The notes under the pieces were generated by a model that was not told the origin of the DNA, ran no database searches, and saw nothing but the letters and a program-made list of their open reading frames with translations. The translations under genes and the position numbers were made by a program. This document shows positions 1-64,000 of a DNA stretch of 64,000 nucleotides, piece by piece (position 1 is the stretch's first letter; each line of letters opens with the position of its first letter). Location of the stretch: the NCBI RefSeq assembly GCF_003269425.1, contig NZ_CP030104.1, forward strand, positions 3,381,001 to 3,445,000. Direction: 5' to 3'. Source of the DNA: Flagellimonas maritima. Lineage in GTDB: Bacteria; Bacteroidota; Bacteroidia; Flavobacteriales; Flavobacteriaceae.

Positions 1-74
1 TGTTTTAGTGCATTATTCTACCTATTTTACCGTTCATGTATTATACACGCTAACCCATTACTTAATTATTTTTT

Positions 75-1031
75 ATGGATTTCACCAACCCGTTAGTTTA
101 CGGAGTGCCCGTTTTTATTGCTTTTATCCTATTCGAGCTTACATACAGCAAAGCCCACGGTGATAATCATTTATACAATTGGAAGGATTTGGCCGCGAGC
201 GGTTTTATGGGAGTAGGGTCGGCAATATTGGGTCCTTTGTTTAAGGTAATATTCGCTATAGTGCTTTTTGAAGGAGTTTATGAGTTATGCAATCCTTTGG
301 TAGACGGAGTGCGCCAAAACTTTTTAGGGTATGAATCTTTCGGTTATGCTTGGTATGTATGGATTTTGTGTCAACTGGCAGATGATTTCACGTATTATTG
401 GTTTCATAGGGCGAATCATGAAATCCGACTTTTATGGGCTGCACATATTGTACACCATTCCTCTGATAATTTTAATCTTGGAACGGCGGTACGCAATGGA
501 TGGTTTACAATTTTGTACAAACCACTTTTTTATATGTGGATGACCGCTATTGGTTTCCCACCGGAAATGGTAGTCGTTTGTTTGGGAATTGAAGCTTTAT
601 GGCAGTTTCAATTACATTCGGTTTACGTTCCCAAACTGGGTTTTTTGGAAAAAATTTTTAATACCCATACAATGCACCAAGTGCACCATGCCCAGAATGT
701 TGAGTATTTGGATAAAAATCATGGTGGATTTCTAAATATCTTCGATAAGATTTTTGGAACTTGGAAAGAATTGGACGATGATATAGATGTAAAATATGGA
801 GTAATCCATTCGCCGGAATCCTATAATCCTGTTGTAATACTTACGCATGAGTTCAAGGATATTTGGAACGATATGAAGAAATCGAAAAAACTATCACATA
901 AACTGATGTATGTTTTTGGACCTCCGGGATGGAGCCATGATGGCAGCACCCTAACGGTAAAGCAACAGCAAAAATTACATTACCAACAAAAAAAGCTAAA
1001 TCCAGAATTGGCTTTTCATCGACCTAATTAA
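75..1031 (+). CDS. Sterol desaturase / fatty acid hydroxylase family membrane protein
   Basis: Integral membrane di-iron oxygenase of the fatty acid hydroxylase superfamily, which hydroxylates or desaturates sterol or lipid substrates. The histidine boxes are visible: HRANH (residues 111-115), HIVHH (124-128), H181, and HTMHQVHH (198-205). Hydrophobic segments lie near residues 8-22, 45-68, 90-110 and 145-172. At 318 aa it fits the bacterial sterol desaturase type. It converges with terC, leaving 2 bp between stops. The substrate cannot be told; an alkylglycerol monooxygenase-like activity is an alternative within the same superfamily. The 74 bases upstream hold no feature I can name. Confidence 0.88.
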   Translation: MDFTNPLVYGVPVFIAFILFELTYSKAHGDNHLYNWKDLAASGFMGVGSAILGPLFKVIFAIVLFEGVYELCNPLVDGVRQNFLGYESFGYAWYVWILCQLADDFTYYWFHRANHEIRLLWAAHIVHHSSDNFNLGTAVRNGWFTILYKPLFYMWMTAIGFPPEMVVVCLGIEALWQFQLHSVYVPKLGFLEKIFNTHTMHQVHHAQNVEYLDKNHGGFLNIFDKIFGTWKELDDDIDVKYGVIHSPESYNPVVILTHEFKDIWNDMKKSKKLSHKLMYVFGPPGWSHDGSTLTVKQQQKLHYQQKKLNPELAFHRPN

Positions 1032-1033
1032 AA

Positions 1034-1846
1034 CTATTCCTGACTCACTTCAGTAGCTTTTTTCTTGTTTTTCTTCATTCTCAGGTCAAAGAACTCCACC
1101 ATAATGGAGAAAGCTATCGTAAAATAAAGGTATCCTTTTGGAATAGCCCCGACTTCATTATCAAATACTACAAGATGTGATAAATGAGCTGCTTCTGTAA
1201 TGAGCATAAAGCCTATCAAAATCAAAAAAGATAGTCCCAACACTTGAACGGAAGGATGTCTATTGACGAATTCGCCGACAGGATTTGCAAACACCATCAT
1301 TATAACCACGGATATAACAACGGCGGTTATCATCAATATCAGAGCATCCATAGGATTTGGAGAAATACCATTGGTCATGCCGATGGCTGTTAAAATAGAA
1401 TCGAAGGAAAAAACAATATTGATTACTGTAATCTGAATAATTGCATTTGTTAGGGATGAAGAGCGGGACTTGGTAACCTCACGTTCGTCATGGCCCCTGT
1501 CCTCGATTTTTTCATGGATTTCTTTCGTACTCTTGTACAACAGAAAGAGTCCTCCCAAAAACAAAATAACTGCTTGCCAACTTATCCCACCTGTTACCCA
1601 AGATTCGTCTAAAACCAAAAAGGGCTTTTTCATTTTTGTCAACCACGTTATACCGAACAAAAGAAGTATACGCATGGCCATGGCCAAAATCAATCCAAGA
1701 TTGGTTGCTTTTTTCCTATCTTTTTTTTCGAGTTTTCCAGCTGCAATGGAAATGAAGATGATATTGTCTATTCCAAGGATAATTTCTAAGAACGTTAGCG
1801 TAAGTAATGCCATCCAGGCATCTGGACTTGTAAAAATGTCAAGCAT
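1034..1846 (-). CDS. TerC family integral membrane protein
   Basis: TerC/YkoY family membrane protein, a family linked to tellurium resistance and to manganese export during protein secretion. About seven hydrophobic segments are present. Conserved acidic residues sit inside membrane segments, in LEIILGIDNIIF (E21, D27) and NIVFSFDSIL (D149). The C-terminus is lysine-rich and presumably cytosolic. At 270 aa the length is typical, with no CBS or CorC extension. It starts 2 bp after the stop of the lipoprotein gene upstream, so the two are probably co-transcribed. The ion specificity is inference from the family. Confidence 0.9.
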   Translation of the reverse strand: MLDIFTSPDAWMALLTLTFLEIILGIDNIIFISIAAGKLEKKDRKKATNLGLILAMAMRILLLFGITWLTKMKKPFLVLDESWVTGGISWQAVILFLGGLFLLYKSTKEIHEKIEDRGHDEREVTKSRSSSLTNAIIQITVINIVFSFDSILTAIGMTNGISPNPMDALILMITAVVISVVIMMVFANPVGEFVNRHPSVQVLGLSFLILIGFMLITEAAHLSHLVVFDNEVGAIPKGYLYFTIAFSIMVEFFDLRMKKNKKKATEVSQE

Positions 1847-1848
1847 GG

Positions 1849-2226
1849 TCAGTTTGTTTTAAATGCAGTTCCTTTAAATCTACGTTTGTCGCCAATGGCA
1901 TTGTATTCAAATGTATAAGAAGAATCTGAGGTTGTCAATATTTTAATGTGTATGGACTTTTCCTCTGCCTTACTCTTGGGATTGATATTTTTCAGGACAT
2001 ACTCGCAATCATTTATCCATCTGATGGAAGATGTGTCTTTTTTTCCTTCAAAATAATCAATTTCAATCTCTTCTGTTCTAGAAAAAGTTGTTTGTTTTTT
2101 TTCACCGTCAATAACGCTCGTAAATGAAAACTCTCCCGTTTTAAAATCCTTACAATTACGTTGCGGTGGTGCGCTGCAATTTAGACACAATATAGCTAGC
2201 AATGCAAGGCATAGTTGTTTGATCAT
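1849..2226 (-). CDS. Small putative lipoprotein
   Basis: A protein of about 125 aa with a lipoprotein signal: a short positively charged start (MIKQ), a hydrophobic stretch and the lipobox LCLNC near residue 15. The ATG at 2226 is chosen because it puts the signal peptide at the N-terminus; a 16-codon longer frame exists but adds an unlikely extension. The mature part is polar, rich in beta-prone residues, with no motif I recognise. Similar flavobacterial proteins often carry a misleading topoisomerase IV label; nothing here supports that. It lies 2 bp upstream of terC and close to the XRE regulator gene. Confidence 0.65.
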   Translation of the reverse strand: MIKQLCLALLAILCLNCSAPPQRNCKDFKTGEFSFTSVIDGEKKQTTFSRTEEIEIDYFEGKKDTSSIRWINDCEYVLKNINPKSKAEEKSIHIKILTTSDSSYTFEYNAIGDKRRFKGTAFKTN

Positions 2227-2272
2227 GGTTGCAAAGTAAATGTAAAGAACCGAAATAGTTAAACGGCTCACA

Positions 2273-2665
2273 TTATTTTTTTACCTCAAATGCCTCAAAA
2301 GTTCCGTTTGCATAGAACATCACAATTTTAACGGGCTCTAGAATATTGTCCTTTAGTGGTGAAATTTTTGGAATTTTATTTTTTGAATCGGTATTGGTTG
2401 TCATGGAGGGATTTGGGGTAGGGGAATTTTCCTTTGATTCCTCCTTGGCAGGAAAATGTCCTTTACCGTTCAATAGCCAATAGAGATTTACTGATGGATA
2501 CGTTTGGATAACTTTCATCACAAAATCCAAACTAGGTTTGTTTCTACCACTTAGAATATGGGAAATACTCGAACGCTGAACCCCAATATTATCTGCAAAT
2601 ATAGAAACCGTTAGACCATAATGGTCAATAATTATCTTAATACGTTCTTTAATTTGTTCACTCAC
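2273..2665 (-). CDS. XRE family helix-turn-helix transcriptional regulator
   Basis: A 130-aa DNA-binding regulator. Residues about 5-62 form a Cro/CI-type HTH domain, with the recognition region around VQRSSISHILSGRNKPS, followed by the WLLNGKGHFP motif common in Bacteroidota XRE proteins. The C-terminal half is low-complexity (Ser, Asn, Lys, Pro) and ends in a short basic tail, with no sensor domain I recognise. The start is a GTG at 2665, inside a TTACAnnTGTAA-like palindrome, which suggests autoregulation. It is divergent from the M14 peptidase gene across a 287-bp spacer rich in palindromes. The regulated genes are inferred from position only. Confidence 0.88.
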   Translation of the reverse strand: MSEQIKERIKIIIDHYGLTVSIFADNIGVQRSSISHILSGRNKPSLDFVMKVIQTYPSVNLYWLLNGKGHFPAKEESKENSPTPNPSMTTNTDSKNKIPKISPLKDNILEPVKIVMFYANGTFEAFEVKK

Positions 2666-2933
2666 AATTGTAATTGATTAAAACACTAAAAGTATTGATC
2701 TTAAAAATAGAATTTATGAAAATTGACTTCAGAACAATACTTAAAATACAAATTTATAATTGAAGTAACTGTATTTAAAATACTGTTTTATAGAGATTTA
2801 AAGTATTGATAAAAAATATCCATAAAAATTATTTACATCTGTAAAATTAATATATGATTTATAGTACAAATGTAATTAAATCTATGTACCGATGTGTTAC
2901 AATTGTAACCTAAAGAAAATTTACTTTTGTAAA
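2662..2933. promoter_or_regulatory. Divergent regulatory region with repeated TTACAnnTGTAA palindromes
   Basis: The spacer between the XRE regulator and the M14 peptidase carries several copies of a dyad with a 2-bp centre: GTTACA-AT-TGTAAC (2896-2909, perfect), TTTACA-TC-TGTAAA (2832-2845, perfect), TACA-AA-TGTA (2865-2874), TTTACT-TT-TGTAAA (2920-2933, one mismatch) and TCACA-AT-TGTAA (2662-2673, one mismatch, over the regulator's start codon). A second motif, AAGTATTG, occurs at 2689-2696 and 2801-2808 and inverted at 2735-2742, and GTATTTAAAATAC (2771-2783) is another palindrome. The 2920-2933 copy covers the TACTTTTG -7 element of the peptidase promoter. Operator function is inference. 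Confidence 0.6.
2903..2929 (+). promoter_or_regulatory. Promoter of the M14 peptidase gene
   Basis: TTG at 2903-2905 and TACTTTTG at 2922-2929 match the Bacteroidota TTG / TAnnTTTG promoter pattern with a 16-bp spacer. The ATG follows 23 nt after the -7 element. Both elements lie inside palindromes (2896-2909 and 2920-2933), so a repressor bound there would block the promoter. Confidence 0.55.
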
Positions 2934-2952
2934 AACATCTTCTAGTCTTAAA

Positions 2953-4062
2953 ATGATAGCGCACTTATTACACAAAGAAAAATCAGTTAAAGGCCGATAT
3001 GTAAATCTCGACAAACTTCAAAAAGAATGGATGGATGGATTGGATATGTCGCTTATCAAATATGAAGGGCGTTCTGTGCTTGGTGAAAACATATTCTCGG
3101 TCCAACTTGGTTTTGGGAAAAGGCGTGTATTGATTTGGTCCCAAATGCACGGGAATGAATCCACAACGACAAAAGCAGTACTGGACGCAATAAACTTTTT
3201 GAAGAGTGATGAAATTTTGGCAAAATCAATCTTGACCAATTGTACATTATTGATAATACCAATCCTTAATCCCGATGGCGCAAAAGCATATACAAGGAAT
3301 AATGCAAATAACGTGGATTTAAACAGGGATGCAAAACTGCGATCACAGCCTGAAAGCAAAATATTAAACAAGCTTTTTAGCGATTTTAAACCTGACTTTT
3401 GCTTTAACCTCCATGATCAACGAACGCTTTTTTCTGTCGGCAACACAAATAAATCCGCAACGGTATCCTTTTTGTCACCTTCCACCAATTTAGAACGCAG
3501 TGTTGATAAGACAAGATCTATAGCAATGAAAATAATTGTTGCGATGAACGAATTACTACAGAAAAAGATTCCAGGGCAGGTGGGAAGGTATGATGACGGC
3601 TTCAACGATAATTGTGTTGGGGATTTTTTTCAGATGCAGGGGGTGCCCACCATACTTATTGAAGCTGGACATTTTCCAGAAGATTACCAAAGAGAAAAAA
3701 CACGGGAACTTATTTTCTTGACTATTATAGACGCTTTGAAGATTATTGCCACCGACAGTATCGACAATTTCAAGACAGCGGATTATTTCCAAATTCCAGA
3801 AAACAAAAAACAATTTTTTGATATCTTAATAGCAAATCCCAAGGTAATCAACCAAAATTTAATGGAAAAAGATAGAATTGGCATAAGATTTAAAGAAGTT
3901 TTGAATAACAACACCATTGTTTTTCAACCAGAACTAACCTCAGTAGGTCATTTAGAAGGTTTCTTTGGTCATCAGACATTTGATTGTACGCTAACGGAAG
4001 ATTATCAAAGGTTAACCAAACGTCCGGATATCTTAAATTTAATCCTTTCTGCGAAGGATTAG
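2953..4062 (+). CDS. M14 family zinc carboxypeptidase-like protein (cytosolic)
   Basis: Zinc-dependent peptidase of the M14 carboxypeptidase family. Visible catalytic features are the zinc motif HGNE (H66, E69), VDLNRD (121-126, substrate carboxylate arginine), FNLHDQ with the third zinc ligand H154, and the ILIEAG segment likely holding the catalytic glutamate. It has no signal peptide, so it should act in the cytosol on small peptides. A larger exported paralog lies at 59042-60508 and shares the same motifs. It is divergent from an XRE regulator and is probably under its control. Peptide or peptidoglycan-peptide trimming is plausible but the substrate is unknown. Confidence 0.82.
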   Translation: MIAHLLHKEKSVKGRYVNLDKLQKEWMDGLDMSLIKYEGRSVLGENIFSVQLGFGKRRVLIWSQMHGNESTTTKAVLDAINFLKSDEILAKSILTNCTLLIIPILNPDGAKAYTRNNANNVDLNRDAKLRSQPESKILNKLFSDFKPDFCFNLHDQRTLFSVGNTNKSATVSFLSPSTNLERSVDKTRSIAMKIIVAMNELLQKKIPGQVGRYDDGFNDNCVGDFFQMQGVPTILIEAGHFPEDYQREKTRELIFLTIIDALKIIATDSIDNFKTADYFQIPENKKQFFDILIANPKVINQNLMEKDRIGIRFKEVLNNNTIVFQPELTSVGHLEGFFGHQTFDCTLTEDYQRLTKRPDILNLILSAKD

Positions 4063-4137
4063 ATGGACAATTAGATTAAATTCTTACATTTTATTTAAAA
4101 AAAATGCGTTTTTTTTAAATATTTTTTCTTAATTAAC

Positions 4138-4145
4138 TAATTTTG
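4138..4145 (+). promoter_or_regulatory. Promoter -7 element (TAnnTTTG) of the Lrp regulator gene
   Basis: TAATTTTG, 17 nt upstream of the ATG, in an AT-rich spacer. No clear TTG -33 element is present at the usual distance, so this is a partial match. Confidence 0.4.
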
Positions 4146-4162
4146 ATGAAAATAATAACGCA

Positions 4163-4642
4163 ATGAGTAAAGTAAAACTTGACGAAATAGATCACCAAAT
4201 ATTGGATATGTTGATTGACAATACCCGAACTCCATTCACGGATATTGCCAAAAAACTATTGATTTCCGCTGGAACTGTCCATGTTAGGGTAAAGAAAATG
4301 GAAGAATCGGGAATCATAAAAGGTTCTTCACTAACCTTGGACTATGTTAAACTGGGATATTCTTTCATAGCGTATGTTGGTATTTTTCTTGAAAAGACCC
4401 ACCAAACTAAGTTTGTTTTAGAGCGTTTAAATCAAATTCCTTACGTTACCGTTGCACATATTACAACAGGAAAGTTCAATATCTTCTGTAAAATCAGGGC
4501 CAAGGACACTACACATGCCAAAAATATAATCTTCAAAATAGATGATATAGATGGTATTAGCAGAACGGAAACCATGATTTCATTGGAAGAAAGCATCAAC
4601 GACAAAAAACGTTTAATGCATACAATTTTTAATGAACTTTAA
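4163..4642 (+). CDS. Lrp/AsnC family transcriptional regulator
   Basis: A 159-aa feast/famine regulator. Residues 5-50 form the AsnC-type winged HTH (LDEIDHQILDMLIDNTR, then the ISAGTVHVRVKKMEESG recognition helix region). Residues about 65-150 form the RAM/AsnC ligand-binding domain (VTTGKFNIF-like strand at ITTGKFNIFCKI). Length and architecture are typical. Such proteins sense amino acids and act as dimers or octamers. It is followed 11 bp later by a DinB-fold gene, possibly co-transcribed. The effector and targets are not evident. Confidence 0.92.
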   Translation: MSKVKLDEIDHQILDMLIDNTRTPFTDIAKKLLISAGTVHVRVKKMEESGIIKGSSLTLDYVKLGYSFIAYVGIFLEKTHQTKFVLERLNQIPYVTVAHITTGKFNIFCKIRAKDTTHAKNIIFKIDDIDGISRTETMISLEESINDKKRLMHTIFNEL

Positions 4643-4653
4643 GCATTTTTCTT

Positions 4654-5169
4654 TTGCTACGGTCAGATTTATCAACCTCTGAATACAATTCGTATTATCA
4701 TAATTATATTCTTGCTTTGCCAGATGTAGCCCTTATGGATGAGCTAAAAGATGGTAAAGAGCAACTTTTATCTTTTGTTGGGACAATTCCAAATGAACGA
4801 TTAAATTATGCTTATGCTGTTGGGAAATGGACTGTTGCCCAAGTATTGATGCATATTGTAGATGCGGAAAGAATATTTCAATATAGAGCATTACGTTTTG
4901 CAAGGAACGACAAAACTCCATTGGTAGGATTTGAACAGGACAATTTTGTTTTGGAATCTACGGCAGATATACGAACGAAAAAAGAAATACTAAATGAGTA
5001 CCGTACAGTTCGCGAAGCCACTATTTCGCTATTTGCCTCCTTTGATGACATTGTATTAAAGCGAATGGGAACAGCCAGTGGTTCTGGAATGAGTGTAAGG
5101 GCAATGGGGTTTATTATATGTGGCCACCAGACCCATCATCTAAAGATAATCGGCGAACGCTATTTATAA
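4654..5169 (+). CDS. DinB family protein
   Basis: A 171-aa four-helix DinB/YfiT-like protein, a metal-binding fold used by bacillithiol or mycothiol-type transferases and by uncharacterised proteins. Histidines consistent with the metal triad appear in VLMHIVDAE and in the C-terminal GHQTHHLKII. The start is TTG at 4654, because no in-frame ATG occurs before residue 28 and the N-terminal segment (LSTSEYNSYYHNYI) is typical of flavobacterial members. It closely follows the Lrp regulator. Function is unknown; thiol transfer is a family-level possibility only. Confidence 0.82.
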   Translation: MLRSDLSTSEYNSYYHNYILALPDVALMDELKDGKEQLLSFVGTIPNERLNYAYAVGKWTVAQVLMHIVDAERIFQYRALRFARNDKTPLVGFEQDNFVLESTADIRTKKEILNEYRTVREATISLFASFDDIVLKRMGTASGSGMSVRAMGFIICGHQTHHLKIIGERYL

Positions 5170-5187
5170 ATTTTAACAAGTAATTTT

Positions 5188-5520
5188 TTAGTATAGGCCT
5201 TCTATTTCAATATCAGAATCCGTCTCAAACTCACGATTAACGGGTAAATCACTTTTCAAATCATCTTTAACACCATCGCTCTTTTCCAGTTCCTTTTCAA
5301 TGATCTCTTCAAAATTTGATATAAAATTTGAAAGGCTTTTACTTATTTTGACCAAATAAATGGTGTCGTTGGTTTTTACTTCAACAGCCTCAATGATTTC
5401 ACCACTTGGTTTCTTCAGTGTCATGATATCTTCATCACCATAGCCATGGGGATAGGAATCTATTAGAATCGCTGCGACCTTATGGTCCAATTTTTTGTAA
5501 TCGATTAGTATACGTTTCAT
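5188..5520 (-). CDS. Conserved hypothetical acidic protein
   Basis: A 110-aa cytosolic protein with no signal peptide or membrane segment. The first 70 residues (ILIDYKKLDHKVAAILID, then YLVKISKSL) look folded and mixed alpha/beta; the last 35 are strongly acidic and probably disordered. I recognise no domain. Together with aroB upstream on the same strand (93 bp away) it may form a transcription unit. It is likely real because of its clean start and amino acid composition and because the surrounding strand is otherwise empty. Confidence 0.6.
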   Translation of the reverse strand: MKRILIDYKKLDHKVAAILIDSYPHGYGDEDIMTLKKPSGEIIEAVEVKTNDTIYLVKISKSLSNFISNFEEIIEKELEKSDGVKDDLKSDLPVNREFETDSDIEIEGLY

Positions 5521-5613
5521 AATAAAGGATATTTTAATTACTATCCTAAACTATAAATTTTTTATACTGGTCGGAGACAAAGAGTTGTAAATGGTAATTA
5601 TTTGTACTTGAAC

Positions 5614-6672
5614 CTATTGTTCTTTGTAGTATGCAAAAGCTTTATGAAGGAGATTGTCCGGAACTTTCACATCGGTAACAGCTTTTCCAATCGTCTGGAG
5701 CAACACAAAGTTGACATCGCCATGCGAATTCTTTTTGTCATATTTCAAAAGCTCAATAATGCTGACTATATCTTCTTCATCCAAGATAACACGGTTAAAA
5801 TGTTTTAAAAAAACCTCTTTTATTTCTTGTAAGGATAATTTGGACAACCCTTTTAATTCATGGGAAAGATATCCTTCTAATATCATTCCTATGGCTATGG
5901 CCTCTCCATGCAGTAAAGTTATCTTATTGGGGTTGTCCAGAAAATAGGATTCTATGGCATGCCCCAGTGTATGGCCAAAATTCAGGATTTTTCTTATTCC
6001 TTGCTCGGTCGGGTCCTGTAATACTACTTCGTTTTTTATGGAAATGGATTTTTTGATGCATTTTGAATCGGTAAAATTCTTTTCATCTTTCAGGGCCGTC
6101 CAATATTCTTCATCTTTGATAAGCCCATGCTTCAACATTTCTGCATATCCGCTCTTTACCTGTCTAATTTCAAGTGTTTGTAAAAATTCTGGAAAAATTA
6201 GTACCATCTGCGGTTGGTTGATGACCCCTATCTGATTTTTAAGTGCCCCTAGATCAACGCCTGTTTTACCACCAATGGATGCATCTACCATTGAGAGTAG
6301 GGTAGTGGGGACATTTATAAAATCTATGCCCCTTTTAAACGTAGAGGCTACAAAGCCCCCCAAATCGGTCAAGACACCACCTCCCAAATTTATCAAGAGG
6401 CTTTTTCTGTCCCCATCGTTTTTGGATAACTGTTCCCAGAGTTCCGTGCAGGTAGCAATATTTTTATGTATTTCACCAGATGGGATTTCCAAAACACAGC
6501 CTACTTCACTATCCATCTTTTTCAGGAAGACAGGATAACAATATTTTTTTGTGTTTTCATCTACTAAAACAAAAACTTGGGAATAATCATTTTTCGCAAT
6601 ATGCTGTTTAAGAGCAGCTTCCGCCAGTTCTTTGAGATGTACTTCGTACGAATGGGATTTAATGGATTCCAT
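5614..6672 (-). CDS. aroB: 3-dehydroquinate synthase
   Basis: Second step of the shikimate pathway: conversion of DAHP to 3-dehydroquinate, NAD- and metal-dependent, cytosolic. The family signature is clear: NLGGGVLTDLGGFVAST, NVPTTLLSMVDASIGGKTG, the metal ligand region around SGYAEMLKHGLI, and NFGHTLGHAIE. At about 352 aa it is full length. The ATG at 6672 is preferred; a TTG two codons upstream is possible. It is divergent from the proline dehydrogenase gene. No other aro genes are nearby. Confidence 0.96.
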   Translation of the reverse strand: MESIKSHSYEVHLKELAEAALKQHIAKNDYSQVFVLVDENTKKYCYPVFLKKMDSEVGCVLEIPSGEIHKNIATCTELWEQLSKNDGDRKSLLINLGGGVLTDLGGFVASTFKRGIDFINVPTTLLSMVDASIGGKTGVDLGALKNQIGVINQPQMVLIFPEFLQTLEIRQVKSGYAEMLKHGLIKDEEYWTALKDEKNFTDSKCIKKSISIKNEVVLQDPTEQGIRKILNFGHTLGHAIESYFLDNPNKITLLHGEAIAIGMILEGYLSHELKGLSKLSLQEIKEVFLKHFNRVILDEEDIVSIIELLKYDKKNSHGDVNFVLLQTIGKAVTDVKVPDNLLHKAFAYYKEQ

Positions 6673-6714
6673 AATCAAATATACAATGATAAATAAAGAC
6701 TATTTTCATTGATA

Positions 6715-6741
6715 TTGTTCTAAAATCACTACTTATATTTG
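6715..6741 (+). promoter_or_regulatory. Promoter of the proline dehydrogenase gene
   Basis: TTG at 6715-6717 and TATATTTG at 6734-6741, 16 bp apart, fit the Bacteroidota pattern; the ATG is 22 nt downstream of the -7 element. This is the same spacing as seen upstream of the M14 peptidase and of the his leader. Confidence 0.5.
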
Positions 6742-6763
6742 AATCTTTAATGAATTAAAAAAA

Positions 6764-7933
6764 ATGCTTCCTGATTTTGAGAATACCGCAATTGCCTTTG
6801 AGCTAAAAACAGATTCGCAGCTAGAAAGGGCTTATTTTCTTTTTAAAATGATTGCCAATGAGCCTTTGGTGAGAATAGGCACGGCGGTTACCAATTTTGC
6901 CATAAAGGCGCATTTACCAGTGGAAGGTCTTATAAGGGCCACTGTTTTTGACCATTTTTGCGGAGGGGTTAACGAAGAGGATTGTATGTCCATAATCGAT
7001 ACCTTGTACAAAAAAGGCGTATGCTCCATTCTGGACTATTCGGTGGAAGGCAAGAAAATTGAAAACCAGTTCGATTTTACCTTGGGAAAGGTTTTGGAAG
7101 TACTTGATTTTGTAAAGAAAAAGGAGGCAATCCCCTTTGCTGTTTTTAAGCCCACGGGGTTTGGACGTTTTGGTCTATACGAAAAGGTCAGTTTGGGCGA
7201 GGATTTAAATGAAGATGAATCTGCAGAATGGAACAGGATTGTAAATAGATATGACCAAGTCTGCAAAAAAGCCCATGATTTGGATGTGGCATTATTGATA
7301 GATGCTGAAGAAAGCTGGATGCAAGATGCCGCAGATGCCATTGCCACGCAAATGATGAATAAATACAACCAAGAAAAAGTTGTTGTTTTCAATACGATAC
7401 AGATGTACCGTTGGGATAGAATGGATTATCTCAAAACCTTGCACGAAACTGCTGTAAAGCAAAATTTTAAAATCGGTCTAAAGGTGGTACGAGGTGCATA
7501 TATGGAAAAGGAAAACGAAAGAGCTGAAGAATACAATTATCAGAGCCCCATCTGTAACTCCAAAAATGCAACTGATGAAAATTTTAATGCGGCAATTTCC
7601 TATATGATGATGCATCTGGATAGGATTTCCATTTTTGCAGGAACCCATAATGAAGAAAGCTGTTTAAAACTTATCTCGCAAATGAGCGATGCATCCATTA
7701 AAACTTCTGATAATGGTATCTGGTTTGGACAACTTTATGGAATGAGTGATCACATTACATTCAATCTTACCGCAGCGGGCTACAATGCAGCAAAATATAT
7801 TCCTTACGGCCCGGTAAAAGATGTAATGCCCTATTTGATCAGGAGAGCCGAGGAAAACACCTCTGTTGCAGGACAAACGACTCGTGAACTGGACTTGATA
7901 AAAAAAGAAAGAAAGCGGAGAGAGGAGAAATAA
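6764..7933 (+). CDS. Proline dehydrogenase (standalone)
   Basis: FAD-dependent oxidation of proline to pyrroline-5-carboxylate, the first step of proline catabolism. The TIM-barrel PRODH domain spans nearly the whole protein: the FKPTGFGRFGLYEKVS region, DAEESWMQ, the KVVRGAYMEKE motif, the AGTHNEES segment, and the C-terminal PYLIRRAEENTS with the substrate-binding arginine pair. It is the short monofunctional form (389 aa), without the aldehyde dehydrogenase half of PutA, and no P5C dehydrogenase gene is adjacent. It is probably peripheral to the inner membrane, delivering electrons to quinone. Confidence 0.95.
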   Translation: MLPDFENTAIAFELKTDSQLERAYFLFKMIANEPLVRIGTAVTNFAIKAHLPVEGLIRATVFDHFCGGVNEEDCMSIIDTLYKKGVCSILDYSVEGKKIENQFDFTLGKVLEVLDFVKKKEAIPFAVFKPTGFGRFGLYEKVSLGEDLNEDESAEWNRIVNRYDQVCKKAHDLDVALLIDAEESWMQDAADAIATQMMNKYNQEKVVVFNTIQMYRWDRMDYLKTLHETAVKQNFKIGLKVVRGAYMEKENERAEEYNYQSPICNSKNATDENFNAAISYMMMHLDRISIFAGTHNEESCLKLISQMSDASIKTSDNGIWFGQLYGMSDHITFNLTAAGYNAAKYIPYGPVKDVMPYLIRRAEENTSVAGQTTRELDLIKKERKRREEK

Positions 7934-7942
7934 AGTAAATGG

Positions 7943-8317
7943 TTAATCCTTACGTTTGATTTTTTCGATGATTACTTTATCATTACAGTTCTTGGCGGTT
8001 AAAACCCAATCCCTACCATCAATTTCTGATTCAATCAAATACGTCTTACAGGGCTTGGTCTTCGTATCGCTATTGCCAAAATCTATATTTCCATCCCTTA
8101 AAAATGATTTGATCAAAAGTGAGTCCTTGCTAGTTTTTCCAACGTTATCAGAAAATACCAATGGCTTGGAACGCATATCCTTTAATACCCTACAATTGGG
8201 AAAGTAACAAAAGTCAATACCGTTCTCCCCTGATTTTTTCTTTAGAAAAAATACAAGAAATACAATTCCAATGGATAGCCCTACCAGGTACCATCCCAAA
8301 CGCTTTAAAAATGCCAT
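7943..8317 (-). CDS. Membrane-anchored DUF4258-like protein
   Basis: A 124-aa protein with one N-terminal membrane anchor (residues about 8-26, LGWYLVGLSIGIVFLVFFL). The soluble part contains conserved cysteines in FCYFPNCRVLKDMRS and a basic C-terminal strand region. I assign it tentatively to the DUF4258-type proteins found next to alanine dehydrogenase in flavobacteria; this rests on memory of the family, not on a search. It starts 6 bp after the ald stop and is probably in the ald operon. Function is unknown. Confidence 0.6.
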   Translation of the reverse strand: MAFLKRLGWYLVGLSIGIVFLVFFLKKKSGENGIDFCYFPNCRVLKDMRSKPLVFSDNVGKTSKDSLLIKSFLRDGNIDFGNSDTKTKPCKTYLIESEIDGRDWVLTAKNCNDKVIIEKIKRKD

Positions 8318-8323
8318 GCCTGT

Positions 8324-9523
8324 TTAAAAAATAAGAAAATTAATATCGTTGTACGTTAAACCGAACCAATCCCCGACGGATTTATTGGTCAAAATACCAT
8401 GGTACATGTAAAGGCCGTTGCGCAGCCCTTTGTCAAAACGAAGGGAATGCTCCAGACCGCCATCTTCACCAATTTTTAAAAGATAGGGCGTAAAAATATT
8501 ACTGATGGATATGGAAGAGGTTCTGGGATATCTGGAGGGTATGTTAGGAACGCCGTAATGGGTCACGTTAAATTTTTCAATAGTCGGTTTTGCATGTGTT
8601 GTTAATTCCGAAGTTTCAAAACATCCGCCCATATCGATACTGACATCGATAATAACGGCCCCTTTTTTCATGTTTTCCACCATGGTGCTGGATACTACAA
8701 CGGGAGAGCGGTCCTCTCCTCTTGTTGCACCGATTGCGACATCGCATCGCTTTAATGCCTTCAAAAGATTTTTAGGCTGAACCGTGGATGTATAAACTGT
8801 TTGGTTAAGGTTGGTCTGAATGTTCCGTAGCTTGGTAATGGAGTTATCAAATATTTTAATATTGGCGCCAAGTCCCAAAGCGGAACGGGCAGCAAATTCA
8901 CCAACGGTACCCGCCCCAATGATTACAACTTCTACAGGGGGAACGCCGCTAATATTGCCGAACATCAATCCATTTCCCTTATTGGTAATCGCCATTAATT
9001 CCGAAGCTATTAAAATTGAGGAAATTCCCGCAATTTCGCTCAGGGAACGAACCGCAGGGTACTTTCCGTCCTCATCCCTTATGTATTCAAAAGCTATGGC
9101 CGTTAGGCGTTTTTTTGCCAGGTTCTCAAAGTATTTTTTGGATTGTGTTTTGATCTGCAAAGCAGAAATTATGATGGTTTGCGGGTTTATTAGGTCAATT
9201 TCCGAAAGGGTAGGGGGCTCCACTTTTAGTATCAACGGACAGGAAAAAACCTTTTTGGTATCCCTGGTAATCTCCGCTCCTGCATTCGTATAATCAGTAT
9301 CTGAAAAGTTGGCACCGTCCCCAGCGCCGGATTCGATAAGGACTCGATGTCCATTGGCCGTAATGGCATTTACTGCATCCGGGGTAAGGCAAATCCGTTT
9401 TTCCTGATATTGGTTCTCCTTTGGAATACCTATAAAAAGTTCCCCTTTTTGTTTTAGAATTTCCAACGTTTCCTCTTGCGGTAGTAGTTGCTGTTTGCTG
9501 AAGGGAGAGGATGGTTGATTCAT
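8324..9523 (-). CDS. ald: Alanine dehydrogenase
   Basis: NAD-dependent interconversion of L-alanine and pyruvate plus ammonia. The N-terminal AlaDH/PNT domain contains IGIPKENQYQEKRICLTPDAV and the catalytic-type region LILKVEPPT. The Rossmann domain carries VVIIGAGTVGEFAARSALGLGA (GxGxxG) and DVSIDMGGCFETS. At 399 aa it is the slightly extended Bacteroidota form with a longer N-terminus. It lies between a small membrane protein gene (44 bp upstream) and the DUF4258-like gene. A TAAATTTG -7-like element on the minus strand at 9563-9570 could drive it. Confidence 0.93.
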   Translation of the reverse strand: MNQPSSPFSKQQLLPQEETLEILKQKGELFIGIPKENQYQEKRICLTPDAVNAITANGHRVLIESGAGDGANFSDTDYTNAGAEITRDTKKVFSCPLILKVEPPTLSEIDLINPQTIIISALQIKTQSKKYFENLAKKRLTAIAFEYIRDEDGKYPAVRSLSEIAGISSILIASELMAITNKGNGLMFGNISGVPPVEVVIIGAGTVGEFAARSALGLGANIKIFDNSITKLRNIQTNLNQTVYTSTVQPKNLLKALKRCDVAIGATRGEDRSPVVVSSTMVENMKKGAVIIDVSIDMGGCFETSELTTHAKPTIEKFNVTHYGVPNIPSRYPRTSSISISNIFTPYLLKIGEDGGLEHSLRFDKGLRNGLYMYHGILTNKSVGDWFGLTYNDINFLIF

Positions 9524-9567
9524 ATAATGTACATCTGAATGTTATACCGAACGGTAAAGAAACAAAT

Positions 9568-10110
9568 TTACATTTTTTTTGAAAGGGTCTTTTGGCTTTG
9601 TTCCAGTTTCTCGCGCTCTTTCCGGAGTTCTTCTTTTTCCTTAAGGATTTGAAGCTCCGTATCCATTGCTTTTAAATCAATACCATGAACATGTTTATCC
9701 ACTAATTTGACCCTTATAAAATAGACAACAGGAACAACAACCATTGTCACAGCAATGACATATAAAATTTCGTTTTCGTCAACTATTTTAGATTCAAAGG
9801 TGAGTACAGCAAACAATTGAAAACTGTACATGGCAATAGGTATGAGTATAGCGTAGTACCACCAGTTCTTACAGGTTATAAACCAAATTATTAGTAGTAA
9901 TAATGGAACGACTTTTGTACAATAATAATAAAAGGCCTCACTTATGTCATCGAAACCGTTAGCACCAAATTCAATAGCCAATAAAGACCAAGTTTTAGAA
10001 TCAGCAGGAAGATACTTATACCAATAAAATATTATTGGAGTTACAGCGATTAGTATAGCAAATAATCCCTCTATAATAAATTTCTTCTTTATATTTTTTT
10101 TATCACTCAT
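9568..10110 (-). CDS. Hypothetical membrane protein with C-terminal coiled coil
   Basis: A 180-aa protein with four hydrophobic segments (about residues 11-28, 65-85, 87-108 and 118-133), followed by a charged tail of about 45 residues (LQILKEKEELRKEREKLEQ) that should form a coiled coil in the cytosol. I recognise no family. It precedes ald on the same strand and follows the terminator of the 45-aa peptide gene. A local or recently acquired gene is possible. Confidence 0.6.
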   Translation of the reverse strand: MSDKKNIKKKFIIEGLFAILIAVTPIIFYWYKYLPADSKTWSLLAIEFGANGFDDISEAFYYYCTKVVPLLLLIIWFITCKNWWYYAILIPIAMYSFQLFAVLTFESKIVDENEILYVIAVTMVVVPVVYFIRVKLVDKHVHGIDLKAMDTELQILKEKEELRKEREKLEQSQKTLSKKM

Positions 10111-10142
10111 TACTCAACATAACAAAAAAAAGCAGGATTTAT

Positions 10143-10181
10143 TGCAAAAAAGAAATGACCTTATAGCTATAAGGTCATTTC
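10143..10181 (-). terminator. Rho-independent terminator downstream of the 45-aa peptide gene
   Basis: A perfect inverted repeat with 15-bp arms and no spacer (10152-10181; core GACCTTATAG / CTATAAGGTC), followed on the minus strand by a T-run (10144-10151). It sits between the small peptide gene and the 180-aa membrane protein gene. In RNA the innermost pairs would open into the loop. Confidence 0.75.
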
Positions 10182-10201
10182 CTAAATTAAAATCAGTAAT
10201 A

Positions 10202-10339
10202 CTACAATTTTCTAATTCTACTTTTTTCAATACTTGGAGCATCTTCTAAAGAGTCCGTGTCAATTGTAGTTGTGGATACTGCAGTCATTGCCAAAAATGC
10301 GACAGCAAGTAAACCATAAAAAACTTTTTTAGTGTTCAT
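10202..10339 (-). CDS. Small exported or membrane peptide (45 aa)
   Basis: A 45-codon frame with a clear secretion-type N-terminus: MNTKKVFYGL, then a hydrophobic core LAVAFLAMTAV, then a polar tail rich in Thr, Asp and Ser that ends with the basic SRIRKL. It has its own -7 element (TACATTTG, minus strand 10382-10389) and its own strong terminator, which supports real expression. I recognise no family. It lies between tsaE and the ald group, a spot likely to be stable in flavobacteria. It could be an inner-membrane microprotein or a short periplasmic peptide. Confidence 0.6.
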   Translation of the reverse strand: MNTKKVFYGLLAVAFLAMTAVSTTTIDTDSLEDAPSIEKSRIRKL

Positions 10340-10373
10340 CGTAAAAAATTTTTCGGTTAATAAATCAATTTAT

Positions 10374-10555
10374 TTCGATAACAAATGTAGGAAAAATTCT
10401 TGACCTATGACGCATTTCACCGATAAAAAATGCACTTTATCTTAAAAATATGCCATTTATCGAAGAATTTACCGTTTATCGAATTCTAGAGAAATATAAG
10501 TTTAAATCGTCTTATGAACCACTATATTCGACTGAACGGGTCTTTTCATCGATAA
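10374..10555. promoter_or_regulatory. Cluster of TTATCGAA boxes with a minus-strand promoter
   Basis: TTCGATAA at 10374-10381 and its inverse TTATCGAA at 10457-10464 and 10476-10483, plus CGATAA at 10421-10426 and 10550-10555. The first abuts the CAAATGTA -7 element (minus strand 10382-10389) of the 45-aa peptide gene. A hairpin GCATTT / AAATGC (10412-10433) lies between. Binding-site function is inference; the region is AT-rich. Confidence 0.3.
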
Positions 10556-10928
10556 GCTGTAATTGTATGGATGCAGTATTTTCTGGCAAAAGGGAACTTA
10601 TTTTTTCTGGCCATTCCATAAAAAGCCATGCCTCTGAATTTAGGTAATCCTCCAATCCAATATCAAGTGCTTCCGTTTCACTTTGGATTCTATAAAAATC
10701 AAAATGATAGGCCAGTGGATTCCCTTGTTTGTCATGGTATTCGTTTACCAAACCAAATGTTGGACTGCTGGCAATATCGCTGCCTTTCAATTCTTTTACC
10801 AAAGCTTTTATCAAGGTAGTTTTACCAGCGCCCATTTCTCCATAAAAGCAAATTGTCTTGCTATCGGTATCTGATAGAATTTTTTTGGCTATGCGCTGTA
10901 ATTCATCTATAGTGAATGTTATTTTCAA
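10512..10928 (-). CDS. tsaE: tRNA threonylcarbamoyladenosine biosynthesis ATPase TsaE
   Basis: ATPase that supports TsaB/TsaD in forming t6A at position 37 of ANN-decoding tRNAs. The P-loop CFYGEMGAGKTTLIK (near residues 27-41), the switch segment SSPTFGLVNEY and the FDFYRIQS-EALDIG-LEDYL region are characteristic. At 138 aa it has the usual length. It starts 7 bp after the porX stop, so it is translated from the same message as porX. Confidence 0.95.
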   Translation of the reverse strand: MKITFTIDELQRIAKKILSDTDSKTICFYGEMGAGKTTLIKALVKELKGSDIASSPTFGLVNEYHDKQGNPLAYHFDFYRIQSETEALDIGLEDYLNSEAWLFMEWPEKISSLLPENTASIQLQLIDEKTRSVEYSGS

Positions 10929-10935
10929 ACCAAGT

Positions 10936-12480
10936 CTATTTTGCGTCCAGAACTATAAAGGGAACAATGATCTCTTCGAGCGAAACACCTCCATGCTGGT
11001 ACGTATTCCTGTAATACCCAACATAGTGGTTATAGTTGTTGGGATATGCGAAAAATAAATCATTCTTGGCAAAAATAAAGCAACTGCTAAGATTTATGTT
11101 TGGCAAATGCACATTTTGGGGGTCTTTAGCTTCCAAAACATCTTTTTTTTCATAAGTAAGGCTCCTCCCCGTTTTATACCTTAAATTAAGACTGGTTTCT
11201 CGATCCCCGATTACCTTGGAGGGTTGCTTTACATTAATGGTCCCGTGATCGGTCGTTAATATCAATTTCATACCCATATCCTGTGCTTGCTGAATAATTT
11301 CCAATAAGGGCGAATTTTTAAACCAACTCAATGTCAAGGAACGATAGGCTTTATCGTTAGAAGCCAATTCTTTGATGACCTCCATCTCGGTCTTGGAGTG
11401 TGAGAGCATATCAACAAAATTGTAGACCAATACGGTTAAATCATTGTCCTTTTGGGATTTAAAGTTCTGGGCAAGATGTTTTCCTTGTCGTAAATTACTT
11501 ATTTTATGATATTCCCATTTTAGATCTAATCCTAGCCTTTTTAATTGCGCGCCCAGGAATTCGGCCTCAAATAAATTCTTTCCTCCTTCGTCCGTGTCGT
11601 TTTTCCACCAATTTGGGTGTTGTTTCTCCATATCCAAAGGCATTAATCCAGAAAATATGGCATTTCTTGCATATTGGGTAGCTGTTGGTAGAATGCTGTA
11701 ATATGAAGCTTCGTGCTTTTTCTTGTAATGAATCGAAAGTGTTTCTTCAAATGCCAACCATTGGTCATAGCGTAAATTATCTATAACGATTAATAAGGTC
11801 TTGTTTCCCTCCAGTTCCGGTTGAATTTTTTTTCTAAATAGTGTATGGGACATTACAGGGCCATCATTATCTTGAAACCAATCGCTATAATTTTTATCCA
11901 CAAACTTGCTGAATTGAGCATTTGCCTCTACTTTTTGGGATTCCAAAATCTCGAACATCCCTGAATCTTCTATCTCTTCGAGTTGCATTTCCCAGTAAAT
12001 GAGTTTTTTATATAGATCGGCCCACTCTTCGTGGCTATTTACCATGGATAAATCCATAGCTATTTTTCGGAACTCTTGTTGGTAATTGGAAGTTGTTTTC
12101 TCTGAAACCAATCTTGAGTTGTCCAGACTCTTTTTTAGGGATAGCAGTATTTGATTGGGATTAACAGGTTTTATTAAATAATCTGCAATTTTAGAGCCTA
12201 TGGCTTCGTCCATTATAAATTCTTCCTCACTTTTTGTAATCATTACAACAGGTATGGAAGCATCATATTTCTTTATCTCGGTCAAGGTTTCAAGACCAGA
12301 AATACCGGGCATATTTTCGTCTAAAAAAACTATATCAAAAAAAGTATTTTTTATCTCCTCAAGTGCATCTTGCCCACTTTGGCTCGTTACTACCTTGTAG
12401 TTTTTTTTCTCAAGAAATAGAATATGGGGTTTTAAGAGGTCGATCTCGTCATCGACCCACAGAATTGTTATCTTGTTCAT
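10936..12480 (-). CDS. porX: PorX: response regulator with PglZ phosphatase-type domain
   Basis: Two-component regulator of type IX secretion genes. The receiver domain (1-120) has D10/D11, phosphoacceptor D54 (FLDENMPG) and the switch lysine in YLIKPVNP. A helical linker follows to about residue 210, then an alkaline phosphatase-superfamily PglZ domain with LIVIDNLRYDQW and the metal motif TTDHGTI. There is no DNA-binding domain, as known for PorX, which works with PorY and sigma P and has been reported to act on nucleotide substrates. At 514 aa it is full length. Its partner kinase gene is not in this window. tsaE follows directly. Confidence 0.95.
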   Translation of the reverse strand: MNKITILWVDDEIDLLKPHILFLEKKNYKVVTSQSGQDALEEIKNTFFDIVFLDENMPGISGLETLTEIKKYDASIPVVMITKSEEEFIMDEAIGSKIADYLIKPVNPNQILLSLKKSLDNSRLVSEKTTSNYQQEFRKIAMDLSMVNSHEEWADLYKKLIYWEMQLEEIEDSGMFEILESQKVEANAQFSKFVDKNYSDWFQDNDGPVMSHTLFRKKIQPELEGNKTLLIVIDNLRYDQWLAFEETLSIHYKKKHEASYYSILPTATQYARNAIFSGLMPLDMEKQHPNWWKNDTDEGGKNLFEAEFLGAQLKRLGLDLKWEYHKISNLRQGKHLAQNFKSQKDNDLTVLVYNFVDMLSHSKTEMEVIKELASNDKAYRSLTLSWFKNSPLLEIIQQAQDMGMKLILTTDHGTINVKQPSKVIGDRETSLNLRYKTGRSLTYEKKDVLEAKDPQNVHLPNINLSSCFIFAKNDLFFAYPNNYNHYVGYYRNTYQHGGVSLEEIIVPFIVLDAK

Positions 12481-12488
12481 ATAGTAGT

Positions 12489-12496
12489 TATCTTTG
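12489..12496 (+). promoter_or_regulatory. Promoter -7 element of the HD hydrolase gene
   Basis: TATCTTTG matches TAnnTTTG and overlaps the GTG at 12496 that would be the longest start of the HD gene. If the element is used, transcription begins after that GTG, and the real start must lie downstream. Confidence 0.45.
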
Positions 12497-12516
12497 TGGA
12501 ATTAAAACAAACTTCA

Positions 12517-13743
12517 TTGGTCTTAACCAACAAGCTTAAAGTCTTCAACGATCCAATTTACGGTTTTATTGGAACTCCAAACGAACTTATTTTTAGTCTT
12601 ATAGCCCATCCTTTTTTTCAAAGACTCCGCAGGATTTCGCAAATGGGGATGTCCTATCTGGTTTACCCCGGTGCGCACCATACAAGATTTCATCATGCAT
12701 TGGGCAGCATGCATTTGATGACAAAGGCAATTCAGGTGCTAAAATGGAAAGAAATTCCTATTACAGATGATGAAGAAACGGGTTTGCTTTGTGCAATTCT
12801 ATTGCACGATATTGGTCATGGTCCTTTTTCCCATGCACTTGAAGGCTTTATAATAAACGATTTAAACCATGAGCGGCTCTCATTGGAATTCATGATCGAC
12901 CTCAATACAAAATTTGAAGGACGTCTAGAAACCGCTATCTCAATTTTTAAGGGGGAGTACCATAAACCGTTTATGAATCAATTGGTATCAAGTCAACTGG
13001 ATATGGATCGATTGGATTATCTAAAAAGGGACAGTTTTTATTCCGGGGTAACGGAAGGCAACATCAACTCTGAAAGGCTTATTTCCATGCTCAATGTTGT
13101 AGACGGCAATTTAGTTTTGGAAGAAAAAGGAATCTATGCGGTCGAAAAATTCTTGATGGCAAGGAGATTTATGTATTGGCAAGTTTATTTGCATAAAACA
13201 AGTCTTGCTGCAGAACAGATATTGGTTCGAATCATGCGGAGAGCACGGGAACTCATATCAATGAAGCAAGAATTGGAAGGAACTGATGCTTTCCTATTCT
13301 TTTTAAAACAGGATGAAACCATTTCTTTTGGCCCACAAATACTTGAAAAGTTTTCTAGGTTGGATGACATCGATATTTTAAGCGCCATTAAATCTTGGCA
13401 ATTCCATAGCGATTTTGTTCTTTCCAAGTTGTGCAAAATGATCTTGAATAGAGAGTTATTGAATGTTAAAATAAAGAACAGGACCATAGAGCCTGATAAA
13501 ATCCTTTTAAAACTCAAAAAAGTAGCGGATTTCTATGCTATTTCGAACAAAGAAGCATCATACTTTGTTTTTAAAGGAGAAATATCAAACAAAGCGTATA
13601 ATAATGACGAACAAGCTATAAACATCCTTAAAAAAAACGGCAAGGTAACGGATGTTCTCAAAGAATCTGACCAACTGAGTTTAAAGGCACTGTCCAAAAC
13701 AGTCACGAAATATTATAGCTGCTACCCAAAAGAAACCGTTTAA
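12517..13743 (+). CDS. HD domain phosphohydrolase
   Basis: Metal-dependent phosphohydrolase of the HD superfamily, related to dNTP triphosphohydrolases and SAMHD1-like proteins. Visible are the [13 protein letters not shown] segment, the central HD pair in [16 protein letters not shown], and the downstream metal aspartate in [16 protein letters not shown]. At about 408 aa it matches the Bacteroidota HD family adjacent to lpxD. I place the start at TTG 12517, because the upstream GTG at 12496 overlaps a TATCTTTG promoter element; the reading [14 protein letters not shown] then begins near the N-terminus. It is divergent from porX. The substrate (dNTP or other) is not known. Confidence 0.88.
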
Positions 13744-13753
13744 CAAATTTTGT

Positions 13754-13761
13754 TACTTTTG
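13754..13761 (+). promoter_or_regulatory. Possible promoter -7 element close to lpxD start
   Basis: TACTTTTG, only 5 nt before the lpxD ATG, in the 23-bp gap after the HD gene. If used, the message would be nearly leaderless. No TTG -33 element is at the usual distance. Confidence 0.35.
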
Positions 13762-13766
13762 CAGAA

Positions 13767-14798
13767 ATGAAATTTACAGCTACCCAAATTGCAGGAATTT
13801 TAGAGGGAGAAGTTGACGGAAATCCTCAGATTGCTGTTCATAAGCTTTCTAAAATCGAAGAAGGCGAAACAGGTTCTTTAACCTTTTTGGCAAATCCAAA
13901 ATATACATCATATATATATTCCACAAAAGCTTCAATAACCATTGTAAACAAGGATTTTGTTCCAGAACAGTCTATATCCACTACATTGATTAAAGTAGAG
14001 GATGCTTACAAATCTTTTTCTAAGTTGTTGGAGTATTACAATCAAGTAAAGAACAATAAAATAGGCATTGAATCTCCTTCTTTTATAGCTGAAAGTGTAG
14101 TATATGGCGAAGGGTTTTATTTAGGCGCTTTTTCATACCTGGCCGACAATGTGGAAATTGGAAAAAATGTTAAAATATATCCTAACGTATATATAGGTGA
14201 TAACGTAACCATTGGAAATAATGTCGTTGTCTTTGCAGGGGCAAAAATTTATTCTGAATCAATCATAGGGAATGACTGCGTTATTCACAGTGGTGCAATT
14301 ATTGGAGCTGATGGATTTGGATTTACCCCAAACGATAAAGGGGAATACACTAAAGTACCACAAACAGGGAACGTAATTTTAGAAGATAACGTAGATGTAG
14401 GTGCAGGAACTACTATTGATAGGGCTACATTAGGATCAACCATGCTTAGGAAAGGTGTAAAATTGGATAATCAAATTCAGATAGCACATAATGTTGAGAT
14501 TGGTGAACACACTGCAATTGCAGCACAAACTGGAATTGCCGGCTCCACGAAAATTGGCAAAAATTGTCTCATTGGAGGGCAAGTTGGTATAGTTGGCCAT
14601 ATTACTATTGGTGACAGGGTTAAGATCCAAGCACAGTCCGGCATCGGTAGAAACGTAAAAGATGATGAAGTACTTCAAGGATCACCAGCATTAAATTATG
14701 GTGACTATAATAAATCATACGTACATTTTAAAAATTTACCAAAACTGGTAGATAAAATCTCCAACATAGAAAAAAAAGTTGAGGGTGGAAAAAATTAG
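13767..14798 (+). CDS. lpxD: UDP-3-O-(3-hydroxyacyl)glucosamine N-acyltransferase
   Basis: Third step of lipid A synthesis: transfer of a second hydroxyacyl chain from ACP to the glucosamine amine. An N-terminal uridine-binding domain (1-100, [19 protein letters not shown]) is followed by left-handed beta-helix hexapeptide repeats (100-310) with the catalytic-histidine segment [13 protein letters not shown]. At 343 aa it is full length. It heads a tight run lpxD, lpxC-fabZ, lpxA, efp, lpxD-like, and its end overlaps the next gene. A second LpxD-like protein is at 17563-18504; this one is the likelier housekeeping copy. Confidence 0.95.
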
Positions 14799-16185
14799 CA
14801 CTAAGCAAAGAACAATTAAAAATCGGGTCACGCTAACAGGAGTAGGATTGCATACGGGCGAGAACGTTACCATGACGTTTGTTCCCGCAAAGGAAAATCA
14901 CGGCTTTGCATTTAAGCGGGTAGACCTTGAAGGTGAACCTATAATAGAGGCGGATGCCAATTATGTGGTAAATACTCAACGTGGCACAAATTTGGAAAAG
15001 AATGGAGTCAAAATCCAAACTTCAGAACATGTGCTTGCAGCATTGGTTGGTTTGGGTATAGATAACATTTTAATTGAATTGGATTCTCCTGAACCTCCAA
15101 TTATGGATGGATCATCAAAGTTTTTCGTAAAAGCACTTGAAGAAGCCATCATAGTGGAACAGGAACATGATAGGTCGGAGTATATTGTAAAAGACGTCAT
15201 CTCATATAAAGATGAAGCAACCGGCAGCGAAATTACTGTAATACCTTCAGACAAATATCAAGTGACCACTATGGTCGATTTTGGTACTAAGGTTCTTGGC
15301 ACACAAAATGCCACGCTAGAAAATATTTCAAATTTTAAAGATGAAATAGCCGATGCACGTACTTTTAGTTTTCTCCATGAATTGGAAATGCTTTTGGAAA
15401 ACGGGCTTATAAAAGGAGGAGACCTCAATAATGCAATTGTTTATGTAGATAAGGAAATATCGGAATCCACCATGAAAAAATTGGAAAAGGCATTTGACAA
15501 AAAGAAGCTTTCCGTAAAACCCAATGGTATTCTGGATAACTTGACATTGCACCATCCAAATGAGGCCGCTCGTCATAAATTGTTGGATGTAGTAGGAGAT
15601 TTGGCGCTTGCGGGAACAAGAATTCGCGGAAAAGTCATCGCGAACAAGCCTGGACATTACGTAAACACACAGTTTGCCAAAAAGCTTTCTAAAATCATCA
15701 AAATAGAAAAAAGAAACAAGGTACCAAGTTATGATTTGAACCAAACTCCCTTAATGGATGTGACCAAAATAATGGGAATGTTGCCGCACAGGCCTCCGTT
15801 TTTATTGGTTGACAAGATTTTGGAGCTATCAGACACTCATGTTGTAGGTGTCAAGAATGTCACCATGAACGAACCTTTTTTTGTAGGCCATTTTCCAGGC
15901 GCCCCTGTAATGCCAGGTGTTTTGCAAGTTGAGGCCATGGCCCAAACAGGTGGAATTTTGGTATTAAGTACTGTTCCTGACCCAGAAAATTATCTTACTT
16001 TTTTTATGAAGATAGATAATGTAAAATTCAAGCAACAGGTTGTTCCTGGAGACACATTAATATTTAAATGCGATTTAATATCACCCATAAGACGAGGAAT
16101 CTGTCACATGCAAGCCTATGCATATGCAAATGGGAAATTGGTATCAGAGGCTGAATTAATGGCCCAAATCGTAAAAACAAAATAA
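14779..16185 (+). CDS. lpxC-fabZ: Bifunctional UDP-3-O-acyl-GlcNAc deacetylase / 3-hydroxyacyl-ACP dehydratase
   Basis: A natural fusion typical of Bacteroidota. The LpxC half (about 1-305) is the zinc deacetylase of lipid A synthesis, with zinc ligands in TSEHVLAAL and in [16 protein letters not shown] (H and D). The FabZ half (about 320-468) dehydrates 3-hydroxyacyl-ACP, with [13 protein letters not shown] and [20 protein letters not shown]. Fusing them places both users of hydroxyacyl-ACP in one chain. The start is TTG 14779, or GTG 14785; both overlap the end of lpxD, indicating translational coupling. lpxA follows 14 bp later. Confidence 0.96.
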
Positions 16186-16199
16186 TAATTTAGTAATAA

Positions 16200-16985
16200 A
16201 TGAACCAACCTCTTGCATATGTTCATCCTGGAGCTAAGATTGCCAAAAACGTGGTGATTGAACCATTTACAACAATTCATAACAACGTCACCATTGGTGA
16301 AGGAACTTGGATCGGTTCCAATGTAACTATAATGGAAGGTGCCAGAATAGGAAAGAATTGCAATATTTTTCCAGGTGCGGTAATTTCTGCAACTCCACAA
16401 GATTTAAAATATAAGGGTGAGGAGACTACGGTTCATATAGGAAATAATACGACCATACGAGAATGTGCTACCATAAACAAGGGCACGTCAGACCGTATGA
16501 AAACTGTCATTGGTAAAAACTGTTTGATTATGGCCTATTGCCATGTAGCCCATGATTGTTTTATAGGAGATGGCTGTATTTTCAGCAATAATTCCACATT
16601 GGCAGGTCATGTTACCATTGGCAACAATGTTGTACTTGCCGGAATGGTCGCTGTACACCAGTTCGTTTCAATAGGGAATCATGCCTTTGTAACAGGAGGT
16701 TCTCTGGTTAGAAAAGATGTTCCTCCATTTGTAAAGGCGGCAAGGGAGCCACTTTCTTATGTAGGTATAAATTCCATAGGGCTGCGAAGAAGAGGTTTTG
16801 AAGCGGGAAAAATTAGAGAAGTCCAAAATATTTATCGTATACTTTACCAAAGAAATTATAATAACTCACAGGCAGCATCCATAATAGAAGCTGAGATGGA
16901 GGCAACCCCCGAGCGCGATGAAATACTTCAGTTTATCAGGGATTCGCAGCGTGGAATAATGAAAGGATATTTTAGTTCAAATTAG
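16200..16985 (+). CDS. lpxA: UDP-N-acetylglucosamine acyltransferase
   Basis: First step of lipid A synthesis: 3-hydroxyacyl transfer to the 3-OH of UDP-GlcNAc, in the cytosol. Left-handed beta-helix repeats run over residues 1-185, with the catalytic histidine region MAYCHVAHDCFIGDGC and NNSTLAGHVTIG, then a C-terminal helical domain (ISIGLRRRGF-type NSIGLRRRGFEAGKI). At 261 aa the length is normal. It lies in the lpx run and is followed 4 bp later by efp. Confidence 0.96.
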   Translation: MNQPLAYVHPGAKIAKNVVIEPFTTIHNNVTIGEGTWIGSNVTIMEGARIGKNCNIFPGAVISATPQDLKYKGEETTVHIGNNTTIRECATINKGTSDRMKTVIGKNCLIMAYCHVAHDCFIGDGCIFSNNSTLAGHVTIGNNVVLAGMVAVHQFVSIGNHAFVTGGSLVRKDVPPFVKAAREPLSYVGINSIGLRRRGFEAGKIREVQNIYRILYQRNYNNSQAASIIEAEMEATPERDEILQFIRDSQRGIMKGYFSSN

Positions 16986-16989
16986 ATTT

Positions 16990-17556
16990 ATGGCAAGTAC
17001 TTCAGATATACGTAAAGGATTGTGCATTAGATACAATCATGATATTTTTAAAATAGTGGAATTTCTTCATGTAAAACCGGGCAAAGGACCAGCTTTTGTA
17101 AGGACAAAACTTAAAAGCGTCACTACGGGGAAAGTTATTGACAATACGTTTTCCGCAGGTCACAAAATAGAAGACGTAAGGGTTGAGACCCGTTCATACC
17201 AATATTTATATGCTGAGGGTGATACGTTTCACTTTATGAATACTGATGATTACAATCAGATTTCGTTGCAGAAAAGTTCTTTGGATGCACCTGACTTATT
17301 GAAGGAAGGTCAGGTAGTGACCATTCTTTTTAACACAGAGGACAACATGCCGCTTTCCGTCGACATGCCCGCTAGCGTAATCTTGGAAGTCACACATACG
17401 GAACCTGGTGTTAAAGGAAATACAGCTACCAATGCCACAAAACCGGCAAAAGTGGAAACCGGTGCCCGAGTAAATGTTCCCTTGTTCATTAATGAAGGGG
17501 ACAAAATCAAAGTGGACACAGAGAAGGGTGATTATATGGAAAGGGTAAAAGAGTAG
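16990..17556 (+). CDS. efp: Translation elongation factor P
   Basis: Ribosome-binding factor that relieves stalling at polyproline stretches. The three beta-barrel domains span 188 aa. The modification loop is KPGKGPAF with K32 at its tip, and the C-terminal signature GDKIKVDTEKGDYMERVKE is conserved. The start ATG is 4 bp after the lpxA stop. Its place inside the lpx cluster is typical of flavobacteria. Which enzyme, if any, modifies K32 cannot be told here. Confidence 0.97.
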   Translation: MASTSDIRKGLCIRYNHDIFKIVEFLHVKPGKGPAFVRTKLKSVTTGKVIDNTFSAGHKIEDVRVETRSYQYLYAEGDTFHFMNTDDYNQISLQKSSLDAPDLLKEGQVVTILFNTEDNMPLSVDMPASVILEVTHTEPGVKGNTATNATKPAKVETGARVNVPLFINEGDKIKVDTEKGDYMERVKE

Positions 17557-17562
17557 GATTAA

Positions 17563-18504
17563 ATGAAATTCCCAAAACCTTATACCCTAAAAGAAATTTC
17601 AAAGATCATTGATTCTGAATATATTGGAGATGAAGATTTTCCAGTCTTTGGAATGAATGAAATCCATGTGGTGGAAAATGGGGATATTGTTTTTGTGGAC
17701 CATCCAAAATATTATGATAAGGCAATCCATTCCAAGGCAACCATCGTGCTCATTAACAAAAAAGTAGATTGCCCGCCTGGTAAAGCATTATTGATTTCAG
17801 ATGACCCCTTTAGGGATTTCAATAAACTCACCCAATTTTTTAGGCCATTCAATAGTGCGAATAGCGCAATTGCGAAAACTGCACAAATAGGAGAAGGAAC
17901 AATTGTTCAGCCCAATGTCTTTATTGGTAATGATGTAAAAATTGGAAGTGGTTGTATTATCCATTCCAATGTATCCATTTATGATAATTGTACCATCGGA
18001 AATAATGTGACCATTCATAGTGGTACAGTGCTCGGCGCGGATGCCTTCTATTATAAAAAGAGACAAGAAGGTTTTGATAAATTAAAGTCGGGTGGGAGTG
18101 TTGTTATTGGTAACAATGTAGATATAGGAGCATCATGTACTATTGATAGGGGCGTAACTGCAAACACAATCATTGGGGAAGGTTCTAAATTGGACAACCA
18201 GATACAGGTTGGGCATGATACCATTATTGGTAAAAAATGTCTGATTGCCTCCCATACAGGTATTGCGGGCTGCGTTGTTATTGAAGATGAAGTTACGCTT
18301 TGGGGGCAAGTAGGTGTTATCAGCGGAATAACCATTGGCAAAGGAGCGGTCGTTTATGCGCAATCAGGTGTTGCAGGAAGTTTGGAAGGCGGAAAAAACT
18401 ATTTTGGAAGTCCGGCTGGAGAAGCGAGGGCAAAAATGAAAGAATTGTCAATTATTAAAAGCATTCCATCGTTGCTTAAAAAAGCTAAGGGAAATAGCAA
18501 TTAA
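17563..18504 (+). CDS. LpxD-like acyltransferase (second copy)
   Basis: A 313-aa paralog of LpxD. It has an N-terminal domain (1-95, DIVFVDHPKYYDKAIHSKA) and hexapeptide repeats (about 100-290) with the active-site segment DNQIQVGHDTIIG and a histidine in the expected place. It is shorter than the LpxD at 13767 and lacks a long C-terminal helix. It follows efp by 6 bp. It may acylate a different sugar nucleotide or use a different chain length, or be a redundant N-acyltransferase; this is inference. Confidence 0.88.
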   Translation: MKFPKPYTLKEISKIIDSEYIGDEDFPVFGMNEIHVVENGDIVFVDHPKYYDKAIHSKATIVLINKKVDCPPGKALLISDDPFRDFNKLTQFFRPFNSANSAIAKTAQIGEGTIVQPNVFIGNDVKIGSGCIIHSNVSIYDNCTIGNNVTIHSGTVLGADAFYYKKRQEGFDKLKSGGSVVIGNNVDIGASCTIDRGVTANTIIGEGSKLDNQIQVGHDTIIGKKCLIASHTGIAGCVVIEDEVTLWGQVGVISGITIGKGAVVYAQSGVAGSLEGGKNYFGSPAGEARAKMKELSIIKSIPSLLKKAKGNSN

Positions 18505-18532
18505 TTTACTTTAAAAATCAGGGGTAAAAGTA

Positions 18533-18540
18533 TATTTTTG
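18533..18540 (+). promoter_or_regulatory. Promoter -7 element of sucD
   Basis: TATTTTTG, matching TAnnTTTG, 22 nt before the sucD ATG in the 58-bp gap after the LpxD-like gene. The -33 element is not clear. Confidence 0.4.
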
Positions 18541-18562
18541 CCTTTTACAATAAACTAAAAAT

Positions 18563-19435
18563 ATGAGTGTTCTAGTCAACAAAGATTCAAAAATAATTGT
18601 CCAAGGTTTTACAGGAAGTGAAGGTACGTTTCATGCCGGTCAAATGATTGAGTATGGGACCAATGTGGTAGGTGGCGTAACACCGGGAAAAGGAGGTCAA
18701 GAACATTTGGGGAAACCTGTATTCAATACCGTTGAAGATGCGGTTGAACAAGTAAAGGCTGACACTACTATCATTTTTGTACCGCCCGCTTTTGCTGCTG
18801 ATGCCATTATGGAGGCCGCTAGTGCAGGAATCAAAGTGATTATTACAATTACGGAAGGTATTCCCGTTGCTGATATGGTCAAAGCGAATAACTATATAAA
18901 AGATATGGATTGTACACTTGTTGGACCAAATTGTCCAGGTGTTATAACCCCAGATGAAGCAAAAGTTGGTATCATGCCTGGATTTGTATTCAAAAAAGGT
19001 AACGTAGGCATCGTCTCTAAATCAGGTACGTTAACATACGAGGCTGCAGACCAGGTCGTTAGACAAGGACTCGGAATCACTACTGCCATTGGAATTGGCG
19101 GAGACCCCATTATAGGGACAACCACAAAAGAAGCCGTAGAACTTTTAATAAACGACCCAGATACAGAATGTGTGGTAATGATCGGTGAGATTGGCGGTCA
19201 ATTGGAAGCTGATGCTGCAAAATGGTACAAAGAAAGTGGAAGCAAAAAACCAATTGTTGGTTTCATAGCTGGCGAAACTGCACCTGCGGGGAGGACTATG
19301 GGCCATGCCGGTGCTATTGTTGGCGGAAGTGACGATACTGCACAAGCCAAAAAGCGTATCATGCAAGAATGCGGGATACACGTAGTAGATTCTCCAGCAA
19401 AAATTGGAGTGAAGGTAAAAGAGGTTATAGGATAA
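18563..19435 (+). CDS. sucD: Succinate-CoA ligase subunit alpha
   Basis: Alpha subunit of succinyl-CoA synthetase (TCA cycle, substrate-level phosphorylation). The CoA-binding domain starts with [23 protein letters not shown], and the phosphohistidine loop is [13 protein letters not shown] near residue 245. Also seen are [11 protein letters not shown] and [13 protein letters not shown]. At 290 aa it is full length. The beta subunit gene is not adjacent, as is usual in flavobacteria. It ends in a strong terminator at 19456-19483. Confidence 0.97.
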
Positions 19436-19455
19436 CCAACCGTTAAAAGTATTAT

Positions 19456-19483
19456 AAATCCCGTGCTATGCGGGATTTTTTTG
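19456..19483 (+). terminator. Rho-independent terminator after sucD
   Basis: AAATCCCG (19456-19463) pairs with CGGGATTT (19471-19478) around a 7-nt loop, followed by a run of T. It separates sucD from fabG; a new promoter follows at once. Confidence 0.8.
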
Positions 19484-19512
19484 TCCAATACACAAAACAA
19501 AAACTATATTTG
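19481..19512 (+). promoter_or_regulatory. Promoter of fabG
   Basis: TTG at 19481-19483, at the end of the sucD terminator T-run, and TATATTTG at 19505-19512, 21 bp apart. The ATG is 31 nt downstream. This fits the Bacteroidota promoter pattern and supports ATG 19544 as the true start, since the longer frame from 19463 begins inside the terminator. Confidence 0.55.
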
Positions 19513-19543
19513 GTCAAAGGCCATTCAAAAAACTTGGAAAGAC

Positions 19544-20290
19544 ATGAAACTTTTAGAAGGTAAAAACGTAATTATAACAGGAGCGAGCAGGGGAATTGGA
19601 AAGGGTATAGCCCAAATATTTGGAAATCACGGAGCTAACGTTGCTTTTACCTATAGTTCCAGCGAAGCACCCGCTTTAGAATTGGAACGTGAGCTTACTG
19701 AAATGGGAGTCAATGCCAAAGCCTATAAAAGTAATGCAGCTAGTTTTTCGGAATCCGAAGAATTGGTGAAAAATGTACTGGAAGATTTTGGGAGTATTGA
19801 TGTACTGATTAACAATGCAGGAATCACCAAGGACAATCTTTTGATGCGAATGGGCGAAGAAGATTTTGATATGGTAATAGAAATCAATCTAAAGTCTGTT
19901 TTTAATATGACCAAAGCTGTCCAGCGTACCATGTTAAAACAGCGGAAAGGTTCCATAATCAATATGAGCAGTGTAGTAGGAGTGAAAGGAAATGCAGGGC
20001 AGACCAACTACGCTGCATCCAAAGCGGGTATGATTGGATTTTCAAAATCCGTAGCCTTGGAACTAGGTTCTAGAAATATACGTTGCAACGCCATTGCCCC
20101 AGGTTTTATTGAAACGGAAATGACGGATAAACTGGACGAAAAAACGGTACAGGGCTGGCGGAATGCAATTCCTTTAAAAAGGGGAGGAAGTCCTGAAGAC
20201 GTTGCAAATGCTTGTGTATTTTTAGCTTCTGACCTATCGGCTTATATAACGGGTCAAGTTCTGAACGTGGATGGCGGAATGCTAACCTAA
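19544..20290 (+). CDS. fabG: 3-oxoacyl-ACP reductase
   Basis: NADPH-dependent ketoreduction in fatty acid elongation. It is a short-chain dehydrogenase with NITGASRGIGKG-type cofactor motif (IITGASRGIG, residues about 10-19), NNAGITKDNLLMRM, catalytic Ser in SSVVGVKGNAGQ, and YAASKAG with the Tyr-x3-Lys pair. The C-terminus ITGQVLNVDGGM is characteristic of FabG. It is 248 aa from ATG 19544, the usual length. It is followed 6 bp later by the VWA protein gene. Confidence 0.94.
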   Translation: MKLLEGKNVIITGASRGIGKGIAQIFGNHGANVAFTYSSSEAPALELERELTEMGVNAKAYKSNAASFSESEELVKNVLEDFGSIDVLINNAGITKDNLLMRMGEEDFDMVIEINLKSVFNMTKAVQRTMLKQRKGSIINMSSVVGVKGNAGQTNYAASKAGMIGFSKSVALELGSRNIRCNAIAPGFIETEMTDKLDEKTVQGWRNAIPLKRGGSPEDVANACVFLASDLSAYITGQVLNVDGGMLT

Positions 20291-20296
20291 AAATGA

Positions 20297-22330
20297 ATGG
20301 AAATACGCACTTTACTCCTTATAATTTTAGCAGCAATAGTAGCGCTATCCATCGTATTTTACCAGTATTTTTATAAGAACAAAAGACACGGTTCCTTAAG
20401 ATGGGTTTTGGCCACATTACGTTTTTTTGTACTGTTCGCTTCACTTTTACTTCTTATAAATCCAAAACTCACCAAGCGGGATTACTATCTAGAAAAAGCA
20501 AATTTGGTACTTCTGCTAGATGACTCCGAGTCCATGAAAAATGCTTCGGATGGGTTCTCAATGCAAAATAAAATCGATGCCATCGTTAAAAATGATGATC
20601 TAAACAATCGGTTTTCCATACAGCAATATTCCTTTGGAGTCAATATCCATCAGACAGATTCCGTGGGTTTTGGACAAAAGAATACGGACATTTCAAATGC
20701 CCTTACTAAAATAGCTGAAATCTTTTCCAACAGGAGCACGTCTGTAATCATTCCTACTGATGGAAATCAAACGTTGGGCAGAGACTATGATTACATTGAT
20801 TTGAACAAGAACATTTCAGTATATCCCATTGTAGTTGGCGACACCACTGCTTTTGAGGATATTTCAGTTGGTTTGGTTAATAGCAATACCTACGCATTTT
20901 TAAAAAACAAGTTTCCCATTGAGGCAACAATTCAATACAAAGGTTCAAAATCAATTTCAAGAAGCGTAACTATTTCTGTGAACGGCAGAAGGGTTTACCA
21001 AGAAAATCTGGAATTTGGCCCAAACCAAAACAGTAGATCGATAAATACCTTGGTGGAGGCGACAAGGGTTGGTGTTCAATCAATAATGGTAGCGGTGCAG
21101 CCGTTGGAAAATGAAAAGAACAAATTTAACAATATTAAGGAAACGGCGATTGAGGTCATTGATGAAAAAACTACTATAGCTATTGTATCCGACATCGTTC
21201 ATCCTGATATTGGCACGTTGAAAAAATCTATTGAAGCCAACGAACAAAGGAAGGTCAAGATATTCAAACCGAATACACCGATAGCCAATTTAAACGAAAT
21301 TGATATTTTTATATTCTACCAACCCAATAGCAAATTCAAGAACATCTACCAATCAGTAAAGAAAACAAAGACAAATTTTTTTACAATTACCGGAAGTAAT
21401 ACTGATTGGAATTTTCTAAATCAAATACAGCAAAGTTTTTCGAAAGAAAATTTTAACCAGAGTGAAGATGTACAGCCTATCTTAAATAGTGCATTCAATA
21501 TATTTAATATTGAAAATTTTGATGTGGCCGGATTTCCGCCCCTCGAGAGTGGTTTGGGTGACATACAAATGAATGAAAATGCTGAAACATTGCTGTTTCA
21601 ACAAATTAAGGGAGTGGACTTGAGCAAGCCTCTCTTTTCATTTTTAACAGAAGATGGACAAAAAGAAGCTGTTCTTTTTGGAGAGAATATTTGGAAATGG
21701 AGGGCCCAAACATATCGCAATGACCAAAACTTCCAAGCTTTTGACAATTTTATGGGAACACTCATGCGCTATTTGGCAGCCAATAATCAACGAAGCAGAT
21801 TGGAACTCGACTATAAGTTGATTTTTGACAATGCAAGTTTAGCTAGGATTAGGGGTGCTTACTATGATAAAAGCTATAGCTTTGATTTCAACGCGAACAT
21901 AAATATTAAAATTGAAGGGATTGATAATGACTTTTCCAGAGAATATCCCATGCTTTTAAAAGGTTCTTTTTTTGAAGCTGATTTAAGCAATTTACAAGCT
22001 GGAGCATATAACTTTACGGCTACCGTTAAAGGTGAAAATATAAAACGTTCCGGTAAATTCAAGATTCTCGATTTTAATCTGGAAAAACAACTGCTATCTT
22101 CCAATTATGAAAAACTGAACAGGCTTTCGGTAAGGACAAATGGAAAAATATATACTCCCATTGAAATTGATAAGTTGATAGATCATTTGTCAACATCGGA
22201 GCAGTTCGTACCTATTCAAAAGAGCAAGCAAAATGTCGTATCTTTAATCGATTTTCGACTGCTTTTGGGCTTTATAATAGCAACGCTTTCATTGGAGTGG
22301 TTTATCAGGAAATATAACGGACTAATATAA
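20297..22330 (+). CDS. VWA-domain membrane protein
   Basis: A 677-aa inner-membrane protein with a BatA/BatB-like topology. Two N-terminal membrane segments (about 4-24 and 37-57) are followed by a von Willebrand A-like domain with the metal site LLLDDSESMK (DxSxS). A long periplasmic region resembling beta-sandwich domains follows, then a C-terminal membrane segment (IDFRLLLGFIIATLSLEWFI). The central part (300-420) resembles a glutamine amidotransferase-like fold common in this family, though I see no catalytic residues. It lies between fabG and the SPFH gene. Function is unknown; a scaffold or envelope-stress role is plausible. Confidence 0.75.
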   Translation: MEIRTLLLIILAAIVALSIVFYQYFYKNKRHGSLRWVLATLRFFVLFASLLLLINPKLTKRDYYLEKANLVLLLDDSESMKNASDGFSMQNKIDAIVKNDDLNNRFSIQQYSFGVNIHQTDSVGFGQKNTDISNALTKIAEIFSNRSTSVIIPTDGNQTLGRDYDYIDLNKNISVYPIVVGDTTAFEDISVGLVNSNTYAFLKNKFPIEATIQYKGSKSISRSVTISVNGRRVYQENLEFGPNQNSRSINTLVEATRVGVQSIMVAVQPLENEKNKFNNIKETAIEVIDEKTTIAIVSDIVHPDIGTLKKSIEANEQRKVKIFKPNTPIANLNEIDIFIFYQPNSKFKNIYQSVKKTKTNFFTITGSNTDWNFLNQIQQSFSKENFNQSEDVQPILNSAFNIFNIENFDVAGFPPLESGLGDIQMNENAETLLFQQIKGVDLSKPLFSFLTEDGQKEAVLFGENIWKWRAQTYRNDQNFQAFDNFMGTLMRYLAANNQRSRLELDYKLIFDNASLARIRGAYYDKSYSFDFNANINIKIEGIDNDFSREYPMLLKGSFFEADLSNLQAGAYNFTATVKGENIKRSGKFKILDFNLEKQLLSSNYEKLNRLSVRTNGKIYTPIEIDKLIDHLSTSEQFVPIQKSKQNVVSLIDFRLLLGFIIATLSLEWFIRKYNGLI

Positions 22331-22340
22331 AACATAACAC

Positions 22341-23156
22341 ATGGATAGATTACCAAAGATTGCTTTACCTGTAATAGCGGTCATTATCGTATTGATTATT
22401 TTAATTTCAAAGTCGGCCGTAACCATAGGCTCTGGTGAAGCCGGGGTTTTGTACAAGACTTTTGGCGGCGGTGTGGTAACGGACAAGCCAGCACTTGGTG
22501 AAGGGTTCCATATTGTGGCTCCTTGGAACCGGGTCTATATATATGAGGTAAGGCAACAAGAAGTTTTTGAAAAAATGCAAGTGCTTTCCTCAAACGGATT
22601 GGAAATAAAACTGGATGCTTCCGCATGGTTTCAGCCAAAATTTGAGGATTTGGGAAGATTGCACCAAGAAAAAGGGGAATCCTATGTGGATCGTATACTT
22701 CTTCCAACTATTCGTTCAGCTGCAAGAAGTGTTGTGGGGCGTTATACTCCAGAACAATTGTATTCCAGTAAAAGAGATGCCATTCAACAAGAAATTTTTG
22801 AAGAAACAAAGAAAATTGTGGATGGGCAGTATATTCAATTGAACGAAGTGCTTGTTAGGGATGTCACGCTTCCCCCAACTATCAAAGAGGCAATAGAACG
22901 CAAATTAAAACAAGAACAAGAATCATTGGAATATGAATTTCGTCTGGTAACTGCTAAGAAAGAGGCCGAAAAAGTAACCATTGAAGCACAGGGTAAGGCG
23001 GACGCCAACCGAATTCTAAGTGCCTCACTAACGGATAAGATACTTCAAGATAAAGGAATAGATGCTACTCTGGAACTTTCAAAATCCCCAAATTCAAAAG
23101 TGGTCATTGTTGGTAGCGGAGACTCTGGATTACCTTTGATATTGGGAAATAACTAA
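22341..23156 (+). CDS. Prohibitin / SPFH family membrane protein
   Basis: A 271-aa band-7 protein: one N-terminal membrane anchor (about 8-25), the SPFH domain (25-200; GEAGVLYKTFGGGVV, GEGFHIVAPWNRVYIYEVRQQE, RSAARSVVGRYTPEQLYSS) and a helical coiled-coil tail ending in VVIVGSGDSGLPLIL. Prohibitins form large ring assemblies in the membrane and can bind FtsH-type proteases; this is family knowledge. It follows the VWA gene by 10 bp. The his leader region begins right after it. Confidence 0.92.
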   Translation: MDRLPKIALPVIAVIIVLIILISKSAVTIGSGEAGVLYKTFGGGVVTDKPALGEGFHIVAPWNRVYIYEVRQQEVFEKMQVLSSNGLEIKLDASAWFQPKFEDLGRLHQEKGESYVDRILLPTIRSAARSVVGRYTPEQLYSSKRDAIQQEIFEETKKIVDGQYIQLNEVLVRDVTLPPTIKEAIERKLKQEQESLEYEFRLVTAKKEAEKVTIEAQGKADANRILSASLTDKILQDKGIDATLELSKSPNSKVVIVGSGDSGLPLILGNN

Positions 23157-23166
23157 ATAAACCTTT

Positions 23167-23194
23167 TTTGATATAAAAATAAATTTTACTTTTG
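23167..23194 (+). promoter_or_regulatory. Promoter of the histidine operon
   Basis: TTTG at 23167-23170 and TACTTTTG at 23187-23194, with 16 bp between. The leader peptide ATG lies 8 nt after the -7 element, so the leader message would start just before its own start codon. Confidence 0.55.
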
Positions 23195-23202
23195 ATATCG
23201 AA

Positions 23203-23256
23203 ATGAGAAATAACAACACACATCACCATTTTTATCCTTGCACTCAGGCGAGATAG
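23203..23256 (+). CDS. hisL: His operon leader peptide (17 aa)
   Basis: A 17-codon frame, reading MRNNNTHHHFYPCTQAR, with three consecutive His codons (23221-23229), starting 8 nt after the promoter and ending 97 bp before hisG. It is followed by an antiterminator arm and a terminator hairpin. Ribosome stalling at the His codons when charged tRNA-His is scarce is the classical attenuation logic. Leader peptides are known from the enteric his operon; this one is unrelated in sequence. The codons after the His run (CTQAR) carry the antiterminator arm, so their sequence is constrained at RNA level. Confidence 0.75.
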   Translation: MRNNNTHHHFYPCTQAR

Positions 23257-23320
23257 AAATGTATTGTTGTTTTTAAAATATATTCTAAACCCGTTTGAGA
23301 AATCAAGCGGGTTTTATTTT
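23243..23320 (+). promoter_or_regulatory. Transcription attenuator of the histidine operon
   Basis: The terminator hairpin has 5' arm 23287-23298 (AAACCCGTTTGA), loop GAAA, and 3' arm 23303-23314 with one G-T wobble, followed by TATTTTTG. The competing pairing is CTCAGGCG (23243-23250), inside the leader peptide's last codons, with CGTTTGAG (23292-23299): 8 pairs, two of them wobble. A ribosome stalled at His codons 23221-23229 would leave 23243-23250 free, allowing the antiterminator. A ribosome reaching the stop at 23254 would cover it and permit termination. Confidence 0.75.
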
Positions 23321-23355
23321 TGTGCCTGTTTGGAAACCAAACAAAATTTGTAATA

Positions 23356-24213
23356 ATGACTAAAATTAGAATTGCTGTTCAAAAGAGTGGGCGTTTAAAC
23401 CAAGACTCCCTAAAAATTTTAAAAGACTGTGGCATTTCCATTGATAATGGAAAAGACCAACTCAAAGCTACGGCCCGTAATTTTCCTTTGGAAGTTCTTT
23501 ACCTTAGGAATGGTGATATACCACAATATTTAAGGGATGGCATTGTTGACATTGCTGTGCTTGGAGAAAATGTATTAATAGAGAAAGGAAGGGATATATC
23601 AATCGTTGAAAAACTTGGTTTTTCAAAATGCAGGGTCTCTTTAGCGGTTCCAAAATCCACTAAGTACAACTCTGTCAAAGATTTTGAAGGTAAGCGTATC
23701 GCTACTTCATATCCCAATACGGTATTGGATTACCTAAAATCCAAGGGAGTTACCGCTGACCTTCACATTATTAATGGCTCTGTAGAAATAGCTCCGAATA
23801 TTGGACTGGCCGATGGTATCTGTGATATCGTTTCAAGCGGAAGTACATTGTTCAAGAACAATTTAAAGGAGGTCGAGGTTATATTGAAAAGTGAAGCGGT
23901 ATTGGCGGTTTCCCCAAAAATCTCTGAAGAATGTACCGTTATTCTCGAAAAGCTACAATTTCGAATAAAATCAGTGCTACAGGCAAGAAATAATAAATAT
24001 ATATTGCTCAACGCTCCAAATGACAAGTTGGATGAAATCATATCCATATTGCCAGGCATGCGAAGTCCAACCGTGCTTCCTTTGGCGGAAGAAGGATGGA
24101 GTTCCGTACACACGGTTCTAAATAAAGATACTTTTTGGGAGGTCATCGATGAGTTGAAAGAAGCTGGTGCAGAAGGTATTCTGGTATGCCCGATAGAAAA
24201 AATGGTAATCTAA
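23356..24213 (+). CDS. hisG: ATP phosphoribosyltransferase (long form)
   Basis: First, committed step of histidine synthesis: ATP plus PRPP to phosphoribosyl-ATP. At 285 aa it is the long form with a C-terminal regulatory ACT-like domain (about 210-285, ILPGMRSPTVLPLAEEGWSSVHTV) that binds histidine for feedback inhibition. The catalytic part has IAVQKSGRLNQDS, the PRPP motif IVSSGSTLFKNNLKE. ATG 23356 is chosen; an upstream frame reaches into the attenuator and is unlikely. It is the first structural gene after the leader. Confidence 0.96.
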   Translation: MTKIRIAVQKSGRLNQDSLKILKDCGISIDNGKDQLKATARNFPLEVLYLRNGDIPQYLRDGIVDIAVLGENVLIEKGRDISIVEKLGFSKCRVSLAVPKSTKYNSVKDFEGKRIATSYPNTVLDYLKSKGVTADLHIINGSVEIAPNIGLADGICDIVSSGSTLFKNNLKEVEVILKSEAVLAVSPKISEECTVILEKLQFRIKSVLQARNNKYILLNAPNDKLDEIISILPGMRSPTVLPLAEEGWSSVHTVLNKDTFWEVIDELKEAGAEGILVCPIEKMVI

Positions 24214-24308
24214 AAGTACGAGGCAGAGATACTAAGTTGGAAATACAAAGTAAGAAATGAATCAGTTAAGATTAAATTTATCTATGTCCTATCGTAATGT
24301 AACCGTTA

Positions 24309-24388
24309 CCCAGAATTTATTTCTGGGTCACATCATAAAATCAATATATTGAAATTGTTGTGGGATGCTGAAACAAGTTCAGCATGAC
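24309..24388. repeat. REP-like hairpins in the hisG-hisD gap
   Basis: Two hairpins lie in the 248-bp gap: CCCAGAA (24309-24315) with TTCTGGG (24321-24327), and ATGCTGAA with TTCAGCAT in 24365-24388. The second contains CTGAAACAAGTTCAG, the same core as a copy at 30440-30464 and the inverse of the GAACTCGTTTCAG type copies at 30384 and 30523. The rest of the gap shows nothing I can name. Confidence 0.6.
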
Positions 24389-24461
24389 TTGCAAAACGAC
24401 TATTGTAACGAAACATAGAGGTGTGAGATGAGTTTTTCTTCTTCAAAAAAAGTTCGGGAAT

Positions 24462-25751
24462 ATGAAAAAGTATAAAAATCCAGATAAGTCGGAATGGCCT
24501 AAAATTCTCTCAAGGCCTACACAGACATTTGATGCCTTAGAACCGATTGCTGACGAGGTTTTTGAGAAAGTTCAAAATGAAGGAGATCAAGCACTAAGAA
24601 CATACACCCAAAAATTTGATGGGGTTGCCATTACAGATTTTAAGGTTTTAGAAGAAGAGATACTTGAAGCTACTGATTTGGTTTCAGAAGATTTAAAACA
24701 AGCCATATCTCTGGCAAAAAACAATATAGAAAGATTTCATTCCGCCCAAAAAACAGGGAAAACAGCATTGGAAACCATGCCGGGAGTTTCTTGCTGGCAG
24801 GAAAAAAGACCTATTCAAAAAGTCGGGTTGTATATTCCAGGGGGTACGGCCCCTTTGTTCTCTACCATTCTGATGCTCGCCGTTCCTGCAAAAATTGCAG
24901 GTTGCGAAGAAATTGTACTGTGTACTCCACCAAATAAGAATGGAGCAATACATCCGGCAATTTTATATACGGCACAATTATGTGGGGTGACCCAAATTTT
25001 TAAGGTTGGCGGCATACAGGCCATTGCGGGGATGACATTTGGCACTGAGTCCATTCCAAGCGTATATAAAATATTTGGTCCAGGAAATCAGTACGTTACA
25101 GTAGCTAAACAGTTGGCAACCAAATATGGAGTGGCCATCGATATGCCTGCAGGTCCCAGCGAACTACTGGTCGTAGCCGATGATTCTGCCGAGGCAGCCT
25201 TTGTGGCTTCTGATTTATTGAGTCAAGCGGAACATGGTACGGATAGTCAGGTTGTTTTGGTTTCTACTTCAGAACAGCTACTGGATGCAGTCGGCAAGGA
25301 GGTTGGCATACAGCTAGAAGCACTGCCCCGCAAGGCAATTGCCAAACGTGCGATTGAAAATAGTAGACTTATTTTAGTCGAAAACAATCAAGTAGCGGTA
25401 GACATCATCAATGAATACGGTCCAGAACATTATATCGTCTGTGTTGCCGATGAAGATTTCTATATTCAGAATACAATAAATGCAGGTTCGGTATTTATAG
25501 GGAATTATACTCCCGAAAGTGCTGGTGATTATGCTTCTGGCACCAACCATACCTTACCGACAAACGGATATGCCAAACAGTATAGCGGTGTAAACTTGGA
25601 TAGTTTCATGAAGAGCATGACCTTTCAAAAAATATCAAAAGAAGGTATTTTAGGTATTGGTAAGGCTGTCGAATTAATGGCAGAAGCAGAAGGATTACAG
25701 GCACACAAAAATGCCGTTACACTTAGATTGGATAGTTTAAAGAATCAGTGA
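24462..25751 (+). CDS. hisD: Histidinol dehydrogenase
   Basis: Final two oxidations of the pathway, histidinol to histidine, with NAD and zinc. The signature is clear: GLYIPGGTAPLFSTILMLA, KIFGPGNQYVTVAKQL, DMPAGPSELLVVAD, and the catalytic Glu/His region NEYGPEHYIV. The C-terminal GDYASGTNHTLPTNGYAK is conserved. At 429 aa it is full length. The start at ATG 24462 follows a 248-bp gap holding REP-like hairpins, so an internal promoter is possible, though hisD may simply be read from the his promoter. Confidence 0.97.
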   Translation: MKKYKNPDKSEWPKILSRPTQTFDALEPIADEVFEKVQNEGDQALRTYTQKFDGVAITDFKVLEEEILEATDLVSEDLKQAISLAKNNIERFHSAQKTGKTALETMPGVSCWQEKRPIQKVGLYIPGGTAPLFSTILMLAVPAKIAGCEEIVLCTPPNKNGAIHPAILYTAQLCGVTQIFKVGGIQAIAGMTFGTESIPSVYKIFGPGNQYVTVAKQLATKYGVAIDMPAGPSELLVVADDSAEAAFVASDLLSQAEHGTDSQVVLVSTSEQLLDAVGKEVGIQLEALPRKAIAKRAIENSRLILVENNQVAVDIINEYGPEHYIVCVADEDFYIQNTINAGSVFIGNYTPESAGDYASGTNHTLPTNGYAKQYSGVNLDSFMKSMTFQKISKEGILGIGKAVELMAEAEGLQAHKNAVTLRLDSLKNQ

Positions 25752-25807
25752 CATAGCCAGGATTTTAGGCTGCGTTCCAAATAAAATAAAGTTGCGGTTT
25801 TGATACA

Positions 25808-26857
25808 ATGAAGAACACGTTCAATATACAAGATTTAGTTAGGGATACCGTAAAGGATTTAAAACCATATTCTTCGGCCAGGGACGAATATGTTTCGGAT
25901 GGTTCTGAAATGATTTTTTTAGATGCCAACGAAAACCCTTTCGAAAATGGTTTAAATCGGTATCCGGACCCGCAACAACGAAGTTTAAAGACACTCTTAT
26001 CCGAGGAAAAACAAGTATCGGAAAAGAATATCCTATTGGGCAACGGAAGCGATGAAGTATTGGATTTAATTTTCAGGGCTTTTTGCGAACCAAATCAAGA
26101 TAATGTTATCACGCTACCACCTACCTATGGAATGTACAAGGTATTGTCTGGAATCAATGCCGTAGAAAATAAGGAGGTATTATTAACAACGGGATTTGAA
26201 CCTGATGTAGACAAAATTTTGAATACGGTCAATAAATCATCAAAAATTATTTTTATTTGTTCTCCCAACAATCCAACGGGCAATGCATTCTCACTAGAGA
26301 AAATCGAGAAATTGTTGACTAACTTTCAAGGAATAGTGGTCATAGATGAAGCTTATGTGGATTTTTCATCGGAAAAAAGCTGGGTCAAATCGTTAAATAA
26401 ATATTCTAACCTTATCGTTACGCAAACGATGTCCAAAGCTTATGGTATGGCAGGGATTCGGTTGGGAATTTGTTATGCTTCCGAAGAAATCATTGGGATT
26501 TTAAACAAAATCAAACCACCGTACAACGTAAATCAACTTACGCAATACCAAGCATTGAAACGGGTTTTGGACGAAACCCTGGTTCAAGAAGAAGTGAAGA
26601 AAATTCTTATTGAACGCAATATCCTAACCAAAGAATTGGAACAGCTAAGTTTTGTGGAACACATTTATAAATCAGATGCCAATTTTGTTTTGGCGAAAGT
26701 TGATGATGCAAACAAAAGGTATGAAGAGCTGTTGGCATTAAAAATTGTGGTCAGGAACAGAAGCAACCAACCTTTATGTGAAAACACGCTCAGATTTACC
26801 GTTGGCACACCAAACGAGAACAGGAAATTGATAGCAATTTTAAAAGAAATTGAATAA
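25808..26857 (+). CDS. hisC: Histidinol-phosphate aminotransferase
   Basis: PLP-dependent aminotransferase class I/II, converting imidazole-acetol phosphate to histidinol phosphate. Visible are [53 protein letters not shown] and the PLP lysine in [16 protein letters not shown]. At 349 aa it is of normal length. The stop codon overlaps the hisB start by one base (ATGA-type coupling: TAATGG), so the two are translationally linked. Confidence 0.96.
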
Positions 26858-27993
26858 TGGGCAAAAAAGTACTTTTTATTGATAGGGACGGAACGATTAT
26901 CAAAGAAACTGCTGACGAGCAAATAGATGCTTTCGAGAAAATGATTTTTTATCCGAAATCGTTTACCTTTCTTGGAAAAATTGCAAAAGAACTGGATTAT
27001 GAACTGGTTATGATTACAAATCAAGATGGTTTAGGCACGGATATTTTTCCTGAAGAAACATTTTGGCCCGTACATGATTTCATTCTAAAATCCTTTGAGA
27101 ATGAAGGTGTCGTTTTCGATAAAGTTTTTATTGACCGAACATTTCCAAAAGACAACGCCAATACCCGAAAACCTGGTACTGGTTTGTTAACCGATTATTT
27201 TTCAGAAACTTATGATTTAGAAAATTCTTTTGTAATAGGAGATCGCTTAACGGATATAGAGTTGGCAAAAAATCTTGGTGCAAAAGGAATTTTTATTAAC
27301 GATCAAACGAATTTGGGAACAGATGAGATTACAACGGCGCAAGAAGCTTTAAACGATTTTATTGCTCTAGAGAGCAATGATTGGGAAAAAATATATGAGT
27401 TTTTAAAATTGGAAAATCGGGTAGCGCGGATAGCAAGAAAAACCAATGAAACTGATATTGAGATTAAACTAAATCTTGATGGCTCGGGCAAAAGCGATAT
27501 CAAGACAGGGTTGGCTTTTTTTGACCATATGTTGGATCAATTGGCTCGGCATGGGCAAATGGACTTGGAAATCAAAGTCGACGGTGATTTGGATGTGGAT
27601 GAACATCATACTATTGAAGATACTGCAATTGCATTGGGCGAAGTTTTTTCAAAATCGTTGGGAAATAAATTAGGAATAGAACGCTATGGCTTCTGTTTGC
27701 CAATGGATGATTGCTTGGCACAGGTAGCCATAGATTTTGGCGGTCGCAATTGGTTGGTTTGGAACGCCGATTTTAAAAGAGAGAAAGTAGGCGACATGCC
27801 TACAGAAATGTTTTATCATTTCTTTAAATCTTTTACGGATGGAGCCAAAGCGAACCTTAATATAAAAGCAGAAGGAACGAACGAGCATCATAAAATTGAA
27901 GCTATATTCAAGGCATTCGCAAAATCGATTAAAATGGCCGTGAAGCGAGATGTTGAGAAAATGATCTTGCCAAGTACAAAGGGAATGCTTTAG
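26857..27993 (+). CDS. hisB: Bifunctional histidinol-phosphatase / imidazoleglycerol-phosphate dehydratase
   Basis: Two pathway steps in one chain. Residues 1-165 are a HAD phosphatase with the DRDGT motif (D9-T13) and the [12 protein letters not shown] motif. Residues about 187-378 are the IGPD domain with its metal-binding repeats [23 protein letters not shown] and [11 protein letters not shown]. At 378 aa the fusion is the usual form in Bacteroidota and gammaproteobacteria. It is followed by a 109-bp gap with imperfect repeats before hisH. Confidence 0.97.
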
Positions 27994-28006
27994 ATATATA
28001 GTAGTA

Positions 28007-28082
28007 AGTATTGAGCTGTAAGTAATGAGTATATGTTTATAGCATCTAAAACTCAATTCTAATGTCTCATATCTCAATACTA
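28007..28082. repeat. Imperfect inverted repeat in the hisB-hisH gap
   Basis: AGTATTGAG at 28007-28015 faces CTCAATACT at 28073-28081, with similar TAATGAGT and CTCAAT words between. The gap is AT-rich and periodic, like the other his operon gaps. It may fold into a loose hairpin; no function is evident. Confidence 0.4.
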
Positions 28083-28102
28083 ATATCCAATAACTGAAAA
28101 AA

Positions 28103-28687
28103 ATGAAAATAGTAATCATAGACTATGGCGCTGGAAACATCCAGAGCATCAAATTTGCCATTCAGCGTTTGGGTTTCACGGCGCGTTTGACGAATGATGT
28201 CGAGGAAATTAAAAATGCGGATAAGGTTATTTTTCCCGGGGTAGGTGAGGCGAGCTCTGCAATGAGAAAATTACGGGCGAGCGGACTGGATATGATTATT
28301 CCTGACTTGAAACAACCCGTTTTGGGAATATGTTTGGGGATGCAGCTGATGTGCAATGCATCCGAAGAGGGAAATACAAAAGGTCTTGGGATTTTTGATT
28401 TGGATGTCGTGAAATTTCCGCTATCCGTAAAAGTGCCACAAATTGGTTGGAACCAGATAGGTGATTTAAAATCGGATTTGTTCAGAAATATTCCCGAGAA
28501 ATCACACATCTATTTGGTACATAGTTTTTATGCGCCTATTGGAAAAGAAACCCTGGCAACATCGGAATATGCTTTGCCTTACAGTGCCGCACTTGGAAAG
28601 GCCAATTTTTATGGAACCCAGTTTCACCCTGAAAAAAGTAGTACTATTGGAGCAAAGATTTTACAAAATTTTTTAGAATTAAAATGA
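28103..28687 (+). CDS. hisH: Imidazole glycerol phosphate synthase, glutaminase subunit
   Basis: Class I glutamine amidotransferase that supplies ammonia to HisF. The nucleophile cysteine is in VLGICLGMQLMC, and the catalytic His-Glu pair is in GTQFHPEKSS near residue 180. The glycine-rich IDYGAGNIQSIKFA start is typical. At 194 aa it is full length. It overlaps the next gene by 4 bp. HisF is encoded two pathway genes further on, separated by the inserted acetyltransferase and DinB-like genes. Confidence 0.96.
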   Translation: MKIVIIDYGAGNIQSIKFAIQRLGFTARLTNDVEEIKNADKVIFPGVGEASSAMRKLRASGLDMIIPDLKQPVLGICLGMQLMCNASEEGNTKGLGIFDLDVVKFPLSVKVPQIGWNQIGDLKSDLFRNIPEKSHIYLVHSFYAPIGKETLATSEYALPYSAALGKANFYGTQFHPEKSSTIGAKILQNFLELK

Positions 28688-29097
28688 ACAACGACTATTA
28701 TATCACTACCGAAAAATCAAGAATGGATGTTGATTTAATTCATAAATATCTCACTAAATCATATTGGGCGAAAGGAAGAAGTAAATCTTTGGTATTGAAA
28801 TCAATGGAGAACTCAATTTGCTTTGGGATTTTTGATAAAAGTAACAACCAAATCGGCTTTGCCAGAGTAGTGAGTGATTTAGTGGTGTTTGCATGGCTAA
28901 TGGATGTTTTCATACTTGATTCGTATCAAGGAAAAGGAATTGGAAAAATACTCTTAAAATTTATTTTTGAATACCCAGAGTTTAAAAATGTAAACGTAAT
29001 AGGGCTTAGAACGAACGATGCACATGCTTTATATGCTCAATTTGGTTTTGAAAGAATACCGAATCCAGAAACCTGGATGCTAAAAAAGAATACTTAA
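28684..29097 (+). CDS. GNAT family N-acetyltransferase embedded in the his operon
   Basis: A 137-aa acetyltransferase of the GNAT fold. The acetyl-CoA loop is seen in VFILDSYQGKGIGKILLKFI (Q/RxxGxG/A), followed by the IGLRTNDAHALYAQFGFE motif typical of the C-terminal half. The start overlaps the hisH stop (ATGA), and hisA starts directly after its stop, so it is fully coupled into the operon. It has no known place in histidine synthesis. It could acetylate a pathway metabolite or tRNA- or antibiotic-like substrate; all of that is inference. Confidence 0.88.
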   Translation: MNNDYYITTEKSRMDVDLIHKYLTKSYWAKGRSKSLVLKSMENSICFGIFDKSNNQIGFARVVSDLVVFAWLMDVFILDSYQGKGIGKILLKFIFEYPEFKNVNVIGLRTNDAHALYAQFGFERIPNPETWMLKKNT

Positions 29098-29877
29098 ATG
29101 CGAATTATACCAGCCATTGATATTATCGAAGGAAAATGTGTCCGATTGTCCAAAGGAGATTATGCTACCAAAAAGATTTATAACGAAAGTCCTTTGGAAA
29201 TTGCAAAGAAATTTGAATCCCATGGTATTCAATATTTACATTTGGTAGATTTGGATGGTGCCAAATCGAAGCACATCGTCAACCACAAAGTATTGGAAAA
29301 TATAGCGACACATACCAATCTTAAAATTGATTTTGGGGGCGGTCTAAAAACAGATGAAGATTTACACATAGCCTTTGAAAGCGGGGCCGATCAAATTACG
29401 GGCGGAAGTATTGCGGTAAAAGAGAAAGAGATATTCTTGGCCTGGTTGCAAAAATATGGCACATCAAAAATTATATTGGGAGCAGATGCCAAAGATGAGA
29501 AAGTTGCAGTTTCAGGATGGTTGGAAGAATCAGATAAGGAATTGATTCCATTTATTCAATCCTATCAAAAAAATGGAGTCAAATATATCATCTGTACGGA
29601 TATAAGTAAAGATGGAATGTTGGAAGGGCCTTCGTTTGAACTTTACAAAAAGATTCTGTCCAATACCATGAAAACAGAAACTTCCATAACTGGGAGTGGC
29701 GTAGAAGATAGCGAAGTCATAGGTATTAGTTTGATTGCAAGTGGAGGTATTTCCAGTTTTGAAGAATTGCCAAAACTTAAGGAAATTGGTTGCGAAGCAA
29801 CTATTATTGGAAAAGCTATCTATGAGAATAGAATCAGTTTAAAACAACTGGAGAACTATATTTTAGAAAATGTATAA
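29098..29877 (+). CDS. hisA: ProFAR isomerase
   Basis: TIM-barrel isomerase converting ProFAR to PRFAR. The first strand is [21 protein letters not shown] with the catalytic aspartate, and the phosphate sites are in [13 protein letters not shown] and [13 protein letters not shown]. The second-half signature is [16 protein letters not shown] with the other aspartate. At 259 aa it is full length; a short extra insertion ([20 protein letters not shown], near 205) between strands 7 and 8 is unusual relative to most HisA. It overlaps the following DinB-like gene by 8 bp. Confidence 0.95.
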
Positions 29878-30379
29878 ACAGTGGCAAACAGAAGTAGTAC
29901 TCAATGCAAACTATAGAATGGAGGAAAACCTACGCATGATCAAAATCTGCTTGGAGAAACTCTCAGACAAAGTAATTTGGCAAAAACCCAATGAAAGTAC
30001 AAATAGCATTGGAAATCTCATTTTACATCTATGTGGCAATATCACACAATATGGGATTTCTTCGATTCAAGGTACCGAGGATAACAGGAACCGGAATGAA
30101 GAATTTATGACTTTATCCGGTTTGGACAAAGACGAACTATTTCAAAAACTGGTTTCAACCGTAGAAAAAGCCAAGTTTGTGTTTAACTCGGCAACAAACG
30201 ATGAATTGATAAAGAAAAGGTCGGTACAAGGATTCGAATTCTCTGGAATTGGTAATATTATTCATGTAGTGGAACACCTGTCATATCATACGGGGCAAAT
30301 AGCGCTATGGACCAAAATTTTAATCAATAGCGATTTAGGGTTTTACGATGGGATTGATCTAAATGTTAAGAATGAATAG
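29870..30379 (+). CDS. DinB-fold (DUF1572-type) protein embedded in the his operon
   Basis: A 169-aa four-helix protein of the DinB superfamily. Histidines consistent with the metal triad are in [10 protein letters not shown] and [15 protein letters not shown]. It overlaps hisA by 8 bp, so it is translationally coupled, but is followed by a 238-bp gap before hisF. Related DinB proteins may be thiol-dependent transferases; here no substrate is evident. A second DinB-family gene lies at 4654-5169 and is only distantly similar. Confidence 0.82.
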
Positions 30380-30383
30380 TTAC

Positions 30384-30551
30384 GTCACCTTGAACTCGTT
30401 TCAGGGTTGCACAGCTGGAAAGAGGACAATGGGGATGAGATTCTGAAACAAGTTCAGAATGACGCAAAAAGAAAAGTGGAAGAACAGCGATTGAACACTT
30501 TGGATTTTTTGGGACGGGCCCCGTCACCCTGAACTCGTTTCAGGGTCGCAC
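30384..30551. repeat. Three REP-like palindromes in the DinB-hisF gap
   Basis: GAACTCGTTTCAG type units at 30384-30412 and 30523-30551 (both GTCACC..TGAACTCGTTTCAGGGT..GCAC) are near identical to each other, and an inverted copy, CTGAAACAAGTTCAG, lies at 30440-30464. Each can form a short hairpin. Related copies are in the hisG-hisD gap. They fit the interspersed palindrome class widespread in Bacteroidota genomes. Confidence 0.7.
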
Positions 30552-30605
30552 AAACATAGATAAGATGAAAATATATTCTACTTCAAACTTTTTACTTCTA
30601 ATATC

Positions 30606-30613
30606 TAACTTTG
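30606..30613 (+). promoter_or_regulatory. Possible internal promoter -7 element before hisF
   Basis: TAACTTTG lies 4 nt before the hisF ATG. If used, the hisF-hisIE message would be nearly leaderless. No -33 TTG is visible at a suitable distance, so the call is weak. Confidence 0.35.
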
Positions 30614-30617
30614 ATAT

Positions 30618-31373
30618 ATGCTGACAAAACGAATAATTCCATGCTTGGACATTAAAAATGGGCGCACTGTAAAAGGTGTAAATTTTGTCGACCTTAGGGA
30701 TGCGGGAGACCCAGTGGAACTTGCCCAAATATATGCGGAGAAAGGCGCTGACGAATTGGTATTTTTAGATATTTCGGCAACAGAGGAAAAAAGAAAAACC
30801 TTAGCGGAGTTGGTGTATCATGTCGCGGAAAAAGTTAATATTCCATTTACTGTGGGTGGAGGAATCTCATCTGTTGAAGATGTTGATGTATTACTCCAAA
30901 ATGGAGCTGATAAGGTTTCTATTAATTCTTCAGCCGTCAAAAGACCGGAATTGATTAATGAATTGGTAGCCAAGTTTGGTTCGCAGTGCATCGTTGTTGC
31001 CATAGATGCCAAACAAATCGATGGAAACTGGAAAGTTCATTTAGTAGGAGGGAAAGTACCAACGGACATTGATTTGTTCGAATGGGCCAAGGAAGTTGAA
31101 GAGCGCGGTGCGGGAGAAATACTCTTTACTTCCATGAATCATGATGGAACAAAAGGTGGTTTTGCAAATGAGGGCCTTGCTAAACTATCTACCTTGGTTA
31201 ATATCCCAATAATTGCGTCGGGCGGCGCAGGGGCAATTTCACATTTCACTGATACTTTTACTGATGGAAAGGCGGATGCAGCATTGGCCGCCAGTATTTT
31301 TCATTTTAAGGAAATAGAAATAAAGGATTTAAAGCAACAATTGCGGAAAGAAGGAATTCCCGTTAGACTATAA
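30618..31373 (+). CDS. hisF: Imidazole glycerol phosphate synthase, cyclase subunit
   Basis: TIM-barrel cyclase that joins ammonia from HisH to PRFAR, yielding IGP and AICAR. The signature is [22 protein letters not shown] with the catalytic aspartate, [11 protein letters not shown], and IDAKQIDG. The second catalytic aspartate is in [12 protein letters not shown]. At 251 aa it is full length. It is separated from hisA by the DinB-like gene and a repeat-filled gap, and is followed 2 bp later by hisIE. Confidence 0.97.
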
Positions 31374-31375
31374 AT

Positions 31376-31972
31376 ATGAAAATAGACTTCAACAAAAATA
31401 ACGATGGATTAGTACCTGCAATAATTCAGGATGTTAAAACAAAAAATGTCCTTATGTTAGGATATATGGACCAAGAGGCATTGGATGTTACGCAAGAAAC
31501 CAAAAGGGTCACTTTTTTTAGTCGTAGTAAAAGGCGATTATGGACAAAAGGCGAGGAGAGTGGCAACTTCTTGAATCTAGTGAGCATAAAAAATGATTGT
31601 GATAATGATACCCTACTCGTTATGGTAAATCCAGAAGGGCCGACTTGTCATAAAGGAACCGATACCTGTTGGGCTGGGGACAACACACAGAATTTTGGAT
31701 TTCTAACGGAACTAGAGGAGATTATAACTTCCCGAAAAGAACACCAGGATGATGAAAAAAGCTATGTTGCGTCATTGTTTAAAAAAGGCATTAATAAAAT
31801 AGCCCAAAAAGTAGGGGAGGAAGCTGTTGAAACTGTGATTGAGGCCAAAGACGATAACGATGAACTTTTTTTGAACGAAAGCGCGGATTTATTGTTCCAT
31901 TATTTGATTTTATTGCAGGCCAAAGGATATACACTGAAAGACATTGTAAAAGTTCTCGAGAGCAGACATTGA
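31376..31972 (+). CDS. hisIE: Bifunctional phosphoribosyl-AMP cyclohydrolase / phosphoribosyl-ATP pyrophosphohydrolase
   Basis: Steps 2 and 3 of the pathway. The HisI half (1-105) has the zinc-binding cysteines in NDCDNDTLLV and GPTCHKGTDTCW; the HisE half (about 110-198) has the EEAVETVIEAKDDND helix pair of the MazG-like fold. At 198 aa it is the usual fusion. It ends the operon. The next 128 bp hold heptamer repeats and no clear terminator that I can call. Confidence 0.96.
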   Translation: MKIDFNKNNDGLVPAIIQDVKTKNVLMLGYMDQEALDVTQETKRVTFFSRSKRRLWTKGEESGNFLNLVSIKNDCDNDTLLVMVNPEGPTCHKGTDTCWAGDNTQNFGFLTELEEIITSRKEHQDDEKSYVASLFKKGINKIAQKVGEEAVETVIEAKDDNDELFLNESADLLFHYLILLQAKGYTLKDIVKVLESRH

Positions 31973-32007
31973 TTTTGATGATTGTTGGATGCCAGGGGTC
32001 GGTAGAC

Positions 32008-32041
32008 GGTTGATGGTTGATGGTTGAAGGTTGATGGTTAC
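32008..32041 (+). repeat. GGTTGAT heptamer array
   Basis: Four head-to-tail 7-bp units (GGTTGAT, GGTTGAT, GGTTGAA, GGTTGAT) plus a partial fifth at 32036-32041. It lies after hisIE, in a gap otherwise without features. A related but different 7-bp array is at 55224-55258. Confidence 0.8.
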
Positions 32042-32100
32042 TGTAAGAAGCTATAAGATTTTTTTAGTTGAAGGTTGAACATTTCATTTGAACAACGAAG

Positions 32101-32967
32101 CTACCACCAAACCACAAACAATTTTTCAATAGTTCCATCGATTTTTTTAAGCCAGAGCATTGGTGAATTTTCCTTTAGCATTCTCACGTTAACTTCAAGG
32201 AGCGTCATGTAATGGGATGTATATTTTCGATTCATTGATGGGGCAATGACCCATTCTCTTTTAAAAGGAATGTAATATTCAAATCGTTTAAATAATTCAG
32301 AATTAAAATCATTAAATCGAATCCAATTCCCTTGAATGCATTTATTGTTCAATGGGCGAATAGACACATTACTATTGCTATAAGGGATAAAAAGCTGCGT
32401 TTTAAAGCAAGCCTCTTGATTGATACCATCCAGCTTTATTTGCAGTTCCCCTAATTTGTTTTTCAACGCTGTATGGTATAGCAATGGAAATTGTTTTTCC
32501 TTCAATTTGTCCAATTTGGTAAAGAACATATCCCATTTATTCGGTCCCATCAAACGGTGGACAGGTTCTGATATTTCAGGATCAATAATGTAGAATTTAT
32601 AGGCCAGCTCCACGTGATGAACCTTTCCCGTATTAGTATTTTGAAGGATAAAATCAAGCTCGCCCAATCGTGTTTTGCCCTCATCTATCAATAGGTTTTT
32701 TGCTATTATTTTCCATTTTTCAGAAGCCATTAACAACTGTTCGAATACTTCTTCCATTTGATGACCGAGCCGTAAAGCTTTGTTAATAGGTTTAGGTTCA
32801 AATTGAGCTATTGCTATTTGTGGAAATTCAAATTGGGAAACTCCAAATTGTTCTTTGACCCACAATGGGAAGGTATTGTAAAAGCCAATACATAGTCTTT
32901 TATCCATCCAAACAAATTTAGCCGAAAGATGCATATCAAATTTCAATAATTCGGTTTCAGTGAGCAA
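32101..32967 (-). CDS. DUF1853 family protein (PD-(D/E)XK nuclease-like fold)
   Basis: A 288-aa protein of the DUF1853 family. The restriction-endonuclease-like core is visible: E73 in LGHQMEEVFEQLL, D105 in LGELDFIL, and E120 with K124 in VHHVELAYKFY, an ExxxK variant of the usual ExK signature. This suggests a nuclease-type fold, though the substrate and even catalytic activity are unknown. No signal peptide. It stands alone on the minus strand between repeat-rich gaps on both sides. The start may be shifted by a few codons. Confidence 0.78.
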   Translation of the reverse strand: MLTETELLKFDMHLSAKFVWMDKRLCIGFYNTFPLWVKEQFGVSQFEFPQIAIAQFEPKPINKALRLGHQMEEVFEQLLMASEKWKIIAKNLLIDEGKTRLGELDFILQNTNTGKVHHVELAYKFYIIDPEISEPVHRLMGPNKWDMFFTKLDKLKEKQFPLLYHTALKNKLGELQIKLDGINQEACFKTQLFIPYSNSNVSIRPLNNKCIQGNWIRFNDFNSELFKRFEYYIPFKREWVIAPSMNRKYTSHYMTLLEVNVRMLKENSPMLWLKKIDGTIEKLFVVWW

Positions 32968-33059
32968 TCAGCCAATTTTGAACTACATATATGAGTTTTA
33001 TCCCATTTTAAAATAGTACTTGTACCTGGGTTCAAACTTTATATTTGATTTTGTATTTG

Positions 33060-33134
33060 AATTTGAACTTTGAGTTTGAGTTTGAGTTTGAATTTGAACT
33101 TTGAGTTTGAGTTTGAGTTTGAACTTGAACTTTG
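33060..33134 (+). repeat. Tandem 31-bp repeat built of TTTGAG hexamers
   Basis: Two perfect 31-bp units (33060-33090 and 33091-33121) each consist of AATTTGAACTTTGAG followed by GTTTGA-type hexamers, then a partial third unit (33122-33134). A closely related block is at 55316-55365. In between the gene ends, nothing else is seen in the 228-bp gap, apart from an AT-rich start region for the VWA gene. Confidence 0.85.
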
Positions 33135-33195
33135 CATAAAGTTAAGTTTTCATTAAAGCTATGATCATAAGGCTAGAATGTGTTAATTTTATGTA

Positions 33196-34350
33196 ATGGC
33201 TATGAATACAAGAAGGGGATTTCGGTTTACCACCTATGAAGCTCCAGACCAAACTCCGTTCGAAAAACTTTTTGAGATTTTTCAAGAACTCATCACGCAT
33301 ACTTCTGGGGATGTGGAAGAGGCGTTGGATTGGCTACGCGAATTGGATAAGGAATATGAGCTTACCGATGAAGATTATACCATTGATGACTTTATAGAAG
33401 ATTTGAAGGCAAAAGGATTCATTCGAGAAGAACTTGATAATGATGCCGACCAAGGAGAAGGTGATGGAGAGGAAGGTGATGGCGGTGGAAATCTTTTGAT
33501 AACTGCGAAGTTGGAACGTATGCTTCGTCAACGTGCCTTGGACCAAATATTTGGTAAGCTCAAGAGAAGCGGTTCCGGTAACCATAAAACGGGGAAATCT
33601 GGCAGGGGAGATGAACATACAGGGGAGTTTAGGGAATATCGTTTTGGAGATAGCCTAGAGCATATTTCTATGACGGAAAGTCTTAAAAATGCCCAGATCA
33701 ATCATGGATTGGACAGTTTCTCGTTGAGTGAAGAAGATTTGGTTGTTGAAGATACGCAGTACAAAGCCCAGATGAGTACGGTGCTGATGATCGATATTAG
33801 CCACAGTATGATTCTATATGGTGAGGATAGAATAACCCCCGCCAAGAAAGTAGCTATGGCCTTGGCTGAATTGATTACAACACGCTATCCTAAGGATACC
33901 CTTGATATTTTGGTATTCGGAAACGACGCTTGGCCAATCCCGATTAAAGATTTGCCCTATTTGAAAGTGGGACCCTACCATACCAATACTGTTGCAGGAT
34001 TACAATTGGCAATGGATATGCTACGGCGAAAGCGAAATACCAATAAGCAGATTTTTATGATTACGGATGGAAAGCCATCTTGCTTAAGGCTTCCGAATGG
34101 GGATTATTATAAAAACAGTGTTGGACTGGATGATTATATTGTTGAGAAATGTTATGCAATGGCACAGCAAGCCAGAAAACTTCATATCCCCATAACTACT
34201 TTTATGATTGCTCAAGACCCCTACCTTATGCAATTTGTACGGCAATTTACACAGGCCAATAAAGGAAAAGCGTTTTATACGGGTTTAAAAGGTTTAGGCG
34301 AAATGATATTTGAGGATTACGAACAAAACAGAAGAAAAAGGATTAAATAG
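33196..34350 (+). CDS. VWA domain protein paired with a MoxR-type ATPase
   Basis: A 384-aa cytosolic protein. Residues 1-95 are helical and acidic; a glycine/acid-rich linker (QGEGDGEEGDGGG) follows. The VWA-like domain begins near residue 195 with the metal site LMIDISHSM (DxSxS) and MITDGKPS. Such proteins work with the AAA+ ATPase encoded next door (34454-35923) as in CoxE/RavA-ViaA-type chaperone pairs. The start could be ATG 33196 or 33202. It lies 103 bp upstream of the ATPase and is likely in the same unit. Target unknown. Confidence 0.85.
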   Translation: MAMNTRRGFRFTTYEAPDQTPFEKLFEIFQELITHTSGDVEEALDWLRELDKEYELTDEDYTIDDFIEDLKAKGFIREELDNDADQGEGDGEEGDGGGNLLITAKLERMLRQRALDQIFGKLKRSGSGNHKTGKSGRGDEHTGEFREYRFGDSLEHISMTESLKNAQINHGLDSFSLSEEDLVVEDTQYKAQMSTVLMIDISHSMILYGEDRITPAKKVAMALAELITTRYPKDTLDILVFGNDAWPIPIKDLPYLKVGPYHTNTVAGLQLAMDMLRRKRNTNKQIFMITDGKPSCLRLPNGDYYKNSVGLDDYIVEKCYAMAQQARKLHIPITTFMIAQDPYLMQFVRQFTQANKGKAFYTGLKGLGEMIFEDYEQNRRKRIK

Positions 34351-34453
34351 GTATGAAGTTGAAAATGCAAGGTACAATTTCATAAGTGCCAAAAAAACTA
34401 AAATCCTGAGCTTGCCGAAGGATAAAATCCAATAAAAAATTGATTGAAAAGGA

Positions 34454-35923
34454 ATGAAAATAGACACAAAAAAAATAAGAACCTTAGGTGAATTAATAAA
34501 GTCCGGTTATCGGTCTAAAAGTATAAAAGATGAGCTGAGAGAAAATCTATTGGAGAAAATCTCAAATGGTGAAGAGACCTTTCATGGAGTTTGGGGATAT
34601 GAAAACTCTGTGATTCCAGAATTGGAGCGAGCTATTTTATCTCGGCATAATATCAATTTGCTGGGGTTAAGAGGTCAGGCGAAAACCCGTTTGGCAAGAT
34701 TGATGGTCCAACTATTGGATGAATGGATTCCTGTTGTAGAAGGTTCGGAAGTACATGATGACCCGTTTCAGCCTATTTCTAGGTATGCAACTGAACTCAT
34801 CAAAGAAAAGGGTGACGATACCCAGATTGTTTGGATTCATAGGGATGAACGATTTTATGAAAAATTGGCTACGCCAGATGTTACCGTTGCCGATTTGATA
34901 GGCGATATCGACCCCATAAAAGCAGCTAACCTAAAACTGTCCTATGCGGACGATAGGGTCATTCATTTTGGTATGATTCCACGGGCAAACCGTTGTATTT
35001 TTGTTATCAATGAGCTACCGGACCTTCAAGCAAGAATTCAAGTAGCTTTATTTAATATCTTGCAAGAAGGTGATATACAGATTCGTGGATTTAAACTACG
35101 CCTATCTTTGGACCTACAGTTCGTTTTTACCGCCAACCCTGAAGATTATACCAATAGAGGTAGCATCGTTACCCCTTTAAAGGATAGAATTGGCTCACAA
35201 ATATTGACCCATTACCCTGATTCATTGGAAATTGCCAAAAAAATCACCAAACAGGAAGCACAACTGGACGAAAGGCAAAAAAATAAAGTATATGTTCCAG
35301 AAATTGCCATGGATGTTTTGGAACAAATTAGTTTTGAAGCAAGAAACAGTGAATATGTAGATGCCAAAAGTGGAGTGAGTGCAAGAATGAGCATAACGGC
35401 ATTTGAAAATTTACTAAGTACTGCCGAAAGGAGAATTGTTAGGTCTGGGGAAAAACAAACTACGGTACGTTTAAGCGATTTTATGGGCGTAGTTCCATCG
35501 ATCACGGGAAAAATAGAATTGGTTTATGAAGGAGAACAGGAAGGTGCAGGCGCCGTAGCAGAGATTCTTATTGAGGATGCCATAAAGTCTTTGTTCCCCA
35601 ACTATTTCCCAGAGATAGCAAAACTGGAACACAAAGATGCAGAAACTGCATACGATGATTTAGTTCATTGGTTCTTTGATGGTGATGGTTTTGAGTTGCT
35701 TGATGAGGATAAAGATGAAGAGTACAGGGCTAAATTGGATGCTGTAAAACCCTTGAGCAAACTCATTGCCGAGCACCAGCCCTCGGTTTCAAAAGAGGAT
35801 TCTTACTTTATGAAAGAGTTGTTGCTTTGGGGGCTTGTGGCGCATAAAAAACTCACTAAGAACCGATTTACCGAAGGATATCAATTCAAAGACCTTTATG
35901 GTAGTTATATTCGAGGGCTGTAA
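34454..35923 (+). CDS. AAA+ ATPase of the MoxR/magnesium chelatase type
   Basis: A 489-aa ATPase resembling the I subunit of magnesium chelatase. Walker A is LLGLRGQAKTR (with the AK variant usual in MoxR), and the Walker B position reads CIFVINELPDL, with Asn where Asp is expected. Sensor 1-like TANPEDYTNRG and the arginine finger region TPLKDRIGSQI follow. The C-terminal 170 residues are helical. It is paired with the VWA protein upstream, a combination known to assemble or remodel enzyme complexes. A Mg-chelatase role is unlikely: no chlorophyll-type genes are near. Confidence 0.88.
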   Translation: MKIDTKKIRTLGELIKSGYRSKSIKDELRENLLEKISNGEETFHGVWGYENSVIPELERAILSRHNINLLGLRGQAKTRLARLMVQLLDEWIPVVEGSEVHDDPFQPISRYATELIKEKGDDTQIVWIHRDERFYEKLATPDVTVADLIGDIDPIKAANLKLSYADDRVIHFGMIPRANRCIFVINELPDLQARIQVALFNILQEGDIQIRGFKLRLSLDLQFVFTANPEDYTNRGSIVTPLKDRIGSQILTHYPDSLEIAKKITKQEAQLDERQKNKVYVPEIAMDVLEQISFEARNSEYVDAKSGVSARMSITAFENLLSTAERRIVRSGEKQTTVRLSDFMGVVPSITGKIELVYEGEQEGAGAVAEILIEDAIKSLFPNYFPEIAKLEHKDAETAYDDLVHWFFDGDGFELLDEDKDEEYRAKLDAVKPLSKLIAEHQPSVSKEDSYFMKELLLWGLVAHKKLTKNRFTEGYQFKDLYGSYIRGL

Positions 35924-35931
35924 AATTTGAT

Positions 35932-36447
35932 TTACTGCCAAATGTTCAAATTATCGTTGTAATTTTCAAAGTTATATTGGCCAATATGGTCTTTTCGCTG
36001 CCAGAACGATACCAATGTAAATAGTGGCAATAGACAATATAAAATAAGTGTGAAACCCCCAATAGGTTTAAAACTTGCAGGGATAATATGTTCTTGATAT
36101 TGTGAAGCGGAACTCAATATGCTAGCAGTATCATAAATTTTGAAAAAATAAACAATCATTATCGCATACAGAATATATTCTAGATTTCTCATTTTTGGAT
36201 CAGGGAGTTCATCTTCCGTTATTTTAAACCAGATTACATATAAGTACAAACAGTGTACTAAACTTAATACAGGAAACACATAATTGCCAGGCTTCAAAAA
36301 GTTGAATTTATCGGTGTACAGCCCGTAAAAATTTAATATTATCAGAGAAAACAATAATATTAAAGTGATAATAGCATTTCTTTTCCATGTTAAAGTATTC
36401 AAAAGTAGTTTCATGTTATTTTCAGATTTGGGTTCTACATAACTCAT
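35932..36447 (-). CDS. Hypothetical membrane protein
   Basis: A 171-aa protein with four to five hydrophobic segments (about residues 24-43, 55-73, 90-108, 130-150) and a tyrosine-rich polar C-terminus. No recognised family. It converges with the ATPase gene (8 bp between stops) and is divergent from the alpha/beta hydrolase gene. The start at ATG 36447 is likely; ATG 36414 also fits. Confidence 0.6.
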   Translation of the reverse strand: MSYVEPKSENNMKLLLNTLTWKRNAIITLILLFSLIILNFYGLYTDKFNFLKPGNYVFPVLSLVHCLYLYVIWFKITEDELPDPKMRNLEYILYAIMIVYFFKIYDTASILSSASQYQEHIIPASFKPIGGFTLILYCLLPLFTLVSFWQRKDHIGQYNFENYNDNLNIWQ

Positions 36448-36635
36448 ATAAAGGAAAGTATAACTTACTATATAAATCCAAAGAAATCGATATGAAGTGA
36501 ATTATGTAGGATAATCTGACAAAAACATCTTAAAATACAATTGTTTATTGGTGCAAGCATGTTCTTTTAAAGAAGGAAACTTATCTAAATTAAAAGTGTT
36601 ACTAGATTTTTGTATTTTGGGACAAATACGGGGAT

Positions 36636-37511
36636 ATGCCAAACTGGCTTTACATTTTACTTATTATACTTTCAGTGTATGTTCTAATAAGTGTATTGCT
36701 CTATTTTCTACAAGATTATTTCCTATTTAAACCCGAGAAACTTCCCAAGGATTTTCAGTTTCATTATGACAATCAAGAAATACAGGAATACAATATAGAA
36801 ACCAGGGATGGCGAAACCATCAATGGTCTACATTTTAAGGCCAAGCAATCAAAAGGATTGGTCTTTTACCTTAAGGGCAATTCAAAGAGTATAAAGGGTT
36901 GGGGCAAATTTGCAGTGGATTTTACAAGACATGGGTACGACGTTATCATGGTAGATTATCGTGGGTTTGGCAAGAGTACAGGAAGGAGAACACAAAAAGC
37001 GGTCAAACGTGATATGCAAGTAATCTATAACAAGTTGAAAGAAAAAGTATCAGAGCGTTATATCATTTTATATGGTCGCTCCATGGGGTCCGGCTTTGCA
37101 GCCAAATTGGCGTCTATGAACAATCCTAGAATGCTAATACTGGATGCTCCATATTATAGTTTAAGCAAAGTTGCCAAAAAATTCATTCCTTTTATGCCCT
37201 TATCCTTATTGATAAAATTTCCAATGCCAACATATAAATGGTTGAAATACGTTAACTGCCCAATTCATATTATACATGGCACGGACGATAGGTTGATACC
37301 CTATAAAACAAGTGTAAAGCTATCCAAAATAAAACCTGAACTTTCCAAGTTGTATACCGTAATAGGAGGTGGGCACAAAGATTTGAACACGTTTGAATCC
37401 TATCATGAAATGTTAGCCGAAATTATAACGGTGAGACCTAAAAAAATAAATACAGAGGGTTCAAGTATCAATGTAAAACACGCTACACGAAAATCCAATG
37501 CAAAAGCTTAA
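36636..37511 (+). CDS. Membrane-anchored alpha/beta hydrolase (paralog 1)
   Basis: A 291-aa serine hydrolase with one N-terminal membrane anchor (about 4-25), like BEM46-type proteins. The nucleophile elbow is GRSMGSG, the acid is in HGTDDRLIPY, and the histidine in GGGHKDL. The oxyanion loop reads FYLKGNSKS, with Lys in place of the usual His of HGN. It overlaps the next paralog by 14 bp. The last 35 residues are basic and low-complexity. The substrate is not known. Confidence 0.85.
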   Translation: MPNWLYILLIILSVYVLISVLLYFLQDYFLFKPEKLPKDFQFHYDNQEIQEYNIETRDGETINGLHFKAKQSKGLVFYLKGNSKSIKGWGKFAVDFTRHGYDVIMVDYRGFGKSTGRRTQKAVKRDMQVIYNKLKEKVSERYIILYGRSMGSGFAAKLASMNNPRMLILDAPYYSLSKVAKKFIPFMPLSLLIKFPMPTYKWLKYVNCPIHIIHGTDDRLIPYKTSVKLSKIKPELSKLYTVIGGGHKDLNTFESYHEMLAEIITVRPKKINTEGSSINVKHATRKSNAKA

Positions 37512-38295
37512 GCGTTTTGGATTAAGCATTTTAATCCTCTTTTTCTCAATTGTACTTATGATATATTTTCTTCAAGAGCGACTCATTTTTTTACCTTCAC
37601 AATTACCCGCTGACTATGAATATTCATTTTCCCAAGATTTTGAGGAAGTATTTTTGAACAATGAGGACGGTGCCAAATTAAACGCTGTACATTTTAAGGT
37701 TGAAGAACCAAAGGGACTCATTCTATATTTTCATGGAAATGCAGGTGATTTATCCAGATGGGGGTATATCGCTTCCGGTTTTACCGAGCTTGGTTATGAT
37801 GTGTTGGTCATGGATTACAGAACTTATGGAAAAAGTACTGGTGTGCTTTCTGAAAAGGGTTTATATGGCGACGCACAACTTTTCTACAATTATGCCATGA
37901 AAAGATATAATGAGAGCGAAATTATAGTATACGGGAGATCACTGGGAGCTACAATTGCATCACATCTAGCATCCAAAAACGAACCTTCTAAACTGATATT
38001 GGAAACCCCCTTTTACAATTTACTTGATGTAGCGCAAGATCGTTTCCCAATTTTGCCACTAAAGCATTTGTTGAAATATAAGATGACCTCTAACGAGTAT
38101 GTACAAGATGTAAAAGCTCCTATCCGAATTTTTCATGGAACGGCCGATAAGGTAGTTTCCTATGATTCAGGCAAAAAACTCTTCGAAGCTATACCGCATT
38201 CCGATAAAAAACTCTACACCATTGAAGATGGCAATCATAATAATTTGATTGAATTTGAAAACTTTCGGAAAGGAATTCAAAAAGAGCTTCAATGA
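37498..38295 (+). CDS. Membrane-anchored alpha/beta hydrolase (paralog 2)
   Basis: A 265-aa paralog of the preceding gene with the same layout: N-terminal anchor (about 8-25), canonical oxyanion motif YFHGNAGDLSRWG, nucleophile elbow GRSLGAT, acid in HGTADKVVSY and the histidine in DGNHNNL. The 14-bp overlap with the first copy indicates tandem duplication and coupled translation. It converges with cysM, with 2 bp between stops. Esterase or thioesterase activity is plausible. Confidence 0.87.
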   Translation: MQKLKRFGLSILILFFSIVLMIYFLQERLIFLPSQLPADYEYSFSQDFEEVFLNNEDGAKLNAVHFKVEEPKGLILYFHGNAGDLSRWGYIASGFTELGYDVLVMDYRTYGKSTGVLSEKGLYGDAQLFYNYAMKRYNESEIIVYGRSLGATIASHLASKNEPSKLILETPFYNLLDVAQDRFPILPLKHLLKYKMTSNEYVQDVKAPIRIFHGTADKVVSYDSGKKLFEAIPHSDKKLYTIEDGNHNNLIEFENFRKGIQKELQ

Positions 38296-38297
38296 TT

Positions 38298-39182
38298 TTA
38301 TCCAAACAAATCTGAGGATAAATATCTATCGCCGCGGTCACAGACAATAGAGACAATGGTTCCTTTATCCAATGTTTTTGCCAATTTTAATGCTATGGTA
38401 GCTGCACCACCACTGCTCATTCCTGAGAAAATGCCTTCTTCCTTGGCCAACCTTTTGGCCATTGATTGAGCTTCTTCTTGGCTTACCTCCAATACTTTAT
38501 CTACTTTTTGTGGATCAAAGATTTTTGGTAAATATGCTTTGGGCCATTTTCGTATTCCAGGAATTTTTGCTTCATCGGTAGGTTGAACCCCAACGATTTC
38601 AATATTAGGGTTCTTTTCTTTCAAAAAGGTAGATGTGCCCATTATAGTGCCTGTGGTACCCATGCTCGAAACAAAATGTGTAATATTTCCATCCGTGTCG
38701 TTCCAGATTTCCGGTCCAGTGGTTTTGTAATGCGCTTTCCAGTTGTCGTCATTGGCAAACTGGTTCAGCATAAAATATCCATCCGCTCTAACTTTAGACT
38801 CAGCATAATCACGGGCTCCTTCAATTCCTACATCTGAAGAAGTCAAAGTAACTTTTGCTCCATAGGCTCTCATGGTCTGAATCCTTTCCTTTGTTGAATT
38901 TTCAGGCATAACCAGTTCTATATCAAGCCCATATATTCCTGCAATCATAGCTAGTGCTATGCCCGTGTTTCCACTTGTTGCTTCAATAAGTTTCGATTGC
39001 TTGGTTATTTCACCTCGCTCCATGCCCGCTTTTATCATATTTAAAGCTGGTCTGTCTTTAACACTTCCGCCTGGATTATGACCTTCTAGTTTAAAAAGTA
39101 ATCTTACATTAGGATTTGTATTCAAGACTTTCGATTGGACCATAGGGGTATTGCCTATTAAATCGAGGACACTATCAAACAT
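38298..39182 (-). CDS. cysM: Cysteine synthase B (O-acetylserine sulfhydrylase)
   Basis: PLP enzyme that joins O-acetylserine and sulfide (or thiosulfate) into cysteine. The PLP lysine is in GGSVKDRPALNM, the substrate-binding loop is EATSGNTGIALAM, and the phosphate-binding GSMGTTGTIMG-type loop follows at VSSMGTTGTIMG. At 294 aa it is on the short side, typical of CysM. It overlaps the end of the cysE gene by 8 bp, so the two steps of cysteine synthesis are coupled. Confidence 0.93.
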   Translation of the reverse strand: MFDSVLDLIGNTPMVQSKVLNTNPNVRLLFKLEGHNPGGSVKDRPALNMIKAGMERGEITKQSKLIEATSGNTGIALAMIAGIYGLDIELVMPENSTKERIQTMRAYGAKVTLTSSDVGIEGARDYAESKVRADGYFMLNQFANDDNWKAHYKTTGPEIWNDTDGNITHFVSSMGTTGTIMGTSTFLKEKNPNIEIVGVQPTDEAKIPGIRKWPKAYLPKIFDPQKVDKVLEVSQEEAQSMAKRLAKEEGIFSGMSSGGAATIALKLAKTLDKGTIVSIVCDRGDRYLSSDLFG

Positions 39183-39966
39183 TGGACGTTGTTTTTATTT
39201 TTATTTCAGGAGTATGGAAAACTGTAGAATTGGGAGGGACAGAAGCTGTCAACCAAGCATTTCCACCAATTACAGAGTTTTCCCCGATAACAGTTTCACC
39301 ACCAAGTATAGTAGCATTGGCATAAATTGTTACGTTGGACATGATAGTAGGGTGCCTTTTGACTTTTTGAAGATTTTTGGCTACGTATAGAGCGCCCAAT
39401 GTTACACCTTGATAGATTTTTACGTTATCATGAATAAGAGCTGTTTCCCCTATTACAACTCCAGTAGCATGATCGATAAAGAAAGACTTGCCAATTTGTG
39501 CACCTGGATTGATATCGACCCCTGTTTGTCTATGGGCGTATTCAGTCATCAATCTAGGCACCAAAGGAAATCCTTGTTTATAAAGTTCATGTGCCAAACG
39601 ATAAATGGCTATTGCATAAAAACCGGGATAAGCCATGTAAATTTCCTGAATTGAAAGAGAGGCAGGGTCACAATTAAGGATTGCCTCCGCGTCTAAATTG
39701 AGTTTTTCCAAGATTCCTGGCAATTTCTGTATATAATTTTCCCAAACTGTGGAACATGGTTTATGGGAATCCCAACAAGCCATATCCATAAGCAAACTGA
39801 ATTCTTGCTCCAAAATAGTAAGATTTTCAGATACAGGAGTATTAACATCAAATAATGTATAGAATAGCGTATTTGTAAAACTCTCTGTTTTCTCTTTTAA
39901 TCTATAGTCTAAGTGGGGTAATTTTTTGTGTTTATTGAGTTCGGCAATTATTTTCTGTTTGTCCAT
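39175..39966 (-). CDS. cysE: Serine O-acetyltransferase
   Basis: Acetyl-CoA-dependent activation of serine, the step before CysM. Residues 1-140 are the helical N-terminal domain, followed by a left-handed beta helix (VDINPGAQIGKSFFIDHATG, then VVIGETALIHDNVKIYQGVTLG and GGETVIGENSVIGGNAWL). Histidine and aspartate of the catalytic site sit in the FFIDHATG segment. At 263 aa it fits the EpsC-like bacterial type. It precedes cysM with an 8-bp overlap. Feedback by cysteine is a family property. Confidence 0.92.
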   Translation of the reverse strand: MDKQKIIAELNKHKKLPHLDYRLKEKTESFTNTLFYTLFDVNTPVSENLTILEQEFSLLMDMACWDSHKPCSTVWENYIQKLPGILEKLNLDAEAILNCDPASLSIQEIYMAYPGFYAIAIYRLAHELYKQGFPLVPRLMTEYAHRQTGVDINPGAQIGKSFFIDHATGVVIGETALIHDNVKIYQGVTLGALYVAKNLQKVKRHPTIMSNVTIYANATILGGETVIGENSVIGGNAWLTASVPPNSTVFHTPEIKIKTTSNV

Positions 39967-40060
39967 ACTTAAAATATAAATTTAAAAATAGCTAAATCCT
40001 TATCACACAGTTATGAAATTAGCTAACTTTAGCTTAAAAATAACACATCAACTTTGTCCC

Positions 40061-40741
40061 GTGAATAATCCAAAAATTTCAAAAGAGGTTCTCGATTTTT
40101 TAAAAAAGTTAGCGAAAAACAACAACAGGGAGTGGTTCTTGGAAAATAAGGACATCTTTAAAAAACACGAGGAACATGTGAAAGAATTTTATTCAAGTAT
40201 CCAATTACGTTTGGAAGCACATGATGATATCGAAAAAATGAAAATGTTTCGTATTTACAGGGATGTCCGCTTTTCTAAAGATAAAACACCATATAAATCA
40301 CATTTTGCCGCATCTTTTTCCAGATTGGGGGCACATTTGAGAGGAGGGTATTATTTAAGGATAAAACCTGGCGAAACATTTGCTGCCACAGGTTTTTGGG
40401 GACCAAATAAGGATGATTTGTTCCGAATACGAAAAGAACTGGAAATGGATGCATCGGAATTTAGGGAAATAATCAATAAAAAATCTTTCAAAGACATTTG
40501 GGGATCACTTGAGGGAGAGGAAGTAAAAACTGCTCCAAAAAATTTTGACAAAGAACACGATAATATAGACCTGATCAAAAAGAAGCAATTTATTTTCGTA
40601 CGCAATTTTTCAGATAGAGAAGTGCTCTCCGATTCATTTATCGATGAGATCGATAAATCTTTCAAGATAATACGACCCTACTTCGATTTGATGAGCGACA
40701 TTTTAACGACCAACTTAGATGGAGAGTCAATATTGGAGTAG
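40061..40741 (+). CDS. DUF2461 domain-containing protein
   Basis: A cytosolic protein of about 226 aa of the DUF2461 family, with the typical segments KNNNREWFLENKD near the N-terminus, FRIYRDVRFSKDKTPYKSHFA, and GGYYLRIKPGETFAATGFW. The start is taken at GTG 40061, because the preceding in-frame segment resembles an untranslated leader; an ATG at 40013 is possible. Its stop overlaps the end of the convergent gene at 40727 by 15 bp. The family is uncharacterised; conserved positions suggest a ligand-binding or enzymatic fold. Confidence 0.83.
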   Translation: MNNPKISKEVLDFLKKLAKNNNREWFLENKDIFKKHEEHVKEFYSSIQLRLEAHDDIEKMKMFRIYRDVRFSKDKTPYKSHFAASFSRLGAHLRGGYYLRIKPGETFAATGFWGPNKDDLFRIRKELEMDASEFREIINKKSFKDIWGSLEGEEVKTAPKNFDKEHDNIDLIKKKQFIFVRNFSDREVLSDSFIDEIDKSFKIIRPYFDLMSDILTTNLDGESILE

Positions 40742-41140
40742 TACAATATTTTCTAATAATTGTACTTGATCCTTGATTCTTTCTATGACCATATTCATCA
40801 TGCGCTTGTTCAATGCAGACGAATTTTGAATATAAATATGATATTCTTCCACGGTAAATTGACCTATAATCATTCCCTTAAGGGAGTTTCGGAATTTAAT
40901 ATCCTTTTGAATGGATTTTTCAATAAATTCCAATCTTTTTTCTAAAGAAAGATCATGAAAGGCGCCCTTGTGTTTATCAATATAGTTCTTGAAAACCTCT
41001 ATCAATAAGAAGTTTTGAAGTTTGATTACGGGTCTTAATGTTTTGTTTTGAAAACGCTCGTCAGGACTCATATTGTCATGTAGTCTAGCTTGGATAATCT
41101 CTGGACGACTGTCCAAAAGATTCTTGGATCTTGAATCCAT
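40727..41140 (-). CDS. Conserved flavobacterial protein (glyoxalase label unsupported)
   Basis: A 137-aa helical, highly charged protein with strongly conserved-looking blocks: MSPDERFQNKTLRPVIKLQN, KDIKFRNSLKGMIIGQFT and ALNKRMMNMVIERI. Similar flavobacterial proteins are often labelled glyoxalase, but I see no vicinal-oxygen-chelate motifs; the label is unsupported. No signal peptide. Function is unknown. It converges with the DUF2461 gene with a 15-bp overlap. Confidence 0.75.
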   Translation of the reverse strand: MDSRSKNLLDSRPEIIQARLHDNMSPDERFQNKTLRPVIKLQNFLLIEVFKNYIDKHKGAFHDLSLEKRLEFIEKSIQKDIKFRNSLKGMIIGQFTVEEYHIYIQNSSALNKRMMNMVIERIKDQVQLLENIVLLQY

Positions 41141-41269
41141 GGTTGTAAGTTTTATTAAAATTACATAAACCTAAAATGCACATGTTTTGAAGTGCCAATA
41201 GTTTTTAACGATGTTATGAACAGGATTCATTTATCTTTAACTTAGTAGCTGAAATGTAAAAATTGATCC

Positions 41270-42169
41270 ATGAAATTTGGAAAAGTTGAGCACCCGGAAT
41301 TAATTGATTTTAGCATGCCCGAAAATCATCCGGACACCGAAATACTACTCTCAGAACAAGAGGACAAAGGAGAATCAAATATTTATGTTGGCTGCGCCAA
41401 ATGGAACAGGCAAGACCTTAAAAACTTTTATCCCAGAGGGACCAAGGACGAATTGGTCTATTATTCATCCCAATTTAATTGTATAGAAATGAATGCCACG
41501 TTCTACAGGATTTTTCCTGCAGAACAATATCAAAAATGGCATGATAAAACTCCTGAAGGGTTCAAGTTCTTTCCAAAAATGACGAACGAGGTAAGTCATT
41601 TACGCAGGTTGAACGATAAAGTATATGAAATTGCAGATCGTTATTTAGAGGTTACCACATTGCTGAAGGAAAAATTAGGAACCATTTTCTTGCAAATGCA
41701 TAACAACTTTGGACCAAAAAACTGGGATAGGGTAGTACAGTTCGTAAATTACTGGCCAAAAGAATTTCCATTGGCAATGGAGTTTCGGCATACGGATTGG
41801 TTCACCGATGAAAAGGTGGCCCAAGAACTCTACCACCTATTGGAGGAGAACAACATCGCAAATGTCCTAGTGGATACAGCAGGTAGGAGGGATATAATGC
41901 ATATGCGATTGACCAATGATGAAGCCTTTATAAGGTATGTAGGCGCAAATCACGAATCAGATTATGCCCGGTTGGATGATTGGGTCGATAAATTAGCCGA
42001 ATGGAAAGCAATGGGCTTAAAAAACATCCATTTTTTTGTGCATCAAAATCTGGAACTTGAATCCCCGCTTTTATCAGCTTATTTTATCGAAAATTTGAAC
42101 AAAAAATTGGGAACCAAACTTACGGTTCCGAGCACTTTGTTGAAAAATAAGCCAAATACATTATTTTAA
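41270..42169 (+). CDS. DUF72 domain-containing protein
   Basis: A 299-aa TIM-barrel-like protein of the DUF72 family (YecE type). Hallmarks are IYVGCAKWNRQDLKNFYP near residue 45, the aromatic FNCIEMNATFYR segment, FKFFPKMTNEVSH and VFQFVNYWPKEFPLAMEFRH-type strand at FVNYWPKEFPLAMEFRH. The family is uncharacterised. It converges with the psd gene, with a 4-bp overlap of the ends. Confidence 0.88.
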   Translation: MKFGKVEHPELIDFSMPENHPDTEILLSEQEDKGESNIYVGCAKWNRQDLKNFYPRGTKDELVYYSSQFNCIEMNATFYRIFPAEQYQKWHDKTPEGFKFFPKMTNEVSHLRRLNDKVYEIADRYLEVTTLLKEKLGTIFLQMHNNFGPKNWDRVVQFVNYWPKEFPLAMEFRHTDWFTDEKVAQELYHLLEENNIANVLVDTAGRRDIMHMRLTNDEAFIRYVGANHESDYARLDDWVDKLAEWKAMGLKNIHFFVHQNLELESPLLSAYFIENLNKKLGTKLTVPSTLLKNKPNTLF

Positions 42170-43017
42170 TAGGGAACACCTACTTCCACAAAAGTATTTT
42201 TGGAATGATATCTTGGCGAAAGAGGAGCAGCCATACAGCAAGTGGAGCCTAAATAGAATAAAGACAGCTGTTGTAGTTTAGTAACGTTATATCCAATCTG
42301 GATATTCTCAGGAATATGTATTGTTCCAACGGCAGGCCCGCCAATAATGGAAATGTACCAGACCTTCCCTTGATTATCTACAATATCTATGTTGTAACGT
42401 TCGTTTCTGAAAGCTGGTAAAGAAGGATTTTGCTTATATATCCAAGGTCTGAGCACTACTAGGTCACCAGGTATATGTTGAATTCGTTTTATTGTTCCAT
42501 TAATGGGTGAATGAATACGATGGTAATTTTTATTATGTAGAAATACATTCGTGAAGGTGTAATCCTTGGGAACTTGATCTGGAACTAACCCAAAAATTGT
42601 AGAAACCGACCTCACATCTGTCTTTACGCGAACAGCGCCTAAGTTGCCAACTTTTCCCTCATCACATAAAAGACCTTCACATGGCCATACATAAGGACTT
42701 TTACTTTCTGGCAAAACCCTAAATTCCCTTATAAAAAAGTCTTGAAAATTATCAAAGGAATTTTTGCCATTGGGCGGTTTAAACTTGTCTAGATAATTCT
42801 TGTCAGCGTAATTGATTCTAATGTAAGGCTTAATGATTTTTTTTGAAACAGGCTTGTTATAAAACGAACTATACCAAGCAGATGCTCTTTTTTGAATGTT
42901 GCTTGGAATATTGCCCCATAGGTTCACAGAGAGAAATTTATAAAGTTTTGCTCTCCAAGTAGGTACGGAAAAAACTGTAAAGCTGGGGTCTGAATAATAA
43001 TCAGAGATAGCTTTCAT
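42166..43017 (-). CDS. Phosphatidylserine decarboxylase-related protein
   Basis: Decarboxylase of phosphatidylserine to phosphatidylethanolamine. The C-terminal self-cleavage motif is LGST (in LSLFYLGSTCCMAAP); cleavage before its serine would create the pyruvoyl cofactor. The conserved NFFIREF-type segment is FQDFFIREFRVLPESK, and HRIHSPINGTI carries the catalytic histidine. At 283 aa it is the plain form without C2 domain. It has no clear membrane anchor. It converges with the DUF72 gene. Because it lies outside any lipid cluster, I leave the gene symbol open. Confidence 0.88.
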   Translation of the reverse strand: MKAISDYYSDPSFTVFSVPTWRAKLYKFLSVNLWGNIPSNIQKRASAWYSSFYNKPVSKKIIKPYIRINYADKNYLDKFKPPNGKNSFDNFQDFFIREFRVLPESKSPYVWPCEGLLCDEGKVGNLGAVRVKTDVRSVSTIFGLVPDQVPKDYTFTNVFLHNKNYHRIHSPINGTIKRIQHIPGDLVVLRPWIYKQNPSLPAFRNERYNIDIVDNQGKVWYISIIGGPAVGTIHIPENIQIGYNVTKLQQLSLFYLGSTCCMAAPLSPRYHSKNTFVEVGVPY

Positions 43018-43215
43018 TCTTGGCTGTTTGATTTTGATTGATACTCCAATTTATCTGTATTGTATTTTTTATCCCAAACAATTAAGAAAAGTTTATTTAA
43101 TGATTAACATATATTATTAAATATGAAATTGTTATGTTAAAATTTAAAAGTATATAAACCATTTTGATTAAAAAGCTAAATTTTGTGCAAAGAAGATAAC
43201 GTATATTACTTTACA

Positions 43216-43623
43216 ATGAGATTTCATACCAGAAAATGGGTAAAACCTGAAGATTTAAATGCGAACAGTACTTTATTTGGTGGAAGATTACTTGCCTGGA
43301 TAGACGAAGAGGCTGCGCTATACAGTATCGTTCAGCTAGAAAGCAAAAAAGTGGTCACAAAGTATATGTCCGAAATTAATTTTATGAGCACCGCCAAGAA
43401 AGGGGATATCGTTGAAATTGGTATCGAGGTCATCAAATTCGGCACAACATCCATTTCATTGAACTGTGAAGTGCGAAACAAAATGACACACGAAAGCATC
43501 GTTACCGTTGATAATATTATCATGGTCAATCTTGATGAGAATGGAAATCCCACACCCCATGGAAAGACAAAAATAGAATATGTTAAGGACAGATTGGCTA
43601 AAAAAGAAATCGAAGATTCTTAA
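43216..43623 (+). CDS. Acyl-CoA thioesterase, hotdog fold (YciA type)
   Basis: A thioesterase of about 135 aa hydrolysing acyl-CoA. The hotdog signature NANSTLFGGRLLAWIDEEAA and the strand VGIEVIKFGTTSISL-type sequence at IEVIKFGTTSISLNCEV fit the YciA/BACH family. The start is ATG 43216; the frame extends further upstream without a better start. Its stop overlaps the end of the convergent dipeptidase gene by 4 bp. The chain-length range cannot be told. Confidence 0.9.
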   Translation: MRFHTRKWVKPEDLNANSTLFGGRLLAWIDEEAALYSIVQLESKKVVTKYMSEINFMSTAKKGDIVEIGIEVIKFGTTSISLNCEVRNKMTHESIVTVDNIIMVNLDENGNPTPHGKTKIEYVKDRLAKKEIEDS

Positions 43624-44903
43624 TTCTTAGCAGTAGCAATCTCCTGTACTTCGTCCAACACCCGTAATAGATTTTCACCCCAAAGCTTTGCAATATCTTC
43701 TTCAGTATATCCACGTTTTACCAACTCATGGGTCACATTGAATGTTTCGGAGGCGTCTGACCAACCTTCAATACCACCTCCACCATCAAAATCTGAGCTG
43801 ATACCAACATGGTCTATACCTATAAGCTCTACCATGTAATCGATATGGTCCACAAAGTCTGATACATTTACAGCTTCTGGAGCATTTTCATCCTTTGCTG
43901 CCATCTCATCCCCCATTTTTTTTACCTTGCGATAGTTTGTCATAAACTCCGTAAGCTGTTCATCCGTCAATGAGGAAAATTGTGAACGTTCATACCAATC
44001 AATTTCTAAAGAATCAGCAATTTGCTCATGGATTTTTTTCATATAAGCAGCCCTTGCATCATGCTTATCCGTTTTTAAATACGAACTGAATGCAACTGTT
44101 TGTACAACACCACCATTTTCTTTGAGCAGCATCAGTTGCTCATCATCCAGATTTCTACTATGGTCGCAAAGTGCCCTTGCAGACGAATGGGATGCAATAA
44201 TAGGAGCTTCTGAAACGGCTATCATCTGTTTCATCGATTCTTTGGAGGGATGGGAGATATCTATCATAATTCCCAACCTGTTCATTTCTTCCACGGCCTT
44301 TATCCCCAAATCACTTAGGCCATTGTGTAACCAGATACTGTCTTTTTCCCCTGTATTGGAATCACAAAATTGGCTATGGCCGTTGTGGGAAAGTGAAATA
44401 TATCTGGCACCGCGCTTGTGGTATTCTTCAAATTTGGATAGGTCTTCACCTATAGGATAAGCATTTTCAACACCTATCATGGCTACCTTTTTACCGATTG
44501 AATCTATTCGCCTAACATCGTCTGAGGTCAATGCCAGCTCGATCTTATCAGGCGCATATTCTTCACAAAGCCTATGTATGGCTTCAAACTTGGCAATTGC
44601 GTTATCAGAAGCTTTGGCATATCCCTCAGCATTCAAGGAGTCTTGACCTGTATACACTATCAACCAAGTAACATCCAAACCACCTTCGACCATTTTTGGG
44701 AGATTTATCTGCGTATCAAGATTCTGGGTATAGTTGATACTGTCCGTAAAATTCTTGACGTTGATGTCATTGTGGGTATCAACGGTAATCACTTTATCAT
44801 GAATACGTTTTGCTTTTTCTTTCAAGGTTTCTGTTTTTTTTGGTGTCTTTTCGGCACAAGAAAATAATAGAATTGTAAAACACACTAAGTAGAAATATCT
44901 CAT
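43620..44903 (-). CDS. Membrane dipeptidase (M19), lipoprotein
   Basis: Zinc dipeptidase of the M19 (renal dipeptidase) family, exported. A lipoprotein signal (MRYFYLVCFTILLFSC, Cys at 16) is followed by the amidohydrolase barrel: the metal motif VDTHNDINV, ISLSHNGHSQFCDSNT, and MIDISHPSKESM, with further ligands in APIIASHSSARAL and HVGISSDFDGGGG. At 427 aa the length is normal. It may cleave dipeptides, including D-amino acid or peptidoglycan-derived ones, in the periplasm. Confidence 0.92.
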   Translation of the reverse strand: MRYFYLVCFTILLFSCAEKTPKKTETLKEKAKRIHDKVITVDTHNDINVKNFTDSINYTQNLDTQINLPKMVEGGLDVTWLIVYTGQDSLNAEGYAKASDNAIAKFEAIHRLCEEYAPDKIELALTSDDVRRIDSIGKKVAMIGVENAYPIGEDLSKFEEYHKRGARYISLSHNGHSQFCDSNTGEKDSIWLHNGLSDLGIKAVEEMNRLGIMIDISHPSKESMKQMIAVSEAPIIASHSSARALCDHSRNLDDEQLMLLKENGGVVQTVAFSSYLKTDKHDARAAYMKKIHEQIADSLEIDWYERSQFSSLTDEQLTEFMTNYRKVKKMGDEMAAKDENAPEAVNVSDFVDHIDYMVELIGIDHVGISSDFDGGGGIEGWSDASETFNVTHELVKRGYTEEDIAKLWGENLLRVLDEVQEIATAKN

Positions 44904-45031
44904 AATTTTTATTTACACCTACAAATAAAGCAATTTGACAACAAAATATATGTGCTTTAGAACATTATGTTGTAAAACCTTAGTGATATCACCAAATTTA
45001 ATAAACTAAAAAAGAACTAATTATAAAGCAA

Positions 45032-45829
45032 TTGGGAACACGGGAATTACTATCATATTTGGAAAAATTGGAAATTGGACTTAGCAATTTTTCATACGAG
45101 GAACTTGGAACGGTTGAGGCTGGTGAATTGAAAAAATCCTTTGATTACTTTAAATCGGGATTAGAGGGAAAAGTTTTTGGAGCTCCAGAATTAGAGCAAT
45201 TGGATAGGATTTATGATGAAGTGGGAATTGAAAAGCAAACCAATAGAGATCCAGAAAACCAGCTGAACGAGATTAAACTGCTGTTTTCGTTGATAGATTC
45301 CCTGCAAGAGACGCAATTATCCAATAGACAGCGTCAGATTGTAGAATCACTAAAGAAAATAAATCAACGACTGCTCAAAACAAAAGTGCATCAATCGGTT
45401 GGAGAAAAGAATATACAGAGGAGCAAGACCCCACAAAATTTGTCAATAGAAAAAGATTTTGAAAATATTTCTCATGCAGAAAAGTTAAATCTAAAACACG
45501 TTTTGGTTGAATGTATGGGTGAAATGGAATTATTGGAAGAACTGGTAAGACTTTACAAGCAAAATATATTCGAGTTTATTGGCAGTTTTAAGACCCACCT
45601 ACAGGCACGAAATTTTATTGACATAGAATCAGCATGCAAGAAAATACAGCCATCTCTGCGGATGATGAATACTGTTAGTCTATTGGAAATAGCGAATCAA
45701 ATTATAAGTGTTTGCAAAACAGACAACGATATTAAGCACCTTAACTTTCTATATGATCAATTTTTGATGGAATATCCAAAAATTGAAGAAATGGTAGATT
45801 TTGAAATCGCTGCACTAAAAAATATGTAG
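45032..45829 (+). CDS. HPt-like domain protein lacking the phosphoacceptor histidine
   Basis: A 265-aa cytosolic protein. The C-terminal part (about 165-258) resembles a histidine phosphotransfer four-helix bundle, with IFEFIGSFKTHLQARNF and then SACKKIQPSLRMM at the place where HPt proteins have HKxKPSxxMM. The histidine is replaced (K203), so classical phosphotransfer cannot occur. Residues 1-115 are unrecognised. The start is TTG 45032, as no in-frame ATG occurs before residue 163. It is 19 bp upstream of the acidic protein gene, probably co-transcribed. Similarity is by eye; HPt assignment is tentative. Confidence 0.6.
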   Translation: MGTRELLSYLEKLEIGLSNFSYEELGTVEAGELKKSFDYFKSGLEGKVFGAPELEQLDRIYDEVGIEKQTNRDPENQLNEIKLLFSLIDSLQETQLSNRQRQIVESLKKINQRLLKTKVHQSVGEKNIQRSKTPQNLSIEKDFENISHAEKLNLKHVLVECMGEMELLEELVRLYKQNIFEFIGSFKTHLQARNFIDIESACKKIQPSLRMMNTVSLLEIANQIISVCKTDNDIKHLNFLYDQFLMEYPKIEEMVDFEIAALKNM

Positions 45830-45848
45830 AATCCAAAAACCTTTAATT

Positions 45849-46226
45849 ATGGAAGATATCTTTTTACCCGCCCATTGCCATAGTATCTTTCATCAGCTGC
45901 TTGAATATGCATCTGATACGGACTCCAAACTTATTCTATTGGACGAGATTTTAGAAATAGGAGATAAAAAAGAAATTCCTCTATTGGAAGAGTTGGAAAA
46001 CTGTACAGAACTTTTACTTAGTAACAAGGCATTTGAAATCAAGGAAAAACTTATCGCCAAATTGGGTCTAGCCAATTCTGAAGATGAAGATTTAATGCCA
46101 ATGAGTCTTTGTTTCCTTTATGATGAATTCAATATAAAACCTCCAAAAGTTGACGACGACCTAGATCTTGACTTTGAACTTTCAGTAGCTGTATTTGATA
46201 CAGAACTGTCTGATTACCAAAAATAA
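45849..46226 (+). CDS. Hypothetical acidic protein
   Basis: A 125-aa strongly acidic protein (VDDDLDLDFELSVAVFD near the C-terminus), with helical leucine-rich segments (LLDEILEIG, LLEELENCTELLL). No signal peptide, no recognised domain. It is likely co-transcribed with the HPt-like gene, 19 bp upstream, and followed by a possible terminator at 46246. It could be a partner of that protein; this is inference from proximity. Confidence 0.6.
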   Translation: MEDIFLPAHCHSIFHQLLEYASDTDSKLILLDEILEIGDKKEIPLLEELENCTELLLSNKAFEIKEKLIAKLGLANSEDEDLMPMSLCFLYDEFNIKPPKVDDDLDLDFELSVAVFDTELSDYQK

Positions 46227-46245
46227 ATTACTTTTAAAAGTATTC

Positions 46246-46290
46246 CAATCAATAAAAGAATTGACGGCATCCGTGTTGATTGATTTTTTT
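46246..46290 (+). terminator. Possible terminator after the acidic protein gene
   Basis: CAATCAA (46246-46252) pairs with TTGATTG (46276-46282), enclosing a small ACGG-CAT-CCGT stem, and is followed by seven T (46284-46290). The outer loop is large, so strength is uncertain. Confidence 0.45.
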
Positions 46291-46400
46291 CGTGTTTCAC
46301 AACTCCAAATTAGAATTTCACCACAAATTATTGTCCTTCTGTAATCTTTCGAATAGGTTTACGTTATAATTATAACCCAAATAATTAACAACGAATTATT

Positions 46401-46499
46401 ATGTTATACGATACCTACGGAGAAGAATATTTGACCTTTCTTCAAGAACTCAATGAGATTTTGAGCATTAACGAACTAGCCGAATTGGATTACTTATAG
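46401..46499 (+). CDS. Microprotein 1 (32 aa)
   Basis: A 32-codon frame beginning MLYDTYGEEYLTFLQEL and continuing NEILSINELAELDYL. It is acidic and amphipathic-helical. Its central YLxFLxxLNxxL pattern is shared with the next small frame, which starts 27 bp downstream, so the two are likely paralogous and both real. No signal peptide or membrane segment. No family that I recognise. The pair ends at the terminator at 46647 and stands between the acidic protein gene and rpoD. Confidence 0.55.
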   Translation: MLYDTYGEEYLTFLQELNEILSINELAELDYL

Positions 46500-46525
46500 T
46501 CCCCCAAATTTTAAAACTATCACCA

Positions 46526-46627
46526 ATGAAAAACCAAAGTCAAGAAAACACGGCCTACCTAAACTTTCTAAAGGATTTGAACGATATGTTAACCGACTAT
46601 AACATAAATCAATTAAACCGTACTTAA
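46526..46627 (+). CDS. Microprotein 2 (33 aa)
   Basis: A 33-codon frame: MKNQSQENTAYLNFLKDL followed by NDMLTDYNINQLNRT. It aligns with microprotein 1 over YLxFLxxLNxxL(S/T), with I/M, D/E and Q/K exchanges and then INxL offset by three residues, a pattern not expected from chance. It is followed 20 bp later by a strong terminator. Possible roles include a small binding partner or dimeric helix; nothing in the sequence decides. Confidence 0.55.
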   Translation: MKNQSQENTAYLNFLKDLNDMLTDYNINQLNRT

Positions 46628-46646
46628 AAACCAATGTGCATAGCAC

Positions 46647-46684
46647 AAAAAAAGGGGGATGTCAAAAGACATCCCCCTTTTTAT
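46647..46684. terminator. Strong bidirectional terminator
   Basis: A 15-bp stem (46649-46663 with 46668-46682, core GGGGGATGTC / GACATCCCCC), AAAA loop, with A-run on one side and T-run on the other, so it works in both directions. It separates the microprotein genes (plus strand) from rpoD (minus strand). Confidence 0.85.
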
Positions 46685-46700
46685 TTTAACCTTTTTGGAA

Positions 46701-47564
46701 TTAACCCAAGTAGGATTTTAAAATCTTACTTTTTGATGTATGCCTTAATTTTCTAATGGCCTTTTCCCGTATTTGTCTAACACGTTCTCTGGTAAGGTCA
46801 AAAGTACTCCCAATCTCTTCTAGTGTCATGGATTGCTGGTCACCGATACCATAATACAAACGAACTACATCTGCCTCACGTGGAGAAAGTGTTTCCAATG
46901 CCCTATTGATTTCTGTATTCAAGGATTGGTGCATTAGCTCTTTATCCGGTTTGGGCGATTCACTGGAATTCATGACATCGTATAAACTGGATGTTTCTCC
47001 CTCCTTTAAGGGGGCGTCCATAGATACATGTCTGCCCGTATTTTTTAGGGATTGTTTTACCTCGGTTACCGTCATATCCAGTTCTTTTGCAATTTCCTCT
47101 GCAGAAGGGGGTCTTTCATGCGCTTGTTCCAGATAAGAGAATGTCTTTTTTATTTTGTTGATGGAACCTATTTTGTTCAAAGGAAGTCGGACTACCCTGG
47201 ATTGCTCTGCCAGAGCTTGTAGAATGGACTGCCTGATCCACCAAACCGCATAGGAGATAAACTTAAACCCTCGTGTTTCATCAAAACGTTTGGCAGCTTT
47301 TACTAAACCAACATTGCCTTCATTGATAAGATCGGGTAGTGTCAATCCTTGATTTTGATACTGTTTTGCCACTGATACGACAAACCTTAGGTTGGCATTG
47401 GTCAATTTCTCCAAAGCCAATTGGTCCCCATCTCTTATCCGCTGTGCGAGTTCAACTTCTTCTTGGGCAGTTATCAAATCTATTTTACTGATATCTTGAA
47501 GGTACTTGTCCAAGGATTTTGATTCTCGATTGGTAACCTGCTTGATAATTTTAAGCTGCCTCAT
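46701..47564 (-). CDS. rpoD: RNA polymerase primary sigma factor
   Basis: Sigma-70 of the Bacteroidota type, only 287 aa, lacking the long N-terminal region 1.1. Region 1.2 is [20 protein letters not shown], region 2 has [18 protein letters not shown] and [12 protein letters not shown] plus the region 2.4 segment around [15 protein letters not shown]. Region 3 is about 140-205, and region 4 contains the [22 protein letters not shown]. This is the form that reads the TTG / TAnnTTTG promoters seen elsewhere in the window. It is transcribed alone. Confidence 0.96.
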
Positions 47565-47761
47565 ATGTGTAAGTCGTTTCTAAATGATTATAGCTTACAT
47601 AATACATCATAAAAGGCTATTTTCCAAACCGTGAGTGTTATTGTTATCAAAATGTTATGAGTATGATAAAAAATCACTCGACAAATACCATTTTGAACGA
47701 TTGTTAATAGTATTTTGATAGAATTGATTCAATAAAGCTCCATAGAAGTGTAAAAAACGTC

Positions 47762-47769
47762 TAATTTTG
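47762..47769 (+). promoter_or_regulatory. Promoter -7 element of the helicase gene
   Basis: TAATTTTG, 14 nt before the TTG start at 47784. It matches the TAnnTTTG pattern; the -33 element is not clear. Confidence 0.35.
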
Positions 47770-47783
47770 TAAGGTTTGATATT

Positions 47784-49322
47784 TTGGAACATTTAATATC
47801 CCGTTTTCCTTTGGAGATAGAAAAAGCAGTAGGCAAAAAAACATTATACGATTACCAGCAAGAAGATCTAAAGAAGATTTTTGAACACATTAACAAACTC
47901 CCCATGGGCACCAACATTTTGTACCAGTTGCCCACTGGTGGAGGAAAAACTGTGGTTTTTTCTGAAATCACGAGAAAATATATACAAGATACGGGCAAAA
48001 AGGTCATCGTGCTTACCCATAGGATCGAACTGAGCAGGCAGACCTCTAAAATGCTTCATGGTTTTGGTGTGGCCAACAAGATTATTAACAGCGAAGTAAA
48101 AGAGTTACAGGATCAGGACGAGTATATGTGCTTTGTTGCCATGGTTGAGACTTTGAACAACAGGCTCCAAGAAGAAAAAATTACCATTAACAACATCGGA
48201 CTGGTGATTATTGATGAAGCACATTACAATTCTTTCAGAAAACTCTTCAAATATTTTGAAGGTTCTACAATATTGGGCGTAACGGCTACCCCATTGAGCT
48301 CGAACATCAAGCTCCCCATGAAGGACAACTATAAGCATTTGATAATTGGGGAATCCATCAAATCATTGATTGAAAAGCGTTTTTTGGCCAAGGCAAATCT
48401 CTACAATTATGATGTTAGTCTTAAAACATTGAAACTTGGCATTCATGGTGATTATACCGTTAAATCCTCAGATGAGCTGTATGGCAACCATAGCATGTTG
48501 GGGAAACTGGTGTCTGCTTACGAAGATATAGCAAAAGGTACCAAAACATTGATTTTCAATAACGGAATCAATACCTCTTTATATGTTTATGAAACCTTTA
48601 AAAAAGCAGGTTATGACATCCGCCATTTAGACAATAAGAATACCGCCACGGAACGTAGGGAAATATTGGATTGGTTTGCCAAAACCCCGGATGCAATTTT
48701 AACATCTGTAAGTATTCTGACCACTGGTTTTGATGAGCCCAGTGTACAGACCATAATTCTCAACCGTGCCACACGGTCACTTACGCTATATTTTCAAATG
48801 ATCGGTCGCGGGTCGCGGATTTTGCCTGACAAAGATGAATTTGCGGTAATTGATATGGGGAATAACCTCGCTAGGTTTGGACCTTGGGATTCTCCGTTGG
48901 ATTGGCAGGAAATTTTCCATTTTCCGGATTTTTATTTGGAAAATATCAAGAACGATGAAGAGATAGAGCGTGATTTTGTATACGAAATGCCGGAAGAACT
49001 TAGGGCCAAGTTTAGTAAATCCGAAAACATTACCTTCAATATAAAGGAAGCGTACAAAAAAGTTTTTGCACAAGGAAAAAAATCGAAATTGGTGCTGGAG
49101 CAAAGCATTGAACAACACGCCCAAATCTGTGTAGAAAACAGTGAGGATGTTTTTGATGCCCGTATTTTGGCCAAGGAACTAAAAGAAGAAATTGCTTATA
49201 GAGTTCGCCAATATTCCTATTGCATCATGAACAACACCAAAAATTACAAAGAATGGTTAGAGGAAGACTACGAGCGTAAATTGCGCTCCAGTATTTCCAA
49301 AAAATTTGCGGCAATGATGTAA
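47784..49322 (+). CDS. SF2 DEAD/DEAH-box helicase
   Basis: A 512-aa superfamily 2 helicase. Motif I is QLPTGGGKTVVF, motif II is VIIDEAHYNSF (DEAH), motif III is GVTATP, and motif VI is QMIGRGSRILP. N- and C-terminal RecA-like domains span about 20-350; the last 150 residues are charged and partly helical. It resembles RadD/YejH-like or type III-restriction-associated helicases, but no such partner is near. The start is TTG 47784 (reading MEHLISRFP), with no in-frame ATG before it. A glycosyltransferase gene follows 38 bp later. Confidence 0.9.
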   Translation: MEHLISRFPLEIEKAVGKKTLYDYQQEDLKKIFEHINKLPMGTNILYQLPTGGGKTVVFSEITRKYIQDTGKKVIVLTHRIELSRQTSKMLHGFGVANKIINSEVKELQDQDEYMCFVAMVETLNNRLQEEKITINNIGLVIIDEAHYNSFRKLFKYFEGSTILGVTATPLSSNIKLPMKDNYKHLIIGESIKSLIEKRFLAKANLYNYDVSLKTLKLGIHGDYTVKSSDELYGNHSMLGKLVSAYEDIAKGTKTLIFNNGINTSLYVYETFKKAGYDIRHLDNKNTATERREILDWFAKTPDAILTSVSILTTGFDEPSVQTIILNRATRSLTLYFQMIGRGSRILPDKDEFAVIDMGNNLARFGPWDSPLDWQEIFHFPDFYLENIKNDEEIERDFVYEMPEELRAKFSKSENITFNIKEAYKKVFAQGKKSKLVLEQSIEQHAQICVENSEDVFDARILAKELKEEIAYRVRQYSYCIMNNTKNYKEWLEEDYERKLRSSISKKFAAMM

Positions 49323-49360
49323 CTAACAGCAATTGTTCTGGCACTGTTTTTATATTGATC

Positions 49361-50605
49361 ATGGAAAAAACAGTATTTATTATCGGTTATATTTGGCCAG
49401 AGCCAAACACCACTGCGGCGGGGCACCGCATGCTCCAGCTGATACATTTCTTCAATTCCCAAGATTATCAAATCACTGTTGGTTCTACGGCCGTACGGAC
49501 GGAGCATAGTTTTGATTTGGATTCCTTAGGTGTAAAAACCGTTTTCCTAAAGCTCAACCATTCAAGTTTTGATACCTTAATAAAAGATTTACAGCCAACT
49601 TTTGTTGTTTTTGACCGATTTATGATAGAAGAACAGTTTGGTTGGCGCGTAGCCGAGTTTTCTCCTATTTCCGTTCGGATTTTGAATACCGAAGACCTGC
49701 ACTCGCTTAGAACCGTACGCGAAGTATGTGTGAAAAAAGGGGAGCAGTTCACGATGGAAAAATGGAAGAATCATCCCAAAACCTTACGTGAAGTTGCTAG
49801 CATCTACCGCTCCGATATTACTCTTTTGATTTCTTCCTACGAAACCGAAATATTAAAAACTGAGTTACATATTTCAGAACAGCTGTTGCTTTACCTTCCT
49901 TTTCATTTGAAAAGAATATTTAGTATGACTCGTGCCAATTGGCCAACATTTGAAGCGCGAAAGGATTTTGTAAGCGTTGGCAATGGCAAACACGCACCTA
50001 ATGTAGATTCTTTAATGGTCTTGAAAGGTTCGATATGGCCCTTGATCAAAAAAGCTTTGCCAGAAGCAAAACTTTTTGTGTATGGAGCATACCTGCCACA
50101 ACAGGTTTTGGAAATGCACAATCCAAAAGAAGGATTTTATATCATGGGTTGGATTGAAGATTTAGAGGCTGCGCTTCAAAATGCGCGGGTTCTGCTAGCG
50201 CCTTTGCGTTTTGGAGCCGGAATCAAAGGAAAGTTGGTCGATGCCATGAAAAACGGTACTCCTAGCATAACAACAATTATTGGTGCAGAGGGCATTAATG
50301 AAAATAGTATTTGGAACGGAACTATCACTTCAAGTATGGAATGGGAAGGGTTTGCAGAAGCCGCAGTAGATCTTTATACAAATAAAGCCAAATGGAAAAA
50401 AGCCCAAGAAAATGGGGTAAAAATAATCAATGAAATTTTTGTCAAGAATCTTTGGGATGAAAGGTTAAAAACACATCTGGGAACAGTATCAAATAATCTG
50501 GATAACCACAGAAACGAAAATATTATTGGAAAACTAGTGCAGCAAGAAGCTTTGGCAAGCACAAAATATATGGCAAAGTGGATCGAAGCGAAAAATAGGG
50601 GGTAG
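49361..50605 (+). CDS. Glycosyltransferase (GT4-like)
   Basis: A 414-aa sugar transferase of the two-Rossmann (GT-B) type. The N-terminal half starts MEKTVFIIGYIWPEPNT, with the typical glycine-rich edge; the C-terminal half contains FVSVGNGKHAPN and the donor-site region ALLAPLRFGAGIKGKLVDAM-type at VLLAPLRFGAGIKGKLVDA, followed by the PSITT-GAEGI segment. The start is ATG 49361. No other polysaccharide genes are adjacent, so the acceptor is unknown. Confidence 0.85.
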   Translation: MEKTVFIIGYIWPEPNTTAAGHRMLQLIHFFNSQDYQITVGSTAVRTEHSFDLDSLGVKTVFLKLNHSSFDTLIKDLQPTFVVFDRFMIEEQFGWRVAEFSPISVRILNTEDLHSLRTVREVCVKKGEQFTMEKWKNHPKTLREVASIYRSDITLLISSYETEILKTELHISEQLLLYLPFHLKRIFSMTRANWPTFEARKDFVSVGNGKHAPNVDSLMVLKGSIWPLIKKALPEAKLFVYGAYLPQQVLEMHNPKEGFYIMGWIEDLEAALQNARVLLAPLRFGAGIKGKLVDAMKNGTPSITTIIGAEGINENSIWNGTITSSMEWEGFAEAAVDLYTNKAKWKKAQENGVKIINEIFVKNLWDERLKTHLGTVSNNLDNHRNENIIGKLVQQEALASTKYMAKWIEAKNRG

Positions 50606-50714
50606 GTTTTTATCTATTGGATTTATACATTTTGTTTCTGAAAATCGCTATGGAATTTTTGGAAAGCATTTTAATACGGTACAGTTATCAGGTTTTAATC
50701 TTACAGAATAAAAT

Positions 50715-51500
50715 TTACAAAAACATTTTACGGGATTCAAAATCTTTAATAGCTGACAGTTTGATACGTTGGTCCATATCAATATCTTCCAATTGTTCTT
50801 TAAAAAGCTCGTTTCCACTTTCTGTTGCGTCCTTGTTCATATTTTCCTGGACTAATTTCTTCTTTGTTAAGTAATCAATAATCGTTCTGCGATTGACGAC
50901 CGGGCCATAATTTTCACTTAATTCATAACGTATTAGTTCAAAGTCAGAATTTATATATTTGAAGACATGCTCCCAATAGCCGTATCTGCCATGGTCATGA
51001 TGTATATACAGATTTCCGTTGTGTATTTTCAAAGAGAGTTTTGGAGAAATAGAAAATCTACCAGCATCACTTCCTGCAGGGAAACAGTGTAAATTCTGGG
51101 ATACCAATTCGTTTTCTCCTTTTTTATTAAAATAAATAGCAATACCATATCTGTTTGTATTTATTTCCCCATGATCTTCATCTTGAATAATATTTTCCTT
51201 ATTTGTATCCCTAACAACAACCAAACTGTCATCTAGTCCATCTCCATTTAAATCTCCATATTTCTTTTCGATTATAATAAACCCATCCGGTATCTCGTAA
51301 TCTGTATGATTTTCATTTTTTTTTGACATTGATGTAGCTTTTGAAGGATTCAAATCATGTTTTTTCGCATGTGGTTCATTACCGTCCGAAATTGTAGAAG
51401 AATCGTTATTTGTAGATTTTCGATTACTGATACAACCTATTATTCCCAACAGAAAAAAGGCAAATAATCCTAAATATAAATACTTGTATTTCTGTATCAT
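50715..51500 (-). CDS. Putative lipoprotein with EF-hand-like repeat
   Basis: A 261-aa exported lipoprotein: lipobox LGIIGC near residue 23, then a disordered Ser/Asn/Lys region (24-70), then a beta-rich domain with YGDLNGDGLDDSLVVV, a calcium-type loop like those of FG-GAP proteins, and LYIHHDHGRYGYWEH. No catalytic motif is evident. It resembles the small secreted lipoproteins often found alone in Bacteroidota genomes. Function is unknown. Confidence 0.65.
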   Translation of the reverse strand: MIQKYKYLYLGLFAFFLLGIIGCISNRKSTNNDSSTISDGNEPHAKKHDLNPSKATSMSKKNENHTDYEIPDGFIIIEKKYGDLNGDGLDDSLVVVRDTNKENIIQDEDHGEINTNRYGIAIYFNKKGENELVSQNLHCFPAGSDAGRFSISPKLSLKIHNGNLYIHHDHGRYGYWEHVFKYINSDFELIRYELSENYGPVVNRRTIIDYLTKKKLVQENMNKDATESGNELFKEQLEDIDMDQRIKLSAIKDFESRKMFL

Positions 51501-51854
51501 CTTTAATTTTGTACGTTATCAATAAACAATATACCCTTACCCTTACTAGGGAAGCTTAAAAATTATTGGTAAATAAATAGTTGAGGTTTACTCTGATATA
51601 GAGATCTCAAAAATACAATAAAGACTTTACATAAGATTTAGAGAACTTTATATCGGAATCCCGTATACTAAATACAATTGTTTTAAAAGCAGTTTTATGA
51701 TGGTTTTGCTTATGAGCAATTGTTTGGTGCAATAGTTAATTCCCACCTTTACAAAATGGCATGTTGGGGCAGGTTGCAAGTACACATTTGAATGACGCTG
51801 TTGATTTGGTTACTTAATAAAGATTTAACCGTTGTTAGGTGTAGTTACTTTTTC
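51501..51854. other. 354-bp intergenic stretch without a recognised feature
   Basis: AT-rich spacer between two minus-strand lipoprotein genes. I find no ORF longer than a dozen codons, no clear hairpin with a T-run and no repeat shared with the rest of the window. The segment around 51715-51810 (less AT-rich than its surroundings) could be a decayed gene, but no recognisable protein remains. Confidence 0.4.
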
Positions 51855-54167
51855 TTATTTATAATTATTACTCATTTCAAAAACAATTTCACCTCCATTC
51901 ATAATATCTTGATGTGATAATAGTATGCCATCCAATACCTTTCCATTTATGGAAACACTTCGCACATATACATTGTCCTTACTTTGATTCTTCGTAGCAA
52001 TAGTGAGTGTTTTTCCATTTTCTAAATGAATTTTGGCATTTTTAACAATAGGACTTCCTAAGGCGTAATATGGAGAACCGGGAGTAACGGGATAAAAACC
52101 CAAACTGCTAAAAATATACCAAGCACTCATTTGCCCTGCATCATCATTTCCACATAAGCCTTCAACAGTTGAGGCATACATACTGTCCATAATCATGCGT
52201 ACACGGGATTGTGTCTTTTCAGGATGTCCTGTCCAGTTGTACAAATACGGAATATGATGACCAGGTTCGTTACCGTGAACATAGTTTCCTATAATGCCAT
52301 CACGCGTAATATCTTCATGATTTTCAATGTACTTCTCTTCTATTTCCATTGTAAACAGTGAATCTAATCTTTGTGAAAAACGCTCTTTTCCGCCCATGAT
52401 ATCAACCATTTTTTCTATATTCTGCGGAACGTATAATCCATAATTCCAAGCATTGCCTTCTATAAAACCTTGTCCATGTGTATCCATTGGATCAAAGTTT
52501 TTTCTAAACGTTCCATCAGAAAGTTTAGGTCTCATAAAACCTATGGATGGATCGTAGACGTTTATATAATATTCTGAACGTTTTTTAAAATCTTTTTCTT
52601 TTGAAGTATGACCAACAGCTTTAGCCATTTGCGCAATACACCAATCATTATAGGCATATTCCAATGTTTTTGATACAGAAGAATGGCTCTTATCATCTGG
52701 CACGTATTTATAATCAATATAATCTCCCAGCCCATCAAAATATCTAACGGAAGCAGTGTTCACTGAAGCTTCAAGAGCTCGTTCATAATCGAAATCACCA
52801 ACATTTTTTATCATAGCATCTGCAATAACTGACGTAGCGTGATAACCAATCATACACCAATTTTCATTTGCATAATGCGACCAAATTGGCAACATATTAT
52901 GAACACTTTCGTCATGGTGTGCCAACATAGATTTTATCATGTCGTTATTTCGATTTGGTTGTGTAATGTTGAAAAGCGGATGTAATGCCCTGTAGGTATC
53001 CCAAAGTGAAAATACAGTATAGTTGGTAAAACCATTTGATGTATAAATATTTTGGTCCAATCCTCTGTATTGTCCATCGACATCTTCATAAATAATTGGT
53101 GATAAATTGGTGTGGTACATAGCTGTGTAGAAAGTCGTTTTTTGATTTTCTGTTAACGTTTCAACTTCAATTTTATAAAGTTCTTCATTCCATTTATAAC
53201 TGGTTTCTTCATAAGTTTTATTGAAATTCCAATGCGGAATTTCAGCTTCTAAATTTTTCATGGCACCGGCAGAACTTACATTGGACAGTGCAAATTTAAT
53301 CTTGATTTTTTCACCATCATCGGTATCAAAATTGAAATAAGCACGCAAATTTTTCCCAGCCATTTCCGGGAAGTTTTCATCTTGCTTAAAGCGTCTGTAA
53401 AAACCATCATAAATAACATCATCATATTTTTTATGACCATAACTTTTAAAAGGTTTTGAAAATTTAGCTGCAAAAAACACTTTCTTATCTCTTGCCCAAC
53501 CTTTAGTTTGTCTATAACCAGTTATCGTAGAATCATTTTCAACACGAAGAAAGGTCCAGATATTTTTATTGTTGTGATGATACACATTATAGACCATATC
53601 TAGAATAATATGCGCATTATCAGATTTTGGAAATGAATATTGGTGAAAACCCACACGTTCGCTAGCTGTAAATTCGGCTTTGATTCCGTAGCTGTCCAAA
53701 TCAACTTTATAATATCCAGGCATAGCTTCCTCATTAGTATGTGAAAATGTTGAATAAAACCCTTTGTTGCCATCAGCAGTTTTTAAAGGGTCGAGCACTA
53801 AACTGCCAACAGTTGGCATAATCAAAAAATCACCTAAATCAGCATGCCCTGTACCACTAAAGTTGGTATGGGCAAAACCAATGATTGTTGAATCACGATG
53901 TTGATAACCTGCACAATATTTGTAAGTTTCAGGATTGTAACTAGCATCATCTTTGAACATTACTTCAAAATTGGTTTGCGGACTCAGTTGCACCATTCCA
54001 AAAGGGGCAGTTGCTCCAGGAAACACGTGTCCCATTTTGCTGGTTCCTATAAATGGATTGACAAACTGAGTATAATCTGTTTTTTGTTTTTCTGAAGTGA
54101 TAATTTCTTCTTCTTTACAAGAATTTAATACCGTAAAACAAAAAAGGAACATTAATAGTTTTCGCAT
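51855..54167 (-). CDS. Alpha-1,2-mannosidase, glycoside hydrolase family 92, lipoprotein
   Basis: A calcium-dependent exo-mannosidase of GH92, at about 770 aa full length. An N-terminal lipoprotein signal (MRKLLMFLFCFTVLNSC) follows the ATG at 54167; the longer frame from 54191 adds eight residues. Family hallmarks are IGTSKMGHVFPGATAPFGMV near residue 45 and the C-terminal GLCGNDDAGQMSAWYIFSSL, then LGFYPVTPGSPYYALGSP. It should trim mannose from glycans at the cell surface or periplasm. No SusCD-type genes are next to it, so it is not in an obvious utilization locus. Confidence 0.95.
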   Translation of the reverse strand: MRKLLMFLFCFTVLNSCKEEEIITSEKQKTDYTQFVNPFIGTSKMGHVFPGATAPFGMVQLSPQTNFEVMFKDDASYNPETYKYCAGYQHRDSTIIGFAHTNFSGTGHADLGDFLIMPTVGSLVLDPLKTADGNKGFYSTFSHTNEEAMPGYYKVDLDSYGIKAEFTASERVGFHQYSFPKSDNAHIILDMVYNVYHHNNKNIWTFLRVENDSTITGYRQTKGWARDKKVFFAAKFSKPFKSYGHKKYDDVIYDGFYRRFKQDENFPEMAGKNLRAYFNFDTDDGEKIKIKFALSNVSSAGAMKNLEAEIPHWNFNKTYEETSYKWNEELYKIEVETLTENQKTTFYTAMYHTNLSPIIYEDVDGQYRGLDQNIYTSNGFTNYTVFSLWDTYRALHPLFNITQPNRNNDMIKSMLAHHDESVHNMLPIWSHYANENWCMIGYHATSVIADAMIKNVGDFDYERALEASVNTASVRYFDGLGDYIDYKYVPDDKSHSSVSKTLEYAYNDWCIAQMAKAVGHTSKEKDFKKRSEYYINVYDPSIGFMRPKLSDGTFRKNFDPMDTHGQGFIEGNAWNYGLYVPQNIEKMVDIMGGKERFSQRLDSLFTMEIEEKYIENHEDITRDGIIGNYVHGNEPGHHIPYLYNWTGHPEKTQSRVRMIMDSMYASTVEGLCGNDDAGQMSAWYIFSSLGFYPVTPGSPYYALGSPIVKNAKIHLENGKTLTIATKNQSKDNVYVRSVSINGKVLDGILLSHQDIMNGGEIVFEMSNNYK

Positions 54168-54213
54168 ATTTTTAGTAATTACTTTTAACATTTTAAGATA
54201 TTGTTCTGTTTTA

Positions 54214-54364
54214 ATGAGCGATATCGACTGATAACGAAGTTTACAAAATTTCCCTCCAAAGTAAAGAAATTCCAGACAGAGATGCTATGGAGTTTTTAAC
54301 AGAACGGTTTCTACAAGCTTGGTACGGCAATACAACTAAATTCCCTTATTTTGTATTCGAATAA
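54214..54364 (+). pseudogene. Possible frameshifted small gene upstream of menB
   Basis: An ATG at 54214 opens MSDID and meets a stop at once, but the frame one base on (from about 54227) reads TDNEVYKISLQSKEIPDRD then AMEFLTERFLQAWYGN and on to a stop at 54362-54364, ten bases before the menB ATG. The composition looks protein-like. A single-base change would join both parts into a protein of about 50 aa. It could equally be chance; menB's own start is not affected. Confidence 0.25.
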
Positions 54365-54374
54365 ATCTACTATT

Positions 54375-55217
54375 ATGAAATTACCCAATTGGCAGACCGC
54401 AATGGAATTTGAGGACATCACCTATAAAAAAAGTAATGGGGTCGCCCGTATCGCCTTTAATCGTCCCAATGTGCGCAATGCATTTCGCCCAAAAACCACC
54501 AGCGAACTCTACAAAGCTTTTTATGACGCGCAAGAAGACACTTCCATTGGCGTGGTGCTGCTTTCTGCGGAAGGACCTTCTACCAAGGACGGTATCTATT
54601 CCTTTTGTAGCGGAGGTGATCAAAAGGCTAGGGGACATAAAGGATACGTAGGCGAGGATGGCATGCATCGATTGAATATTTTGGAGGTGCAGCGGCTTAT
54701 TCGTTTTATGCCCAAGGTAGTCATTGCAGTAGTGCCCGGTTGGGCCGTTGGTGGCGGACATAGTTTGCACGTAGTTTGCGATATGACCTTGGCAAGTAAA
54801 GAACATGCCATATTTAAACAAACCGATGCTGATGTGACTAGTTTTGATGGTGGTTATGGGTCGGCCTATTTAGCAAAAATGGTGGGACAGAAAAAGGCAC
54901 GGGAGATTTTCTTTTTGGGGAGAAACTATTCTGCACAAGAAGCATATGAAATGGGTATGGTGAACGCAGTGGTTCCACACAACGAATTGGAGGCAACTGC
55001 CTACGAATGGGCACAAGAGGTATTGGAAAAATCCCCAACTTCCATTAAAATGCTCAAATTTGCCATGAATCTAACAGATGACGGCATGGTGGGACAACAG
55101 GTTTTTGCTGGGGAAGCAACACGCTTGGCCTACATGACGGACGAAGCCAAAGAAGGAAGAAATGCATTCTTGGAAAAACGTAAACCCAACTTTGGGGAGA
55201 ATAAATGGATACCGTAG
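54375..55217 (+). CDS. menB: 1,4-dihydroxy-2-naphthoyl-CoA synthase
   Basis: Crotonase-fold enzyme that closes the second ring in menaquinone synthesis. The hallmarks are GVARIAFNRPNVRNAFRP, the oxyanion loop SFCSGGDQKARG, VPGWAVGGGHSLHVVCD, TSFDGGYGSAYLAKMVGQKKAREIFFLG (in order) and the C-terminal EGRNAFLEKRKPNF typical of MenB. The start is ATG 54375 (MKLPNWQTAMEFEDI). At 280 aa it is full length. It stands apart from other men genes here. Confidence 0.96.
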   Translation: MKLPNWQTAMEFEDITYKKSNGVARIAFNRPNVRNAFRPKTTSELYKAFYDAQEDTSIGVVLLSAEGPSTKDGIYSFCSGGDQKARGHKGYVGEDGMHRLNILEVQRLIRFMPKVVIAVVPGWAVGGGHSLHVVCDMTLASKEHAIFKQTDADVTSFDGGYGSAYLAKMVGQKKAREIFFLGRNYSAQEAYEMGMVNAVVPHNELEATAYEWAQEVLEKSPTSIKMLKFAMNLTDDGMVGQQVFAGEATRLAYMTDEAKEGRNAFLEKRKPNFGENKWIP

Positions 55218-55223
55218 TTTGGT

Positions 55224-55258
55224 TGACCAATGACCAATGACCAATGACGGATGACAGT
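55224..55258 (+). repeat. TGACCAA heptamer array
   Basis: Three TGACCAA units followed by TGACGGA and TGACAGT, in register at 7 bp. It resembles, as reverse complement, the GGTTGAT array downstream of the his operon at 32008. Both follow the last gene of a plus-strand unit. Confidence 0.8.
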
Positions 55259-55315
55259 TGTCGGTTCTCAGGTTCTCGTTTTTGGTTTTGGGGTTAGATT
55301 CGAAAAGGGATTGGG

Positions 55316-55365
55316 CTTGAACTTGAACTTTGAGCTTGAGTTTGAGTTTGAGTTTGTATTTGAAT
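55316..55365 (+). repeat. TTTGAG hexamer block
   Basis: A mixed run of TTGAAC, TTTGAG and TTTGTA-type hexamers, of the same make-up and orientation as the 31-bp tandem repeat at 33060. About 22 kb separates the two. Confidence 0.8.
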
Positions 55366-55653
55366 CAAGACTTGACAATTCTCAATTTTTAATTTGAAAT
55401 CTTTTTTGTCTATCGTCTATTGTCTGCCATCTCACCTCTAAAACCCTGAGAAACCAAAAAGAGCCCTGCCGGTTATGGTCAAGACTCTTTTACGAGAACA
55501 CTATATGAAAATGAAAAAATTTATTTGTCTTTAAATTGTATGTCTTTCATTATTACACTGTAAATGTACTGCTAGAGGTTACCCGAGCGAAATTATTGTT
55601 GTGAAGTGGCAGTTTATTGTGGTTTTCTACGATTTTAGAAGAGTCATATCGAT

Positions 55654-56988
55654 TTATGGTACAATTTTTACGACCTCCGACAAGAACGCATTGACATCAA
55701 ATACTGGATTTTCTGCCAATCCTGTGCGTACTACTACTAAGCTCTTAGATGGAATTACAAACACATACTGACCTTGATAACCATTGCAGGAAAAAAGGTC
55801 TCTGGGTACATCAGGATACTTTCCGTTTGCATTAAGCCAAAAATGTGCACCATATGTGCCATCGGAATGTAAAGTTGGCTCTGTGACATAATCTACCCAG
55901 CTAGGGCTAAAAATTTGCTCTCCATTCCAATTCCCCCGTTCCAGATACAATTGACCAAAACGTGCCCAATCCCGGGTACTCGCCCAAGAGTAAGAAGAAC
56001 CCACATAATTGCCCGCTATATCCGCTTCCAATACCATAGAATTCATTCCTATTTTATCAATTAGGGCAATATAGGGGAAATCCAAGTAGGCTTGATGCGA
56101 TCTAAACTGCTGCCGTAAGATACCGGATAGCAAATTCGAGGTCCCTGAAGAATAGTTCCATATTTCCGTTGGTATGGCTATTGATTTTTTATCTTTTTGC
56201 GCTTGGGTCATATCGCTATCCAAAAAAAGCATTTTAGTGACATCCGAAATTTTTGTGTAATCTTCTTCCCATGCCAGACCACTTTGCATACGAAGTAAAT
56301 GATTTAAGGTAATGTCCTTTCGTTCGTCATGTTTCCATGCTGTGATAGGAGCGGGCCATGACATTTCCAGTTTGCCTTGATGTTCCAAAACTCCATAGCA
56401 CGTTGCCAATAGGCTTTTGGTCATGGACCATCCCAAAACGGGTGTGTCTTTGGTAAAGCCTTCCGCATATTTTTCTGCAATCAAATGACCTTTATATAAA
56501 ATCAGGACAGTTCGTGTTTTTTGAATTTCAGGATTACTAAAGGCGGTAGCTATTGATTTGCTAAGTTGTTCTTCATTGATTTCTGGAAATACAGTATCCT
56601 TTGGGCTTGCTTGTCCATAAGGGTACGGAATGGTATCACTAGAAAAAATTCTATTAGGTTTAAGGGTAAAATCATTTTCGTTGTAATCATCATTTATAAG
56701 AACAGTTCCCAATCCGTCCCTATAAATTGCCTTGCGTTTCATAAGCCCGTAAACCGATGCAGTAGCAGATTCAGTTTTTTCATCAATTTCTGTAGTCGCT
56801 AATTTAATGAGCGGTACATTATTGTCCTGCTGGGTTACGGAAGTTGCAGAACGCTGAGCTACAAAAATGGAAGATGCCATACTTTTTGCAGCGTAACCGG
56901 ATATGATGTTTAGCTTGGGATAATTTAAATAAACGATTGTACCTATGATAATTATAAAAAGTATTAAAATACGTTTGAACAGCTTCAT
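55654..56988 (-). CDS. Serine hydrolase, class C beta-lactamase family
   Basis: A 444-aa serine hydrolase. An N-terminal membrane segment (about 5-20) anchors it. The SxxK motif is GWSMTKSL, the second motif YxN-type is in YSSGTSNLL, and HFWLNANGK marks the third. Members include penicillin-binding-like and esterase proteins; the label does not imply antibiotic resistance. It converges with menB and is divergent from the pirin gene. Start at ATG 56988. Confidence 0.88.
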   Translation of the reverse strand: MKLFKRILILFIIIIGTIVYLNYPKLNIISGYAAKSMASSIFVAQRSATSVTQQDNNVPLIKLATTEIDEKTESATASVYGLMKRKAIYRDGLGTVLINDDYNENDFTLKPNRIFSSDTIPYPYGQASPKDTVFPEINEEQLSKSIATAFSNPEIQKTRTVLILYKGHLIAEKYAEGFTKDTPVLGWSMTKSLLATCYGVLEHQGKLEMSWPAPITAWKHDERKDITLNHLLRMQSGLAWEEDYTKISDVTKMLFLDSDMTQAQKDKKSIAIPTEIWNYSSGTSNLLSGILRQQFRSHQAYLDFPYIALIDKIGMNSMVLEADIAGNYVGSSYSWASTRDWARFGQLYLERGNWNGEQIFSPSWVDYVTEPTLHSDGTYGAHFWLNANGKYPDVPRDLFSCNGYQGQYVFVIPSKSLVVVRTGLAENPVFDVNAFLSEVVKIVP

Positions 56989-57038
56989 GAATTCGGATTT
57001 ATTGTAACTTTCAGTGGCTAAATATAAACATTTACTAT

Positions 57039-57911
57039 ATGTCCAACATTGGATTGATTATAGAGGAAAGAAGTCGGGATATTGGTGATTTTCTAGTGGG
57101 TAGACTCATTCCATTTCGTAAAAAACGAATGATAGGCCCTTTTATTTTCATTGACCATATGGGCCCCACCAAATTGGGCCCAAGCAATTATATGGACGTG
57201 GACCAACACCCACATATTGGACTCTCCACTTTGACCTTTATGTTGGAAGGCGAATTGACACACGAGGACAGTTTGGGTACAAATCAACGCATAAGTCCAG
57301 GTTCCGTAAATTGGATGACTGCGGGCAAAGGTGTTTCCCATACCGAACGAAGCCCTAAGGACATGCGGAATGGAAAAACTTTTACGGCCCATGGCTACCA
57401 GATTTGGGTAGCATTACCTAAGGAATTGGAGAATATGGAACCAACATTTCATCATATAGGTGAAAATGATTTGCCTAAATGGAAAGATGGAAATGCTGAG
57501 TTTAAATTAGTTGCAGGAGAAGGTTATGGAAAAAAATCTCCCGTCCCTACCTATTCACCACTTTTTATGGTTGAAATAAAAAACCAATCGGAATACGAAC
57601 TCGATGTAAAAGAAAACCTCAAAGGCGAAATCGGTATCTGTATTGTTGAGGGAGGAATAGCTGCTTGCGAGGAAGAAATAGGGAAGGGAAACATTTTGGT
57701 ATCCAAAGTTGAAGATGCTTGTAAGATTACGCTCAAACCAAATTCACACATCCTTTTATTTGGTGGAGAACCTTTTCCAGAAGAACGGCATATCTATTGG
57801 AACTTCGTATCCTCAAATAAGGATAAAATTGAAGAAGCGAAACAAGCATGGAGAGACAAAACTTTCCCAATGATGACGAATGACAATACCTACGTGCCGC
57901 TACCAAACTAA
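57039..57911 (+). CDS. Pirin family protein
   Basis: A 290-aa bicupin of the pirin family. The metal motif region FIFIDHMGP, DQHPHIGLSTLTFMLEGE and MTAGKGVSHTERS carry the iron-binding histidines. The C-terminal cupin is complete (KITLKPNSHILLFGGEPFPE). Family members show quercetinase or regulatory roles; which applies here is unknown. A near-miss TAACTTTC -7-like element lies upstream. The 3D-domain gene follows 46 bp later. Confidence 0.92.
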   Translation: MSNIGLIIEERSRDIGDFLVGRLIPFRKKRMIGPFIFIDHMGPTKLGPSNYMDVDQHPHIGLSTLTFMLEGELTHEDSLGTNQRISPGSVNWMTAGKGVSHTERSPKDMRNGKTFTAHGYQIWVALPKELENMEPTFHHIGENDLPKWKDGNAEFKLVAGEGYGKKSPVPTYSPLFMVEIKNQSEYELDVKENLKGEIGICIVEGGIAACEEEIGKGNILVSKVEDACKITLKPNSHILLFGGEPFPEERHIYWNFVSSNKDKIEEAKQAWRDKTFPMMTNDNTYVPLPN

Positions 57912-57957
57912 TTAATAAAGGATTTTCTATCTTTAGAAATCTATCAACACGACCTCT

Positions 57958-58371
57958 TTGAAGAAATTTTTGTTTTGCTTTTTGATATTTGCCGCATGTA
58001 AACAAAACGTTCCTGAACCCAAATGGGAATGGAAAACCATAGAGGTCACAGCTTCAGCCTATAATTCGGTTGCTTGGCAGACTACTAGTACAAACCCCAA
58101 TATTGCGGCTTGGGGCGATACATTAAAGCCAGGCATGAAAAGTATTGCAGTATCCAGAAATCTTATAGCGTTGGGCCTTAAACACAATACTATGGTGAAA
58201 ATCGATACTTTTCCAGATACTTTTTACGTGAAGGATAAGATGAACCGCAAATGGAAAAACAGAATCGATATTTACATGGGGCTAGATGTAAAAAAAGCTA
58301 GACAGTGGGGAAAAAAGAAATTACAAATCCATTATGCCATTCCTTTAGATACTATATTTACTTCCAAATAA
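57958..58371 (+). CDS. 3D domain lipoprotein
   Basis: A 137-aa lipoprotein: signal MKKFLFCFLIFAAC with Cys at 14, then a 3D domain as in MltA-like and resuscitation-promoting proteins, seen in FYVKDKMNRKWKNRIDIYM. The first of the three aspartates is a serine (IAVSRN), so two of the three remain; this may be normal for the Bacteroidota form. The start is TTG 57958. It heads a three-gene cell-wall cluster with amidase and M14 peptidase genes. Confidence 0.8.
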   Translation: MKKFLFCFLIFAACKQNVPEPKWEWKTIEVTASAYNSVAWQTTSTNPNIAAWGDTLKPGMKSIAVSRNLIALGLKHNTMVKIDTFPDTFYVKDKMNRKWKNRIDIYMGLDVKKARQWGKKKLQIHYAIPLDTIFTSK

Positions 58372-58377
58372 AAAAGC

Positions 58378-59037
58378 ATGAAAAAAATAGGCGTATTGAT
58401 TTTTGCCACAATAGCAATAGTATCCTGTAAAGTTCAAAAAGAGATAGTGGAAAGACCAATTACTTTTGATGAAGAACGTGTAAACCTGACTAAAGAATAT
58501 CTTTCGCAACGTTACAATATAGAACAGGAAACGCCAGAAATCGTTCCTAAAATGATTGTGCTCCACTGGACCGCTATCCCAACACTTAAAAAATCCTTTG
58601 AGGCTTTTGAGAAATCGACCCTTCCAAATTGGCGACCAGATATTGAGAGTGTAAGCGGCCTAAATGTGTCTTCTCAATTTTTGGTAGACCAAGACGGCAC
58701 AATTTATAGATTGATGCCTGAAACCACTATGGCTAGACACGTTATCGGTTTAAATCATTGCGCCATAGGTGTTGAAAATGTTGGAGGTACCAAAGACACC
58801 CCTTTGACCAAAAAACAGCTCCAAGCCAATATTTTTTTAGTGGAATATTTAGCAACCAAATATGATATTGAATATGTGATAGGGCATCATGAATACACAC
58901 AATTTGAAGGACACCCACTCTGGTTGGAAGTTGATGAGGGTTATCGAACCACTAAAACCGACCCTGGACCCGAATTCATGAGCAAGGTGCGAAAAGCTAC
59001 TAAAAGATTTAACTTTAAACCTGTTCCAACAAAATAA
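58378..59037 (+). CDS. N-acetylmuramoyl-L-alanine amidase lipoprotein
   Basis: A 219-aa zinc amidase (amidase_2) that cuts the bond between muramic acid and L-alanine in peptidoglycan. The lipoprotein signal is MKKIGVLIFATIAIVSC (Cys at 17). The zinc ligands sit in MIVLHWTAIP and in the GLNHCAIGVENVGG and TDPGPEF regions, with IGHHEYTQFEGH between. It starts 6 bp after the 3D gene stop and is followed 4 bp later by the M14 peptidase gene. Outer membrane, periplasmic face is likely. Confidence 0.9.
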   Translation: MKKIGVLIFATIAIVSCKVQKEIVERPITFDEERVNLTKEYLSQRYNIEQETPEIVPKMIVLHWTAIPTLKKSFEAFEKSTLPNWRPDIESVSGLNVSSQFLVDQDGTIYRLMPETTMARHVIGLNHCAIGVENVGGTKDTPLTKKQLQANIFLVEYLATKYDIEYVIGHHEYTQFEGHPLWLEVDEGYRTTKTDPGPEFMSKVRKATKRFNFKPVPTK

Positions 59038-59041
59038 TAAC

Positions 59042-60508
59042 ATGCAGAAGACACTAGTACTATTTATAGCGGGATTTTTTAGCCTGATTTCATTTTCCCA
59101 AGAAGCGATTACTACCAAATTATATGAAACCTATGATTCCTATAAAGAAACATCCTTGCACAAAAGGCGTATTAAGCACGAACAGTTAAAACCTTTAATT
59201 GAACGATTTAACGCAAACCCCAAGTTTGAAGTACATAAAGTAGGTAAATCCATAGAAGGTCGTGATCTTAATTTAATAAGTACAGGTTCTGGAGACATCA
59301 ATGTTTTTCTCTGGTCACAAATGCACGGAAACGAGCCGACCGCAACACAGGCAATTTTTGATATCCTTAATTTTCTGGATGCTTCTGATTTCAAAACCGA
59401 GAAGGAGGCGATTCTTTCAAAATTGAAACTTCACTTTCTCCCAATGCTAAATCCAGATGGGGCAGAAGTTTATCAACGAAGAAATATGTTGGGAATAGAC
59501 ATTAATAGAGATGCCCTACGATTGCAATCCCCTGAGGGAAGAACGTTAAAAAGAATCCGTGATAGTCTAAATGCCAATTTTGGTTTTAATCTCCATGACC
59601 AGAGCACTTATTACAATGCGGAACTGACCAGTAAGCCAGCGACAATCTCATATTTGGCACCAGCTTTCAACTATGAAAAAGACATCAATGAAGTCCGTTC
59701 AGATGCAATGAAGATAATTGTCTTTATGAACAACATCATACAGAAATATGCCCCTGGGCAAGTTGGGCGTTATAATGACGATTTTGAGCCTAGGGCCTTT
59801 GGGGACAATATCCAGAAATGGGGTACAAGTACTATTTTAATAGAATCAGGCGGATATGCGAATGATGTGGAGAAACAGGAAATACGAAAGTTAAATTATG
59901 TTTCTATTTTGTCCGCCATATATACCATCGCCAAAGGGAGCTATCAAGACATTTCTATAGCGGATTATGAAAAAATCCCAAAGAACGACCGTAAGCTTTT
60001 CGACCTCAAAATTGAAAATGTGACGTATGAGCTTTTGGGCAAGGACTATATTTTGGATTTGGGAATCCATCGGCAAGAAGTAGATGATGAAAATCACGAG
60101 TCTTTTTATTATCGAAGCATGATTGCCGACCAAGGAGATTTATCTACCTATTATGGTTATGAGACTTTTGATGCTACGGGGTATAAAATAGTACCTCCAA
60201 AAGTATATCCTAAAAGTATGGATACAAACTCCAGAGCATTGTGGAACGATGGGAACAGTCCGTTCAAATCTGGTTATGGTTACTTTAAGACCAATTTTTT
60301 ACCGCCATTTCCTTATACTGAAATGCCAGGGCATTTTGTTTCCAAAGATTACAAGTTGCCTGAATTTAATCTTAGGCCTGGTGTCAACCCGACGTTCTTT
60401 TTGGAAAAACAGGGCAAACTGACACATGCGGTAATAAATGGTTTTTTAATAGATTTATCAAAACCAATAGAAAACCAAAATTTCGGCAACGCTTTAATTT
60501 ACCATTAA
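59042..60508 (+). CDS. Exported M14 family zinc carboxypeptidase
   Basis: A 488-aa exported peptidase: signal peptide MQKTLVLFIAGFFSLISFS, then the M14 catalytic domain with WSQMHGNEPT (zinc), NPDGAEVYQRRN, IDINRDA, FNLHDQSTYYN (third ligand) and ILIESGGY, then about 150 residues of a C-terminal extension. It is a paralog of the cytosolic M14 protein at 2953-4062, which has the same motif order but no signal peptide and no extension. Position after the 3D protein and amidase suggests peptidoglycan peptide cleavage. Confidence 0.88.
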   Translation: MQKTLVLFIAGFFSLISFSQEAITTKLYETYDSYKETSLHKRRIKHEQLKPLIERFNANPKFEVHKVGKSIEGRDLNLISTGSGDINVFLWSQMHGNEPTATQAIFDILNFLDASDFKTEKEAILSKLKLHFLPMLNPDGAEVYQRRNMLGIDINRDALRLQSPEGRTLKRIRDSLNANFGFNLHDQSTYYNAELTSKPATISYLAPAFNYEKDINEVRSDAMKIIVFMNNIIQKYAPGQVGRYNDDFEPRAFGDNIQKWGTSTILIESGGYANDVEKQEIRKLNYVSILSAIYTIAKGSYQDISIADYEKIPKNDRKLFDLKIENVTYELLGKDYILDLGIHRQEVDDENHESFYYRSMIADQGDLSTYYGYETFDATGYKIVPPKVYPKSMDTNSRALWNDGNSPFKSGYGYFKTNFLPPFPYTEMPGHFVSKDYKLPEFNLRPGVNPTFFLEKQGKLTHAVINGFLIDLSKPIENQNFGNALIYH

Positions 60509-60672
60509 TAGCCAAATTGGATACTTATTTGACTGCCATGCTTGAGCAAAAGCCCTAACATCATTAAAAGTAATCCTACAATAAAGGAAAATAGCGATAG
60601 TACCAAACCTTTTGACAAATTGGATAAAGGCCCAATAGCACTGTTCTGAATAATTTCTTTTACTACATCCAT
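60505..60672 (-). CDS. Small membrane protein (55 aa)
   Basis: A 55-codon frame on the minus strand: MDVVKEIIQNSAIGPLSNL, then a membrane segment (LVLSLFSFIVGLLLMMLGLLL, about residues 23-43), then a polar tail. Its stop overlaps the end of the convergent M14 gene by 4 bp. It lies apart from other minus-strand genes, with 156 bp of empty sequence to the VWA lipoprotein gene stop. No family recognised. Confidence 0.6.
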   Translation of the reverse strand: MDVVKEIIQNSAIGPLSNLSKGLVLSLFSFIVGLLLMMLGLLLKHGSQISIQFGY

Positions 60673-60828
60673 AGCAATTTTTTGGGTTAGAATTAAATCA
60701 GTTCGAAAGGATGTAATTAGTTGTTGTTTATATGTCTAAAACAACTATCGAGCCGAAAACCCTACTAGATTCAAATGGATGGTAATTATAGAAACTCAGA
60801 AAGTCACAACTATTTTTGAGATATGTAA

Positions 60829-61926
60829 TTATTCGCAACCAGCTGTAAAGCCATTGGCACTGAATTTAGTTTGGACAGCTCCCTGTAACCCCCCATTTGT
60901 CAGTTGGATTACCAGATTGTTATCCCCGCTGCCATCTCTTTTTGGTGTGCAATATTCAAATAAATAGAAACTATTGGCCTGTTCAGAAACTCGCTGGGAG
61001 ATTTGTGTGAACGTTGTTTCCAATTCTTCCTTGTTTCCCGCAAAGACACTTGCTGTTTTACCGATGGCACTTAATACATTTGTATCTATTTCAGAACCAA
61101 GACCAATGGTGAAAAAAGAAATATTTCGATTAGCATTATTCACCGCGCTTAAAGCAGCTTCTTCCGTAAACCGTGAAGCTTGGTCGGTACCATCCGTGAA
61201 TAATACGATGGAAGCGGCACCTATTATCGATGCATCGTTATTCTCTTTGATTCTGTCCTCTGCGATATCAGTAGACTTTATGACAGCTCCATATAAATCG
61301 GTTGATGGGTCATTACTGATTTCTGTAGTAATACCTTCAATTGCAGCAGTAAGTTCTGTAGCGGAGGATGTAGGCTCATTTAATAAGTGCAATTCATCTT
61401 CTCCATCAAACCAATAAATCGCCATTTTAAAAGAATCCGTTTCCGGAGAGGGGATTACATTGGCGATAAAGCTTGTAGAAGCTGTTTTTAGCTCATCCAG
61501 ACTACTTTCCAGAACACTATTGCTCAAATCCAAAACCAGCAAAGTAGTATTGTTGAAAATTTGTGAATTTGATGATATTCTAGCAGAAGATTCAGAAGAA
61601 GAAATCGTATTGAAACAATCATCGTTTCGTCCCTGTTCGTATATCGTGAATTGGTCGGCAGTTAAACCCGATACTGGGATACCGGAAGAATCGGAAACCT
61701 TAAAAAGAATAGAAACTTTTCCCGGCAATGATGTGAATTGGTCTTGAATGGAAAGCAATAATTCATTTTCTTCAAATCCTAAGCAATCATCGGGCTCCTT
61801 ACCTTGACCCAATTCTTCTTGATTAATGTCGAAATTGACATCATCATCTGAATTTCCGCAAGAAGAAAGAATGGACAGTAAAGAAATTGAGAAAACTAAA
61901 AAAATAAGCTTGAAAATATATTTCAT
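60829..61926 (-). CDS. VWA domain lipoprotein
   Basis: A surface or periplasmic lipoprotein of about 365 aa. Signal MKYIFKLIFLVFSISLLSILSSC gives the lipid-anchored cysteine near residue 23. The VWA domain carries the metal site LLVLDLSNSVLESS (DxSxS) and FTDGTDQASRFTEE. The N-terminal 70 residues after the Cys are acidic and probably disordered; a calcium-binding role is possible. The start is ATG 61926; the longer frame from 61950 is less likely. Function is unknown, perhaps adhesion or complex assembly. Confidence 0.82.
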   Translation of the reverse strand: MKYIFKLIFLVFSISLLSILSSCGNSDDDVNFDINQEELGQGKEPDDCLGFEENELLLSIQDQFTSLPGKVSILFKVSDSSGIPVSGLTADQFTIYEQGRNDDCFNTISSSESSARISSNSQIFNNTTLLVLDLSNSVLESSLDELKTASTSFIANVIPSPETDSFKMAIYWFDGEDELHLLNEPTSSATELTAAIEGITTEISNDPSTDLYGAVIKSTDIAEDRIKENNDASIIGAASIVLFTDGTDQASRFTEEAALSAVNNANRNISFFTIGLGSEIDTNVLSAIGKTASVFAGNKEELETTFTQISQRVSEQANSFYLFEYCTPKRDGSGDNNLVIQLTNGGLQGAVQTKFSANGFTAGCE

Positions 61927-62108
61927 TTTTATAAAGTTGAGGTTCTTCATGCAAAACGCTTGATTTCCATGAAAATTATCTTCAAAATGGACAATTGCAT
62001 TAAAGAAAAGTTAAAAAAAATGACCATTTGTTAAAAAAAAATTAATCCAATCAATTTTTGGTAACTTCAACATATAAACAAATCAAACTTCAATCAATCT
62101 AAAATACT

Positions 62109-62570
62109 ATGCCAACGTATCAAATTAAAGTAAATGGAGAATCCAAAACTGTGGATGTTGCAGCGGATACTCCAATCTTATGGGTACTCCGAGATCATTT
62201 GGATTTAGTGGGTACAAAATATGGATGTGGAATCGGTCAGTGCGGTTCCTGTACCATACATGTTGATGGAACCGCCATGAGAAGCTGCTCCATGACTTTG
62301 GACCAAGTGGACGGGAAGTCCATAACTACCATAGAGGGATTATCCAAAGATGGCAAGCACCCTGTTCAAGAGGCATGGAAGGAAGTCGATGTACCTCAGT
62401 GCGGTTATTGCCAAGCTGGACAGATTATGACCGCTTCCGCTTTATTGGAAAGCAATCCAAAGCCTACCGAGGACGACGTTAAAAATGCTATGCACGGAAA
62501 CATATGTAGGTGTGCATCATATACCAGAATTCGTAAGGCAGTTATGTCCGCGGCCGAGAATATGGACTAA
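62109..62570 (+). CDS. Molybdenum hydroxylase small subunit, 2Fe-2S protein
   Basis: A 153-aa iron-sulfur subunit of the xanthine oxidase family (isoquinoline 1-oxidoreductase alpha type). The N-terminal plant-type cluster ligands are in GTKYGCGIGQCGSCTIHVDG, and the C-terminal cluster in QCGYCQAGQIM and GNICRCASYTRI. At 153 aa it is full length. It is followed 37 bp later by the large Mo subunit gene. The electron acceptor and substrate are not evident. Confidence 0.93.
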   Translation: MPTYQIKVNGESKTVDVAADTPILWVLRDHLDLVGTKYGCGIGQCGSCTIHVDGTAMRSCSMTLDQVDGKSITTIEGLSKDGKHPVQEAWKEVDVPQCGYCQAGQIMTASALLESNPKPTEDDVKNAMHGNICRCASYTRIRKAVMSAAENMD

Positions 62571-62607
62571 TTAAAAACGTTTACATCTTTCAACTAAAAC
62601 ATTCAAA

Positions 62608-64000
62608 ATGTCAACAAATAAAACACTAACATTCAGCAGAAGAGCTTTTATGCGCACATCTTCATTGGCAGGAGGCGGAATGCTGATTGGTTTCAACTTA
62701 TTCCAGGCGTGTAAGCCCAAGGCCGCACCACCAATTGACCTAGCCCAATTGAATTATAATGATTTCAATGCGTTCATACAAATTGCGGACAATGGAGCCG
62801 TTACCATTTTTTCACCCAATCCAGAAATAGGGCAAGGCGTAAAGACTTCCATGCCAATGATCATTGCAGAAGAGCTTGACGTGGCTTGGAAGGATGTTTA
62901 TGTTAAGCAAGGTGTTCTAGACACGGAGAACTACACCAGACAGGTAGCAGGAGGGAGCCAATCCATTCGGCAAGGCTGGGATGCGCTCAGACAGACGGGT
63001 GCCACGGCAAAACAAATGCTTGTCAATGCTGCTGCTGCAAAATGGGGTGTAGATGCATCTGAACTAAAAGTGAGTGAAGGAGTGATTACCAATGCTGCAG
63101 GAGAGACCTTAGGCTATGGTGATGTTGTTAGGGAAGCAGCATTATTGGAAGTACCCGAAGATGTAGCGCTCAAAGAGCCAAAAGATTATAAAATAATTGG
63201 AAAGGATGCATCAAATGTGGACATTGATAAAATTGTCACTGGCAAGCCATTGTTTGGATTGGACTATAAAGTTGATGGAATGGTCTATGCAGCAGTGGTA
63301 AGGCCACCAGCTTTTGGGCATAAATTAATTTCTTTTGATGATACTGAGGCTCGTTCCATGTCAGGCGTTGTGGATATTTTTAAAATTGGAGATAAAGTGC
63401 GAGGATTATTGGAAGAAGACCCAAGTTTCTCTAGTAAAATTTCATCCAGCGATAAGGTGGTTGTCGTGGCCAATTCCACGTGGCAAGCATTAAAGGCCAA
63501 AGAAGCAATAAAAGCAGAATGGGAAGAAGATACCACTATTGAAAGTACAGAAGAACACGATAAAATTCTTACTGACTTATTGGACGGAGATAGTTTTGAA
63601 ACGCCACGTTCCGATGGTGATATTAAAAAAGGTTTTGCTCAAGCAGATGATATTCTGGAACGTACTTATGAATCACCATTCTTACCTCATAATTGTATGG
63701 AGCCCATGAATTTCTTTGCCAATGTTACAGAAGAGAAAGTACATTTGGCGGGACCTATCCAAACCCCAGCTTGGAAAGCTGGTTTAGTTGCGAAAATGCT
63801 GGGTCGGGAAGAAGGTGATATTTACTTGGAGATGACGCGAATGGGCGGAGGTTTCGGTAGAAGACTTTACGGTGATTTTGTGATTGAAGCCGCCGAGATT
63901 TCAAACCACATTAAAAAACCTGTTAAAGTTGTCTATAGCAGAGAAGACGATATGCAAACAGGTGTTTATAGACCAGCAATAAAATATCGAATCAAAGCTG
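62608..64000 (+). CDS. Molybdenum hydroxylase large subunit, partial (runs off window)
   Basis: Mo-containing subunit of an IorB/aldehyde oxidoreductase-type enzyme; about 464 codons are seen with no stop. The N-terminus has a Tat-like motif (SRRAFM, 10-15) followed by GGGMLIGFNLFQAC, where C35 may be a lipidated cysteine. FNAFIQIADNGAVTIF, NPEIGQGVKTSMPMIIAEELD and MGGGFGRRLYGDF (cofactor binding) are typical. It is exported in folded form through Tat and would act in the periplasm with the Fe-S subunit upstream. The C-terminal half lies beyond the window. Confidence 0.9.
   Translation, partial: MSTNKTLTFSRRAFMRTSSLAGGGMLIGFNLFQACKPKAAPPIDLAQLNYNDFNAFIQIADNGAVTIFSPNPEIGQGVKTSMPMIIAEELDVAWKDVYVKQGVLDTENYTRQVAGGSQSIRQGWDALRQTGATAKQMLVNAAAAKWGVDASELKVSEGVITNAAGETLGYGDVVREAALLEVPEDVALKEPKDYKIIGKDASNVDIDKIVTGKPLFGLDYKVDGMVYAAVVRPPAFGHKLISFDDTEARSMSGVVDIFKIGDKVRGLLEEDPSFSSKISSSDKVVVVANSTWQALKAKEAIKAEWEEDTTIESTEEHDKILTDLLDGDSFETPRSDGDIKKGFAQADDILERTYESPFLPHNCMEPMNFFANVTEEKVHLAGPIQTPAWKAGLVAKMLGREEGDIYLEMTRMGGGFGRRLYGDFVIEAAEISNHIKKPVKVVYSREDDMQTGVYRPAIKYRIKA

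Follow-up and report, generated by a model that had tools for sequence, protein, structure and literature searches.

Upstream of the histidine operon of Flagellimonas maritima lies what is, in all likelihood, a ribosome-mediated transcription attenuator, judged from sequence comparison and folding: a short leader ORF with three consecutive His codons, whose last codons can pair with an arm of the terminator preceding hisG. We call the whole stretch of DNA analysed (64,000 nucleotides of contig NZ_CP030104.1) the window. An earlier reading of this stretch from its letters alone (the sequence-only reading) had proposed a his-operon attenuator with a 17-residue HisHisHis leader, and its proposal is borne out by the cognate operon downstream, conserved His codons and terminator, a complementary leader tail and the three states obtained by folding. 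The promoter, leader frame, antiterminator arm and GAAA-loop terminator that it named are all present. Its bounds for the element, 23187..23320, hold these parts, except that the start moves nearer to 23164 once the upstream promoter element is counted.

The locus

The window's his genes lie on one strand (Table 1), and hisD, hisC, hisB, hisH, hisA and hisF were all matched by an NCBIfam scan. The preceding gene (22341-23156), on the same strand, ends 46 nt 5′ of the leader ORF, and the 199 nt between it and hisG contain the promoter-like site, the leader ORF and the hairpin. Within the predicted promoter, the TTTTTTG element and the -7 box are separated by 16 nt.

Table 1. Parts of the proposed attenuator and of the his operon, in window coordinates
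Feature	Position	Strand	Basis or remark
his operon		+	Begins with hisG, then hisD, hisC, hisB, hisH, GNAT-like gene, hisA, 169-aa ORF, hisF, hisIE-like ORF
hisG, first gene of the operon	23356..24213	+	TIGR00070 match, 1.4e-54
Putative hisIE-like ORF, last of the operon	31376-31972	+	By reading of the ORF
Predicted Bacteroidota-type sigma-A promoter: -7 box TACTTTTG and TTTTTTG	23187-23194 and 23164-23170	+	Consensus TAnnTTTG
5′ UTR, 4 nt, inferred	23199..23202	+	Transcription start ~23199 from position of the -7 box
Leader ORF MRNNNTHHHFYPCTQAR	23203..23256	+	17 codons and TAG stop
Proposed His-His-His sensor codons (CAT CAC CAT)	23221..23229	+	
1:2 stem, arm 1, in the leader's first codons	23206..23216	+	Fold and permutation test
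1:2 stem, arm 2	23264..23274	+	Fold and permutation test
Inner stem, 23227-23241 with 23248-23261	23227..23261	+	Fold
Antiterminator 5′ arm CUCAGGCG, within leader codons T-Q-A	23243..23250	+	
Antiterminator 3′ arm CGUUUGAG, most of the terminator 5′ arm and first loop base	23292..23299	+	
Intrinsic terminator, 12-bp stem 23287-23298/23303-23314, GAAA loop, then U-rich run	23287..23314	+	

The operon also carries non-his genes—a GNAT-like ORF between hisH and hisA (28684-29097) with a weak RimI match, and a 169-aa ORF between hisA and hisF (29870-30379) for which the scan returned no NCBIfam match. The 248-nt gap between hisG and hisD (24214-24461) contains the palindromes CCCAGAATTTATTTCTGGG and GATGCTGAAACAAGTTCAGCATGAC, possibly a dispersed repeat.

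The leader peptide in the window's family

Related loci were taken as the best 80 (best-segment identity at least 78%) from a scan of named genomes with HisG. The named genera among them (Allomuricauda, Flagellimonas, Maribacter, Zobellia, Arenibacter, Cellulophaga, Aquimarina and others) we take to be Flavobacteriaceae, the family labelled f1 here, and some of the loci come from unclassified bins. Of these 80 relatives, 79 have a His leader 5′ of hisG, the single miss (L072) having only 180 nt of upstream DNA; with L072 left out and the window added, these make up the 80 f1 loci used below. Their leaders follow the approximate consensus M-x-N-x-N-T-HHH(H)-F-Y-T-C-x-Q-A-R in ORFs of 45, 54, 57 or 60 nt. 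The sequence-only reading had named variable His codons as an observation that would speak against it; they are instead conserved among the 80 loci, with a longest His run of 3-5 in 77 and of 2 in the other three, and with CAT used 257 times and CAC 36 times. The distance from stop codon to the CCCG of the hairpin takes ten values covering all remainders modulo 3.

The C-terminal residues QAR are kept in 62/80 leaders, and the pattern of codons points to the RNA. The tail Ala codon is GCG in 75 of the 77 leaders with Ala there, whereas the hisG genes of these loci use GCG for 188 of 1480 Ala codons, and in L026, L032 and L041, where the Gln codon CAG has become TAG, the peptide lacks QAR and the RNA still reads GGCGAGG; the tail codons are therefore kept at least partly for the RNA. 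This bears on a possible second role, in trans and added to the one in cis, for the peptide or for the leader RNA released by termination (~120 nt), on the model of peTrpL and rnTrpL in Sinorhizobium meliloti. A small, nearly leaderless mRNA would indeed resemble rnTrpL (PMC7298713), and the conserved peptide tail would fit, but that conservation is explained by RNA pairing, given the GCG bias and the three early-stop loci that keep the RNA, and the peptides of other families are unrelated, so that we regard an added trans role as unlikely.

A nearly leaderless start

Of the 80 f1 loci, 71 have a TAnnTTT[GA] box ending 7-9 nt 5′ of the leader's start codon, under a rule that accepted gaps of 5-10 nt. 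Shuffled upstream DNA gave a box at 5-10 nt in 2.7/80 (maximum 7 over 200 rounds), and among 1318 further ATGs in these flanks only 2 are preceded by such a box. It is missing in nine f1 loci, five of them Aquimarina. Since the Bacteroidota -7 box, with consensus TAnnTTTG, sits at -12 to -5 (PMC9723704), the 5′ UTR would be only about 3-5 nt long (4 nt in the window) and the leader start nearly leaderless. Gaps of at most 10 nt also occur in other families (8/11 leaders in f4, 3/5 in f5 and 4/8 in f8); longer ones were found in f2 (7/7), f9 (2/3) and f12 (1/1), at 16-20 nt, and in f3, at 20-48 nt. Genome-wide, leaderless mRNAs make up 5.5% in Flavobacterium psychrophilum (PMC9723704), and 5′ UTRs shorter than 10 nt about 3.7% in Bacteroides thetaiotaomicron (PMC7366714). 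As Flavobacteria do without Shine-Dalgarno sequences (PMC9723704), a nearly leaderless attenuator poses the question of how the first ribosome loads in time to catch the polymerase.

Terminator, antiterminator and their conservation

The leader segment CUCAGGCG complements CGUUUGAG over 8 pairs, two of them G-U. As the sequence-only reading had claimed, this pairing and the terminator are mutually exclusive, with 23292-23298 common to both. The minimum free energy of 23200-23321 is -35.6 kcal/mol (z -6.2; equalled by 0/200 shuffles); the terminator alone likewise reaches z -6.2 (0/200 shuffles equal), and the antiterminator hairpin z -3.35 (2/200 equal).

The terminator arm CCCGUUUGA lies 3′ of the leader in all 80 f1 loci, and a terminator was found in 79/79 f1 loci with a detected leader (from the best 80 relatives) by a rule similar to the strict one applied to other families below; in L026, L032 and L051, where the automatic choice of terminator erred, the true hairpin arm is present. 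RNAalifold on an alignment of the whole family (A1, into which L071, rejected by the automatic pattern for its loop, was placed manually) recovers the terminator only, and the other pairings were therefore examined arm by arm. Complementarity between the two arms of the 1:2 stem was equalled in 11 of 5000 permutations of partners (79 loci), so this stem is only moderately supported. Antiterminator pairing holds in 95.0% of cells among 65 distinct f1 segments, against 20.9-54.1% when the partner is slid by 1-3 columns. No double compensatory change was seen at any of its 11 pairs within f1, and shuffling partners within f1 pairs them almost equally well (94.8 vs 95.0%, 85 of 500 shuffles as high), because the arms are too conserved there for covariation to tell. 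The f1 antiterminator is thus conserved, not covarying. By sequence and folding only, it would share an arm with the terminator and be freed by a stall at the His codons.

Folding states and proposed mechanism

RNA extending up to the terminator loop, with no ribosome on it, folds into the 1:2 and inner stems. With the A site placed on any of the three His codons and the RNA ending after the loop, the CUCAGGCG:CGUUUGAG hairpin forms instead (-15.0 kcal/mol). A ribosome positioned on the stop codon leaves almost no structure (-0.5 kcal/mol), and therefore the terminator (-17.1 kcal/mol) forms next. Once the RNA is complete, the terminator persists in the equilibrium fold despite a stalled ribosome (-27.0 or -22.8 kcal/mol), and the switch must therefore be kinetic, set by the order of synthesis. 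Kinetic antitermination is the general assumption for classical attenuators.

We envisage the following course. Transcription would start about 4 nt 5′ of the leader ATG, and a ribosome would load at the newly emerging 5′ end of the transcript. When charged tRNA-His is ample, the ribosome would reach the stop codon (23254-23256) and mask the leader tail, leaving CUCAGGCG unable to pair; when no ribosome has loaded, the 1:2 and inner stems would hide the same segment, the inner stem covering part of the antiterminator arm. With CUCAGGCG masked, the 23287-23314 hairpin would form and RNA polymerase would halt before hisG. When histidine is short, the ribosome would stall on the His codons and open the 1:2 stem, and CUCAGGCG would pair with CGUUUGAG upon the latter's transcription. 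This pairing would pre-empt the terminator, and the his genes would be transcribed.

Leaders and terminators across the phylum

A covariance model built from 43 of the f1 loci (R1), which holds little information (0.59 bits per position), was searched in 395 genomes of the phylum, 330 of them with HisG. At E 0.01 it matched 80/395 genomes—44 strongly (E 1.4e-10 or better) and the remaining 36 weakly only, the next score being 9.6e-6 or worse. All 44 strong matches sit 16-84 nt 5′ of HisG; 40 belong to f1, two to f2 and one each to f35 and f39. In the f1 sample, all 40 HisG-bearing genomes are strong for R1, and the 41st, in which no HisG match was found, is weak only. We inspected 20 R1 regions, namely the 4 strong matches outside f1 and 16 weak ones; 13 are at HisG and were used, and seven are not (L116, L118, L119, L120, L125, L127 and L130). 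Two of the loci in other families of the same phylum, L112 and L113 (genomes G255 and G152), have an f1-like element at hisG with strong R1 matches; one of their HisG proteins is 61% identical, and the element there may reflect horizontal transfer or mis-binning.

We then read 73 hand-picked HisG-upstream loci from 23 other families, one to several per family; f18 and several further families with HisG matches were left out of this set. A His leader was scored as a short ORF 5′ of hisG with at least three His within five residues. It was found in 64/73 loci and 18/23 families, compared with 1/73 on the antisense strand and 1.7/73 in shuffles, and some of the 64 are doubtful (for example L163, whose ORF lies 302-356 nt upstream). 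The nine loci failing the rule are L112, L157, L172, L176, L177, L178, L180, L181 and L186; L112, counted a miss, spreads its His as HLHALH and has a terminator. The peptides of these families are mutually unrelated, for example HTHHHHFLPQG, THHHHHCLTEQTVG and HHFHHSS. The sequence-only reading had suggested a Bacteroidota-specific class; the class to which the window belongs by sequence is essentially that of its own family, f1, and what recurs in the other families is a His leader of unrelated sequence.

A strict terminator rule (an unbroken stem of at least six pairs together with four T in a row) found a terminator with 39 of the 64 leaders; because it demands an unbroken stem it misses broken ones, such as the visible hairpin of L113. 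No terminator was found by this rule in the leader-bearing loci of f3 (7), f9 (3), f10 (2), f22 (1), f24 (2) and f43 (1). Where both parts are present, the leader tail fits its own terminator arm. Over 50 distinct arms, f1 included, pairing averaged -14.5 kcal/mol against -9.7 for permuted partners, and, when each of 13 families contributed a single locus, -13.8 against -9.5 kcal/mol; 0 of 10,000 permutations were as good in either case. Shuffled tails gave -7.9 and -8.6 kcal/mol in the two sets (0/200 as good in each). In 12 of the 18 other families with a leader, at least one locus has a terminator and a tail matching its own arm. The pairing is thus kept while both partners change, evidence that f1 as a single family could not give. 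Arms that vary without compensation were the other observation that the sequence-only reading had set against itself: between families the arms do vary, yet remain complementary; within f1 they hardly vary, and compensatory changes are absent there.

These comparisons also bear on the possibility that the hairpin merely ends transcription of the upstream gene, or terminates constitutively and in part, and that the His ORF is incidental. That gene ends so close by on the same strand that a terminator would be expected hereabouts. Against this, the promoter-like site falls between the gene and the hairpin, 79 of the best 80 related loci retain the His ORF, which also occurs far above both controls in the 73 of other families, and the leader tail tracks the terminator arm; we consider this alternative highly improbable and retain the attenuator reading.

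His leaders without terminators

In family f3 we searched 61 genomes, 48 of them with HisG, and read 30 loci (L203-L232), of which L218, L225, L231 and L232 come from the same genomes as L165-L168 of the 73-locus set. A highly conserved His leader, FTHHxHFHHRxxGD, is present in 29/30. The strict rule found an intrinsic terminator in 0/29 of these leader-bearing loci (L221 left out) and in 0/7 of L165-L171. In an alignment of 23 of the 29 leaders (A3; the divergent or extended L203, L204, L205, L208, L217 and L224 were excluded), a second conserved hairpin, GUUUCUACGUGAAAC, accompanies one in which the last His/Arg codons pair with sequence around the stop and in which both bases of one pair have changed, from GC to AU, in 3 sequences. 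The start codon nearest the matched HisG residues in the 30 loci is TTG in 21, GTG in 2 and ATG in 7.

A second output is suggested by these leaders that lack a terminator; Rho-dependent termination and control of hisG translation are candidates for it in f3. Could the window's leader, too, control hisG translation, by start-site release or reinitiation, and not transcription? The missing terminators of f3 and the proposal that leaders close to a gene aid reinitiation (PMC4833913) would favour this, but every one of the 79 f1 loci with a detected leader has a terminator and the leader stop is mostly ~100 nt from hisG, which makes translational control in place of attenuation very unlikely in the window. 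For the phylum as a whole we offer only tentatively, at slightly under even chances, that sensing by His leader peptides is near-universal 5′ of Bacteroidota hisG and often nearly leaderless, with an output rebuilt repeatedly and, in f3, terminator-less (Rho-dependent or translational). No description of a terminator-less his switch like the one proposed for f3 turned up in our literature search, made mostly among papers open without subscription.

Related arrangements were seen elsewhere. The His leaders of L138, L140, L142 and L143 (f8) and of L158 and L159 (f9) end in HHSS (HHSSC in L159) directly before the stop codon, which is surrounded by hairpins of the TTCCTC...GAGGAA type; no terminator was found in these loci. 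In the window's own genome, a Thr/Ile-containing leader ORF lies 5′ of a thrA-like gene (L201, reverse strand, 579-669); its last codons and stop form the CATTACCCCTTTGGGGTAATTG hairpin, which has no U-run, and the 5′ end of the ORF pairs with a segment beyond the stop, an arrangement that resembles the terminator-less design of f3.

Other amino acid leaders in the same genome

The same genome has a trp leader, MNLKTVNTWWWINLRRMS (WWW), 5′ of trpE (L199); its -7 box lies just 5 nt 5′ of the ATG, and a terminator-like hairpin, AGAGGCTTGTCATCACGACAAGCCTTT, comes after the leader. A phe leader, MTKVYFWNGFYFYFFFKRSKGLF (FYFYFFF), lies 5′ of pheA (L198) and is likewise followed by a terminator-like hairpin. 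No leader was seen at ilvD. The trp and phe leaders with their hairpins suggest that leader-peptide attenuation is probably at home in this organism.

Comparison with known systems

The sequence-only reading had wondered whether this class has been described, and in part it is in print. The transcriptome of F. psychrophilum gave strong clues for leader-peptide attenuation at amino-acid operons, together with an unclassified structured element 5′ of hisG that occurs in other Flavobacteriaceae genera as well and has no Rfam match (PMC9723704, 2021). Likened by its description, the window's element very probably belongs to the same family. Because that study reports both the attenuation clues and the hisG element, we count the window's element as a leader-peptide attenuator whose existence had already been noticed (PMC9723704); the account of the hisG element, in those portions of the paper available to us, includes neither a leader sequence nor an antiterminator and does not reach past the family. 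That study was the relevant yield of a literature search for Bacteroidota his attenuators made mostly among papers open without subscription. In B. thetaiotaomicron, short ORFs in long 5′ UTRs are reminiscent of leader peptides, and the available portions of that report do not mention histidine (PMC7366714).

A survey of histidine regulation places T-boxes in Firmicutes and Actinobacteria and attenuators in Proteobacteria and some Firmicutes (PMC9413887, 2022); the word Bacteroidetes is absent from its main text. In a 2010 survey, leader peptides were known only in Proteobacteria and Actinobacteria (ermC apart), to which Firmicutes were then added (PMC2965389). Our results support leader-peptide histidine control in a large phylum that goes unmentioned in the available portions of both surveys, and the turnover of leaders and terminators between families, with complementarity kept, is a natural data set for attenuator evolution.

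T-boxes do regulate his genes in Firmicutes and Actinobacteria (PMC9413887), but a T-box or metabolite riboswitch 5′ of the window's hisG is exceedingly improbable: all Rfam matches in the window fall below their cut-offs, and T-box is absent among the 23 matches at the element down to E 10. The attenuator reading finds an echo in RF00514 His_leader, which has the highest bit score at the element (23220-23319) and, at 28.6 bits against a cut-off of 49, falls short of membership by score; since the U4 snRNA has a better E-value there (0.0024 vs 0.0068), this resemblance is weak evidence. Rfam matches likewise stayed below cut-off in all of 15 loci examined from other families. Sub-threshold Thr_leader matches lie over the His leader region in L141 (39.1 bits), L122 (27.0) and L164 (24.5), against a cut-off of 55.

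The his attenuators of the Bacillus cereus group, Eubacteriales and Erysipelotrichales likewise combine leader peptide, terminator and antiterminator, in Firmicutes (PMC9413887). Leader-peptide mRNAs with no 5′ UTR are known at the trpL attenuator of S. meliloti (PMC7298713) and for LeuL, TrpL, IlvL and others in Streptomyces lividans (PMC8079986), in other phyla and for other amino acids; the window's leader differs from them in a predicted UTR of ~3-5 nt. With enteric hisL/His_leader, the element shares a His-run short ORF 5′ of hisG, a terminator and an antiterminator set by ribosome position. The E. coli his leader has seven His in a row, compared with three in the window, and the window's element further differs from the enteric one in an antiterminator arm placed inside the leader's last codons and in a near-leaderless start from a TAnnTTTG promoter.
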